NCBI GenBank assembly: GCA_015680905.1
Contig: CM027378.1
Coordinates: 57,189,501 to 57,253,500, forward strand
DNA from: Coptis chinensis
Taxonomy: Eukaryota; Streptophyta; Magnoliopsida; Ranunculales; Ranunculaceae
Length of the DNA: 64,000 nucleotides
Direction of reading: 5' to 3'
Part shown: positions 1-64,000 of the stretch, one piece after another
How the letters are laid out: each line of letters begins with the position of its first letter
Position numbering within the stretch: the first letter of the stretch is position 1
Position numbers and translations under genes: made by a program
The notes under the pieces: model-generated
Databases searched by the model: none
What the model was told of the DNA's origin: nothing
The model's input: the letters and a program-made list of their open reading frames with translations, nothing else

Positions 1-101
1 GAGGGACGCCATGTTGGTTCGTCAGTCTCAGTTCTTTGTGATGACGACGCTGAAGAGGACGAGTTCACTCGAGTTGCAGATTCAATACTTTCGTTCGACA
101 T
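1..101 (+). other. Possible exon fragment, unidentified
   Basis: Frame 1 is open from the first base to a stop at 154-156. Up to about base 101 it has a gene-like composition: an acidic stretch (DDDAEEDEF) followed by RVADSILSFDM. A plausible splice donor (GTCAGT) lies at 102-107, after which the sequence turns AT-rich. A second short open frame runs from 225 to 377 (ATG to TAG), and a CAG|GTAATT donor-like site sits near 391. I could not join these pieces in a consistent phase and do not recognise the protein. This could be the edge of a host gene that continues left of the window, or chance coding-like sequence. Confidence 0.25.
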
Positions 102-1522
102 GTCAGTATCACTAGAAACAATAAATTTTTTTATTAGAATTATATCCTTTATCTGAGCCACTATCGCTATATATAGTATAAGTATATAATATATTATTTA
201 CTAAGCACGTATTGAGGTCACGAGATGGTAATGTCGGGGTTCGAGGTGAAGAACTGTGTCTCAAATGCATACGTTCTTGACATTGAACCAGGATTGTTTC
301 GAGAGAGTGTGTATAAAGTTAACACAAGTTTTTCTCCTAGCCATACTGTCAAAGATTATAATTCAAAATCTAATTAGTATAAGGATACACAGGTAATTTT
401 GAAACACTCAAAGCCTAAACCCTAAGTAGAATAATCTTGAAAAAGAAGATGGTGAGATCAGTTAAAATATTATCACCAAATGATAAAATGGGAATAAGGA
501 ATAGCATGTTAAGTTATTTTTTGGTACTAACCTGATATTATGCAGAGTGATTTGTTGAAAGCAACACGAGTACGGCCAAAACTGAGCTTTTTTGAAGACG
601 TTAATGGTGGTGGGGTTTAGGTGTTTTTTTTCAAGCTTGTTTGCAAAGTGAAGAGAGAGAAAATGAAATAAGGGTTTTATAATTTCAAAAATGAGGAAAG
701 AGAAAGTGAAATACGGCGTTTGTAATTTCGATGTAACCGGGTTGTATACAGCTGTAACCGCTTGAGTTTTCAAATTTTGAAATTGGTGAAATTTGTTTTG
801 GGTCTCGAAACATTCAAAATTTTCAAGGTTAAAATTTGAAAGTTTCGAGAGGGGGCGATGTCGTGGGCAAATATCGTCACTCCGATATTCCAGACCAGAT
901 ATTGTGATATATCAATAATGGTTATTAGAGTTGGTAAATTACAGGTTTAAGGCAGAAAAAGTGAAGGAAGAAGAAGGGTATGGACATGCGGCAGTTGGTG
1001 ATTGGTCAAAGCTTTTCTCAAACGCTATATAAAGACTAGAAAGGAAGAAGATGATTCATTCCAAAATCATTATAGAAAATCTGTAAACTTAGAACAGGAG
1101 AGAGAAAGAGAGAGAATATTGTAACTGACATTGTTCTTTAATAACAATTTCCTTTTCAACTCAATTCCATTCTTAACCTTTACTTCTAGTAATCCGTTCT
1201 TGTCAATTTTAGTCAGTTTCTTCTGATCACTACAGATAGTATAATAGAGACTATAGCCTATAGGAGCCAATTAATATGTATTTGGAAGAATATGAGTCGC
1301 TATTCAGAGAGGACTCTAGTAATATTTGTAGCACCACTACACTTGTTTAATTGATTTTTTTAAGAAAACGAAAAACAAAAGGTTGGGTGTCTGATTGAGT
1401 AGGTCTATGAGGTTATCAACATCGATGGATATTGTGAAGCATTCCTCTTATGGGGTCCAAATGTAGTTGACCAACAAGATCCGTCATTTGGACCGCTCCA
1501 GTTAGAAAATCTAGCAGCCAAG
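102..1522. other. Unassigned AT-rich flank with an LTR-promoter-like stretch
   Basis: No gene is supported here. A stretch from about 859 to 1250 resembles the promoter and R/U5 part of an LTR: it begins TGTCGTGGGC, has a TATA-like CTATATAAAGAC near 1024-1035, and then a purine-rich run followed by TTGTAACTGACATTG and TTAATAACAATTTCC. I found no second copy in the window and no target duplication, so it could equally be a decayed fragment. Confidence 0.3.
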
Positions 1523-2181
1523 TGTTTTAATACCGATACCAATTGATCCCCACTATACATATAATTTGTATTTGAACTCACTTCAACTCTAGACAAATTC
1601 TAAATATTCACTACAGCTGACCTAGCATGCCCAACTCTCTAAACAACTATTAACAACATATAATAATGTAAAGAAGTAAAACGCATACCACAACACAAAG
1701 ATATATCGTGGTTCGGCCAATGGTGCCTACTTCCACAAGAGCTAATCCTTTTATAAAGTGGGAAGGATGATTACAATAACTCCTTTCAGTCTCTCACCTT
1801 ATTAGATCACTCCTCTCTCTTTACAGGCTTTTCTCTTTATAAATGTTATCTCTCAATCTTGATTGCTTTCAAGATTGGTTTTTCTCTCTCTTGTTTGCCT
1901 TAGTTCGTGTTGCTTAGGTTTTCCAAAACCTTGTTTCTATTTATATAGTGACCCATAATCTCGCGGTTACTGTAGCAACTAGAAACTACAAAAATAGACA
2001 TGGGCGCGGGTGCGCCTTGGGCAAGACCAATGTCGAGCGCGCACGCCTTCAATAATTGTAAGTTGTTCACGGCATGGGCACTAGCGCGCCTTAGGTAAGA
2101 CCAATCTGAGCGCGCGCGCGTTCAGAATTCTTCACACAAACAGAACTTCTTTCTCTCCTCATGTGAGGGATAACTCCAACA
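1523..2181 (-). repeat. 3' LTR of the Copia element
   Basis: This copy begins TGTTTTAATACC on the plus strand and ends with AACTCCAACA, so in element orientation it starts TGTTGGAGTT. It matches 6127-6770 along its length except for a 4-bp deletion near its left edge and a G+C-rich diverged patch around 2000-2120. The TATA-like TATTTATATAG near 1938-1948 may be the remains of the LTR promoter (antisense as printed). Confidence 0.92.
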
Positions 2182-2194
2182 ATCTCCCCCTCCC
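2182..2194 (-). other. Polypurine tract of the Copia element
   Basis: On the minus strand this reads GGGAGGGGGAGAT, immediately upstream of the 3' LTR. That is the position and composition expected of the plus-strand primer of an LTR retrotransposon. Confidence 0.8.
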
Positions 2195-2381
2195 GAACAG
2201 TGAGGGGGGATACCTTCATGCAATTTCCAAATCAACAGGAGGAGTGTGCTACCATTCCAGCGGTAGCACAACAAACATCAAACTTACCTTTCGGTAAGAC
2301 TTTGGTCATCATATTCGACCCGTTCTTGTCGGTATGGATCTTCTCAATGCACAAATGTTTGTCTTCGAGTACTTCTCTAAT

Positions 2382-3794
2382 CTAATGATAACGCAGATGT
2401 ATGTGCTTGGATCTAGAATAAAAACTAGGATTCTTGCTCAAATGGATGGCGCTCTGACTGTCACATAGGACTACAAACTGTTTCTGCTTTAGCCCTAGTT
2501 CATTGAAGAACCTCTTCATCCATAGCACCTCTTTGCAACACTTAGTGGCTGTAATATACTCGGCTTCTGTAGTGGAGAGGGCAACACACTTTTGCAACTT
2601 AGATTGTCACAAAACTGCTCCCCCTGCAAAAGTAACCAGATAACCGGAGGTAGACTTCATCGAGTCAACATCACCTGCCATGTCTGCATCAGTGTAGCCT
2701 TCAAGTAAGGGCTTACTTCCACCAAAACACAAACCCAATTTCGAAGTGCCCTTAAGATATCTCAATATCCACTTAGCACCTTCCCAATGCTCCTTACTCG
2801 GATTTGACAGAAAACATCTTACAACGCCCACGGCGAAAGCAATATCCGGTCTTGTACACACCATTGCATACATTAAGCTACCCACTGCGGATACATAAGG
2901 AATCTTTTCCATTTGACTCTGCTCATGCTCACCATTTGGACACATCTCTTTGGTCATGCAGAACTGACCACCAAGCAGACAACTGACTAGCTTCGCTTGA
3001 TCCATGTTGAATCTCTTCAACACCCTCTCAATGTAGCTTTCTTGAGAAAGCCACAACTTCTCACTCTTTCTATCACAAGTGATTTGCATCCCAAGTATCT
3101 GCTTTGCTTGACCAAAATCCTTCATCTCAAAGGACTTACTCAAGTCTTTCTTCATCTTGGATATCTTGTTGATGTTTGGGCCAACTATCAACATATCACC
3201 CACATACCGCAAGAGCACTATGAAATCCCCATCTGAAAATTTCTGAACAAACATACAATGATCGAAAGCAGACTTCTTGTATTCTTACTTCGCCATAAAG
3301 GAATCAAACTTTATGTACCACTATCTCGGTGCCTACTTCAACCTATACAAGCTCTTTTTCAGCTTGCATACTAGGTGCTCATTGCCTTTGACCTCAAACC
3401 CCTCTAGCTGGTCCATGTAGACATCTTCTTCAAGGTCTCCATAAAGAAAAGTTATCTTGACATCTAGCTGCTCAACCTCCAAGTTCATACTTGCGATCAT
3501 ACCCAATACCACCCTGATAGAAGTCATGTTGACTATAGGAGAGAAAATCTAATCAAAGTCAATACCTTTCCTTTGACCAAATCCCTTCATAATAAGGCGA
3601 GCTTTGTGCCTTGGGTGTGGATTGTTCTCCTCATGCTTGACTTTGTAGATCCACTTATTCTTGAGAATTTTTCTTCCGTTCGGTTTTTCAACTAACTTAT
3701 AAGTGTGATTCTTATGCAAAGAATCCATCTCATCATGCATGGCCTTCAACCACTTCTCTTTGTTTGTACCTTCAAGTGCCTCTTGATAGTACAT
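2382..3794 (-). pseudogene. Copia reverse transcriptase and RNase H, broken
   Basis: Minus-strand fragments at 3549-3794, 3333-3527, 2607-3254 and 2382-2597 together make the Copia RT plus RNase H. Visible landmarks are WLKAMHDEMDSL and NKWIYKVKHE at the RT start, VEQLDVKITFLYGDLEEDVYM in the palm, KSTSGYLVTFAGG before RNase H, and LSTTEAEYI and KHIHLRYH at the C-terminus. The catalytic box that should read YVDDM is YVGDM here, so one active-site aspartate is lost. Several stops and frameshifts separate the fragments. This copy cannot encode an active enzyme. Confidence 0.9.
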
Positions 3795-4132
3795 AGGTTC
3801 TCCACCATTAAATAGTAAAACATACGTATATGGTGGATACCTGGTTGAAGCTTGTCTCTCTCTATTTGACCTCCTTGCCCATCTGCTGGTGCCTCAGGAG
3901 GATGCACTTCTGCTTGTCCAGGTGGTGGTTCATGCACTTTACCTGCATCTTCTATACCAATAGGTTCTATCCCATCATGAGCAATAAGATTCTCATCATG
4001 AGCTTCAAGCCCATGGTTTTCTGTATTCTCAATACCTTCTACACGTTCCACAATAGAAACTTTTGGTTCTGAATCAACATGATCATTAGTGAAAGCTTAT
4101 AGCTTCTCACCCTCCTCAAAGTCTGCTATGGT

Positions 4133-5032
4133 TTAGTCTTCCAAGAACACAACATCTCGACTTCGGATTACCTTCTTGTTAATCGGATCATAGAGTTTGT
4201 AGCCAAACTTCTCATCCCCATAACCCAGAAAAATGTACTGCTTGGCTTTGTCATCAAGCTTGGATCTCTCATATTTCAGAATATAAACAAATGCCTTGTA
4301 TCCAAATACCCTAAAGTATCCATAATCAACATCTCTGCCTGACCATACTATCTCTAGATAATCACTATTCAGAGACTTTGACGACAATAGGCTGATCACA
4401 TGCACGGCTGTACGCATTGCTTCTACCTAGTAACTTCTAGGTAACTTAGAGTGAGACAACATGCATCTCATCCTCTCTACAATGGTCCGGTTCATTCTTT
4501 CTGCTATTCCATTCTGTTGCGGTGTCTTGGGAACGGTTTGCTCATGACGAATCCCATGACTCTTGCAATACTCTTCAAACGGTCTTATATACTCACCCCT
4601 ATTATCTGAGTGAATACAGTTCAAAGGCTTCCCTGTATCTTTTTCCACCATGCTGTGGAATGTCTTGAACACGCCAAGTACTTCATCCTTGGTCAGACTA
4701 TATGCATATATCTTTCTTGACGCATCATCAATGAGAGTCAAGAAGTACAAAGCTCCTCCATGGGACTTTACTTTCATAGGATCACATAAGTCAGTGTGAA
4801 CTAGCTCAAGGACATTGTCCTTTCTGTGAGACCGGAATCTTTGGAAAGACACCCTGTGTTGCTTTCTTACCAAATAGTGACTACATCTATTTAAATGTGT
4901 ACCTATGATGTATGGCAAGGCCTTTTGTTTGGCAAGAACTTCCATGCCTTTTTTGCCCATATGACACAGTCTCTTGTGCCATAATTCAGAGGAAACTTCT
5001 TCTTCTGCCGCATTTACTTTTGTTTGACACAA
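4133..5032 (-). pseudogene. Copia integrase, broken
   Basis: 4427-5032 carries the GAG-pre-integrase zinc-binding segment (LWHKRLCHMG) and the rve core. The D-D-E residues are visible in HTDLCDP, HSDNRGEY and NGIAERMNRT. 4133-4417 is the C-terminal SH3-like part (FRVFGYKAFVYI, KAKQYIFLGY, VIRSRDVVFLED). A stop near 4427 separates the two. An acidic linker toward RT is visible at 3746-4051. Confidence 0.9.
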
Positions 5033-5121
5033 ACTAGCTTGTGCCTTGTAAAGAGAGCAAGTTTTCTTCCCTTTGGCTGTTATTATGGAATATCTTCTTA
5101 GTTTCCATACCCGTTACCAAA

Positions 5122-6016
5122 CTAGTTTAGAAAGCCATCATCATCTAACTTCCCAGCGGAAATTAGGCTTAGCTGAATGTCAGGGACATGTCTTACATCC
5201 TTGAGTGTCAAGGTGTAGCCGACATTGGTTTCTACATGAACATCACCAATGCCTACAATCTTCGAGATGCCACTGTTACCCATCTTTATATCACCAAACT
5301 CACCACAGCTATAGGTAATAAAGAATCCCCTGTGCGGTGTGACATGATAAGATGCTCCTGTATCTATCACCCACTTTGTATCCTGGCATGAGGTACTAAG
5401 ACAACACACACCATAATCTGACACAATTCCTACTAGATCGTCGACTAGTGCGGTAGTATATTTGCTTGTGTTTTCGTTCCTCTGTACCATGTCTTCATGT
5501 ACACAGTTATTCTTCTCATCCCTCTTCAGTGTTCTGCACTCATACCTGAAGTGACCCTTGGTGGCATAATAGTAACATTGCCTTTCTGCCTTAGGAGTTC
5601 TAGCTTCACCCCTAGATTTGCTTCTGTCATCACCTCTAGAATGAGATGGTTTTCTGCTTTTGCGCGCCTCCCTCTTGCTTTTCTGTAACAAGGATCTCTG
5701 AGTAACAGGAGCTATTATGTGTGTCCATTCTTGTCTTCTCGTAGAGGTCTTCTAAAGTCTTCCACAGGCTGAAAGCTGTGGTCTCTTGGGATACAAGGCG
5801 GATTACATTGTTGTCAATCCACTGTCTAATGCACCCTATCGCTTTTTCATCAAGCGTCTTCCAATCGGCATCGGATACTGTATCCGGTTTTACTCCCCCA
5901 TTCTCAATGGGTTGTGCCAAGTTTTCACAATAGAGCAAGTCTTCCATCCTGGCTTTCCACATAGTGTAGTTATCTCTATTCAGATTTGTCATGCGAGTGT
6001 TCATGGAATGGTCCAT
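5122..6016 (-). pseudogene. Copia gag and protease, broken
   Basis: 5636-6016 is the gag N-terminal part (NLNRDNYTMWKARMEDLLYC). 5122-5691 continues through a basic region, a zinc knuckle and the protease (WVIDTGASYHVTPH, active-site DTGAS). The knuckle reads CYYYATKGHFRYEC, so the second cysteine of the CX2CX4HX4C pattern is a tyrosine and zinc binding is probably lost. The two pieces overlap in different frames, which indicates a frameshift. Confidence 0.88.
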
Positions 6017-6111
6017 CTCTACAAGTTATTTAAACTCAAATATTCTCTTAGGAATTTCGTCAAACACCTTCCGACCAAGATTTGGATAACACCCTAGGTT
6101 AATCTAACCAA

Positions 6112-6124
6112 GGCTCTGATACCA
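6112..6124 (-). other. Primer-binding site, initiator tRNA-Met type
   Basis: The minus strand reads TGGTATCAGAGCC two bases inside the right LTR edge. This is the classic plant Copia PBS complementary to the 3' end of initiator tRNA-Met, and it fixes the element orientation. Confidence 0.92.
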
Positions 6125-6126
6125 CT

Positions 6127-6770
6127 TGTTGGGGTTAATACCGATACCAATCGATCCCCACTACACAGATAACTTGTATTTGAACTCACTTCAACTCCAG
6201 ACAAATTCTAAATATTCACTGTAGCTGACCTAGCATGCCCAACTCTCTAAACAACTATTAACAACAGATAATAATGTAAAGAAGTAAAACACATGCCACA
6301 ACACAAAGATATACCGTGGTTCGGCCAATGGTGCCTACTTCTACAAGAGCTAATTCTTTTATAAAGTGGGAAGGATGATTACAATCACTCCTTTCAGTCT
6401 CTCACCTTACTAGATCACTCCTCTCTCTTTACAGGCTTTTCTCTCTGTAAAGGTTATTTCTCAATCTTGATTGCTTTCAAGATTGGGTTTTCTCTCTCTT
6501 GTGTTGCCTTGGTTCATGTTGCTTAGGTTTTCCAAAACCTTGTTTCTATTTATATAGTAACCCTTAATCTCGCGATTCTTCAGAGCAAACTTAAAACTAT
6601 GAAAATAGACATGGGTCTTGCTTCTTTAGGCAAGGCCAATGTCGAAAGTCTTGTACCCTCAATGTACTATAAGTTGTTCATGGCATGGGCGTATGCCTTT
6701 TAGGCAAGACTAACTGATAGCTGCTACAAGACTTCTTTCATGCAAATAGAACTTCTTTCTCTCCTCATGT
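6127..6770 (-). repeat. 5' LTR of the Copia element, outer edge truncated
   Basis: It starts TGTTGGGGTTAATACC on the plus strand and aligns with 1523-2181. Similarity stops at CTCCTCATGT (6761-6770), about 16 bp short of the expected end, and the following sequence is unrelated AT-rich DNA. A deletion or rearrangement removed the outer terminus and the target duplication. Confidence 0.9.
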
Positions 6771-7269
6771 TATAAAATTTATAAAATTGGAAATTACATT
6801 ATAGTGTTGAAAAAAAATTTATAAATTCAGAAATTTAATTAGAATATGTCGTAATTATTGTGGTTTTTGAAATCCTTAACGATGACTAAATGTCTAAATC
6901 CCAAAGTGGATGATGCATTAAATCTATCCAAGTTTATTTGTTTAGGCCCATATAGACATATAGTGTATACAATACAATTTTATTTATTGTCCGCTTAGTT
7001 TTGGGTGTACACTGTTACTTATTTTATGATTAGTTGACTTTTATTTTTCTGTTTTTGTCCCAGTCACATGTGAGGTTAACAAATGTAGAAAGTAAATGTT
7101 CAGGCAACTCAATTCATTTTTTCCTTCGTTATTTCATTGTCTTTTTCTAGAAAGAAACTTTTTTATGTTAAACTTCACCTAAGATTAGTGTGGAAACTAT
7201 TCTTTGTAGCGTAAGAGTTTTAGGAAAATCATTTTCGGTGGAAACTGTTACTTTTAGCAATTTAGTTTT

Positions 7270-7500
7270 TTTGTATCCTATTTTTTCGTAATTAGCTATA
7301 GTGTTTAGGAAAAGTTGGAGAATCTATGAAACAGTAGATGAGATTGTTTCTTTCTTTGTATCATATTTTTTTTCGTAATTAGTAATAGAGTTTAGAAAAA
7401 ACTGGAGTCTATGTGATTGCCAATTGTCTGATTTTTCCATATTAGTCTCATATTTTTTCGTAATTAGCCAAAGAGTTTTACAAATATTGGAGACTCTTGG
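7270..7500. repeat. Three diverged ~85-bp tandem units
   Basis: The core TTTTTTCGTAATTAG followed by AGAGTTTA-like sequence and TTGGAG recurs near 7283, 7369 and 7453. The spacing is about 85 bp. The copies differ at many sites. The surrounding 6771-7572 region is AT-rich and shows no gene. Confidence 0.55.
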
Positions 7501-7572
7501 AAACTCTGTGAATACTCAAAAAAATAGAGCCAAGAAGGGTACAACTATAATATATATCTAAGGACTAAAGAA

Positions 7573-7661
7573 CATTGTCACCAAGTTCGGCGTTTTATTA
7601 AAAAAAAAACACATTCAAAACCTTTTAAATTGGTAAGACGTTTTGTATCAGTTTAAAACCC

Positions 7662-7698
<37 letters not shown>

Positions 7699-8320
7699 AT
7701 CACGTTTTAAATTTAAAAAACATATTTATCGCGAGATTTTGAAAATCTCCCATTTAAAACTTTATTATTATTATTATTATTTTTTTATCTGAAAGAAAAC
7801 GTGAGAATAAAAAAGGGTTTTGGAGTTATCTTTTTGAAGAGTGGGCATTAGATTGACTTATTGAGACAGTTTTATTTTTCTTTGGACTATTAATACTTGG
7901 AAATTTTAAATTTATTCACTTATTTGTAGTATTTGATTATGCCATTATGGTTGGTAATTAGTAGTATCTTATTTAGAGTCGTGTTTTGGTACTGAATCTA
8001 AAACTTCTAGTATTTGAATAAGTAATTGATAATTTAATATCTTCATGTATTTGAATTTTCTTTCATTTGTACTATTATTAATTTTATTTTGTGTGTTTAT
8101 TCTTTTTTCCACTCTTATAAAAAATCAAACTCCTTACCTATCATATTCTTTATCATCTATTTTTATTGTTTCTTTTACGTATTATACGTTTTAAACCCGT
8201 TTTTTATGTCTCGCGTTTTTTTACCCATTTTTTTTAAGAGACGTTCTGTTTAAAACACGAACTATGTTTTTTTTTCTTCAAGTACAACATTTTAAACCAG
8301 TATCGTACTTGGTGACAATG
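7573..8320. mobile_element. Short non-autonomous TIR element (MITE-like)
   Basis: The ends are inverted copies of CATTGTCACCAAGT (14 bp). They are flanked by CTAAAGAA on the left (7565-7572) and CTAAAAAA on the right (8321-8328), an 8-bp target duplication with one mismatch, which fits the hAT superfamily. The interior is AT-rich with a T-run of about 30 near 7663-7694 and no coding potential. Confidence 0.55.
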
Positions 8321-8398
8321 CTAAAAAACCAAAGTTTTGAAGAGTTTAAGTCGTCCATGTCCTCTTACTATAAAAGCCCCACAATTAAATTTTGTATA

Positions 8399-8797
8399 TA
8401 TTTCGGCAGTAACCCGCTTCAACACAACGAGAGCAATGGTAAAGAACGCACTAAAAAACAGAGGAATTTGATGTTGGGGGAGATGAAACTGAACCAAGAT
8501 AATAGCTGCCTACGTACCCAAGATCTATTATCTAGGGATCAAGTTTCAACGTAGTTCCTTACTGTGAGAGAGAATATTTTTTATGAATTGGTAGAGACTG
8601 AGTCCTAAGAGGACTGTGTTTGTTTGTCCAAAGAATTGTTATCTCTTTGAACTTTTATCCTTATCTTTCTACAATAATGAACCTGTACATATTCATAAAT
8701 AGACCAGTTATTGGGTGTAGCTAGGATTAAGCCCTTGGGCTTAATTGATTTGGGCTTGATTCGTGGGTTAATGAGCCACAAAGTGGGGGTCTATACA
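8399..8797 (-). repeat. 3' LTR of element A
   Basis: It starts TATTTCGGCAGTAACC, where the terminal TG has become TA, and ends GTCTATACA. It matches 22101-22499 almost base for base. A purine tract (AAAGAGAGGGCGC on the minus strand, 8798-8810) adjoins it. Confidence 0.93.
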
Positions 8798-9430
8798 GCG
8801 CCCTCTCTTTAGTGGATGGGCAAAACCCATGTGGCAGAGAAGTTAATATAGAAAAAAGAATGGAAGAACATCGATTTAAAATAGAGTCTTTTTGAGTTAT
8901 CCCCCCAAAGATATGTCGAGTTTTGTGTTTAACCCCCAAAATTTCAATCATCACAATTAGACCCCCAATCTGTCTCAGAACTCTAAAAACACTGTTCATT
9001 TTTTCCATAATGCCCAAACTACCCTTTCAAGAAAATTGCGAGAGCAAATTATTTTCCCCCCCAATTAAACATGGCCCACTCCAATAACTTAGATTAAAAC
9101 CCCCAACTTAGGGTTTTATTTTGCTTCACTTCTATTTCTCATCTCATCGCTCGTCTGTTGAATTTAGGGTTATTTAGTGTGGAATCCATGATCTTAGGGT
9201 TCTTACACTACTCATCACTACTTCTTACACTGGAATCCACGATCTCGTACTCGAATCGACAATCTCACAATCAAGGTAATTTTCATGTGCCTTATTTAGG
9301 GTTTTTCATTCTAAGGTTTTTTTTTAAATTATATAAGAGTATCAATGCCTTATTGATAGCATGGTTTTAAAGTTTGGTTGTTGTGTCTGATTATTGTTTT
9401 GGTTTTGGCTTGGTTACGTTGCTGCAGATA

Positions 9431-11946
9431 ATGGCCTCAATTAGGATCTTTAGGTGTCACCATCAGGGTAAATGGGTAGAGGATGGACAATATATGAAAT
9501 ATGTTGGTGGACAATATGTAGATTCTGAGGAATGGGATTATGATTACGCAAATTTGATAGACCTTGTTGCTTGGATCACTTTAGCATTTGGTGTCCCATC
9601 TGGAAATGTATTGGAAATATGTTGGTTGCATGGTGGAAACAAAACTAGTCTAGATACAGATCAGATGTGATGTTCATGTGGGAATATGCAAGAGTTGATG
9701 CAAAGGGGTTCACACATATCTTTGTAAATTGGCATGAGTTGGATGTCATTTCAAGTGATTCAAGTGATGATGAAAATAACTCTGAAGGTGAAATACCACA
9801 TGTTGTGGACTCTTCCACAGATAGTGAAGATGAATATGTATATATGCATGGCAGAAGATGTAGAAAGGGAAATATGTTTGACTTGGATGACTGGCCCACT
9901 ACAGAAGACTTTGACTATGTTATGAAGAAGACAGCAAATTTGAGGTCCCCACCATTGCTATTGCCATATTATTCTGAAGACAAGAAAGATAGTGGCCCTA
10001 GTCTTAAAGTAAAGGGAAAGAGAGTTGTTCAAGAACAAGATCAACAACCCACATCCATTGAAGTTGAGGAGCTGTCTACATCTACTGGAGTTGCAGGTAT
10101 GTGTAATTACAACCAAATTATTTTAATATCTGTCTACATCCAAATTTTTCCAAAGACTTCTTTTATAATTCTTGTATGTTGCTTGAATGATTTAGGTCCT
10201 GATGCAACTCAAAGTTCTAGATGTGAATTCAACATTGACCAGATAGATGCAGCAGAGCATTACTACAGTCAAGATTCATCTGATGAGGAGTATGTACCTT
10301 CTAAAAATAATTCAAGTGGTGAAGAGTCTTTGTTTATTTGATGAGGAGTCTTTGTTTGCTGAAGAAGAGGATGGAAATGGTTTAATTGCTGAAGAAGATG
10401 AACCAATACAACCAAATGTTAGGACACAAATAGTTGAGGATGATGATGTAATAAATGTGTTGGTTGAAAACACATTTAATATTCTAACTGATGAGGGAGA
10501 GACTAGAACTAATGATACATCAGTTAGGTTGTTTGTAGGTCAGAAATGGGCTGATAGATTCTTGTGTAGAGATTATCTGAGGTTGTGTGCTATTAAAAGA
10601 AAATATAGTATGAAGTTCAAGAAAAATGATGCTCTGCAGATTGAAGCTGTGTGTAAGGAGGAAGGTTGTAAATGGAGGGCTTATTGCAGGTGCATGACTA
10701 AGAGGAGTACATTCAGATTAAGAAGGTTGAATGATGTTCACACTTGTACAAAATGATAGAAAAGATAGAAACCCTATGGCAAATGCAAACTTGGATAGCA
10801 AAAGATATTGAGAAAGACATGAGACTTCATTTCAAGAGCTACAAACCAATGACATCATCGAAAATCATTTGGAATAGATATCAAGTTAAGATTAAGTATT
10901 GGCAAGCTTGGAATGCCGGGAACTTAGCAATGGAAATGATTCATGGAAGTTATGATGAGTCTTATGCAAAGGTTCATCACTTTGTTTGCATATTCTCAAC
11001 TCCAACCCGTGTTCTATTGCTAAATTCTCTAGAAATGCTAACTACATGAGTTTTGAATGGGTTTGTATTGCTTTCAAAGCATGTTTAGATGGGTTTGTCA
11101 GTGGGTGTAGGCCTTTAATAGGTCTTGATGGATGTTTTTTAAAGGGGAAACATGGGGGTGTATGTCTGTCTGTTCTAGCATTAGATGGAAATAATGGATT
11201 GTTTCCACTAGGTTTTTTTTATTTGTATTTCAGAAAACACTGAGAATTGGACTGAATTTCTAGATATTATGGCACCATCCTTGAACTTACATCCATCTAG
11301 ACCCACCATAATTTCGATAGACAAAAGGTTTAGGTAATGCAATTGCCACAGTGTTTCTGATTGCAATCAAAGATATTGTTTTAGACACATGGTGCGTAAC
11401 ATGAAGACAAGGTTTAAGAGTCTTGAAGTGGAAGCATGGAATGCAAAGAAAAGCATTTGGGGAAGCCGACTTTAATAAAAATATGGAGTTGCTTGAGAAA
11501 AGATGTAGTGATGCCAAAGACTACTTGATGACCGAGGAGCCTAGGTTGTGGGCAAGGTCACACTTTGACACTCGAATGTAAAGGTCAACCACCTCTCTAA
11601 TAACTTCTCTGAATCATGGAATAGTTTTATATTGGATGCTAGAGACAAGCCTATTGTGAAGATGGTTTCCAAGATAGTGATGTTACAAATGAAGTTGATC
11701 TATGATAGAAAGGGGAAGTTTGTAGACTGGAATGAGAATGATCTAGTACTAAGGGTGAAAGATATCTTAGCAAAAAGAGAGAATGAAATTGGTGATTATG
11801 AAGTTGTTGGTTCAAATGAGGATAAGTTCTGTGTGACACATAAGTCTGGACATTGGTGGATCATTGATTTGGTACAATTAAGTTGTACATCAGAGAAATG
11901 GCAAGTGTGTGGAATTCCTTGCATTCATGTCACATCAAGTTATTAA
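9431..11946 (+). pseudogene. MuDR-type MULE transposase, broken
   Basis: The likely start is ATG 9431, just after a splice-acceptor-like GCTGCAG. The N-terminal segment (MASIRIFRCHHQGKWVEDG) is PB1-like, as in plant MULEs. An acidic Ser/Asp/Glu stretch follows, with an intron at about 10097-10195 (GTATGT...TTTAG). Next come the MuDR DNA-binding domain at about 10520-10755 (VGQKWADRFLCRDYLRLC, with cysteines and histidine in CKEEGCKWRAYC and DVHTC), part of the DDE core near 11125 (LIGLDGCFLKGKHGG), and a SWIM-like end near 11895-11940 (WQVCGIPCIH). At least four frameshifts and several stops interrupt it. One SWIM cysteine appears as serine (SCTSEKW). Confidence 0.88.
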
Positions 11947-12230
11947 AGCAAGGAGAGACACTTGGACACAGTAAGTTTAAATTTGATATGTTCTATTGCA
12001 ATTTGTTGTGTTAAATTATATTATTTATTGCAATTTGTTGTTGTTCTTGTTTTTAGATTCTGCAGTCTTTTTTTTCACTATTAGAGCATATAGAAATGCA
12101 CATAGTCAGCACATAACTCCAATGGTTCATGAGGATGATTGGCCAAAGGTAATTCTTATTCCAATTTTCAATTCTTTTAATTTCTAGTTTATTGATTGTG
12201 TATTGACATGTGTTTTGTTTAATTGATGCA

Positions 12231-13047
12231 GCCTGTAGCTGCAGATTATGTTTATCCTCCAATTTAGCATAGACAACCTGGAAGGCCTAGAGTTAACAGG
12301 AGAAGGGGTGCAAATGAAAATGAGAACTCAGTTAGGTGTTCTAGATGTGGTGTACTTGGCCATAATAAAAGAGGGTGTCAAGGAGGTGAAGTGGGTGGTA
12401 ATGTTGTTAGAGGAAGAGGGATAAGAGGAAGACCAGGTAGGCCAAGAAAAAGACCACTTCCAAATCCATTCTTGCAGGCACCAATCAACCCTGAAGATGG
12501 AGCTCAAGTTGCTCCACCAATAAGAGGCAGAGGCAGAGGCAGGGGCAGGGGCAGCATAGGTAGAGGAGAGGCAACTGAAACTCAAAATTTCACTGGAGGA
12601 GGCAGGGGAGAGACTGAAACTGAAGATGGAGGAGGCAGAGGAGAGGCTCCCACTATTAATGGAGGAGAGGCTCCCACTGAAACTATTAGTAGAGGAAGAG
12701 GAAGTAGGGGCAGCAGAGGAGGAAGAGGAGGAAGGGGCAATAGAGGGGGAAGTGGCAGTAGAAGAGGAATGTGTGCTTCTAATAATGCAACTGAGGCCTC
12801 ATTTGCCTATTCCCAGCCCAGTCAGTCACAACCATCTCAGCCACAACCATCTCAGTCAGAACCTCCAGCACAACAGACTTCAAATGTCAGACCTCCATTG
12901 GTGATACCTGCTATGCCTCCCATACAGCCACAACAACAGAGAAGGTACAGCAACAGAAAAAGTACTTCAACAGAAAAGGTAATATCAAGCCAAGCCTCAT
13001 GCTCAGTTAATGAGAGACCAGCAAAGAGAGCAAAGAAAGGGAAATAG
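12231..13047 (+). pseudogene. MULE 3' exon: CCHC zinc knuckle and Gly/Arg-rich tail
   Basis: After an acceptor-like GATGCAG at 12224-12230, the frame encodes a CX2CX4HX4C knuckle, CSRCGVLGHNKRGC (12337-12378). A long GRGRGR-rich region and a Gln/Pro/Ser tail follow, ending in the basic RPAKRAKKGK at 13047. One stop (TAG near 12266) precedes the knuckle. Plant MULE transposases often end with such a knuckle, so this is probably the last exon of the same gene rather than a separate one. The basic tail could act as a nuclear localisation signal. Confidence 0.7.
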
Positions 13048-13182
13048 TCTTGTTTTTTGTGATGGTGCTTATTTTGTGTTAGTTGCTGTGTTGTATGTGT
13101 GTTTTGTGGCTTATGTATTTTTGCCCAAAACAATGCTTTCAATGTGTTTTTTGTTGGAATTTGCTTTCTGTTGTCAAGAAAT

Positions 13183-13310
13183 GATTACTATGTTGCTATG
13201 ATCTGTTTAGTGATTAATATGTTGCTATGATCAGTTGTCAGGATTACTATGTTGTTATGATATCTTAGTGATTACTATGTTGTTATGATCAGTTGTCAAG
13301 ACATGATTAC
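13183..13310. repeat. Short tandem repeat TGATTACTATGTTGYTATGAT
   Basis: Four imperfect copies of TGATTACTATGTTGTTATGA, separated by short spacers with TCAGTTGTCA, lie in the MULE 3' non-coding part. They follow the zinc-knuckle frame directly. Confidence 0.6.
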
Positions 13311-14329
13311 ACATAACATTTATTTCATTTCCATTCCTCTATTTCATACATAATTCATCCAAGTGCCAACTTTTTCACAAGTTCAGTTACATCACTAGCA
13401 TTTCCTTTCACCTTCATTTTAATAGGACCCTCAATTGTGACCCGATGCTTTTCCCTCTTGGCACTTCATATCCTCTTTTTGAAGCCTTTGAAGTAATCGG
13501 CAAAGAACTTCTTTGTTCTTGTCTTTGTCTAGGTGTCCCTTTGTCTATCCAAATAAAACCCTTACATCCATCTCTTTGCATGTTAGAAATCTCTGTCCAA
13601 AACTCCAAATCCTAGTACTCTTGTACATTTTCATAGTTTTTCCACAACCCCAAGGACAACTGTGAGGGCATATATCTTTCCAATGGTTCAAATCGCCACA
13701 TTGAAAGCAACCAGTAGCCTAAAAAAAGAAAAACATAACCCTCAAATCATGTGCTAAAATTATGTTATTAACCCTTACTCTTTGTAACTAATTTGTAATT
13801 AACCCCCAAAAAACCAGACGAAAAAAAACGAGGAAGGAAGCTATAATCAAGAACAGTAATAGTAAAGACCCTAATAGTAACAACTGAAGGGTCAAAAGTG
13901 ATACTTACCTGAAGTGACATCTTAGCTGGTTCACCACCACCCATTAGTTATTGTTGGAGAGAGAAGCGAGCTGGATTTTATATGGTTGGGGAAGAAAGGA
14001 GTCAACTAATATCGGATAAGTCAAAGAGGATGTCAGAAATTTCAAACGGTTCTTTAACTTTCTAACGGCTCTTTCAAAGGGGTAGTTTGGGCATTATGGA
14101 AAAAATGAACAATGTTTTTAGAGTTCTGAGACAGATTGGGGGTCTAATTGTGATGATTGAAATTTTGGGGGTTAAACACAAAACTCGACATATCTTTGGG
14201 GATAACTCAAAAGACTCTTTAAAATAAAAATAATATATAATATAATAATTGTTACCAAGTATTGGCGTGAGGAATCTCATTGTCAAAGGCGACAATAGGC
14301 AATGACAGTAGGCGAAAATTATTGCCGAC

Positions 14330-14700
14330 AAAAGACAAAAATAATTAGCGAAAATTATTGGTGGAAATTATTAGCCGAAATAATTAGTGAAAATTATTGG
14401 CGGAAGTAATTGGTGAAAGTAGACGGAAATAATTGGCGGAAGTAATTGGCGAAAGTAGACGGAAATAATTGGCGAAATTTATTGGTGAAAATAATTGGCA
14501 TAAATTATTGGCGGAAATAATTAGCGAAAATTATTGACGGAAATAAGTGGCAGAAGTTATAGGTGAAAGTAATTTGCAAAAATTATTTGCTGAAAAGCGA
14601 AAGTTATTGGCGGAAATAATTGGCGAAAATTATTGGCGGAAGGGCGGAAGTTATTGGCGGAAATAATTGGCGAAAATTATTGGAGAAAATAATGAGCGAA
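14330..14700. repeat. AT-rich tandem array built on GGCGAAAATTATT
   Basis: About two dozen degenerate 12-14 bp units alternate between GGCGGAAATAATT and GGCGAAAATTATT. The array lies in the 3' half of Gypsy element A, just outside the MULE. It shows no coding potential. Confidence 0.8.
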
Positions 14701-15721
14701 AGTTTGTATATGAATACTGTTAAAAGTTGCTCCGAAATGTGTGCCTTTTCTAGAGGGAAAGTAATAGAACGTTGGTTGTGTAATAAAAATATGAAAAATA
14801 ATACCAACCTTTAATGGAAATGCAATATCACTTCTTGTTTTTGATCTTGTGTTGTTCGTTGTATGCTGATATGTAATATTGATAGAAAAATATGATGGCG
14901 ATATAATGGGGGAATGCATACGCCCCCAATATAAAATCAGTGTAAGAAAGTGTAAGTCTCGCCCCCATTGTTGTTATTGAAAAAACTAAGGCAAAGGGGC
15001 CACGGTGGTTCTTAATGACCTTAGTTATTCAGGTGTAACAACACATGTACCAAACGTGAGGCAAGGTCTGGAATTTTTTGCAGGTGCAAGGTTGTCATTC
15101 TTGCACTTGGACCAAACTAAAACACAATGCCGTTGCCTTAGTAGTGGAATTCACACGGATATTAAAATTTGAGAGTATTCCAATAACCGTACCGAGCAAG
15201 AATAACCGTTTTATTGACTCGGATTTTCTCCAAGCAGGCATGAATGCGACATACTTGGACCAAAGAAGGCATAATATGGATGACCTCTTTGGAATTAATG
15301 CTAATGAATGACAATATTGTTGAAAGGAGGAGTACAGAAGAATAGAGTAATGTAATAAAGGACAACCAAACATATGAAAATGGAAATTGAATGTCTTTAT
15401 TGATGGATAACATGTAAAAATGTAAAAGAACTTCGTAACAGTACGGCAAAAATGTCGTTTGAGTCTGTTTCAACAGCAACCATCGAGATGTACTGGAAAT
15501 CAGCTATGTGGATGAAACTGATTCAGCGCCATATTCAAGGTTGAAAGGTGATAACGCAGTTGAATACTTTGGCGTTGTACTATAAGCCTGCAAAATTACA
15601 GGTAACTCCTTTACCCAATTCCCTTTGAGAAACGACAAAGCTTTCATGCCCGTGACCATTATTTGTGGAAGTTACATCAAAGGGATTTTGTGTTAAGCGG
15701 GGTGAAATCCATTTCATCTAG

Positions 15722-16256
15722 AAGATTTAAACAAACAGACACCCCCGGTCGAGCCTATGTGGAGGATGACACCTGCCATTATCTCTTACAAGAGTTGGAG
15801 ATTTTAGGCGGTACACACATTCGGGTCTGACTGGAGATTGTCTTTTTCTTTGCAAGTAGCCTATCTAAGCCGGTAGCTTGTCTGGGATCGTGGTCTTCCC
15901 TCTAGTTGCTTCTGTGACACTTTCCTTCCTTATCGGATCAGACCTGTCTAGGATGGCAATTTTCCTCAGGTCAACGAGGTCGGCCTTCCCTGTCAAGTCG
16001 GTCTCGTTTGGGATATTGGTCTTCCTTATATTTTATTCCATGACACCTTCTTTCCCTGTTTGGTCAGGCCTGTCTGGGATGGTAATTTTTCTCATATCTG
16101 CAAGGTCGGCATTCCCTATCAGGTTGGTCCGGTCTGGGATGACGATCTTCCTTGTACTTTCTTCCATGACACCTTCTTTCCCTGCCTGGTCGGACCTATC
16201 TAGGATGACAATTTTCCTCAAATCTGCGAGGTCAGCCTTCCCTGTCAGGTCCGTCT
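15722..16256 (-). repeat. Element A duplicated module, copy 1
   Basis: On the minus strand this segment encodes a repeating peptide pattern (such as DLTGKADLADLRKIVI and DRPDQTGKEGVME, about 40 residues per unit). A segment near 15747 (GGTCGAGCCTATGTGGAGG) recurs at 21098 (GGTCGTGCCCATGTGGAGAG). Subtracting the hAT insertion puts the two copies about 750 bp apart. The hAT element inserted at 16257, inside this array. Confidence 0.7.
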
Positions 16257-16264
16257 TAGGGCTG

Positions 16265-16490
16265 GTCATCGAGTCGAGCTGTTCGTGAGTAACTCGAGTT
16301 CGGCTCGTCGAAGGCTCGACTCAAACTCGTCCGTATAAAGATATGAGTCGAGTTTGAGCTTAATTTAAAGCTCATTCTAGATAGCGAGTAGTTCGAGTTC
16401 GAGTTCGAGTTCGAGTTCGAGTAGCTCGCGAGCTACTCGTGAACTACTCGAGTCGAGCTTGAGCTCGAGTAGCTCGCGAGCTACTCGTTT
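16265..16490. repeat. hAT left subterminal repeat cluster
   Basis: Dense copies of ACTCGAG, GAGCTCGAG and a (GTTCGA)n microsatellite around 16391-16420 lie just inside the left TIR. Clusters like this are the usual binding sites for hAT transposases. Confidence 0.75.
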
Positions 16491-17769
16491 TATAAGCACA
16501 TAGATATCTCACTATCCCAGTATCCCACAAGGCCACAACCCATGAAGCTATGGCCCATTAGCCCGTACCCATTTGCCCAATGTATTTAAACAACATAACT
16601 AAACACTTTAAACCCTAACACCCAACACTCTAACAAATTACCATGGCTCCATCTTATTCTCTTTCATCTTTTCTTGAACTCTTATCTCTTTAACTCAAAA
16701 CAACTAACAATTTAAGGTTAGCAATTTGATTTATTTCAATTTCTACTTGTTCATTTATTATTTTTTGCTCACAATCATCTTCAATGATGGTTTTTTTCCA
16801 TGTTAAGTTTGTGAAGTGGTTTTGCACAACTTTGCACCAACCATCTTATTTATTATTTGGTGCTCACATTCATCTTAACTTCAAGGTATTTCCTTTCCTA
16901 CTTACTTTGTTTTTGGTTTAAGATCCGTTTGGTTTGAGTGTGTTTTCTTCATTTCAAAGAGTACTACTTATTGATTTTGCAAGATGGGGTTTTATTTTAT
17001 TATTTGGAACTTGTATTTTCAGGTAAAAGAACTAACTTTACTTTAATTTGAAATGGAAACTATGTATTTTTTTTTCTCTGTTGGATGTTTTGGGTTTGTT
17101 ATGAAATGTTTCTATATTAGTTTAGGAATTGTATTTTTTTTTTAGTTTTGGAATTTGGTGCGTTTGATATTTTTGGTGATACTGGCTTTTTAGAACTGTT
17201 GTGATGGTGGGCTTGTTGTTGGCTGTTTCTTTATTCTTCCTTTCCCTATTTATTGTGTATCTATTATGTGTATCTGTGTTACCAAAACCACCTTTGCTAA
17301 TGATTCTTTGAAACATTTTATTTTGGGGGTGTCCGGTAGGGGACTTCAAGAAAAGTTTCAATAAGAGTACGTTTGCTTTGAGTCGCCCTTGCATCAAATC
17401 TAGGTTATGGTATTAGAATGCTAAGGAAAACATACGAGACAAACAATTGTTTTTAGTCAATGGTTCAACCAAATTTCGACACTTACTCAACATGTTTAAG
17501 GTGTGCTATATTGCCGAGGTCAAAGGCCAGCACAAACTATTAAATGTTCGGTGCAGCACATTACCAGAATCTTCTCGAGCGCCCATCCTAAGGAACTAAG
17601 TGGGTACCAACGATAAAATGTGTCTATAAACTCCAGGGATCTGATCATATAATGGTTATAGTGGCGATTGTTGAAATGCTAGTATGCTACTTATATAAGC
17701 TGATTTTCAATGGTTGCATTTCACTTATATGTTAGATATGTCCTTAATTTCTAATGCTATTTTACAGAT

Positions 17770-19912
17770 ATGTCACAACAAATGGCTTCCAACTCTACGC
17801 AACAACCCACCATAACTTCGTTAACTGATGGTAGTGTGACTGCCCAAGCTGAAAATAGCGTTGTTCCACCTATAGGTGATCAGCCTCCTAACGAAGCCAT
17901 GACGACACGAAAGAGGAAGGCACCAACGAAGACGTCAAAAGCTTGGAAAGATTTTACTGAAGTAATAGTGGGTGGGATTAAGAAAGGGAAATGCAGCCAC
18001 TGTTTTACAGAACTTGCTGTTACTAGGGGGTCTACGAGTAGCCTTCTTAGGCACCGACTTACTTGTATACCTCGAAAGGCTAGCATCTCTGGTAAGGGTC
18101 AGCAACATCTATTACATTTTGGTGCTGATAGTGGTAGTTCTTTAAGTACTTACAAGTTTGATAAAGACATGATAAAAGAAGTAATTGCTAAGATGATTAT
18201 GGTGCATGAGTACCCTTTTAGAATGGTTGAACATGAGTGCTTTTTGTTGCTTTGTAAAATGCTTAACCCACGATTTGAGGTAGTGAAACGCAAAGCTATT
18301 AGGCAGGAATGCATAAGAGTTTATGGTTGTGAAAAAGCTAAGTTAAAGTTAAAGTTAGCTAGTGTCGATAGAGTTAGTCTAACTTCAGACTTGTGGACCT
18401 CAAATCAAACGAACAAATTTTACATGTGCCTCACTGGACACTACATGGGCTCTGATTGGAAGTTACAAAAGCGTATCTTGAACTTTTGTCGTTTGCCCCC
18501 TCCCCATACTGGTGTTGCCATTGCAGATGCAATTCATGAGTGTCTTATTGAGTGGGGACTCGAAACTAAGATTTCAACAATCACCCTAGACAATGCATCT
18601 TCAAATGACAAAGCTATAAGTAGTTTGAAAACTATTTTTGCATCCAATGAAAACCTGTTTTTTGGTGGTAAGATATTTCATGTTCGGTGTTGTGCCCATA
18701 TTTTGAACCTCATGGTGCAAGATGGGCTGAAAGAGATTGACGGAGTGATTGTAAATGTGCGAGAGAGTGTCAAGTATGTGACTTTGACTCCTTCACGACT
18801 TCACAAGTTTAATGAAATTGTCAAACAATTGCATCTGCCAATTGCAACCTCTAAAAGCTTGCCTTTGGATGTTTCTACTCGCTGGAATTCTACTTATGCT
18901 ATGTTAGCAACTGCTATTGAGTTCAAAGATGTGTTTGTGAGGTACCAAGATAGAGAACCCAACTATGTTTGGTTACCATCTGATGAGGATTGGGAGCGAG
19001 CTGAAGAGGTGTGCAAGTTCTTAGAGATTTTTGATGAAGTCACACTTATTTTTTCTGGAACTTCCTATCCTACTTCAAATCAGTTTCTCCCTGAAATTTG
19101 GAAAATAAAGGAATTGTTGAATGACATGATATTTGATGAGAGAGAGTATATTAGGAGCATGACTAAGGAGATGAAGGATAAGTTCGACAAATATTGGGGA
19201 GAGTGCAACCTGTTAATGACACTTGCAGCAGTTTTAGATCCTCGGTATAAGATGATATTGATTAATTTCTGTTTTCCTAAGATTTATGCACCCGATAAAC
19301 TTCAGAAATGTAAAGATGAGGTTAAAGATGCTTTGTACGACTTGTTTAATGATTATGTTTCAAAAGATGCAGAAAGAAATGCTAATAGTGTAGCTAGTGG
19401 TAGTGGAGTTGGTGCTTCAAAGGTGAAAACTAAGAGTAGGAATGAGTTTGATACGTGGGCGAGGCAATTGGATATGGTTCAGCCAAACAAATCTGAGTTA
19501 GATATATACCTAGAAGAAAGCATTTACCTACCTGGAGAAGAGGATGCTGATTTTGATGCTTTAACTTGGTGGAAAGCAAATACTCTTAAGTTTCGACACC
19601 TTTCAAAACTGGCTAGGGACATACTCTCTATTCCGGTTACCACCGTTGCTTCGGAATCAGCTTTTAGTGCTGGTGGTAGGGTTCTTGATCAGTATCGTAG
19701 CTCATTAAAGGCTGATGCAGTTGAAGCTTTGCTTTGCGGCGGAGATTGGTTGCGCGGTGATAGTGGGATTGAAGAGTTGTTCAATGTAAGTGCTTAATTG
19801 ATTTTTCTGTTTAAATTTATTTGTTATAATGCTTTTGTAATATTTATCTTGTGATATAAAATTGGGCGTTTAATTTACTTTGTAGGTTGAGGAAGAGAAT
19901 AATGATGATTAA
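17770..19912 (+). CDS. hAT family transposase (zinc finger BED, RICESLEEPER-like)
   Basis: The start is ATG 17770, a few bases after an acceptor-like TTTTACAG, so a 5' untranslated intron is likely. Exon 1 runs to 19785. A donor GTAAGT (19786-19791) and acceptor TTTGTAG (ending 19885) lead to a short last exon (19886-19912) encoding VEEENNDD and stop, giving 680 residues. Without splicing the frame would end three codons later. The N-terminus has a BED finger (CSHCFTEL...LLRHRLTC, about residues 76-101). The middle is the RNase H-like core (DLWTSNQTNKFYMCLTGHY, ITLDNASSND, RWNSTYAML). The C-terminus is the hAT dimerisation domain (ARDILSIPVTTVASESAFS). It should cut and paste this element and related non-autonomous copies. 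No frame damage is visible. Confidence 0.93.
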
Positions 19913-20587
19913 CTCTTGCAAGAAGGTTTGGGAATGAATGTAAGTTTTGCGAATGATAGTAAGTGAGCCTCCCTTTGACTTTATAATCTACTTAAGGATG
20001 AAAATGGGAGGTTGTTTCTTTGTCAGTTCTATGGTAATATGGTATTGCCACCACTTTCCATATCTTTTTAGGCTATATATCATTTACCCCTATGCACCTA
20101 ACACTTTGTGTATTGTTGCGTTCTTTTTGTGTCGGTGAGGGAGCCTTGTGTACATAGTACAATTACATGTTTTTTTTGTTCTAGTGATTGGAGTTTTGCT
20201 TGCATCTTGGCCTTTTAAGGCAAAGACAAAGATCAATGTGCACATATTCAAAGCAAGATGTTGCAGTTGTCAAAGACTCAAAGTTGCATCATAGATTGAT
20301 ATAGTATGATTTTTTTTTTTTGTTCATAAAAGTCTTTGGATGATAGAGTCATAGATTGACATAGTCTGACTTGTTTTTGGTATTAAAGTCTTTTGGATTT
20401 TGGAATGTAATAGGTACTGGATTGTGGATTATAGTATTAATATTATATGGCACTATGAACTTAAATTGAATTGCAATGGAATGTTATATGTAGTCTCGCA
20501 GGGTATTTTTTTTTTTTTTGGTTCCAGAGTAGACTCTTAAGTAAATTTGATGTTGAGTCTTGTTTGATGTCTCTGATATTTTTTTTG

Positions 20588-20830
20588 AGTTTAAGCTCGA
20601 GTTTGAGTTTAGATGAGTATAAATGAGCTTAACTCGAGTTCAAGCTCGAGCTCGAACTCAAACTCGTAGTGCAAAACGAGTCGAGTCGAGTCGAGCTCGA
20701 GCTATTAGTACAATTGGACGAGTCGAGTTTGAGCTCCATATTAAGCTCGAAGTCGAGTTCGAGTCGAGCTTGAGCTTACTTGCTAAAGGTGCGAGTCGAG
20801 CTTGAGCATGGCAATACTCGACTCGGGTAG
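20588..20830. repeat. hAT right subterminal repeat cluster
   Basis: This mirrors the left cluster, with many AGCTCGAG, GAGTCGAG and ACTCGAGTTC copies just inside the right TIR. Confidence 0.75.
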
Positions 20831-20855
20831 CTCGATGACCAGCCCTAGTCCGTCT

Positions 20856-21460
20856 GGTCTAGGATGATGGTCTTCTTTATAGTTTTTTTTGTGATGCTAT
20901 TTTTTTTTGGTTAGGTCGGACCTGTCTGGGATGACGATTTTCCTCAAATCAGTGAGGTTGGCCTTCCCTGTCAGGTCGGACCTATCTGGGATGTCGGTCT
21001 TCCCTGTCATGTCAAACCTATCTGGGATGACGTTTTTTCATAACTTATTAAGTACCTTTCCTTGACCATCAAATTGGCTCGAATAGCTAGATGCCCTGGT
21101 CGTGCCCATGTGGAGAGGGATACCTTCCATTGTCTTTTATTGGAGTTAGAGATCTTTGGCGGTATGCACGATCAGCTCTGACCGGTGATTGTCTTTCTCT
21201 ATCCCTATAACCAGCCTGTCTAGGCCGATAGTCACCCTTGGTAGGGTGGTCGGTATAATTATACCACTTCTCCATGTTTGGTTGCTCTTGTCTACGGTAC
21301 CTGCCTTCCCAGTCATGTCGGACATATCTCGGATGGCGGTCTTCCCTGAAATTGCTTCTCTGAGGTAAATCTTCCCTTTGAGATTGGACATGTCTAGGGT
21401 AGTAGTTATCCCTGCCAATTTGATTTTCCCCATAAGTTCGGGTAATAGGGTCATTACATT
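20856..21460 (-). repeat. Element A duplicated module, copy 2
   Basis: This is the continuation and second copy of the module at 15722-16256, on the other side of the hAT insertion. It includes GGACCTGTCTGGGATGACG-type units and an Arg-rich minus-strand stretch (YRPRQAGYRDRERQS, GYR/RADRAYRQ) like the basic end of a gag protein. Frames are interrupted. Confidence 0.68.
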
Positions 21461-21566
21461 TAGAGGGTAATAAGGTAATTACTTGAGAAATAACACGTTG
21501 CTAAAGACGATGAAGTGGATCTTCAAGACGGTCTAATACACTGGAATGGCCTGCATCCCTGCGTGG

Positions 21567-22046
21567 TCACCTTAATGTTGTTGAATTGGCAACATCGTCC
21601 ACCGGCCTTTGCCTCTTTGCCAGCTTCCTTCTCAAGTTCCTATTTAAATTTTTGACTCGTTGTAACTCACGCTCAACTGTATTAGGGGTGAATTGGCTGT
21701 TATTATCACATTTTTCGTTAGTTGGTGTGAGAGTAATGTCCACGTCCATATCCATGTCAACTGAAGGATTGGCATGGACGGATGGCGAACCGCGTGGAAG
21801 ATTACTGCCTTGCAGGGTTTCTTGTTGCAAGATTGTTAGGGGTGGTGGCAGAGGCGTTTGTACTGCCGTTTGCGGTGGCGATGGCGGCGGTGCTGCTGCA
21901 GTTGGATGTTGAGAATTGTTCCTACCACTAGGAGCAACTCGATTGTTCAACGGTTCTTGCATTGGCCGACTTGAATTTCGAGGGTTGCGATTCCTATTGG
22001 CAAGAGGAATATGTTGACTGTTCGGTCTGCTTCTTGTGCTTACCAT
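21567..22046 (-). pseudogene. Element A gag-like N-terminal reading frame
   Basis: A 159-codon frame starts with ATG about 40 bases inside the PBS (MVSTRSRPNSQHIPLANRNR). It is rich in Pro, Asn and Arg and ends with a basic coiled stretch (RVKNLNRNLRRKLAKRQR). Its position fits a gag leader region, and element B also starts gag with MVST. I see no capsid or zinc-knuckle motif in this part. Downstream coding-like sequence is interrupted, so the product, if any, would be partial. Confidence 0.5.
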
Positions 22047-22080
22047 CTTAATTGTTTAACGTGATAATGGATTCAAAATC

Positions 22081-22096
22081 CCTACAGACGGCGCCA
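22081..22096 (-). other. Primer-binding site of element A
   Basis: The minus strand reads TGGCGCCGTCTGTAGG, four bases from the 5' LTR. Elements B and C in this window begin their PBS with the same TGGCGCCGTC, so all three appear to use a related tRNA primer. Confidence 0.75.
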
Positions 22097-22100
22097 ATTA

Positions 22101-22499
22101 TGTTTCGGCAGTAACCTGCTTCAACACAACGAGAGCAATGGTAAAGAACGCACTAAGAAACAGAGGAATTTGATGTTGAGAGAGATGAAACTGAACCAAG
22201 ATAATGATTGCCTACGTACCCAAGATCTATTATCTAGGGATCAAGTTTCAACGTAGTTCCTTATTGTAAGAGAGAATATTTTTTATGAATTGGTAGAGAC
22301 TGAGTCCTAAGAGGACTGTGTTTGTTTGTCCAAAGAATTGTTATCTCTTTGAACTTTTATCCTTATTTTTCTACAATAATAAACTTGAACATATTCATAA
22401 ATAGACCAGTTATTGGGTGTAGCTAAGATTAAGCCTTTGGGCTTAATTAATTTGGACTAGATTCGTGGATTAATGAGCCACAAAGTGGGAGTCTATACA
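22101..22499 (-). repeat. 5' LTR of element A
   Basis: It starts TGTTTCGGCAGTAACC and ends GTCTATACA, followed by the duplication GTATA. It is the partner of 8399-8797. Confidence 0.93.
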
Positions 22500-22504
22500 G
22501 TATA

Positions 22505-23406
22505 TAAAAAAAGGCACAATGTGGACGCAACTCTACCTTAAATCGATATCTCTCTTTGCGATTATTGTTGAATGTTGACAACTTGACATATAAATATATT
22601 TTTTCTTTTCTTATTACTTCATTTTTCTAGTTCATGACTGCATGTTACAAATTTGATAGTGTCAAATGTTTAAGTTATATTTAGCAGATTTAGGAAAACA
22701 GTACTCTCAAGTCTCAAGAGCCAATTTATCGTTTTATTTTTGAAGACAAGTTTCACACTTCTTTATAATATTTTAACCTAAGAGGCTAAGAATGAACAAC
22801 TACCAAAAGTACGCAATTAACTACAAGTATTAGAACTTCCAACATACCATACCACCATTTTCTCCCTGACCATCTCCTAATTATCCATTTCCATCTAACC
22901 ATCTCCTATCAACATTCAAAAAATTTCTCTTCCCTCTAATTATTACAAAATAAAAATAAAAAATAAATATTATAAATCGGGTTTCCTTTTTTTTTTTTTT
23001 TTTTTTGTCCTTTTTCGTTTATTAGGGGTGACTTCGGATCGGATAAAGGGCTCTCGGAAAAAATCCTTTCCAAATCCAATCTAATTATTTTTCGGATAAC
23101 AATTAACTTTCCGAATTCGAAAAGTTTGGAAAATCGAAAAAATTTCATAAATTTTGAAATCCACAAAAAACGAAGTAAATCAGAAATTTGAATTATATAA
23201 TCAGATTCTCTTTTAGGATAACAATTTTTTATCTAGTTAATACATTTATTTAGCAATTATTTTGAAATATATTAATTCAGTAAACTTTTTAACACGTTCA
23301 TTCAGCAAGTTTTTTCTTCATGTTAATGCATTAATTCAGTAAGTAGGAAAATGAGAGAAATTGAGACATATACTAGAATGACAATATTGATTTCTTGAAG
23401 TTGTGA
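22505..23406. other. AT-rich intergenic DNA, no gene seen
   Basis: No reading frame of interest was found. A T-run near 22988-23006 is followed by GGGGTGACTTCGGATCGGAT at about 23025. A partly inverted relative of that sequence (TTTTCGGATGTTTACCCAT) occurs near 24419-24437. The pair might be the ends of an old TIR element into which the MITE at 23407 inserted, but the match is weak and no duplication is clear. Confidence 0.4.
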
Positions 23407-23622
23407 GAGCATTTCCAATGCAGATGAATATCAAGGGGATGTGACAATATTCACCTCCAAATGGTCAAAAACCTTTGCCCAATGCAAATATGAACATCAA
23501 GGTGACTATTTTCCCAAGTCAAAACGAGAGTGAAACCTTCAATCGAGATAGTAGTTGAGTTGGGAACTTCGGACGGGATGTTTTATTCTGTCTCGTGTGT
23601 TTTTTTTTAAAAATTTTTTCGG

Positions 23623-23657
<35 letters not shown>

Positions 23658-24162
23658 CAGAAGGAACCGTGTTTTTTCGACTTTTTTTTCAAACTTCAGA
23701 CGGGATGTTTCATTCCGTTCGGCGCGTTTTTTCAATTTTTACATTTAGACGGAATCAAACATCCCGTCTAAGAATAATAGTCATATTTGCATTGGGCAGC
23801 CTCACCTTACTTTTCACCAAAACGGTGGAAAAGAGGGGAAATAGAGCTGACGTGGAGGTGAATAAGAGTGGCTTATAAGTGCCTTCTAGCTTAGTTGGTA
23901 AAATCTTTGGGTGATGATACCAGAAGTCTGGGGTTCGAACTCTGCTACATACAATTGAGTTATTGATCTATTTAAAAACAGGTTTGCCCACACATTTTTG
24001 CAGGTACCGACTAGTAAAGTTGGTAAAATCTTTAGGTGATGATACTTGAAGTCTGGGGCTCGAACTCCGCCAGCATCAAAGAGTTACTGATCTCATTTAA
24101 AACAGGCTTGCCAATCAAAAAATAAAAATAAAAAATAAGAGTGGCTTGCATTGGGAGTGCTC
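23407..24162. mobile_element. PIF/Harbinger-type MITE with a nested SINE
   Basis: The ends GAGCATTTCCAATGCAG and CTTGCATTGGGAGTGCTC are inverted and closely match the termini of the PIF/Harbinger element at 51691-58684. The right flank is TAA and the left flank is TGA, an imperfect 3-bp target duplication. The interior has three copies of the palindromic motif GACGGGATGTTNNATTCCGTC (from 23572, 23699 and 23748) and a long T-run (about 23623-23657). No transposase is present. A dimeric SINE sits in its right half. Confidence 0.8.
23875..24133 (+). mobile_element. Dimeric tRNA-derived SINE
   Basis: Two tandem monomers each carry pol III promoter boxes. The first has box A TAGCTTAGTTGG (23887-23898) and box B GGTTCGAACTC (23932-23942). 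The second has CTAGTAAAGTTGG near 24011 and GGGCTCGAACTC near 24056-24067. An A-rich tail (AAAAATAAAAATAAAAAA) ends it. The exact 14-bp duplication AATAAGAGTGGCTT (23861-23874, 24134-24147) flanks it, proving retroposition. The monomers share the stretch around TTGGTAAAATCTTTRGGTGA. Confidence 0.88.
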
Positions 24163-24165
24163 TAA

Positions 24166-24880
24166 GAGAGACAATATTCTATTTCTCGAGGGTTTTTATT
24201 TATTTTGTAAACTATCTACAGTTTTAATTTAGTAATTATATGAAATAGAACGCAATATGTTATTAATCGAAAATCAGATTGGATCGGATTTTGAAAACAC
24301 ATCCAATTCCGATCCAATTATTTTTCGGAAAAATCAGATATCGGAATTCAGATATTGAAACACAAATATCATTGTAAAATTCGGAAAAATATCATATCGA
24401 AATTCGGAAAAATTTAATTTTCGGATGTTTACCCATCATGCATCATAGAGTGCTCGGCCACAATGTTCACTTTATTTTCTAGAGATGACATAGGACGAAC
24501 ACTTCCTACTCAAGTCCTCAAGTCCTCTTGGAGTCTTGGCGTATGTATAATTTTTTTTCGATAATTAACTTGGCCTACCGCCCATCAAAATATTCACCAT
24601 ATAATTCACTTGCACTATATTGTTCCAATTTGACATAATGCATGACGCCCATTACTAATATTGAGCCATATACAATATACAGAATTACAGATACACTAGT
24701 GTGAAAAACAGCTGTGTTAGGTTTGGCTGGCTAAATAAATCCACGATTTCTTTGCCTAAAACCTACCAAATCACTAAAATATTCTATCCCAGAAGAAACC
24801 TGGAAGATTCCAAAATTAGTCCAACACATTTATCCAATTTGGATTAAAAAATAGGATTGCCTTGAAAACTACACCTTTTC
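24166..24880. other. Upstream region of the bZIP gene, no gene seen
   Basis: AT-rich DNA with CGGAAAAAT/TTCGG-rich degenerate repeats from 24250 to 24430. The part next to the bZIP gene presumably holds its promoter, but I cannot assign individual elements with confidence. Confidence 0.4.
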
Positions 24881-24886
24881 TTCCTC

Positions 24887-24894
24887 TATAAAAA
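24887..24894 (+). promoter_or_regulatory. TATA box of the bZIP gene
   Basis: TATAAAAA is followed about 25-35 bp later by a pyrimidine-rich CTTCTCTGTCTCTC start region. It lies 735 bp upstream of the bZIP ATG, which leaves a long leader, as is usual for S1 bZIP mRNAs. Confidence 0.65.
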
Positions 24895-25386
24895 TCCGAC
24901 TTCTCTGTCTCTCAAAACCTTCTTTCCCTTCAAAATTCATTCTCATCTCTCAAATTCCTTTATTGATTTCTCCCTTTTCATTGCGTTAAAGCCTTTTAGC
25001 TTCTTGGATAATTTGATTCTTGTGTTCTTTGTAGAAAATTCAGCTAAGTAGAAAAATTCTGAAGTTGACTTGTTTGATATTTGGGTTTCTTTTTGTTTTT
25101 ACGATCAGTTAATTGTTATAGGCAATACCCATTCAGGAATTTTTCTTTCATTTGGTGATTTTGGAAATTGTCCGTTTTTTCTCCCAAAATTCTCAAATTG
25201 ATCAATTTTTCTTGCATAAATTCATGTTCTGAAGATTACCCAGTCCTCAAAATTCAATATTTTGGTATAAACAAGGTTTGATTGGGTCAAATTTCTCAAA
25301 TTCCATTATTTGAGTAGTTATTTTGCCTCTGTTCCTTTGAATTAGTCATAATATTCTAATCGATTTCTGTATTAAGGTTTTGGGAA

Positions 25387-25425
25387 ATGATTTTAATTTT
25401 ATTGAAGTGGAAAACTTATTTGTAG
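25387..25425 (+). other. Short upstream ORF (12 codons) in the bZIP leader
   Basis: ATG at 25387 and stop TAG at 25423-25425 lie just ahead of the conserved uORF. A two-codon uORF (ATG TTC TGA, 25224-25232) lies further upstream. Arabidopsis S1 bZIP leaders also carry several uORFs, but only the next one is conserved in sequence. Confidence 0.5.
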
Positions 25426-25436
25426 GTCTAGGATAT

Positions 25437-25526
25437 ATGAATTATTACACAACTCTCCGACGTCGTATTCGTCTTCTTCAGTCATTCTCTGTTGTATTTC
25501 TATACTGGTTTTATGTGTTCTCATGA
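25437..25526 (+). promoter_or_regulatory. Sucrose-control uORF (SC-uORF) of an S1 bZIP mRNA
   Basis: This 29-codon upstream ORF encodes a peptide with a basic LRRRIR segment and the C-terminus QSFSVVFLYWFYVFS. That is the conserved sucrose-control peptide of plant group S1 bZIP leaders. In the known family, high sucrose makes this nascent peptide stall ribosomes, which lowers translation of the main ORF. Here it starts at ATG 25437 and stops at TGA 25524-25526, 95 bp before the main ATG, so it does not overlap it. The match is clear; its activity is inferred from the family. Confidence 0.93.
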
Positions 25527-25621
25527 AGTAGACCTATTGGATTGAACATTTAGTTTCACCCTTTGCAAGTATTTATTGAATTGGTTTTCGAGTTTGCATC
25601 ATTATTGGCCAATCTTTGAGA

Positions 25622-26056
25622 ATGGCATCTGTGCAACTAGTAAGTTCTGGTTCTGAAGGAGACGGGCAATACGTGATGGTGGATGAAAGGAAGAAGAGAA
25701 GAATGTTATCTAATCGAGAATCTGCTAGGCGATCGAGGATGAGGAAGCAGCAACACTTGGATGAACTGTTAAACCAAGTTTCTCAGCTGCAAAAAGAAAA
25801 CAATGAGATAGTGCAGCATGTAAATGCCACGACGGAGCTCTATGTTCAAGCGGAATCGGAGAACAATATTCTGAGGGCTCAGATGATGGAGTTGAGTGAT
25901 AGGTTGCAGTCATTGAACTCGGTTCTTTATATTGTGGAAGAAGTTAGTGGATACTCTATGGATATCCCCGAAATTCCAGACCCTTTGCTGAAACCATGGC
26001 AGCTTCCCTGCCCATCTCAGCCGATCATGGCGTCTGCAAACATGTTCCAGTTTTGA
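25622..26056 (+). CDS. Group S1 bZIP transcription factor (bZIP11/bZIP44/TBZ17-like)
   Basis: A 144-residue intronless protein. ATG 25622 (MASVQLVSSGSEGDG) is the start; the two in-frame codons before it are TTG AGA, so no earlier ATG applies. The basic region is residues 23-43, with the diagnostic N31-x7-R39 spacing in NRESARRSRMRK. A long leucine zipper follows from about residue 46 (LDELLNQVSQLQKENNEI) to about 98. The C-terminus (MASANMFQF) is typical of the group. Proteins of this group work in the nucleus, usually as heterodimers with group C bZIPs, and control amino-acid and sugar-starvation genes. The SC-uORF upstream implies sucrose-controlled translation. It is the only clear host gene in the window and shows no damage. 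Confidence 0.95.
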   Translation: MASVQLVSSGSEGDGQYVMVDERKKRRMLSNRESARRSRMRKQQHLDELLNQVSQLQKENNEIVQHVNATTELYVQAESENNILRAQMMELSDRLQSLNSVLYIVEEVSGYSMDIPEIPDPLLKPWQLPCPSQPIMASANMFQF

Positions 26057-26449
26057 AGTATCAGATCTGTGCACGGAGAATATTAGTCTGATAAGTCTTT
26101 GTTTGTCCTGGTTCTTATGTGTCTGGTCTAGTATCTTATATTTTTGTGTGTTTTTATGCGAACATGTAGTCTGAAGGTGTGAGTTCTGTGTCTAGACTTG
26201 ATATTTCATGTCTTTTTAGTTGAATTGTTATGGAAGTATTCTGTTTTTCCAGATTTTTAATTGTTAAGTATCGACAAGTTTTGCGTGTTTTTTCTACATT
26301 GTAGTATGCACTGATTTAATCTACAATTTGGCAAAGTCTTCTCATCCAGAGAAGGTAACTGCAGCATAGTAGCAAACGCTGTCAAGCCTGAAAACAACTA
26401 GAGACAACACCTTGCCCAAGTGATGTCCTATTTAGATATGTATGTTACT

Positions 26450-26490
26450 TTTTTTTAGGTAACCTTCCAAATAAAGACAGACAGAAAGAA
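26450..26490 (-). mobile_element. Tiny retroposed fragment flanked by a 16-bp duplication
   Basis: A 41-bp insert begins with TTTTTTT, which is the A-tail on the minus strand. It lies between two exact copies of AGATATGTATGTTACT (26434-26449 and 26491-26506). This is the footprint of a severely 5'-truncated LINE or SINE insertion. The source family cannot be told from so little sequence. Confidence 0.6.
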
Positions 26491-26504
26491 AGATATGTAT
26501 GTTA

Positions 26505-27346
26505 CTTGTTAGCAATTCTCCGAATAATTCGCAAATAATACTCTAATTGAATTTTTGATTTACGCACTTTTCAAATTTTTGATTTACGCACTTTTCAGTA
26601 ATTCGGAATAATTCTTGTAAAACATAAATTTCCGATTTATTCAAAAATTCATTTAAAAAAACTTTATATAATAAAAACAGATGGAAAACCAAATTCTTGC
26701 AAAGATGAGTAGCATGAAGATAAAACAAAAGAGTAAACTATGAAGGGCAACATTCTTAAAAGTTTAAAAGATTTTGTATGTGTGATGGACATTTTTTTTT
26801 TGCAATTCAAAAGAGAAAATTAACATAGAGACATAGATGTGTTGTTACTAATTCTTATTTCCCCCTATAATTTGCAAATTTGCATTCTAAAATAGATATG
26901 AATATAAAAGAGATAAAAAAATGTTGGAGAAGAAAATGATTAGTGTTTGGGCGAGCCAAATGCTTGACTCTAGCCTGACTCACCTAATTCAACGTTCAAT
27001 TTCTAATGAAGTGGCCGGACAACATGGTTAAATTTTTGAAAAACAATTAAGACAAATGTTTGTGAATTGTGAGTGACAATTATATAATTGGTTGTTGTAT
27101 ATCTGGATTATTAGAGTTTATGTAGAGTAAAAGTGGTGGAACATTTTAATTATATTGCTAAATATATATTACAATTCCTCTTTAAGTGTACCGAATTTTT
27201 GAAATCCGAATTATTATTTCAAAACGTTTAATACACTTGTATAAACATATTACGTAGTACGTATTGCGAATTTTTGACCAAATTGTTCTAACATGTAAAC
27301 GAATGAAACTCGAATTATAATTCCCGTATCCCGAATTGCTAACAAG
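26505..27346. mobile_element. Unclassified TIR-bounded segment (MITE-like)
   Basis: CTTGTTAGCAATTC at the left is inverted as GAATTGCTAACAAG at the right, 842 bp apart, with AT-rich non-coding DNA between. I could not find a convincing target duplication. A 24-bp direct repeat around TTTTTGATTTACGCACTTTTCA occurs twice near 26550-26597. Confidence 0.4.
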
Positions 27347-27565
27347 GTGTATCTATAGTATTATATACTTAAGAGAGAGAGCAATCAATGGCTGCCGCTC
27401 TAACAACTCTTTAAGTTCCCAAGCCTTAACGACTCTTTCACCACCGCTTGTCGGACCACAATCGGGATCTAAACTCCATTGCCAAGAGTAATATCTCCAC
27501 CTGGGCTTTCCCCTAATTGAGCTCATCCTCAAGTCCTCAACCAATCCTTTCTGAAAATCTCCTTT

Positions 27566-27568
<3 letters not shown>

Positions 27569-27602
<34 letters not shown>
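27569..27602. repeat. (AT)n microsatellite
   Basis: About 17 uninterrupted AT dinucleotides. It lies between the bZIP downstream region and Gypsy element B. Confidence 0.95.
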
Positions 27603-27607
<5 letters not shown>

Positions 27608-27737
27608 CTTTTTTTTATTTCCGCCCTCCGATCAAGAGTTTCACGCACACCACCTTCAACTCCCATTCCTCTTCATCACTCAACTCTTAACTATATACTC
27701 TTTTCCATTAACTCCAATGGCTCTCAGCCATCCTACT

Positions 27738-28301
27738 TGTAAAGGGGTGTTTTGGATTTTCTGTTGGGACCGAGTTCGCTTCTGAGCGAACTGCCTACGT
27801 ATCCTCTTGTTGGTTTTCCTTTTTCCTTTTTTGGGAGAGAGGAATCAGGCCCGACGTAGTTCAATCAGGTGGTATTTATAGGCTTAGGGAAATGTCAATC
27901 TAGAAGGCACGTGTGTCTATGGTACACGTGTAAGGTGGAGATCGCGAATGAGTGTTGAGCTGGTTATATTATAAGTCGTGTGTTGATTGGGTGTTGGCGA
28001 GGTTACCCCTATTTCCCGGTGGTGGGAAATACAATCAAGATTTTGGTAATGATTACCCTTGGTGGTGATCATTACCAGAGGCGTTCTGCCTTTAGCCAAG
28101 TGCTCGTACCGAGATATCTTCGTTCGTACCACCTATCAGAAAGGAGCTATTCGTAGGTCGTTCTTGGAGGTCGATGCATTGAAGTCGCGTATGCAATGTT
28201 TCTTAGAGAGCTACTTCATAGATCGGTCCTGGAGGTCGTTGTATTGAGATCGTTTACGTTTCGTATGCAATGTTCCTTAATGGGGATATTGCTCCCCACC
28301 A
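27738..28301 (-). repeat. 3' LTR of element B
   Basis: It starts TGTAAAGGGGTGTTTTGG and ends GCTCCCCACCA. It matches 39905-40468 closely, with small differences near positions 50-75 of the LTR. A purine tract (CGAGAGGGGTCG on the minus strand, 28302-28313) adjoins it. Confidence 0.94.
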
Positions 28302-28834
28302 CGACCCCTCTCGATGGGTGGTTGTGTTCGTGCAAAGCGATCTGGCCGAGAGAAGAATCAACACGTGGGTGAAGTATGAAGCGAGCTATGGTGATCGCTC
28401 GACCGAGATGGTCTTTGAAGTTCGAATCTTGTAGCATGATGGTTTTGGCGGGAAAAGAAAGATTAGGTGGGTGGCGTGTGGCGTAATCCTAGCGGTTGGA
28501 AAGGAGTCGGTCGCCGCGTTATTCGAATCCGAGAAAAAAGACAGTCCTTAGACACGCAGTGGGCTATATGATAGGCGTAATCATAACTTCTTAACCTGAA
28601 CCCGAGCGGTTGGTTGTGTAAAATCAAATTTGGGATAACCAAAAGGCATTTCCGGGCTTCTTCTTCCTCCGCAAAAACGCAAGCTAGGGCTCTGCGGTGA
28701 GTGCTTCGCATTCTTTTTTTGCTTTTCATTTTCACTTTGTTTGTCTTCGTTCCAAAGGGGTTTGTTAAGTGGGTAGGTCGGTGTTAGGTTGTAGGGTTTA
28801 AGGTTGGGTAATTTGAGAAAAAGGAAATACTACA

Positions 28835-31800
28835 ATGTCGGATTCTGACAACACTTGCTCAGAAGAGGTTCGAGAGATTTCACTGAGCTGCGGAGAGTAT
28901 GAAGAGGAGAATGAAGACTTCGTTGAGTGGTGGTGGTGGTGGTGGGGCGAGGTGGATGAAGAAGTTAGGGTAGAGGAGGTTAATAGTCGATCCGGGTCGA
29001 CGATGGCGTGGCTAGTATGCGTCGGGTCGAGGGAGATGACCGGCGAAGTGAGTTACCCTAAGGGCGGTAGAGCATCGTCTTTGCTAGCTCGTTTCTGAGC
29101 TGCGAAAGCGGCTTATGGGATCAATGTGCCCGACACGGAAATATCTGAACCCAGCCGAGTGAAGATGTTTGTAGTGAGAGGTACAATCCTCCGAATGGTG
29201 GAATAATCATCCGTGAAGGTCGGTTTGAGGCGTACATCGCGGTACCGTTCGAAATTGGTTTGTGACTTCTTGAGTCACCGTGGAAATCTCCATGCCCGGT
29301 TCGTTGGTAACACCCGGGCGACTATTTAAGGTGTTCGACCATTGAATGCGATGGTGAATACCACATAGGGTGTCCGACATAATAGAGCACTCACGTAATG
29401 AGGCGGTCCGGGTAATCTGAATTTTAGCTTGCAAACCATGACGACGCGTTACTGCGTCTCAATGGTGTAAACAATGAGGCACCGGACGAAGAGGCCGTTC
29501 TTTGCTAGTTGGCAACTCACCGTGCTAGTGGATGTAGGTTCGCGAACTAGGATGTGTAGCCTAGCCGGTGGGTAGGCTTGTCTTGCTTTTGACACTTTAA
29601 TGGGTGGCGGTCGTTCTAACCGGTTCATCTCTTTGTTTTGTTTGCAGAATTTCTGTCATAACCACGACCGATCGGGGAGATAGAAAGGTTCGCGCGTTGA
29701 GTCGAGAAGAAAAGCGTCATAAAGCTTCCGGAATTTGCTCATTTCTTTGAGGAAAAAGGAGGTGCTGCAATCCGGAAAAAAAGAAAGGCTCAAAAAGAGC
29801 GAGCTCTAGGTCGAACGAAGCGGGTGGTGATGGAGAAGCGTACAAGTGATCTGATAACACGGGAGGACCGAGATCGGGCGCGTGGAGTCCCGAGGCGTCC
29901 TCCTGGCGGTGGTACTGCAGGGGCTGGTAGTTTGAGCTTTCGTTCTGAAGGGTTAACAATTGACGCCCCTCTGAGTGGAGATCAGAAATTTCACCGCTTT
30001 CGACCCGCAGGCGGATCGGAGAAGAGAAGAAAGGCTAAAGCGGCCGGTAGAGGGGCTCGAATGGCTAAGGTTGTGCGACACGCCCTGGGGGAGAGCTCTA
30101 GTGGGGTGGTGCTAGCGGTGGGCACCGGAGTCGGGCGAGGCCTGAACAGGTGTCATGGACTTGGCGACCTTCGGTGTGGGATCTAGTCCGTCTCGACGAG
30201 GACGGGAACCCAGTCCGCTAGCAAAAGCGAAGGCTCCCCGCAAGGCGAGTGGGAAGGCTGTTGTGAGTGCTGATGACCTGGAGGCCCAGTTCGTGTATTT
30301 AGATGAACACGGAGGCAACGAAACGATAAAAGCGTTCGACCGCGCAGTTCAGTCGAGTAAAGGTAGGTAGCGGCACGCTTTGAATAGATCGCGTTAGATG
30401 GCAATCGCAAGGAACTGGATGAGAAGGGACTGGCGGATAACATACGTCGGATGGAAATCGCGCAATGTCTGGTACGTGGTTTTGTTGTCCTTTGAGATAG
30501 CGTGTTTTGTTATGTTCGTTGCTTTGATTTGTTTATATACATGGACTATGGCAGCTTTTGTCGCTGGTTTCCAAAAGTTGAAAGAGATTGCGCAGTTATT
30601 TGAAACGGATAGAGAGTCGTGTTGAAGGCGCCGAGGAGGAGCCGAAGAAGAATGTCGCGGACGCTGCGAAGATGGAGCGTGAGGAGCTTGAGGACTTGCG
30701 AAAGGCTCATGAAAATCTGAATCTGGTGAAGATCTTTGAAAGATCTTGAAGTTGAAGATCCGAGGCAAAAGCTAGAAGCGGGTCGGGAGGAACGTTCGTG
30801 CATGCAATCGTGGAAATGGAAGGGCAACGATTATGCCCTTCATCGCAAAAAGGTTGCTCGGGGGCGCTACTAAGGCCTATGATGATCCGGATCACGGACT
30901 TGAGATCCGGAAGTGGATTACAAGGCTTTGAAGGAGGAACACGACGCGGCTGCCGGCCTCGTACCTTAGTGGAACAGTGCGAGGAGATCGGGTAGGGCGA
31001 TTGCCTCCTCCTTGATCATGCCGAGAAGGCCGTGGTGTCCGAAAATTTGGAGTGTTGTACGATCTTGTTGATGAGTTTGGAACTGGATGGCGTATCGATC
31101 GTAGTGGACGGGAGGGAGGTTGAGGTCGATGAAGCTTTTGAGGCTGCAGAACTACCTGTGGTGCCCGGGGAGGGCGAGTTGTAAATTTGTTGATTGTCTC
31201 TTATCAGCTTATATCTTTGCGATACAATAGAACCGGTTTCTGGGGTAACACAGGCGGTTCGCCTTTCTTGCATTTCTGTATTCTGTTTTGTTGAATGAGT
31301 TGGTATCCCGTACTAGTTTGGGGTAACCATATGAAGTTAACTTTTGCGTAGCCGGGTTGAATTTCCCGAAAGTAGTCTCAAAGAACCCGCTAAAGAACTA
31401 ACCGTATGAAAGTCTTTGTGTAAAGAAGGTCGTTATTTGCTTTCTGCGATGTTGCGCTTGTTTCTCTTTGTGCGTTTTACTGTATCGATGATAGCAGATT
31501 GCTTTGATGGGAATGCCACGTAAAAGGCAAAATGCGGCTCCGAGGGGCTTAATGATGGCGACGGCTTTAGCTGGCGTTTACGCCTCAAGGTAATTATGGC
31601 GTGGTTTGGAAAAGACGTTTACTTGATAAAGAGAAACCGCTGAGAATACCAAAGGTGTTTGAACGTTTGTTCCAGCTTCTCTTCTACTTCGCACTGTGCA
31701 TTTCCACTATCGCTGCGTTGAAAGGTAACGTTGTTCTCCTCTTTTGAATATGTGTTGCTAAGCATAATCCTGCCCTAGTCTTTAACTCCGATCGTATGTG

Positions 31801-32685
31801 TTCTTTGTTAAGTAGGTGTAATTATGGCGGCGTAATCGCGACAAACGGAGTAAGGGAAAAGGGCGTTTGAGAGAAACTTCTCCACTGGTCATGGAGGAGA
31901 TAGAGTTCTCCCCTCACGTGCATGGAGACCGTGGAAAGCGGAAGGCTGCTTTGGTGGGGGCCAGAAGCAACAAACGACCTAGGAGGGCTAGTCGTCCGGC
32001 TGGTGGCGTTGTGGATCGTCGCCATTAACGTCTTTGGTGAGAACTTCGTTCCGTGACACTGGGGATGTGGGGAGCGAGTTCTACTATGTGGGGAAAACGG
32101 GGAAGAAACGCCGCGGTGAAACGTTGATCAGAAGTTTCCACTCCATAGCCATGTAGTAGCTTCTAAAGGGGCCGTGTCTTTGGATGGTGATAAGGCGGAG
32201 GTGAAGGATGAAAGCATGGAAACGCTTCTAGGGACGATGGATATGGCGGCTTGTCCGGTAAACTTCGTGATCAAAGAGGTGCTTATGTTAGTTTTGAATG
32301 TCTTTTGGTCCGGTGACTTTGGTTGTCTGCGGTTTCTTGCGGGTATGATAGATCAAGAACGGCGCTCAAAGCGTGATGAGGTGATGATAACTCTCATGTG
32401 GAGCTGGGCTGTATGCGGGCTGCGTGGAGAGCTAAGAAAAGGAAGCTGAAAGTAATGACGACGAGATATCAGAACGCTGCGTTGATTGCGGACCTGACTG
32501 AGCTAGATAAGGAGGTGGCTGAAGTGACTGCTTATGCCAAGAAATGCCAAGGGGTCGCTCGCGAGGCAAAGAAAGCATACACCCTGGCTTGTGCCGAATA
32601 TGCCACGCTGGACGAGAAATATCATGTCCTGAAGAGAGCGGGTGATGGTGAAGCGCAAGAACAAGGTATCGCGGGTGATCTTTGA
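28835..32685 (+). other. Antisense reading-frame region of element B (decayed aORF)
   Basis: Between integrase and the 3' LTR, reading frames lie on the strand opposite to gag-pol. 28835-29098 is acidic and Trp-rich (MSDSDNTCSEEVREISLSC at its start). 29824-30370 is Gly/Arg/Ser-rich. 32398-32685 is a likely coiled coil (AALIADLTELDKEVAEVTAY). Extra antisense ORFs at this position are known in Tat-lineage Gypsy elements. Here the frames are broken and I recognise no domain. Whether all pieces once belonged to one gene is inference. Confidence 0.45.
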
Positions 32686-33311
32686 GGTCCGCGCGCGACC
32701 GCGGTCTTTAGCGATAGTCGCGACCCCCAAAGATAAGCATGTTTTAACCGATGTTTGATGATGTACTGTATTTCTCTTTGTGGGAATTTGTGATGATGTG
32801 TTGATTTTGCCTCTCTTATATGGGAGTAAACAATAGAGCTGTACTTTCAGGCTTGCTGAAAGCGATTCGCTACTAATGTACCGAACCGGTTTCCACGGAA
32901 GTGGCAGTTCGTTGTTTTGTTTAATACGTACCGATCTGGATTTTCTGGGTAGCCCCAGCAGATCGGTAAAATGAGCTGTAATGGCTATGGCCAAACACTA
33001 GTATGGATTGGATTTAGAACGCATGGCTAATGTTGATTGTTTGCATCGATTCTCCTGCTTACTATGCGCGTGGTTTGTAGTTCAATGCTCAGCGCGCAGA
33101 AATGTTTTTCATGTAACTGTTACTATGCTTCGTTTGTCACCTTGTTTGTAAGAGAGAAGTGCTAGGAGCCTGCTTAGAGGATATGACTCGAGGTTGAAGA
33201 GTTCTTCGTTAGGTGTATTCTCTCTGAATTTATAAGTAATGCTGCCGGGAATGTCTTGCTTAGGCAGGGCGTGTTAGCGTATAGAAGCGTAATGCCCATT
33301 GGTATTGTACT

Positions 33312-34040
33312 CATGTGGTCGACCCTATAGCATAGGTGTTCGACGAGTGATAAGTGAAGAGACTGTGGAACCTGTAAGCTCCAGAGAGCTGTATGGGCGC
33401 GGAGAGCGTTCTCGTGTGGTCGAGTCTAGGAATATAGGTACTCGACGTAACAAGAGTTGAAGAGGCTGCAGAGCCTGTAAGCTCCAGAGAGCTGTATGCT
33501 CGCGGAGAGCGTTCTCGTGTGGTCGATCCTAGAAATATAGGTGCTCGACTTAACAAGACTTGGAAAGGATGTAGAGCCTGTAAGCTCTAGAGAGTCATGC
33601 TTTCGGGAGAGCGTTCTCGTGTGGTCGATCCTAGAAATATAGGTCCTCGACGTAACAAGACTTGGAAAGGTCAGAGCACGTAAGCTCCGGAGAGAGTCAG
33701 TATGCTTTCGCGGGAGCGTTCTCGTGTGGTCGATCCTAGAAATATAGGTCCCTCGACGTAACAAGACTTAGAAAGGCTGTAGAGCCCGTAAAGCTCCAGA
33801 GAGAGCTCATGCTTTCATGCGGAGAGCGTTCTCGTGTGGTCGATCCTAGAAATATAGGTCCTCGGCGTAACAAGACTTGGAAAGGTAGAGCCCGTAAGCT
33901 CCAGAGTTGTATGCTTCAGCGGAGAGCGTTCTCGTGGTGGTCGATCCTAGAAATATAGGTCCTCGACGTAACAAGACTTGGAAAGGCTATAGAGCTGTAA
34001 GCTCCGAGAGAGTCAGTATGCTCGCGAGAGGCGTTCTCAT
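33312..34040. repeat. ~103-bp minisatellite inside Gypsy element B
   Basis: Seven tandem copies, each with CTCGTGTGGTCGATCCTAG, AAATATAGGTCCTCGACGTA and GTAAGCTCCAGAGAG. They begin at about 33312, 33411, 33514, 33616, 33721, 33831 and 33931 (unit length 99-110 bp). The array starts about 130 bp beyond the integrase stop in element orientation. Tandem arrays in this part of Tat elements are a documented source of plant satellite DNA. Confidence 0.93.
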
Positions 34041-34172
34041 TAAATGATGCTGTGTACTCTTGGTGAGGAGGATGGCGGACCCAGTAAATGTGTTGATTAT
34101 CTATGCTGTGTAAGCTGTTTGACTTGTCAATACAAGTAAATAAATTATATTGTATTAGTTAACACAAGAAAC

Positions 34173-35350
34173 TTAAGTTTCATTAATGTGAACAAAAGGA
34201 TATACAACATGAATAAGCCATCGGTAAAATTTTTTTTTTGAGATAGGTATTCCAAGGTCGAGGCAACATCTTCCCCTCTTGGGTTCTCGGCCCGGTATGC
34301 TCCATTGCCGCGGCGGCGCGTCCACGATGTAGGGGCCTTCCCATGTGGGTGCTAACTTGGAATCGTCTTGCGTCTTTTTCAGCACTAGGTCGCCAGGTTG
34401 AAAAGACCTAGGATGCACTCGCTTATTGTAGGAGTTCTGCAGAGTTTGCTGATAAGATGCAACTCTGATGGCAGCTAAGTCCCGCTTTTCTTCCAATAGG
34501 TCGACTTCTCGTGCTAACACGGAGTCGTTATGTCCTGACTCGACAAGTTCTGATCGAGTCGTAGTGACTGTCAGCTCGGTGGGAATTACGGCTTTTGTGC
34601 CATAACATAAGGAAAATGGTGATTCGCCGGTACTGGATCGAGCTGTGGTGCGGTGAGCCCATAGAATATTCTCCAATTGATTTGGCCATTGGCTCTTATT
34701 CTTTTCAATCTTTTTCTTTAAATTTTCCAAGATTGCTTTGTTACTGGCTTCTGCCTGACCATTACTCTGAAGCGTCTTGTGGAGTAGAAAATCGTGAAAC
34801 GATCTTCCACTTGGCTAGAAACTCTTTAACCGTTACGCCTTTGAACCGGGGCCCATTATCCATTACTAATGTATGTGGCAAACCAAATCTGGTGATGATG
34901 TGAGTCCAGATGAAGTTTCTGACATGTGACTCTTTGACGTGTGCTAAAGGAATAGCCTCGACCCACTTGGTGAAGTAGTCGGTTGCAGCTAAGACAAAGC
35001 GGAAGCCCGTACTTTTCTGTGGGATGAACGGTCCCATGATGTCCATGCCCCACATGTGGAATGGCCATGGGCTTGCTATCTTGATCGGTTCCAGCGAAAG
35101 GTTGTTGGATGATATTGTGGCCAAATGTTTGACACTTGACACATTTGAGGACGTATGCTTTAGCATCGATCTGCATACGGGGCCAAAAATATCCTTGTGA
35201 AATGGCCTTATGGGCTAAAGAGCGACCACCGGCATGATTTCCACATTCTCCTTCATGGATCTCTGCGAAAACTAACTGACCCTGCTCTGGAGTGATGCAA
35301 CGCAAGTGTGGGCCACCAGCGGATTTCCTGAACAATTTGTTATGGAACAA
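34173..35350 (-). pseudogene. Element B integrase
   Basis: 34856-35350 has the HHCC zinc domain (EIHEGECGNHAGGRSLAHKA and YVLKCVKCQTFG). 34762-35166 has the core (MWGMDIMGPF and TLVMDNGPRF, giving the two aspartates). The glutamate lies beyond a frameshift near 34770. 34173-34730 has the C-terminal part (LWAHRTTARSSTGESPFSL and GDLVLKK...LAPTWEGPYIV). No chromodomain follows. Confidence 0.9.
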
Positions 35351-35381
35351 ACAATAACGTCGTGCTTGATAGGGGATCTGC

Positions 35382-35765
35382 TTAGCCTTGATGCGCTCCT
35401 CGTGGAGCTACTGCGTCTTGGATATAGTCGATGATAGGCTGCATCCATGTTTGACTCAACTGACTGGCTGAGAGAGGGAATAGGTCGCTTATTGTCAGGG
35501 TGTGCTCGACTACTTCTATGAGTAGTTGTCTTGGGGTGCAGCTCGGGGTCTGGGTTGCTAGGTAAGCTAAACTCTCCGCATGACGGTTTTCGTCACGCAA
35601 GAAATGATGTATGTGTACCTGCTTAAAAGAAGGCAATAATTTATGAACGACCTGAAGATATTTTGAAAGATTACCTTCATGGGTGGTGTACTCTTTTGCA
35701 ACCTGGCGAACAACCAGCTGCGAGTCACTAAAGACTTGAAGCTCTTTGACACCGAAATGCGGCAT
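35382..35765 (-). pseudogene. Element B second RNase H (archaeal-type)
   Basis: This frame follows the retroviral-type RNase H and carries LQVFSDSQLVVRQVAKEY and VHIHHFLRDENRHAESLAYL. These are the DSQL and DxNxxAD-like landmarks of the additional RNase H typical of Tat-lineage elements. A piece in another frame (35567-35845) overlaps it, which marks a frameshift. This domain is the main reason for the lineage call. Confidence 0.85.
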
Positions 35766-35863
35766 ATCACGAAGTCCACGATCGGCGCCAGACTCCGCCT
35801 CGTTATTGGAAGTTCGCGGTCGATCTTGGCCGACTTCTCCACCACCGTTCCATCGGTGTGAAA

Positions 35864-38010
35864 CTAATACAACCCTATGCGCTGCGCCGAGTTGCTAGAA
35901 CCATCTACAAAGAGAGACCAGGTGGACTTGATGTGCTCTTTCGAATCTGGGAGGTCGGTTTCTTGTTCCCAATTGGGATCATCAACAGGGAAATCCGCTA
36001 GAAAATCGGCGACGACCTGTCCTTTCTGAGAAATCCATGGTACGAACTCCAGGTGGTGTTCGCCTAGTTCTTCGGCCCAAACTGCCATTCGAGTAGTCTT
36101 GTTTTCTTTGTGGAGGATTTTCTTCAATGGGAGGTCGGTAAGAACTTTGATTTGATGCGCCTGAAAGTAAGGCCTGAACTTCCGTGTCGAATACAACAAA
36201 GCAAGTACGGTTTTTTCCAGGAAGGAGTAATTCTTTTCCGCTGTCGTGAGCGTCTTGCTTGTGAAGTAGATCGGTTTTTCTGAATTGTTTTCCTCTTTGA
36301 AGAGAACTGAGCTGATGGCGAAATCGGACACTGCCAGATAGAGCCCCAGAGTCTCTCCATCTACGGGCTTGGCTAAGACAGGGGGCATGGTGAGATACTC
36401 TTTGAGTGTGGCGAATGCGTGATGGCACTGATTCTCCATGAGAACTGCTCGCCTTTTTTAAGGAGTTGCAGGAATGGTCTACACTTATCGGATGCCCTTG
36501 ATATGAATCGGTTGAGTGCAGCGACCATGCCTGACAATTTCTGTATTTGTTTCTTTGTGCATGGATCGGGTATGTCTAAGAACGGTCGGATCTGGTCTGG
36601 ATTCGCTTCGATCCCTCGCTGAGACACTTGATACCCTAAAAACTTGCCGGAGGACGCTCCAAAAAGGCATTTCTCTGGATTTAGCTTCATGCCCGTTCGG
36701 CGTAATCTAGAGAACGCTTGTTCAAGGTGGGCGAGGTGATCACCGGCTTTTTTGCTTTTGACGACCATATCGTCGATGTAGACCTCCATGGTGTCGCCTA
36801 ACATGTCAGTGACCAGGCGTTGATACGTTGCTCCGGCGTTTTTCAGGCCGAATGGGAGAACGTTGTAGCAATAGATCCCTTGCTCTGTAATGAAAGAGGT
36901 CTTCTCTTGATCCTCCTCTGCGAGTGGGATTTGGTTGTACCCACTGTACGCGTCCATGAAGGAGAGAAGCTCATGACCACAAGTCTGGTCGACAAGTCGG
37001 TCGATGCGAGGTAGGGGAAAACTGTCTTTTGGAGTAACCTGATTTACGTTCATAAAATCGATGCATAGGCGAACTGTTCCGTTCTTTTTGGGTACTGCCA
37101 CAATGTTAGCGATCCATTCCAGATAGTCTACTTTTCTGATAAAACCGACTTGCTTTAGTTTGTCGACCTCGTCGTTGATGGCTTTTTGAAAACGCAGGGA
37201 TAGGCGGTGGGGTCGTTGTCGGACTGGTCTAGCATTGGGATTAACATTTAATTTATGGCATGCGACTGCGGGATCTATTCCGGGCACATCGATATACGAC
37301 CAAGCAAAAACATCTTTATTCATAGATAATAAATTTACAAGGTGGGTCCTGATTGTGGGGTCGAGGTTAGCCCCTACATATACAAACTTGGGGTCATCTG
37401 CGGTGCCTAGGTTCACTTTTTCTCTTTGTGCCGCTGGAGGTGATGCGACTGATGGCGAAGCGCTGCTTGGCGATTCGCTATCGGGGGAGGTCTGAACACT
37501 TTGTGGGACGACATGACTGGTCGCTGAGGGTAGAGCGACCTGTGCGGCAACGCTGACAGGGGTACCCACGACCTGGGAAGTGGGACCTGGCTGCATGCAC
37601 ATTGATGGTGTGGCTGCTGCTGTCATCTGTGGCGGCCTAACACGAGGTGAGACGACCTCTGATACTTTAACTGACGAAGTTACTGTCGGTGGATCAATGC
37701 TGGAGATCTTTGCTGGCGAAGTAAGGACTCGGGGAGCGAGTGCGGGTATCTGCATTGGAGAGAAAATCTGCTTGCTAGAGCCCCCAGTGTTCTTCTTGGC
37801 AGTTCGGGGTTGGACTTCGGCAACCAAGTCATGTGCCATTGTGTAATTGGTGGGTTCATGTGTGGCGGTGGTCGGTTCACGGGCAGTTTCACTTGTTGAC
37901 ATGATCTGGTTACAATGGTACGCTTCAAGTTGATTGCTTCTAAGTTCCATCATTCCTCGAGGTCCCGGAAACGGAGAAATTGATGCAAAGTTGAATGCAT
38001 ACCGCTGCAT
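35864..38010 (-). pseudogene. Element B reverse transcriptase and RNase H
   Basis: 36373-38010 is a 545-codon frame. It covers a Pro/Ser-rich linker, the RT entry (RLCIDFMNVNQVTPKDSFPL), the palm with an intact VYIDDMVVKS box (about 36770-36790) and the thumb (KFLGYQVSQRGIEANPDQIR). 35864-36439 continues in another frame into the Gypsy RNase H (LGLYLAVSDFAISSVLF and PIYFTSKTLTTAEKNYSFLE). One frameshift near 36400 separates the two. The RT catalytic residues look intact, so the damage here is slight. Confidence 0.92.
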
Positions 38011-38067
38011 CCCGATGGATCCAACGCCGTCCGTCCGAGTATGGCATTGTATGGCGACTTCTTTCGC

Positions 38068-38310
38068 CTAGAACGCGAAACCATGTATTGCGGGTGATCT
38101 TGTCCTCTCTAGATCCCACCGACAATCGAAGTATAATATCACCAATGGGATCGGCCGAACCATTGAACCCATAAAGGGCGTCGGGTCTACGAGGGCGGAC
38201 TTGGGAAGATTCATCTCTTGCATGGTGTGGTAGAACAAGATGTCACAGAACCTGCCGGTCGATCGGGCGGCAGCTTGATCCGGGCCGCTAATTTTGACAT
38301 GGACTACCAA
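38068..38310 (-). pseudogene. Element B aspartic protease fragment
   Basis: The strand above carries FCDILFYHTMQEMNLPKSAL, which matches the retropepsin region of element C (CDILFYQTYKDMHLPDS). The residues that should form the D-T/L-G-S active site are out of frame here (reads STGRFCDI), so the active aspartate is lost by an indel. Confidence 0.7.
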
Positions 38311-38574
38311 TGCATCATTATGAGGAAGGCGGACTTTGCTTAAGTCGGCCTCCGTGAAAAGTGATATTGCTGCGCTACTGCGACTGAACCAGGCGTGAGC
38401 TGCCTGTGAAGTGAAATGATAGACTTCAAGAAGAGCCGACCACGGCGTCTTTTCTCTCTGGATGAGGTGACGGAGTCGTCCGGGAAGGTAATCACGTGAA
38501 TAGTTCGATCATTGTCACGATCGGATGAGTGCTGCCTTCGCTCGTGGCGCGAACGATCTGGTTAAAGCCCTCGC

Positions 38575-39893
38575 TCACGAGGGACGAGCTTGAACCTCTT
38601 GGTAGCGACGGGGAGGTGGAGATCGACTACGGACTCGGCGAGCCATCAGTTTGTGATGCAAGTCGCCATCAGGAATGCTAGTGTACTGTTTTATATGGCC
38701 AGCTTCCACTAGATCCTGGAGATAATGTTTAAGCCCCCAGCATGCATTAGTTTCATGGTATTTTGCGTTGTGAAATGCGCAAAATGGCTTGTCATGTCGA
38801 TCTACTGGTTGCCTCACATCGGGTCGGAAGAATGTGGCTCGCTTAATCTTACCCAGAATGTAACTGGGGGAGCGTGTCAGGATAGCGAACTCTCTGCTGT
38901 TGTCTGACCGGTATGCGGCTTTTGGTACAAAAGCGACCTATGGCTTTTGGCCCGTGGAGTACGATCTGAAACTGCTGCCACCTCCTGGTTCTCGTCTAAG
39001 CCGTGGAGTTTCAAAGATTCCTGCAACTTGATGTACTTGTCCACGCTGAAATAGAGAGTTCGTCGCGATTGTCTCTCTGGTTCCTTCATCAACGACACGG
39101 AGAGGTCGGTGTTACGCCTTCGGCAAGCATTGGAAAAGGCCAGTGTGGCGAAAGATTCTTTCAAGCCGCTTTCCATGCATAACAGTTTGGCCTTGAACCG
39201 TCCTAGGAACTCACGAATAGTTTCGTCTTCCTTGAATGATAATTGAAACAAAGAATCAAGATCTGCCTTCTTCGCTGTTGTGGGCGATCGGCCGGGCGAA
39301 CAAATCGATGAAAATTCGGAGGTTTTGATAGAATCGATTCGATTGAAAAGAACCAATCAAAGAGCCATCCTTGAGGATCAAAGGAAATAATCTGCATGGA
39401 GATGATCAAACTTCGGGTGAGCTGTAAAGTGCCAAACTCGAATGTAGCGAGCCACATCGTCGACCCGGAGCACGCGTCTTTGCCATCATACATGGGAAGC
39501 GTGGTTGGATAAAGTCTTGTGGAGAGGGTTTATTGAGGACCTCTGCGTTGAGCGAGACGCCAGCGATATGTCTTAAGCATCTTGTGCAATAACACCGTGT
39601 CGAATCCTTCTTTACGGCGTTCGACAATCCTTTGTGATAATTCGTTAATCTGTTGATTAACGCCGTTGACGCCGTTCTCTGCTCCATTACCGACTTGTTG
39701 TTCTTTGGTAACTATCCACTTGAGCTCGTAAAGTAGCATTTTCCTCCCCGAAAGCGAAATGCTCTCGCTCGTTATTCCCAACCGGTGGGCAAGGTGTTGG
39801 ACTTGAGCTTGAGGTCAATTGACCATGTTTCGTGGGCTTGAGAATTGGTGATGTATGAACTGATTTAAGGTGGTTCTCAAATGTCGAAACCAC
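38575..39893 (-). pseudogene. Element B gag, broken
   Basis: The frame opens at ATG 39893 just inside the PBS (MVSTFENHLKSVHTSP). It continues in shifted frames through a capsid-like part (ADLDSLFQLSFKEDETIREF and FKAKLLCMESGLKESFATLA, 38877-39356) to a C-terminal zinc-binding segment (CAFHNAKYHETNACWGLKHY, 38575-38817). Several frameshifts interrupt it. The capsid part is closely related to the gag of element C in this window. Confidence 0.82.
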
Positions 39894-39903
39894 GACGGCG
39901 CCA
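39890..39903 (-). other. Primer-binding site of element B
   Basis: The minus strand reads TGGCGCCGTCGTGG, one base from the 5' LTR, and shares its first ten bases with the PBS of elements A and C. Confidence 0.8.
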
Positions 39904-39904
39904 A

Positions 39905-40468
39905 TGTAAAGGGGTGTTTTGGATTTTCTATTGGGACCGAAGTTAAACTTCGGCGAAACCGCCTACGATCCTCTTGTTGGTTTTCCTTTTCCCTTTTTTG
40001 GGAGAGAGGAATCAGGCCCGACGTAGTTCAATCAGGTGGTATTTATAAGCTTAGGGAAATGTCAATCTAGAAGGCACGTGTGTCTATGGTACACGTGTAA
40101 GGTGGAGATCGCGAATGAGTGTTGAGCTGGTTATATTATAAGTCGTGTGTTGATTGGGTGTTGGCGAGGTTACCCCTATTTCCCGGTGGTGGGAAATACA
40201 ATCAAGATTTTGGTAATGATTACCCTTGGTGGTGATCATTACCCGAGGCGTTCTGCCTTTAGCCAAGTGCTCGTACCGAGATATCTTCGTTCGTACCACC
40301 TACCAGAAAGGAGCTATTCGTAGGTCGTTCTTGGAGGTCGATGCATTGAAGTCGCGTATGCAATGTTTCTTAGAGAGCTGCTTCATAGATCGGTCCTGGA
40401 GGTCGTTGTATTGAGATCGTTTATGTTTCGTATGCAATGTTCCTTAATGGGGATATTGCTCCCCTACA
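39905..40468 (-). repeat. 5' LTR of element B
   Basis: It starts TGTAAAGGGGTGTTTTGG and ends GCTCCCCTACA, followed by the CTACT duplication. TATTTATAAGC near 40040 is a candidate TATA region when read with the element (antisense as printed). Confidence 0.94.
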
Positions 40469-40473
40469 CTACT

Positions 40474-41251
40474 GATCATCGTTTCATTGCAGAACTTTTC
40501 TATTCTAAATAAAACATGAGTTTAATCTCCACTAGAGGCCAGTCCTCCTTGAGGAGTCTTCGTCCAAACTCTTGGAGCTGTAAAACATCACCGCCTTTGC
40601 TTGTATTTCGACAAGATCCGCTGATTCAGTCACACTTTTGATTTGATCTACAGGCCGGTGAAAGCTCGAACCTTGGTGAGTTCCGTTTGTGCGAGGTCTA
40701 ACATTTGCTGGGTGACTTCAATTCATCGGCCTCTTAGACAATCCTTATCAATTTTTTTGATTTGCTTGAATCCATTAACATGGCACTCTAGATAAGCTCT
40801 ATTGCACCCCCCCCCCCCCCTCTGTATATTCTTCATAATTGAATCAGTTATCTACTTATTCTGCTCTTTTTAATTAGAAGATATTTCTAATAGTCTCTCT
40901 TTTTGCAATTTGCCCTTCTTCTGGTTTCGTTTTGAGCCTGCTTAATTTGATCTTTGTTTCTCTCAGTTTCATCATTCTGCACATTGGCATACTGTAGCAT
41001 ATGTTGCATCAACTTTTTTAGGTCGCTCTTCCTTGCTTTGTTTGTTTTAGTTTTCCATTCTGATTGCTACTTGTCTATGCGTGCTGCTACTACTTCTTTT
41101 CTCACATGTTATTTGTGTATATTTTGAGAATGTGCATGCACTACTAGCTTCCATTGGTAGTCTGTTGTGTTGCAGGCATCTAAATTAAATACGCATCAAA
41201 ATATTTTTCTTTAGTTTGGTTTCTCTGTCGCCTCATTGTTTTGTTCAGGGA
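40474..41251. other. Flank right of element B, no gene assigned
   Basis: T-rich sequence with a 15-base C-run near 40807-40821. It directly precedes the LINE endonuclease start at 41252 and may be the 5' part of that LINE. If element B and one CTACT are removed, the ATG at 27717 continues across the junction for 19 sense codons and stops in TCTAAATAA, so a short frame or a leader may have been split. Confidence 0.35.
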
Positions 41252-41427
41252 TGAGCATTTTTGCTTGGAATTGTTGAGGAAGTGGAAAACCTGCAACAAT
41301 AAAAGAACTGCAATCCTATATTAAAACTCTTAACCTCGATATCTATTTCCTCTTTGAAACAAAGGCAGATTCATCTACTACTACGAAGATCGAGATTCTC
41401 CCCCCTTGGGTTTTCTCACTCCATTTG
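41252..41427 (+). pseudogene. LINE ORF2 endonuclease start, interrupted by element C
   Basis: The frame begins MSIFAWNC, then a TGA, then GSGKPATIKELQ and LDIYFLFETK. This is the standard start of a plant L1-like ORF2 endonuclease, in which the TGA position is normally arginine (CGA). It stops matching at about 41427, where the LTR of Gypsy element C begins. The rest of this LINE is not in the window. It is not the 5' end of the LINE at 42927, which has its own truncation point and target duplication. Confidence 0.75.
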
Positions 41428-42131
41428 TGTCCCTGCTAGGTCGAGCCTAAGAGCCAAATATGATCATTTAAAGAATGAATAAGTGAGAGTTCATAGAATA
41501 AATTGTGATATCAAGAATGGAATGAAATGTTGAGTTAGAGAATTGATAATTATAGAAGGAAATCAAGAAAGAATAATTGCAACTACCACCATATATCCTT
41601 ACCATATTCACCGCATTAAATATCCTCGTTTCCATTAATTACTTATTTCCTAGATTTCATTATATCAAATTGTAAGTACCCTCCGTTCTGCGCTCATGTC
41701 ACTACAGCACACGTGTCCACACCAGGTCGTTATCTCCACCAGCTCGTACCAGTTGACCAGCAAGTTATAACGACCCAAACTCAGGTCATCCCAAATCTCA
41801 GTTACGGCTATATATGGAAGCAAATCATCTAGCGCAATCCTGGAGTTCAGTCAACGCACCAATCAAAGAGACATATACTTTGTAACATCAGGAGTAATGA
41901 CAAATCATCAAGATAGCACACAATGTGGATCTACCCTTGACAACGGTCTGGAGCAAATATGGAAGGTCAGCTCAAACATATATAAGTAGAGAGAGATGAA
42001 TTCCTAAGGCTTGATTCAAGTTTACCTCAAGAAACTTGATACGTAGGCAACTCTTATCCCAAGAAAGAGTGCAGCCATTTCCTATCAATCCCAATCTCAG
42101 GTCGTAGGTCCAGAAATACCAAACCTCTACA
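41428..42131 (+). repeat. 5' LTR of element C
   Basis: The LTR runs from about TGTCCCTGCTAGG to CCTCTACA just before the PBS, with a TATA-like CATATATAAGTAGAG near 41977. No partner copy is in the window, so the left edge is approximate. Confidence 0.75.
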
Positions 42132-42132
42132 T

Positions 42133-42147
42133 TGGCGCCGTCTGCCA
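42133..42147 (+). other. Primer-binding site of element C
   Basis: TGGCGCCGTCTGCCA lies one base after the LTR and shares TGGCGCCGTC with the other two Gypsy elements here. Confidence 0.8.
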
Positions 42148-42218
42148 GTTCGTTCCCTTGAGAAAACACACACAGACTATTTTCTCAAGCCCAAGAAGCT
42201 GGTCAGAAAAACCACCAT

Positions 42219-42926
42219 GGAAGCACAACTACAAGCTTTAGCAAATCAAATGAAGATGCTCCAAGATTCCTTCATAGCCCTTCAACAGAAAAACCAAACT
42301 ATGTGCGGCCTAGCCACCTCCAACACCAACAACGGCATTCCAGACGCAATGGAGAATAACGCCGTAACAACCCTTACCACTACCACCAATACGTGACTAG
42401 AAGACTTTTCCCAGAGGTTGGAGAAGTCGAACGACAAAGAAAGCGCGATCCAGATCGCTCAAAAGATGCTCCAGCCATACAAGACATCACCATTCACCAT
42501 TGAAATCAGGGACAAACAGCCTCCCTCAGAATTCATATCTCCAAAGTTCCCACTGTATGACAGTAGCTCGTGTCTAGGATAACACGTAGCTCGTTTTAGC
42601 CAGATCCTCGCACTTTACAGCACTCCAGACTATGATTCCCTGAAGTGCAAACTCTTTCCAGCCAGCTTGAAGGATGGAGCACTAGACTGGTTCTACACGC
42701 TCACCCTAGATTCAATCAACAACTTCGACAAATTGGCTGAGTCGTTCGTAGCAGAGTTTGTCCACAACAAGAAGAAACAAGCCGACCTGGACTCCTTGTT
42801 TCAACTCAAGCAAGCACACGGTGAGACGATCCGCATTTTTCTAGGACTTTTCAAGAAGGAACTCATATCCATGGAGCCAGGCCTTAAGAGCTTTGCAACT
42901 TCTGCATTCACCAACGCCCTCCTGGA
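42219..42926 (+). pseudogene. Element C gag, 5' part
   Basis: It starts MEAQLQALANQMKMLQDSF at ATG 42219. Two stops occur near 42395 and 42580. The capsid-like segment DGALDWFYTLTLDSINNFDK follows (42667 on), then KKQADLDSLFQLKQAHGETI, matching element B. The frame is cut at NALL by the LINE insertion at 42927 and resumes at 51543 with the same codons. Confidence 0.82.
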
Positions 42927-45900
42927 ACTAGATATTTTAGGCATAGCTGAACCGAAGATCAATCCTCAGGATATGTCTATGTCTTTTTTCTAATCACATG
43001 GTCTGAGTACAAGCTTTCATCGTAACTCAGGACAAAGTCAGGTTCCAAATCTATGGCTATTTTGGAAGTCATCTATCACCCCTCCTAATCTTATACACTG
43101 TTCACAGCAACAACTCACAGTGGAGGTAGAGGGTGCCATTATCACAATAATCCATGCACATTGTATGTATATACATAGGAGACAGCTCTGGGCAGACCTT
43201 CAGCACATCAGTAATGATAATTTCCCATGGCTCTTAATGGGGGACTTCAATGCCTACTTGAGTTGCTCTGAAAACAAGGGGGTAACAGACCATCAGCAGC
43301 GACAATGAATGATTTTCGCGAATGTGTTAGTACTACCCAGCTTATGGAAGTTCTTAGCAATGGATTTCACCACACTTGGTGGAATAAGCAGGTGGGGTGA
43401 TTTAAAGTTGTGGGAAAGTTGGATAGAATGTTTTGTAATGCTATATGGAGTTCCAAATTCCTAGGATGGAACTACAAAGTGTGCAACAGAGTATGTTCGG
43501 AGCATTCTCCTTTAGTGGGGCGGAGCATCGAGATTCCGAGGCCCAAGAAATACCTTTCAAATTCTTTAATATGTGGTGCTCTCACCCTTCTTTCAGAGAG
43601 GTGGTACAACAGAGTTGGGAAGTTCCTATCCTAGGACACTTGATTTTTGTTCTAACCCAAAAATTGAAGAGGCTAAAAGGGGTTTTGAAGCGATGGAATA
43701 GAGAAGTATATGGAAACATCAAAACTAAGGTGGAAGGGGAATCAAGGATTCTAAAACAGATGCAGGAACAATTTGACCAAGGAAGTATGCCCGAGAGTTT
43801 CACTATGCAAATGCTAGAGCAAGAAAACAAAGTGGAGGGGCAGCTAGAGCAAGAACAGAGTTTTTGGAGGCAGAAATCGAGATCGAAATGGGATAATGAC
43901 TTTGATAGAAGTACCAAATTCTTTCATGCACAAGCCAATCTCAAAAGAAGTAAATCAATGATCATTGAACTGAAGAATAATGAAGGGGTTACTATGGATT
44001 CTCAAGAAGAGATTGGAGAATTCTTGATCAAGCACTATTCGGAGAAATTCAAAAGAGTTGAGCATGACATCGATTGGGACCTTATTCACTCTATGCCTCA
44101 TATTATCTCTGAAGCAGACAATGTAGCTTTGTCAGCACTACTAATAGCTCAAGAAATCAAAGCAGCAGTTTTTCTTCTAAATGCGGATAGCTCTCCAGGG
44201 CCAGATGGCTTCACTGGGTTTTTTCTTCCATCATTGCTGGGACATAGTGGAACATGATATAGTAAAGGCGATAAGCTATTTTTTCAGGAGGTCTAGTTTG
44301 CCCTTTGGTTTTAATTCTAACTTCATAGTCTTAATTCCAAAGGAAAGAAATGCAAATCAGGTGAGCAAATATAGACCGATATGCCTCTCCAATTTTGTCT
44401 ACAAGGTGATCACGAAGATTCTTGCTTCTAGATTAAGTCCACTAGTTGAACGGATTATCAGCAAGGAGCAGTATGGATTCATCCCGAATAGAAACTCACA
44501 ACAAGCCATTGGTTTAGCCTCGGAATTAATCAATGAGCTGCAAGCTCCCAGACATGGAGGAAGCATAGCCATAAAGATTGATATTTCTCAAGCTTTTGAC
44601 ACTATGGATTGGGAATTCTTATGGGCTGTACTCTTGTGGATGATGTGTTCATTTTCAGCAATGCTCACTTAAGATGCATCAAGAATCTGGTTAAGATCTT
44701 GTAAAGGTATCAGGATTCCTCTGGGAAGCTCGTAAACAAGAACAAATGCAAGATCTTTCTCAGTCCTATGAACAATAGACGAAAGAACCTAATCAAGGGG
44801 ATTCTGAACATAAATGAAGGTACCTTTTCCAAAAAATATCTAGGGGTGCCTCTCATTAGCGGGAAAGTAACCAAGGCGGCTCTAACTCCTTTGATCGATA
44901 AAATCAGAAAAAGAGCTTCAGGGTGGGCTGGGAAGATGTTATCATTCTAAGAAAGGGTGGTGCTAGCAAGACAAGTCCTCAACAGTATCCCTGTCCACAA
45001 CATGGCTATTTACAAATGGCCAAAAGCGGTGATAAAGGAATGTGAAACAATTATCAGGAACTTTATCTGGAGTGGCAACCCAGCGGAGAGGAAGGCTATC
45101 ACCGTATCTTGGGAGAAATCATGCAAACCAACAGAGGAGGGAGGACTAGGAATAAGGAGGCTCAAAGATATCAATCTATCCATGCTTATGAAACAAGCTT
45201 GGATTTTATTGTCTGAAGAAGGAGATTGGTCAGAATTCATGACAGGTAAATACATTAACCGAGCTGGAGGTTGGTCCAACTACAAAACTTCAACAGTTTG
45301 GACTGATATTAAATGGGCGCTCACTGAAATGGCACCTTTGCATGGATGGATTGTTGGTAATGGAGAGGCTATTAATATTTGGAGGGAGAATTGGCTGCTG
45401 CAGAAACCCATATGTGTTTTTTTTCAAGAGGAAAGAAAAGAGATTCTAAAATATCATGCTAGACTCAGTGAATGCATTCAGGGGGATAGATGGGTTTTCT
45501 CCACTGAAATGACGCAAGTTCTTCATCACCTGGGAATTGATATCTCTAACTTACCACAGTTGGATAGTTCTAAAGAGGACTCAAGAGTTTGGATGGCTTC
45601 TACAACTGGGAAGTTTACAGTGGTAGCAACACATGAAGCTATCAGAACAAAGGCACCGAAGCCAGCATGGAGTAAATTCATTTGGAATTACAAAGTCCTT
45701 CCGAGAACACAGGGCATTGTGTGGAAACTAGCACATGGTGCTACACGAACTGATGACCAGCTACAGAGAAGGAAAACTCACCTCGCATCTCGATGCTGCC
45801 TATGTAGAAATCAGGAGGAAACTCTAGATCACGTTCTTTTTCACTGCCTATTCGCTAAGAGGGTTTGGAATTATGCACAGCAGATTTTCCACATTCAGTG

Positions 45901-46592
45901 AGAGATGGAGTCATTTTCAGACGTGCGACAGCAGAGAAAACACTACAGCTCACTCATCTTGGACATGTGGAAAGCTTGTTCATTGACGATCATGGTAAGT
46001 TTGTGGAAAAATAGAAACAAAGTCATGTACGATAACAAAGTTTCAAGCTATCCACAAGTGTGTTTCCTAGTCAGGAGAGCGATCATAAGAGCTCATCATA
46101 AGTCCTCGGGGCATATGGAGAATTCGGTACATGATCTTCAGATTCTCAGACACTTCAAGCTCCAGCACAAACTTCGAAGAGCCCCAAAAATTTCCGAATG
46201 CTTTTGGCTCTTACCTCCTCCGAGTATACTCAAGGTAAATACTGACGGGTGCTCGAGGGGAAACCCAGGACAGTTAGGATGGGGGTTTGTATTTTGAAAC
46301 TACAAAGAAGAATTTCGGGGAGCAGCTGCTGGCGGCCACAAATTACATGGCAGAAACAATGGCAATTGTGCAGGCCATTAAGCAAGCGCTCGATCTGGGA
46401 TGGTGATATATTTGGGTGGAATGCGATTCCTCATCAGTTGTTCACGCTTTCCAGAACAACACAATACATTGGAGAGTGAAGGAAATATGGAAATCTCTGA
46501 AGGGAAAAGCAGCATGGATAAATATCACTCCAACATGGAGAGAGACTAATTTGGGAGCAGACAGCTGTGCCAAACATGGGGCTGATATAACT
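42927..46592 (+). pseudogene. LINE ORF2: endonuclease, RT, zf-RVT, RNase H, broken
   Basis: The endonuclease starts mid-domain (LDILGIAEPKI) and includes NLWLFWK and FPWLLMGDFNAYL (43203-43260). RT landmarks are NADSSPGPDGFTGFF (about 44182), NFIVLIPKERNANQVSKYRP, EQYGFIPNRNSQQAI and KIDISQAFDTMDWEFLW. From there the sequence jumps to DDVFIFSNAH, so roughly a hundred palm residues are missing. A C-terminal thumb (KKYLGVPLISGKV and IIRNFIWSGN), zf-RVT (CCLCRNQEETLDHVLFHC) and RNase H start (VNTDGCSRGNPG, near 46235) follow. The RNase H tail continues after the CACTA element at 51338. Confidence 0.88.
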
Positions 46593-47295
46593 TAGCACTA
46601 CTAAAAAAATCACTTATAATGACAGCTAAAAGCTGTCATAAAATAGGTTTAATGACGTTTTTTCATTAAAAAAACAACCGTCATTATAGAGCCCGTCATA
46701 AAAGTTTACAAAAACCATCATTAGTTTGATGACGGTTCTCGAGAAGCTGACATAAGAACTCCTACTTACATGACATAAATTCAATTCCAAATGTCATAAC
46801 TTGGTCTGTTTCAATGACCACTTTTACTCAACCGTCATAATTTTACTAGGAAAAGTGTCAAGAAGTAAATCGGATTATGATAGTTTTAAGGAAAGCGCCA
46901 ATAACTAAACACTAAAAAATGTCAAGAAGTAGCATGCGTAACGACAGTTCTTTGAAAACCGTCATAATCTTGTCTCATTTTTCTTTTCTTTTTTCGCACC
47001 CGTAGTGTATATATCCTGCAAATGTTTTTGCTCCACAAATTTTCCTACAAATCTGGAGATACCCAGTAAACCCATGAATACATACACCCTAACAAATCAA
47101 ACTCCATTACAAAAACTAGAATCATATATACTTTTATTACCAACATAAATCACCTACTCCAACAACTTGTTCATATTACATGATGTATTCACAAAGAAAA
47201 TAATAAATAACTCGAACAAAGTCGCATAATCCTAATAATTCAATTTACATAACTCATCCAACAAAATACAAAGCAACTGATGATACTGATCCACC

Positions 47296-49193
47296 TCAAA
47301 CAAACTTAAGCGAGATACCAAGCTGGTGTTTCCTTATAACTCTTTCCTTTCTCGAACGCCACTGATTCATAACCTAGAAAACAATATGAAGAATAATTAT
47401 TAAACTAAAAATGTAATTATATGTTAGCTTGTTTAATAAGTATACTAAAAATGAAATTATATAAGAATCCAAAAAGAATGCTAGCTAAAACAACAGTCGT
47501 TGCCGTCCGATATTTCTACAGAAACAACAGTCTTCAATAGTATACCGAGTCTATGTAGCGCAACTTTTTAAAAAGAGAGATGGTACTCCACTGTGTCAAC
47601 CTGCATTTGTTTTATGCCTAAGTGAATATAAAATCTTAGGACATGATAAAAGCTAAATAGGAAGAGACCTTTGAGCACAAACCTGAAATGCATTCCCAAG
47701 GGCTTTATATCTGTCAGTTTGACTAGTGCCACCACCCCTAGTGGGGTTCTCTGGATATCCCATAATCATCTCTAACTCGTTGGGCTCAAGAGGTGCTGCC
47801 TTATTCTTCCCTGTCCACACCAAATTCCATTTCCTACATTCGTAAAGAACATACTTTTGAGTCTTAAAGGGCGACCATCATCCCAACATTCAAGCGCATC
47901 TTTAATTCGTTGTGTTGTTTTTGCACTTTCAATGCAAGTACGCAAGAAGTTAAACTTTTGTCTACGGTCCCATGATGGCCACCATTTCTTAGTTACTGGT
48001 AACGCTTCCTGAATTGTAAGTGGAGGAACAGGTTGGAGAGGCTATCTGTTGTGGATTGGAAGGTTGTGAACATACCTCTTTTCCGTGCAGCTGCACTAAA
48101 ATGCATCGAGTCAACAAATTCAGGTTCAATCTCATATAGGAAGCGAGAAATTTTACTACAAATCCCTTTCAAAGTACATGCCACATTTTCAAAATAAAAG
48201 TAAGGAGGTCCAATGGCTGCATCTAGGAGCTTCCTCTGGAACATTGGCCTTGGCTCATTTGGGACTCCAAATCCGATCATGAACTTCGGTATGTGAATTA
48301 CATCCTCCTCTTCTAGGCATACTTTTTTATAATTCCTGTATTCCTTTGCTTTCCTTATTCTAATTTGTATTTTTCTCTCTAATCTGTCATCTGCATCAAA
48401 GAGATTTTTCCTCTTCTCAACTCAGAGCGAGAACATCCAATTGTAATATCTGAGTCGGTCTATAAAAAATAAAAATAAATAAAAAATAGTTGTTATGAAG
48501 AACAAGAACAAGGTCTACTAGGTACTACTTGCACCTTTCAACCAAAAGAATAATATTGATTATATTCTGCTTTCGCTAATGAAAAAATTAAGTGCACCAA
48601 GGAAAAATTAGAATATCAAACACAAGTGAATGTCTACCAAGCGCACAACATCATCTTGAATTTGACGAGGTGGTTCTCGTATAGGAGAACCAACTTCCTT
48701 TTGCACTCGAGCAGCATATATAAAATCTATCAGATCTGTAACTAAGGTGTCAGGACCTGCAAATATATAAACTTATTATGGAATCAAAATAGAGAAGGAA
48801 ATAGCTATAAAAAGTAAATATTTTTGACAGTACAAAAGGAATTCATACAAGTAGGAATAAGTAAATACATTTTGAGCCTCTAGAAGCCGTTTGTGAGGCA
48901 GCTGATAACCAATTAGCCACGACAAACACTTATACACATGTTATATCCTTCCACAATGGTCTGAAGAAATCAGAAATAACTCGCTCCTTTTCTTTTAATA
49001 GGTAATATAATAAAACACTAAGACCATCTAAAATCTTATGCATACAAGTTCTAAAAACATAAAGATCAACATTGTAACTGCTAGATACACACCACATGCA
49101 TCAATAGCTGAAGAAGACTCATCTATTGAGAAATCCATATCAATCAAGTGTAACAATTTCTTCTCATTGTCTGGCAGAAGTCCAACATCCTCC
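47296..49193 (-). pseudogene. Captured fragment of a DRM-type de novo DNA methyltransferase gene
   Basis: Exon-like blocks with fitting splice sites lie at 49093-49193, 48638-48756, 47683-48459 and 47296-47373. The first two encode a UBA region (SSSAIDACG joined to PDTLVTDLIDFIYAAR). The third encodes the DRM-specific methyltransferase half: IGFGVPNEPRPM, AIGPPYFYFENVACTLKG, EPEFVDSMHFSAAARKRG, LTIQEALPVTKKWWPSWD, CRKWNLVW, EPNELEMIMGYPENPTRGGG and TDRYKALGNAFQ. In DRM proteins this half (motifs VI-X) precedes motifs I-V. Motifs I-V are absent; a 25-codon unrelated exon ends the frame instead. At least three 1-nt frameshifts (near 49117, 48415, 48068) and one stop (TAG near 48038) make it non-coding for a full protein. 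Intact DRM proteins place de novo methylation in RNA-directed DNA methylation. Confidence 0.9.
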
Positions 49194-50314
49194 TGGCACA
49201 AATAGTCACTTAATATGGAGAAGAATAAATTGTTTTATCAAGATTTAACTATAGTATATAGCTACAAGTCTCTGTGTTTCACTGTAAAGGGCTTAAGTAG
49301 ATAGAGAAACACGTATAGACAACAAATATAAAACCAGAAAGTAGTTCCTTTAAGCTTACATACCGGACTGCTGATGAGCATAATATATACTTTATTGTCT
49401 ATGGTTTACATTGTGACTGAAGTAAAGGAGATCATGGAAGTAGAGGTCTGGAAAAACTAATATAAAAGAGGTTATATGAGGCAGCAACTCTGTGCTCACC
49501 AAGTGCAATAACAAAAGATACTAGACTTCAGTTAGTAAGATATAGATGACCAATGTCATGCTTAAGTATTAGCCTTCAACTTAGATGTCTAAGCAGACAT
49601 GTAGTATGTCGGGGCAAAAATTGTAAGCTATAGATCTACCAAGACACTCTTGTGAAAGGTACGGTACTGAGTGTACCAATAGAACAAAGGAGTAATGGAT
49701 TCACATATATAGAATAACTAATGGATCCACCTAGAGTAACCCTTGCATTTCTAAGATGAGTGTATGACTATGAAATGAAGACAGTAAGGACAAGGCCTAC
49801 TAAACTCCAAGTCATACAATGCTAGCAAATTCCAATTGTATCTAATGCCCACTAACTGTTAATAATACAACACTTACCATATACAACACTCACCATATCA
49901 ACTGTTAATCATGACAATAATAATACAACACTCCCCATATCAACAGAATACATGCATTGATGCATACAATCTACATTTTTTACTATAGGTAGTTGAACAG
50001 ATAATGTGCCCCTTTCATATTAACGTCACTGAAAAAATTCATCTCTAAACCGCATGCCATTAAGAATTATTTGTAAAAATAAAAATAGTGCAGCACTTTC
50101 TCTAATTTCTATATATCATCTAAAACAATCTTTAAGACTAAAGAAATTTAATGAAATAAAAAACATCAAATAACAAACAAACACAGAAAAAGGGTGAGAT
50201 TTCAGTTGGGGCTTCGTGGTGGGTACCTTAGCATTTAGGGCAAGTAATTATGAAAGCAACAATTAGTTTGAAGTTGAGATCTTTTTGGCTTTTGAATATT
50301 CTCTGCATCTTTAC

Positions 50315-50385
50315 CTCTCGTTTTTCTGTTTTCCACTCCTACGCTTGAAAACTGAGTCGTTCTTCTCAAATTCGCCTCTTCCCAT
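50315..50385 (-). other. Possible first exon in the CACTA element
   Basis: ATG at 50385 opens a 71-base frame (MGRGEFEKNDSVFKRRSGKQ) that runs to a good donor, GAG|GTAAAG. The region to its right (50400-50680) is pyrimidine-rich and leader-like on the minus strand, with an AG-repeat. It could be the promoter and first exon of the captured gene or of another one. I do not recognise the peptide and cannot show it is spliced to the DRM exons. Confidence 0.3.
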
Positions 50386-51068
50386 TTTAAGTTCGAGTGC
50401 AAATCTCCTTCTTCTCGATTGTTTCAAGACACGTGTGATTTAGATAGAGAGAGAGAGCTTAGCTAGGGTTTCAAGTAGCAGAGGAGGTGGTTTTGTTGTT
50501 ACGGAGGTGGAGTCGAGGGTTGGAGGGTTGGGCTTCTTCTCAATCCCTTTTAATCTCAAGAAGAAGGCGGCGAATAATTAAAGGCTTTCTCTGATTTTTT
50601 GTTTGGTTTGGTTTTTACTGATTAAGGGTTTTCTTCCAAAGACGTGAGCCTTGAGTTGTTGACGCTTCGATTAAACGCACCAACAACCCGTAAGTTTTTC
50701 ACTTTTTCTTCTTGGGTATTTCTCATGACTCCTTAACCACTCTTGACGCTTGACAATAAAATAAAAACACTAATTTAAGGGTCCCTGAATAAAATGTTAA
50801 CCAGCCAAATGTTTGATGGTTTAGGAAATATGGGGGTTATCGGTTGTGCTAGAACCGTCAAAATAATTCTTGATGGGCATATCTTACTTTCGTCAGAAAT
50901 AGAACTATATCAGCTGATGGTTTTGCCAACTAAGTCATAAATTATAATGACATATGTGTTGGTTACGTCAAAATTGGACAAAACCATCAAGAAAATTTTA
51001 AGTACTTTGGTTTATTATATTTCTGACTTGACTATTTTAGGACACCCATCATCAAATTATCAAATTTT

Positions 51069-51250
51069 CTTGATGCTTGTGTTAGACGCGACATAATGTT
51101 GCAACAACCGTTATAAAACCATCATATTTTCTTGACGCTTGTGTTATACGCGACATAATGTTGTAACAGCCGTTATAAAACCATCATATTTGCTTGACGC
51201 TTGTGTTATACCTGACATAATGTTGCAACAACCGTCATAAAAATTTTACC
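51069..51250. repeat. ~61-bp tandem triplicate near the right end of the CACTA element
   Basis: Three copies of CTTGACGCTTGTGTTATACG followed by CGACATAATGTTGCAACAAC begin near 51069, 51133 and 51194. They lie in the subterminal region, where CACTA transposase-binding repeats are expected. Confidence 0.8.
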
Positions 51251-51542
51251 AAAATACTTATCTTGACGGTTTTCAATAAAGCCATCAAAATAGATGAAAA
51301 ACATGCGTCATAATATGTCTTTTTTTTAGTAGTGTAGGGAGATGGTATATGGTGGGAATCTCGACCCTCTTTCATGAAAAATTTGGAGAACCACTATACT
51401 ACCTATTTTCGTTTTGTTAACTAGATAACCATATTCTAGTAATGACCCTGTATTCCTATTTCTATTTCTATTTTGTTACTTTAGATTCCATGTAACTCTT
51501 ATTCTTTTATTAATCAATTACCTTTAGCCAAAAAAAAAAAAA

Positions 51543-51687
51543 AACGCCCTCCTGGACGACTCCGACCTAGCAGGGTCTTTAATGTGCAACATGCCAGAAT
51601 GCTTAGACGACCTGTACCACAGAATCGACAAGTACATCAAGTACGAAGAATAGATGGCCCAACGCAAGGGCAATAAAGTCCTCGCAG
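51543..51687 (+). pseudogene. Element C gag, middle part
   Basis: This is the gag segment between the LINE and the PIF/Harbinger insertions: NALLDDSDLAGSLMCNMPEC and RIDKYIKYEE, with a stop (TAG) after YEE near 51651. Its first 14 bases are the LINE target duplication and its last three the PIF/Harbinger one. Confidence 0.8.
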
Positions 51688-52123
51688 TAAGAGCATTTGC
51701 AATGCAGGGGGTTTCAAGGGGTTTGTGACTATAGTCACCAGCTTTGGCCAAAAACTGCATTGCGTGATTATCTGGTGAATATTTTGCCCAGTTGATTTCA
51801 AGGTGAAACTCATCATCGAGATAGTGGCTGACTTGTTAACTTCGGACGGGATGTTGGATTCCGTCTGGATTACAAAACTCACCAGACGGAATCCAACATC
51901 CCGTCTCGCTATATTTCTTTTTTCCAGACGGAATCAAACATCCCGTCCGGAGTCCTAACGGCTAGTTCACCAAAGGTCAGAAAGTCAGAACGGTAAAAAA
52001 CGATCAAAATAAAAAACTTTGGTATATATACAACATTTCTTTCATTTCAACTCACACTTCCAACAATCATATATCATATTTCTTCTTCCTTAAAATCAGT
52101 TCTTCAAAAAAACAAAATATCAA

Positions 52124-53272
52124 ATGGCATCAACTCAAGCATCTCAAGCAAGTGGTAACATTCAAGTAAAAGCAAAAACTCACTTCAGCATGTCCGAAGA
52201 TCAAACTCTATGTCTTGCTTGGATAAAAATTAGTGAAAACTCCATTGTTGGTGCTTTCCAAAATGCAAAAGAATTTTGGAATCGTGTAGCAAACGAGTTC
52301 AATCAAGCACGTGGGTCGGATAGGTCTTCCGATTCAATTAGTGGTAGATGAAAATATATTTAAAAAATGATGAACAAGTTCGTAGCAATTGTGAATGCGG
52401 TGGAGGCTCGACATGCAAGTGGTACAACAATACAAAGCCGAGTAATTACAACGTTGTCAATTTGGAATTTATTGATTATCTTAGTCTTAGTCTAATTATT
52501 TCCGTCTTAGTCTAATTATCTTAGTGTATTTATTATTTCCATTTTAGTTTTAGTCTAATTATTATCTTAGTCTAATTATTATTTTAGTTTAATTATCTTA
52601 GTCTTATTTTAGTAATTATTTTAGTCTAATTATTTCTATTTTATTTTTTAGTTGTCCGAGGCAAGAATGACGTACCAACTACAAGAAAAAATGGCTTTTT
52701 CACTTGATCATTGTTACATTATACTCAAGGATAATCCAAAGTGGAGTAACGTTTTTGAGGCAAGGTCATGCAGCCCCACAAAGGGAAAAGGTCGCAAAAA
52801 TGATGGTGAAGATTCAACTTCTAATTCACCAAGTGTTGGTGGAGTTGAATTGGAGGGTTCTCAAGAAATAGAGCGTCCTTAAGAAATGGAGCGTCCTCTT
52901 GGATCGAAGAAATCCAAGTTCAAGAGGAACCAAGAAACATCAGTTGGTATGTTGGAGGGTTACTTTACACGTTTAGAGGATATATTTTCACAGGATGCAA
53001 ATGAAACACAAAAATGCTTAGAACTTAGGGAAAGGGAATTTGCATATGGTCAAAGAACTGTGATGGCAAGAGAAGAAAAAAATCGGATTCAAATGGAAAA
53101 AAATCAAGTTCAATTGGAAAAAAATCGGCTTCTAAAGATGCAATATGAAGCTAAGATTTTAGAGACTGATACAAGTGTCATCCATCCCGATACCGCTTTT
53201 TTAATCGAGCAACAACAAGCTGAAATACGTGCTGAATGGGCAAGGGCTAGAGGTGGTTCTAGCTCTAACTAA
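52124..53272 (+). pseudogene. PIF/Harbinger ORF1 (Myb/SANT-like, NAM-associated C-terminus)
   Basis: The start is ATG 52124 (MASTQASQASGNIQVKAKTH). Exon 1 has a Myb-like segment (FSMSEDQTLCLAWIKISENS and EFWNRVANEFNQ) up to SISGR, then a TGA where tryptophan is usual. After an AT-rich intron (about 52440-52650) exon 2 carries QEKMAFSLDHCYIILKDNPK, a TAA at 52880-52882 within a duplicated Q-E-IERP/EMERP stretch, then GSKKSKFKR and a long Lys/Glu/Gln coiled coil to 53272. ORF1 proteins of this superfamily bind the terminal repeats and help the transposase enter the nucleus. Both internal stops fit single-base changes. Confidence 0.82.
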
Positions 53273-53689
53273 GCGTATGTAATATCTAGTATTTTATTTT
53301 AATTAAAGCACTATGTATTTTAATTAATGCACTATGTATTTTTATTTCATTGTATTTTTAATTAATGCACTATGTATGTTCTTTCCAATATAATTATTTT
53401 CATAGAAATACAATTAAAAACAGTGAGATAAAAATACAACTCATTAAACACATAAGAACTTATTGGAATTACATTAGGAAATACATAGGAAATACGTTGG
53501 AACTTAATAGTTCATGTTAGGAAATACATAGGAAATACTTTGGAACTTCATATGTCACGTTAGGAAATACATAGGGAATACATAGGAAATACACTTTCAT
53601 TTCCATTTTAATTTTCGCCTCCTTTTCCCTCCTCTGGATCCGACCAATTTGGATCATAAATTGGTACCGGATCTGCTGTTTCTTCAATG

Positions 53690-55095
53690 CCAGTCTAATT
53701 AAAAACATGCTCAACTAAGTCCTTTTGAAGATTAGTATGTATAACTTCATTTTTTATCTTATTTCTTGCTTTAATCATCTTATAGACAAAATGAAAACCA
53801 TCCTCTTCCTGAAAGAGACCAGGTATTGTTTCTTTCCTCTGACCTTTCTAATTCCAAACTCCACTTTCACGTTCATTCTCAACAATCATATTATGCATTA
53901 TAATGCATGCCTTCATTATGTCTCCAAGAACAACAACACTATGACAAAGCGCAAAAGCCTTAACAATATGTCATCATGCCTGCAAAACTCCAAACGTCCT
54001 TTCAACATCCTTTCTTGCAGCTTCTTGACGTTGAGTAAAAATCTTTTCATGCTTATTTCTTGGATAACGAATGGCTTGAACAAATGTGCCCCATTTTGGG
54101 TAAATACCATCAGCAAGATAATATCTCATATTGTAGTCATTACCATTCACATTAAATGCAACAGCAGGAGCCTCACCTTGCTCTAATGATTCAAAAACAT
54201 GAGAACGATGAAGCACATTAATGTCATTATGCAAACCTGGCAATCCGAAGAAGCAATGCCAGATCTAACAGTGTTTGTCTGCAACGGCTTCAAGTACCAA
54301 AGTTGGTTCCTTCTTGTACCCTACATGTGTTCCAGTCTATCCACTTGGACAATTCTTCCACACCCAGTGCATACAGTCGATTGATCCAAGCATTCTTGGA
54401 AAACCCCTTGCCGCATTTTCAGCTAATATCCTAGCAGTGTCTGCCTCAGTTGGTCGTCTTAAGTACTCTTCCTCAAACGCCGTGATTATTGCCTTGCACC
54501 AACGCTTCATAGATACATTTGCTGTGGAATCTCCAATTTGTAAATACTCATCCATTGAATCAGAAGAACAACCAGTTGCTAATTGTGCAACTGCAACTAG
54601 TCCCTTCTGTAACCCAGAAATTGCTTGCCGGCCCAATCCATCCACCTTGTCTTTAAAGTAATCGTCGAATGATGCAACAGTTTTCAACATATACATAAAA
54701 AGCTTTCTTGTCATCCTGTACCTTCGTCTAAACTTATGAGGAGGCCACCTACACGGTGTTGTGAAGTAATCCCTCATTATTTTTTGTTTACTGAAATCAC
54801 CACCATCTCTAAATGTGTACTCTCTGCCCTTCACAGATCCACCGCGTTTGTCTGTATCCACATCTTCAAGTTCAATGACTACTTAAGTCATTAATGCCCC
54901 AGCAGTGGATAATAACTGCAACCTCCTCCTCCTCCTTCGCCTCATCATATCATTATGCTTATCTCTTACTCTTTCCATGTAGTCATCTTCAGCCGAAGTA
55001 CCAGAAGACAACCCGGTAAAATCAGAAGACGAACTATTACTACTAGATCCTCCCCATAACCTTTGGTTAAATGCAATTCTTTCTTCTCTTGACAT
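53690..55095 (-). pseudogene. PIF/Harbinger DDE transposase (HARBI1/ALP1-like)
   Basis: ATG at 55095 opens the frame (MSREERIAFNQRLWGG), followed by a Ser-rich and an Arg-rich stretch. The DDE_4 domain spans FTTPCRWPPHKFRRRYRMTR, GLGRQAISGLQKGLVAVAQL, GSIDCMHWVW (first Asp), FGLPGLHNDINVL (second Asp) and KDVERTFGVLQA (Glu). It ends with ACIIMHNMIVENE. The reading stays in register from 55095 to at least 54240. Stops occur at 54883-54885, about 54337 and about 54270, with more after VLQA. The stop after KNCPSG replaces a conserved tryptophan, again a single G-to-A type change. Confidence 0.88.
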
Positions 55096-55359
55096 TTTTT
55101 CTATTTTTAGCTTGGTTGTGGGGAAGAAGATGGCTGTTTGTTTGTTTGATCTAAAAGAAAGAAGAGTAAAACGAAATATGAAAGGTAAGGTCACATGTGA
55201 TAAGGTCGCATGTGATCGATTTTGGTCCACTCTCCAATTGACAACACATTTTATCAGATTTTTTTTTCACTCTCCAAGTGACAACACATTGTATCCAAAT
55301 GTCTATCCAAATGTATCCTCAATAATTCTAATTTATGGCCCACCATTCACAAATCTAAT

Positions 55360-55475
55360 GTATGGAATAGTAAAAGGCGTAGTGGGAAGGAACCATGAGC
55401 CTTACATCCCATCTCGGTCTAAAACTACCAGACGTGATGTTACATTCCGTCTCGTTCTACACTATACACTATTCC
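55360..55475. repeat. Internal copy of the PIF/Harbinger subterminal motif
   Basis: CATCCCATCTCGG near 55409 and GACGTGATGTTACATTCCGTC at about 55432-55452 match the motif array at both ends of the element. They lie between the transposase and the PMD gene, where an original right end of a smaller element could have been. Confidence 0.6.
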
Positions 55476-56322
55476 TGTCAGGATCAAACCACATGCAAAA
55501 ATGAGTGATATTCCATCAAAATTTTCTGTTTCAACCAAGACATAGGAAATGAGTTAAATGCGAGGTCTAGCCTAACCTACGAACTTTTGGAACGAGTGAA
55601 ATGAGTGAATGTGAAATTTTTGGAAACATACGAACTTATAATTTTCTGAAATTTTTTTGCCATAACCTCATTTGTTTTATTGACATATTCATATCCAAAA
55701 CCTGCTAATATACTTTGGAAATAATAAATAAGACAAACAACAATCATAAACAACACCCAAGTCTAACATATAAACTCGGTAAAAAAACTAACTTATAATT
55801 TATGAAATTTTTTGGACATAACCTCCTTTGTTTAATGACATATTCATATCCAAAACTCATCAAAAAAACAACCTGCTAAATCAATAGTCGTTACAAACAA
55901 CAATCCCAAACGCCATAAGACAAGTAATGGTGCACATTTATTACAAACTACAAAAAATATCTACTGAGACCTCCTCCCCTTACGAGAAAGCTCGGTCGAA
56001 GAGCTCTCCCCCCTACGTCATTGTCGCCTCTCTGGTTGAGGTTGAGCTTGAGGTGTGGCACTTGCAGCATTCTCCAACTCTTGCACACATCTCTGAAACT
56101 GCAAAGTTCGATTCCACTCTTCTTGTAAGCACTCAAAACTGCGGTGAGAGGACTCCATGAAGGACGCACGCATGGCATAACTGAGAGAGCTGTAGTTAAG
56201 GAGCTCCGACCTTACTTCACCCTGTTTAACAAAACAAATACATGTTAGGGGTTATAGTGAATAATAATAATAATAAATCATGAATAAATTCAAATCATAC
56301 TAACCTCGGCTAACTGCTCAAA

Positions 56323-58377
56323 CTATACTGACAAATCTGCTACCACTATAGCATCTACTGGTGGAATAGGTATGCTCATATCTTGCCCCTGAGAAGTAAT
56401 CATGCTGTAGTGCCAAAGGTCATCCTCATCAAATATCTGTGGAGTTCTTTGCGGCATGTGAATATCATGAAACACCTTAGGCTGTGACTGTGGCAACTCC
56501 ACTCTTTCTGGGAAATGAATGTCGGGCCTTAATGCTTCAGAAGTAACCCCTTCAAAATTGGTGCCCCGGTATAACGCACCTAGCAAGAGACCTCGACCAA
56601 CCCTCTTCCAATACAAGTCATAGTCTCCCATAAAAATGAAAGCTAATGCATCTGGCCAATCATTTGGGTTTGCTCTATAGTGTGAAAGAGTAGCAGGAAG
56701 AATATCAGAGACTGTCATATCTATGGGTGGTGGGTAAGGTATAACAATCTCTCCAGATACTTGCTGCCAACATTTGTCCCCAAGGTACCATGCAGTTACT
56801 GACCCTATAAGTATCATTCGCCGCTGAGAAAGAAACCTTGCTCTATGACACATATAGGATAGTCAACAGTACTCAGTGTTCTCGAGAACATCTGGACTAT
56901 CCGCATAAGGGGTCTGAAATATGAAGGACTCAACCTAGGGTTGCCACTCAATGCGGGTAGCTCCTAAAAGCTCAATCTGCTGACGAGTGTTGTGAATATT
57001 ATGCGATAGGTCCCCATACCCCCTCTGCCTACGATGAAGCCCCCATGCTTGAATACGTGGAATCAGGTCATGAGTCTCATCCTCTTCCAACCTCTTCAAC
57101 ACAGGATGCATCACATGAAAATGTTCGTACCACCAATACTAAATCAATAGAATAAATACAATATCAATATATATATATACATGTCAACATTAACAACTAG
57201 ATAAATAAATGAAATGAAATAATAACTTAATAAATAAGACTTACCGGTATAATCCAAACAAAGCCACACAAATTGCCTTTAGCGGCTTTCGTCTCAACTG
57301 TGAGGTCTAGCCAGCGGTAAAGGTATGCCAAGATGGATTGACCCTAGTCATAATCCCACATCCTCTCTACGTCTGAGATAGCGGCCATCCACCCAATACG
57401 TAAATAACTATCAGCATATCCAAATAATACCGCGCCAACAAAGTAGAAGAGGAAGGCACGTACATACTCGTGGATCGACTCCTCACTAATATGGTAGTCT
57501 TTCGGCTTCTCTTTGAGTCTATTCAAATATCTCAAAGTAAACCAACTCATATTTATAGCTCTTCCCTTAAACTGCTCAGCCGATAATCTAAAAAACACGT
57601 CTTCCTCATCATCTTCATCCAAATCAAAACCTTCAAAGAAACTCATCGCCGTAGTAAAAACCTCTAAATTTTCATCAAAAGGAACGACATCTCCATAACC
57701 AATTGGGATACCCGTGAGCATTGTGAAATCAAGAGGGGTAATCCCAAGCTCACCCCATGGGAAATGGAATGTGTGGGTAGTTTTCCACCATCGCTCAACT
57801 ATCCCAAACAACAACGCTTGATCATTTTGTCCCAAATTAGAATTCAAAAAATTCCCAAATGGTGTGGCGGCTATAATATTGGTAACCGTGACAAAATTAG
57901 GATCCGTTTTTGACTTCATACAACGCCACCACGACACAACATTTGAAAGTGCACAATGCACTTTCCATAGGTGTACTTCCTACATTCAACCAACACGCAA
58001 TACGATATAATTACAACTAATTTTTTTTTAAAACAATGCGACAAATTCAAACTAATTACACAGCAACAAACTTGATATAAACTAACATAAATAATAATAA
58101 TTAACATAAAAAAAAATCTAAAACTTACTTGAGACTCCGCCACTCGATTGGCTACGTGTCTGATCGATGTTGATGCTAATGGTGGGTGTTCCTCGATTTC
58201 ACAACGCGGTGGAAAATTGAACCCAAGTTCAATTTCGTCCTCCTCGCCCACATTTTGCATTTGCGACGACAAACCTTTTTGCCCCTTTTTTTTAGAAATT
58301 TTAAAACTTCCAAACCATCTACTACGCTCTTCGTGTGGTGAGGTTGGTGGGGATGCATTGGGGGGTAAAGAAGTCAT
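56323..58377 (-). pseudogene. Plant mobile domain (PMD) gene carried by the PIF/Harbinger element
   Basis: Three exons with GT-AG borders and phase-0 junctions: 58129-58377 (MTSLPPNASPPTSPHEERSR), 57245-57979 and 57138-56323. Exon 2 has the PMD signature (LLFGIVERWWKTTHTFHFPW, GITPLDFTMLTGIPIGYG, FLFYFVGAVLFGYADSYLRI and MAAISDVERMWDYD). Exon 3 continues in PMD style (WYEHFHVMHPVLKRLEEDE, SVTAWYLGDKCWQQVSGE). The total is about 599 codons. Only three in-frame stops break it: 57344-57346, 56935-56937 and 56863-56865; no frameshift is seen. PMD proteins such as MAIN and MAIL1 act in genome stability and silencing, and PMD genes also occur in other transposons. It lies on the same strand as the transposase. 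Confidence 0.85.
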
Positions 58378-58687
58378 TAGGAATGGAAGTTTGTGATAAA
58401 ATGTTGTTAATGGAGGCTAGAAAATCGCAATGGAGGCTGGAAAGAAAGTGAACATGAAGCCTGTTCACGTCTGTTCATATTAAGGAACCAGATGGGATGT
58501 TACATTCCGTCTCAATCAAAAGCCTCCAGACGGAATCTAACATCCCGTCCGAGATATTTTATTCACCTCTGCATTGCACAGCTTCACCTTGGTTTTCACC
58601 AATTTGGTGAAAATGGGGTGAATAAGTGCTGAGGTGGCGGTGATAAGGGGGGGGGGGGAATAGTCACCTGCATTGCAAATGCTCTAA

Positions 58688-61245
58688 GCGACAAGCAAGG
58701 ACCCAAAGAAAACAATCACTACTCAAGCGACAACAACAACAACAACAATAACAACAAGGGCTCCAGCTCCCACAAGGCCTCATACACCAAAAGAGAATAC
58801 TCCAACTTCTCCAGGACGCCAAGCCATATCCTGAAGAAGATATATACATAACCATACTTCAAGCCCAACATCAACAAAGTCATAACAATCCAAGGACGTA
58901 CATACTGCCACTTCCACAAACTCTAACACCACGACACAGATGAGTGTTGGAGCCTCAAACACTACCTCCAAAACTTAGTCGAAGAGGGAAAATTGAAAGA
59001 GTTCCTGTCGGAAAGCGACCTCCGGCATAAGCTGAATGCTAATTGCCACAGAAGCAAGAGCCGAAGCCATGAACGACCTGCACACAGAAGGAGTAGAAGC
59101 ATAATGGCCCAACGATCTAAATCTCCAAGTCGGACGAGGCATAATAAGAGACAACAATCCTCCGACCACGATGAGGAAAAAGTAATCAACATGATTACAG
59201 ACACCTCCAGCAATGATATTTTAGGTCGGGAAAAGTGCAGGTGGGTAGGAGCACTGCAAGAAATCTACCACCTCTCCCACAAAGCTGAGGTGATCAATTC
59301 TACTAACTCCCAAACAACAGCCGCAATCTTATTCACTGAGGAAGATCTAGACAAGGTGTGCCTACCTCATAATGATGCCCTGGTATTACACGTCAAAATT
59401 AACAACTGGACAATCAAAAGGGTCCTCATCGATCTAGGCAGCTCCTGCGACATCCTCTTTTATCAAACATACAAAGATATGCACCTGCCAGACTCAGTGA
59501 TGATAGAATCAAATGCACCACTCTATGGATTCAATGGAGAGCACACTGATGCCATTGGAGACGTCATCTTACTAGTATCCATTAGAGAAAAAGAGGACAT
59601 GGTGAATACCTCAACACGTTTCAGCGTAATTGATGTCAAGTCGTCCTACACTGCCATCTTAAGACGTAGGTGGATTCATAGGATCCAAGCAGTTCCATCC
59701 ACCTTACACCAAGTCCTGCAGTTCCCCGGACCTCGAGGCATCATGGAGCTTAGGAGCAACCAACTAGAAGCTCATAGATGCAATCAAGTCAGCGCAACAA
59801 CCACGGCCAAAACTCAAGTCGTACAAGACAAAGACGTCCCAAAGCTCCAAGATCCTCAAGTGTCCATCTCACAAGCACCAGCAATAAACAAGCTCAAGGA
59901 GAAACAAGCACAAATCGAACCGGGAGAAAAAATCAATTTGGGCACAAATGATGACCCAAAGTTTGTTAATGTAGGGGCTGATTTAGACCCCAAGCTCAAA
60001 GAGCAACTTGTCAAATTTCTATCTTTCAATAAAGATGTTTTTGCTTGGTCGTATATTGATATGCCAGGAATCGACCCTCAGGTCGCTTGCCACAAATTAA
60101 ATGTAGATCCAACTGTAAAGCCTATCAAACAACGACCTAGGAAATTGACACTCAAATTTCAGAAAGCCATCAATGAAGAGATAGAAAAGCTAAAAAATGT
60201 TGGATTCATCAGAGAAGTCGAGTACCCGACCTGGCTAGCTAACATCGTAGCCATTCCTAAGAAGAACGACCAGGTACGACTTTGCATAAACTTCACCAAT
60301 GTCAACAAGCACTGCCCAAAGGATAGCTTCCCCCTACCAAGGATTGACATTCTAGTAGATCAAACTTGCGGACATGAACTTCTATCATTTATGGACGCAT
60401 ACAACGGGTATAATCAGATACCACTAGCAGAAGAAGATCAGGAAAAGACGTCCTTCATAACCGAACAAGGAACGTTTTACTATAACGTCCTACCATTCAG
60501 TTTGAAGAACGCCGGTGTGATCTATCAAAGACTTGTCACAAAGATGTTCAAAGACTTGCTGGGCAACACCATAGAAGTCTACATGGACGACATGGTACTC
60601 AAAAGCGAAAAGGCTGGCGATCATATTTCTCACCTACAAGAAGCTTTTGAAAGGTTGTGCCAAAACAAGATGAAGATCAACCCGGCAAAATGCTTATTTG
60701 GAGTAGCCTCAGGAAAATTCTTAGGATACCTCGTTTCACAAAGACACATTGAAGCAAACCCAGAACAAATACGTGCTCTCCTTGAAATGCCAGAACCAAC
60801 TACAAAGCAACAAATTCACAAGTTATCTGGCATGGTTTCAGCCCTCAACAAATTCATCTCACGGGCATCTGACAAGTGCATACCATTCTTACAAATACTC
60901 AAGAAAGGCGCAATATTCACATGGATAGACGAATGCCACAAAGCTTTCAACGACCTGAAAGCTTACCTATCCACTCCGCCCGTCCTGTCCAAACCAAATG
61001 AAGGAGAAACACTAGGGCTTTATCTTTCAACTACCAACTTTGCCATCAACTCGATCCTCTTTCGCAAAAGCGAGGGAATCGAGAAGCCAGTCTACTTCAC
61101 CAGCAAGACATTGAAAGATGCAAAAAAGCATTACTCTGCAATGGAGAAAACAATGTTGTCTTTGTTGTACTCTGCTCGAAAGTTCTGACCTTATTTTCAG
61201 GCTCACAGCATCAAGGTCATAACAGATGCACCCATCAAGCAGTTG
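58688..61245 (+). pseudogene. Element C gag end, protease, RT and RNase H
   Basis: 58688-58990 completes gag with an Asn-rich stretch and a zinc-binding segment (DTDECWSLKHYLQNLVEEGK). From 58993 one long frame covers the basic gag tail, protease (VLIDLGSSCDILFYQTY, where the usual DTG/DGG reads DLG), RT (LCINFTNVNKHCPKDSFPL and VYMDDMVLKS near 60578-60598) and RNase H (LGLYLSTTNFAINSILF and VYFTSKTLKDAKKHYSAME). A TGA at 61186-61188 replaces the arginine codon in ARKFRP-type sequence. The frame then continues to PIKQLF, where similarity ends. RT and RNase H are well preserved. Confidence 0.9.
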
Positions 61246-61339
61246 TTCGGTTTACAAATAGTGAGTAGTCTGAACATGTTTGTTTAAATTTTTGTTGACT
61301 GCTAATCATGTCTGTTATAGTGATTTCCCTATTTGATAT

Positions 61340-62985
61340 TGATAGGAATTTAACCGACCTAAATTAACAGGCTAATTAAACCCTACTTTAATAATAATAA
61401 TACTCGCAAGCGCACGAGGTCTATTATAATAGATGCGCAAGAACGAGGTCGATCCCACAGGAATTGCTATTTAGAGACAATTGAATACTAAAATATTACC
61501 TAACCTAATTCGACAATGTTGTTTTATAGAAATTTGGAATTACTATTAACTAAAGCTAATTATTTAACTACGTTTACGAAAATAATAAATTAAACAATTG
61601 AAATTAAACGAACGATTGGAGAGAAATACTAGGACTTTAGATTCCGCCACTAAACCTTTTAGTAAATATTTTAAGATTAGGCTTCAATGTTTCAAATTAA
61701 TACGAGAAACATCCGAATGACAATTCAGTGTTTCTCGGGATTTTATCGTGACAACGCTATTGTTACATAAAAGCATCTTTCAAAATTCAGCACTAAAGAT
61801 CAAATGTAAAAGATTACTCGTCTTTTTACGGCACAAATAATATCTAAATTTAATATTTACAATTAATTCAAGCTTTGATCAATAACAATATATATTCAAA
61901 CGACTAAGGATGCATGACATACAAAGTGAAAGAATAAACTACTATCAATCGTGAATATATTGAAAGAAGATTAATCGGTTAACATCTAAGTAAAATTATC
62001 AAAACCCAAACTCAAAATAATAACATCAAGGCTAGGGCTTCATCTTAGCCCTAGCTAATAGTTTAGCTGCACATAATAATCGAACTAAAAATAAAGTAAG
62101 GTGAGGAAAAACTCATGTCGACAGCAAGTTCCGTTTCTCCTTACTTCTTCTCCCTCCAATTCTCGCTCTTCGGGTCTCCATTCTTCGGTGTTCTGTTCTG
62201 TCTTCTGGATATTCTCCTGCCCTCTTCTCTTTGTTTCCCCTTGTATATATAGAGGTTTGGTTAGGGCAGTGTTTGATTTGGAATGGAAACTCTAAGTCTG
62301 TTGCAAGAGTTTCGGTTTTGATCTAAGTCTGAATTAAAGGAGTTGTTATTTTGGGTTTTCTTTCCTATTCGCGAGAATGAATTGGAGAAGGAAACTAATT
62401 CCTTGATTTGGTGGTAGCGAGAGTAGGTAGAGTTCATGGTAAGGTAGTGTGTGGATTATTTAGTTGTTTGGTTCGATTTCGATCAATTAGCCAGAATTTA
62501 AGGGGGTTTTGGGGTTCTGTTCGTGAGAAGTGAAGAGGAAATAAAGGTCTGATCCAGTGCTCCAAGGGTTACTTAATGAAGTGAGGTTTAATACTTGCTT
62601 CGGTGGGCTTATTTGGTATGCACATGGGCTGGTCACGTGGGTGTACTTAAGCTCATGGGCCATTTACCTTTTATTCTTTTGTTGCTTAGTTGGGCCCAAA
62701 ATAACAAGGTCCAAACCAATAACCCAAACCATAGCCGATCCATATCAAACAAAGATAATATATTTGCCAATACTTGCACCTGTTGAACTGAAGAATCTAA
62801 GGCAGCCAAATCCTGAACTCTCGCACTGACCATCCTGATTCCTGCCAATATCGACATTATTAATCAAGTCCGCTTCAATTCCTACAAAATCACCGAAAAC
62901 ACACTAATTAAGTCAAACGAATAAATTAAACAGACTAATTGATATAAAATTGGGTGTAAATAATGTAGCATTTACATGCTTATCA
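61340..62985 (-). mobile_element. Probable solo LTR
   Basis: A 1646-bp segment begins TGATAGGAATTTAACC and ends TTTACATGCTTATCA, with inverted TGATA/TATCA tips. It is flanked by the exact 5-bp duplication GATAT (61335-61339, 62986-62990). Read on the minus strand it starts TGATAAGCATGTAAATGC and then TTATTTACACCC, a start I associate with plant LTRs. No coding domain is inside. A single LTR with a duplication is what LTR-LTR recombination leaves, although a small non-autonomous element is possible. Confidence 0.7.
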
Positions 62986-62990
62986 GATAT

Positions 62991-64000
62991 ATTGTAACTC
63001 TGTTAATGGTGGCCGGCTTTCATAAATTTTTTGAAGTATTGCATCTACGCCAAATCTTATATTTTTTTTGTGATTGTTATGCTATGATGATGATGAGCAT
63101 GTGGTATTAGTAAATACCAAATCATGGTTTGATTTGATTCGAATAGAATTCTATTACCAGGGTTTTGTTTTACTGCTACTGTTGGTCTGTAGGATTTTGT
63201 TGGTGGTTGGAAGCATTTTGTGGTAAGGAGATGATCTATATAGGTTGTGTGGGTTGCTGGGGAATGATTGGTAGTGGTGGAATTATTGTATGAGCGCTGT
63301 GAAGGTTTGAACAGCCATTAATGGCGGGTCGAGCGCGAGTTGTGAATTGTGAGGGTATTGAGATTTGAGGGTATCGGCATATTGGGTTTTTTTTAGGAGT
63401 GAAACCGCGGGGTTTATAATGGAGTTAGGTTGGTGGTTTGTGGTGGCCAATCGGTGGAGATGACGAGCTGTGAGGAAGAAGAAGAAGAAGAAGGAATGAT
63501 CTGTTCATCTCTTTTTTTTTTGTTGGGCTTGGGCATAGGATGAAATATGGCATGTGGTCTTAAGTTTTTAGTTGGGCTTGGAAAAGGTTAAAGACTATGG
63601 GCCTTAGTCTTAGGGTTTTTGGGGTTAGATAAGTTTAGACTAGTTGACTGTTGTTAACCCTTGGCCGGTTGACTGCTGTTGACCAGTCAACACTTTGACT
63701 AGTTGACTTTTGACTGTTTGCTAGGATTAGGTCTAGTAGGATAAGTCTAGGGCTAATAGCATGTTTGGCTTTAGGCTAAGACCTTTCTATATATACGTGT
63801 GTACGTGTATTTGTACGAATCGTTATGGTTGCACCGAATGATTACAAACTACGAAAACCCACGTGCAACGGAATAAGGGGTTCTCACGGTTTTGGATAGA
63901 AATCATACATTTAGATCGGCTAAGATAACTCTGAGAATCCAAGATCTACAAATCCGAATCAACCTCTTGATCTTCTGTTGTATTCCTATCAATGGAATGG
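62991..64000. other. Unassigned right end with LTR-promoter-like sequence
   Basis: No gene is supported. 63644-63712 contains six direct TTGAC cores and one inverted copy. A TATA box (CTATATATACG, about 63787-63797) lies about 75 bp further, then an A/C-rich, TTGTATTCC-containing stretch to the window edge. This layout resembles the U3-R-U5 part of a Copia LTR that continues to the right. 61246-61334 is likewise unassigned sequence between the end of element C and the solo LTR. Confidence 0.4.

Follow-up and report, generated by a model that had tools for sequence, protein, structure and literature searches.

A CACTA element of Coptis chinensis appears to have captured part of a gene for a DRM-type DNA methyltransferase and to have carried it to several places in the genome. 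DRM-type de novo methyltransferases are enzymes of a kind that plants use to silence transposons. The element is non-autonomous, measures 4,739 bp and lies on C2, at positions 46596-51334 of the window (the whole stretch of 64,000 nucleotides that was analysed). The capture, proposed in a preliminary description of this DNA, is strongly supported by the sequence comparisons: the putative donor locus lacks CACTA ends, the copies share their cargo breakpoints, several of them have target-site duplications (TSDs) of their own, and the insertion can be set against an empty site. We consider it highly probable that a Pack-CACTA element of this species copied ~2.1 kb, introns included, from a DRM paralog at locus L012, that the element with its DRM block then transposed to at least five sites, the window among them, and that the cargo is a passenger, lacking the region of the catalytic Cys, broken in frame and neutral in its evolution. 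Three related elements would afterwards have exchanged most of their DRM sequence for a ketoacyl-synthase fragment. If the cargo acts at all, it would do so as RNA, through small RNAs directed against the donor or against DRM paralogs of a second clade. Most likely, we infer, it has no function.

The CACTA ends and the flanking TAG duplication were found as first described, with both termini starting CACTACTA and TAG on either side of the element. The 28-nt inverted arms (46596-46623 and 51307-51334) are 86% complementary, and 62-bp tandem repeats are present at 51042-51242, at the right end. Terminal inverted repeats beginning CACTA, together with a 3-bp TSD, are features of the CACTA superfamily. 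We found no ORF of at least 150 aa inside the element, and its mobilisation was presumably the work of an autonomous CACTA partner. As a candidate subterminal repeat, the hexamer CCGTCA/TGACGG occurs five times in the left arm, three times in the right part and not at all in the cargo, although these counts are small. The stretch 50005-51011 was considered as a second captured gene and rejected, being common to family member L033; L029 lacks most of it.

When the flanks were joined over a single TAG, the match was unbroken at the joint in all 40 places scored, out of 358 candidates, with an identity of 90-95%; 35 of these 40 span all 238 bases and the other five nearly so. Unoccupied versions of the insertion site are thus present elsewhere in the genome. 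The insertion target can be taken for a LINE-like repeat, with an upstream ORF that has zf-RVT. Thus, at this site the DRM sequence does not extend beyond both CACTA ends, since the flanks are LINE-like repeat, and insertion of the element beside a DRM pseudogene is ruled out by those flanks and by the continuity of the empty site.

Table 1. Features of the CACTA element, its cargo and related sequences (window positions unless a locus is named)
Feature	Position	Strand	Remarks
Non-autonomous CACTA element	46596..51334	.	CACTACTA ends, inverted arms, more copies elsewhere
Target-site duplication TAG, left copy	46593..46595	.	flank comparison and empty site
Target-site duplication TAG, right copy	51335..51337	.	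flank comparison and empty site
Native left arm	46596..47498	.	element positions 1-905 common to elements with other cargo
Right part of element	49607..51334	.	mostly common to other family members
Captured DRM block	47499..49606 (about)	-	matched by probable donor locus L012, C6:28.99 Mb
DRM UBA-region exon (as in annotated model)	49094..49210	-	
DRM GPDT exon, GPDTLVTDLIDF...	48646..48756 (ends approximate)	-	
Large DRM exon	47683..48458 (5' end approximate)	-	ENVACTLKG, AAARKRG, KKWWPSWD, CRKWNLVW, TDRYKALGN
Start of next DRM exon (VDTV...)	47499..47600	-	
First exon of chimeric model IFM89_000652 (MGRGEFEKNDSVFKRRSGKQKNE)	50317..50385	-	transposon right part, common to L033
Last exon and stop of IFM89_000652	47296..47370 (exon 47299-47370, stop 47296-47298)	-	native left arm
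Ketoacyl-synthase-bearing stretch	L014:3862-4672, L015:4352-5153, L016:4443-5238		common to three sister elements

The ends of the captured block were set by the alignment with the donor and by the left arm that is common to elements with other cargo: the donor match starts at element position 904, and the arm shared with L029 and L030 stops at 905. The preliminary description had placed the captured piece at 47296-49193. A DRM capture in this segment was borne out, but its extent was not; the block runs from about 47499 to 49606, within the 4,739-bp element, and 47296-47498 is transposon DNA rather than captured DRM sequence. The assignment of the DRM sequence to the minus strand was correct: when the frames of that strand were stitched together across the exons, query residues 113-317 aligned with tobacco DRM (4onj, E 1.8e-81) and with Arabidopsis DRM2 (7l4f, E 7.1e-74). 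The cargo thus has sequence of the DRM-type catalytic domain, which groups with Coptis and Aquilegia DRM proteins in a tree. The Pfam DNA_methylase score stays under its cut-off (17.7 of 22 bits for the cargo, 15.3 for the same exon of host gene L017), which we attribute to the missing catalytic half.

Introns with matching splice phases had also been described. The introns and their splice-site sequences are there, but the large exon is not intact: with L017 as the reference, two deletions of 1 bp, near 48074 and 47870, disrupt its frame. In addition, the window copy has lost ~55 bp with motif I at about 47562/47563, a stretch that is present in L009, L010, L011 and L013. The large exon reaches TDRYKALGNAFQ, the start of the next exon follows, and the captured block ends ahead of the catalytic SPC motif, so that the window copy does not hold a SAM-binding motif and a catalytic Cys in an open frame. 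An intact methyltransferase as cargo is ruled out by the frame breaks, the missing catalytic motif and a dN/dS of about 1.

The parent DRM gene, which the preliminary description had expected in the same genome, is probably L012 on C6, judging from the alignments. Over element positions 904-3011 (about 47499-49606 of the window), this locus is 87-94% identical, depending on copy and stretch, and its DRM homology continues past both ends of the block, into upstream exons and the C-terminal exon. In 9.5 kb around the locus, we found neither CACTA ends nor, at E 1e-10, any similarity to the parts of the element that flank the cargo. A host gene fragment lying between transposon ends, with its donor elsewhere, is what is expected of a Pack-CACTA element. 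The host genes L017, L018 and L019 were ruled out as donors in favour of L012, as they are only 74-78% identical. Because the identity of L012 to the elements is itself no higher than 87-94%, a nearer, unsampled donor is possible. A protein tree based on a gapped alignment of residues groups the donor with the elements at a support of 0.999; monophyly of the elements with respect to it is weak, at only 0.576. L012 has a 0.67-kb intron insertion (gene-sense about 3597-4271) that is absent from the five elements, and the insertion is therefore probably later than the capture.

L012 is broken as well: its GPDT exon carries a frameshift, a TGA is present, sequence is deleted where the last intron meets its exon, and a stop falls at the catalytic SPC. 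It does not have the first large-exon deletion, at codon 118, and it carries a 17-bp deletion at codon 184. The TGA, at a CpG site, is common to the donor and three of the five elements (L009, L011 and L013), which could indicate a more complex history.

Other CACTA copies with the same cargo, a search for which had been suggested, were found in the genome with a 1,898-bp query: at least five elements (the window copy, L009, L010, L011 and L013) carry the large DRM cargo. Genome counts given here are lower bounds, 40 candidates having been scored in each DNA search, out of 147, 121 and 467. The boundaries of the cargo are the same in all five elements, of which L009 has 1.6 kb extra in its right part and L013 shows a cargo gap of ~90 bp. 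An exact 3-bp TSD was present in five of the eight two-ended copies examined (the window copy, L009, L011, L013 and L015) and was imperfect in the remaining three, with two of three bases alike in L010 and L014 and one of three in L029. The DRM carriers therefore occupy five separate sites, four with an exact TSD and one (L010) with two of three bases, as expected if the cargo was multiplied by transposition. Capture presumably preceded this amplification. In L011 and L013, small substitutions and indels are clustered in the same places but differ between the two copies, and these may be assembly or polishing errors.

Three more elements (L014, L015 and L016) share arms with the DRM carriers but retain no more than a remnant of the DRM block, most of which is replaced by about 0.8 kb with a fragment of a ketoacyl-synthase gene, identified in L014 as beta-ketoacyl synthase (PF00109, E 4.3e-28). 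L016 lacks the first 431 bases. L029 and L030 have the left arm in common with the others and contain a third filling, between element positions 905 and 3053. A search of the genome with the left arm returned at least 47 matches, of which at least 14 cover the full 705 bases with an identity of 90% or higher. The alignments describe what appears to be a Pack-CACTA family with turnover of its cargo, comprising DRM, ketoacyl synthase and the third filling, in which the DRM piece probably came first and the ketoacyl synthase followed.

Frame breaks in the large exon, listed relative to L017, differ among the copies. The window copy, L009 and L010 share one 1-bp deletion at codon 118 and another at codon 188. 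In L011, two deletions of 1 bp are listed for codon 118 and none for 188, and L013 has a 1-bp insertion at codon 118 and a 2-bp deletion at codon 188. For the same exon, dN/dS was 0.88-1.99 between elements and donor and 0.41-1.1 between elements (0.41 for the L011-L013 pair), and 0.17-0.30 when the donor or the elements were compared with L017 and L019. In four aligned copies (window, L010, L011 and L013, with L009 left out), divergence in the exons was similar to that in the introns and arms. Because of the frame breaks, the dN/dS values and this pattern of divergence, the cargo shows no visible coding constraint, and it appears to evolve neutrally, with a dN/dS of about 1, although the value for the L011-L013 pair counts against this.

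The state of the donor allows a further reading, in which capture killed it: siRNAs from the multiplied cargo would have methylated the donor paralog, which then decayed. Pairwise dN/dS values of 0.17 (to L017) and 0.24 (to L019) argue that the donor lineage was long constrained, and the gene is broken today. At sites where the five elements agree, the donor branch has six non-synonymous changes and one synonymous change since the split (six and two when three elements are used), and the stem of the elements has two non-synonymous and no synonymous changes, with two undetermined (two and none with three elements). Taken with the low dN/dS to L017, the changes on the donor branch suggest that constraint on the donor lasted until roughly when it was captured and then ceased, although the numbers are small. 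The counts are indeed tiny, and the donor may already have been dying when it was captured; we therefore regard its killing by the cargo as unlikely. A broader version, to which we give slightly less credence, would see here another CACTA capture of a gene of the DRM family, independent of the rice one and made in an early-branching eudicot. Its siRNAs would have silenced the donor and so helped to kill it, and they may still act on the C3 DRM genes; the case would then be convergent with miR820 of rice but operate by siRNA rather than miRNA.

A search of the genome with an Aquilegia DRM protein gave 63 matches. The gene at C1:31.4 Mb (L035) is of the canonical DRM2 type, with open large and C-terminal exons, and both exons are also open in L017 on C3. 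For L018, 11 kb from L017, N-terminal DRM exons were not matched in the stretch examined. L019 (C1:58.64 Mb) appears to have lost the catalytic segment SPCNNLTGSN in frame, which recalls the catalytically mutated DRM3 described in PMC2965745. Degenerate DRM-like copies with many stops were observed on C2 at 9.98, 103.1, 107.4 and 107.3 Mb (L020-L023).

In rice, CACTA elements carry a DRM2-derived fold-back, pre-miR820, the source of a miRNA against OsDRM2, as described in PMC3459959. The preliminary description had speculated that the captured piece helps the element to escape silencing. In a reading for which rice is the precedent, siRNAs or a miRNA from the element would lower host DRM expression, and the element would evade RNA-directed DNA methylation. 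The existence of at least five copies is in keeping with this idea, and so are the 21-mers that the cargo has in common with the donor and with the second DRM clade (L017 and L018 on C3 and L019 at C1:58.6 Mb), some of them near-identical. At zero, up to one and up to two mismatches, respectively, 21-mers of the window copy matched L017 12, 36 and 141 times, L018 11, 31 and 78 times, L019 7, 32 and 99 times, and the donor 664, 1356 and 1690 times. Segments of L017 match the window at 48176-48214, 48053-48077 and 47842-47867. In contrast, a comparison with 4.7 kb around L035, the canonical DRM2-type gene, gave no 21-mers at up to two mismatches for four of the five copies, and two for L011. Near-perfect pairing of the miR820 type is thus all but absent for L035 and partial for the paralog L017.

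A cargo stretch that folds better than its shuffles is a further point in favour of such a role. The best fold, at 48485-48734 on the minus strand, reached a z of -3.76 in the window copy; it is branched, however, and not significant in L010 (-0.89), L009 (-1.16), L011 (-1.47), L013 (-1.60) or the donor (-0.47). Being confined to one copy, it was rejected as a miR820-like hairpin, and a stable DRM-derived fold-back precursor was not found. Two weaker windows on the plus strand of the cargo had a z of about -2.8 (first scan, 12 shuffles, window copy), and Rfam gave no match up to E 0.5. The strongest fold found in the element lies outside the DRM piece, at its left end (46596-46845, plus strand; z -4.83 with 200 shuffles). 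The first scan, in which each stretch of the window copy alone was shuffled 12 times, likewise gave its lowest z at this end; a stretch at the right end had a z of -2.52. With a coding-dead cargo whose exons are not conserved among copies, no conserved miRNA-like hairpin and almost no 21-mers in common with the canonical gene, the proposed anti-silencing role received no support, and we judge it improbable. Small RNAs may still have a more limited effect, against the donor paralog or the DRM genes of the second clade (C3 and C1:58.6 Mb).

The NCBI model IFM89_000652 (P0125) overlies the element, which encodes all of its 235 residues in pieces. It joins a transposon exon, the UBA region, part of the methyltransferase domain and another transposon exon, and its stop codon coincides with the left boundary, 47296, given in the preliminary description. 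The most likely account of this model is that gene prediction read across the element and its cargo. A truncated, DRM-like chimeric protein acting as a dominant-negative would agree with a 235-aa model that can be read exactly from the window element, but it is hardly credible, since the model omits the GPDT exon and splices around the frame breaks, contains no Pfam family at E 0.01 and comes from a neutrally evolving cargo, and since the model annotated on L009 (P0122) has a different structure.

As an element, the Coptis copy looks like an ordinary Pack-CACTA when set beside those treated in PMC8903248, PMC13317346 and PMC8616336. Like the Pack-CACTA and Pack-TYPE elements described in PMC8903248 (Pack-TYPE elements: Catoni 2019, as cited in the review PMC13317346), it is non-autonomous, has CACTA ends and host gene fragments, and belongs to a family with cargo from several loci; what sets it apart is that the captured gene is of the DRM family. 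With rice miR820 it shares a CACTA element holding a piece of a DRM gene, of exon and intron sequence, that was multiplied by transposition (PMC3459959). The rice piece, according to the same source, is the fold-back precursor of a 22/24-nt miRNA for which cleavage of OsDRM2 has been shown, whereas the Coptis piece is about 2.1 kb long, is without a conserved hairpin, would derive from a paralog within the DRM family and has scarcely any match in the canonical DRM2-type gene. Soybean Tgm-Express, as reported in PMC1947982, is also a CACTA element with host gene fragments and chimeric exon combinations; there the captured fragments are alternatively spliced, and in Coptis we have a gene model only. 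VANDAL elements likewise interact with host silencing, but their VANC is an active anti-silencing protein (PMC10398659), and no functional product is indicated for the Coptis element. For maize, captured fragments are described as siRNA reservoirs against their donor genes (review PMC13317346).

In the parts of the open-access literature that we consulted, we found no prior report of the Coptis DRM capture, and rice miR820 was the only other example of a CACTA element bearing a DRM fragment. With a second example, from a distant plant, it can be asked whether the recurrence reflects a benefit to the transposon or the random pick-up of genes by Pack-CACTA elements. The neutral evolution of the cargo is a useful counter-example in this respect, and with a donor that was long constrained and is now dead, a possible cargo-donor conflict can be put to the test.

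Elsewhere in the window, we observed a long open hAT transposase frame of 675 aa (17770-19797, plus strand; PF14372 and PF05699), fragments of MuDR (10247-10756, plus strand; PF03108) and Plant_tran (54337-54861, minus strand; PF04827) transposases, and a fragment of a plant mobile domain (57344-57961, minus strand; PF10536).
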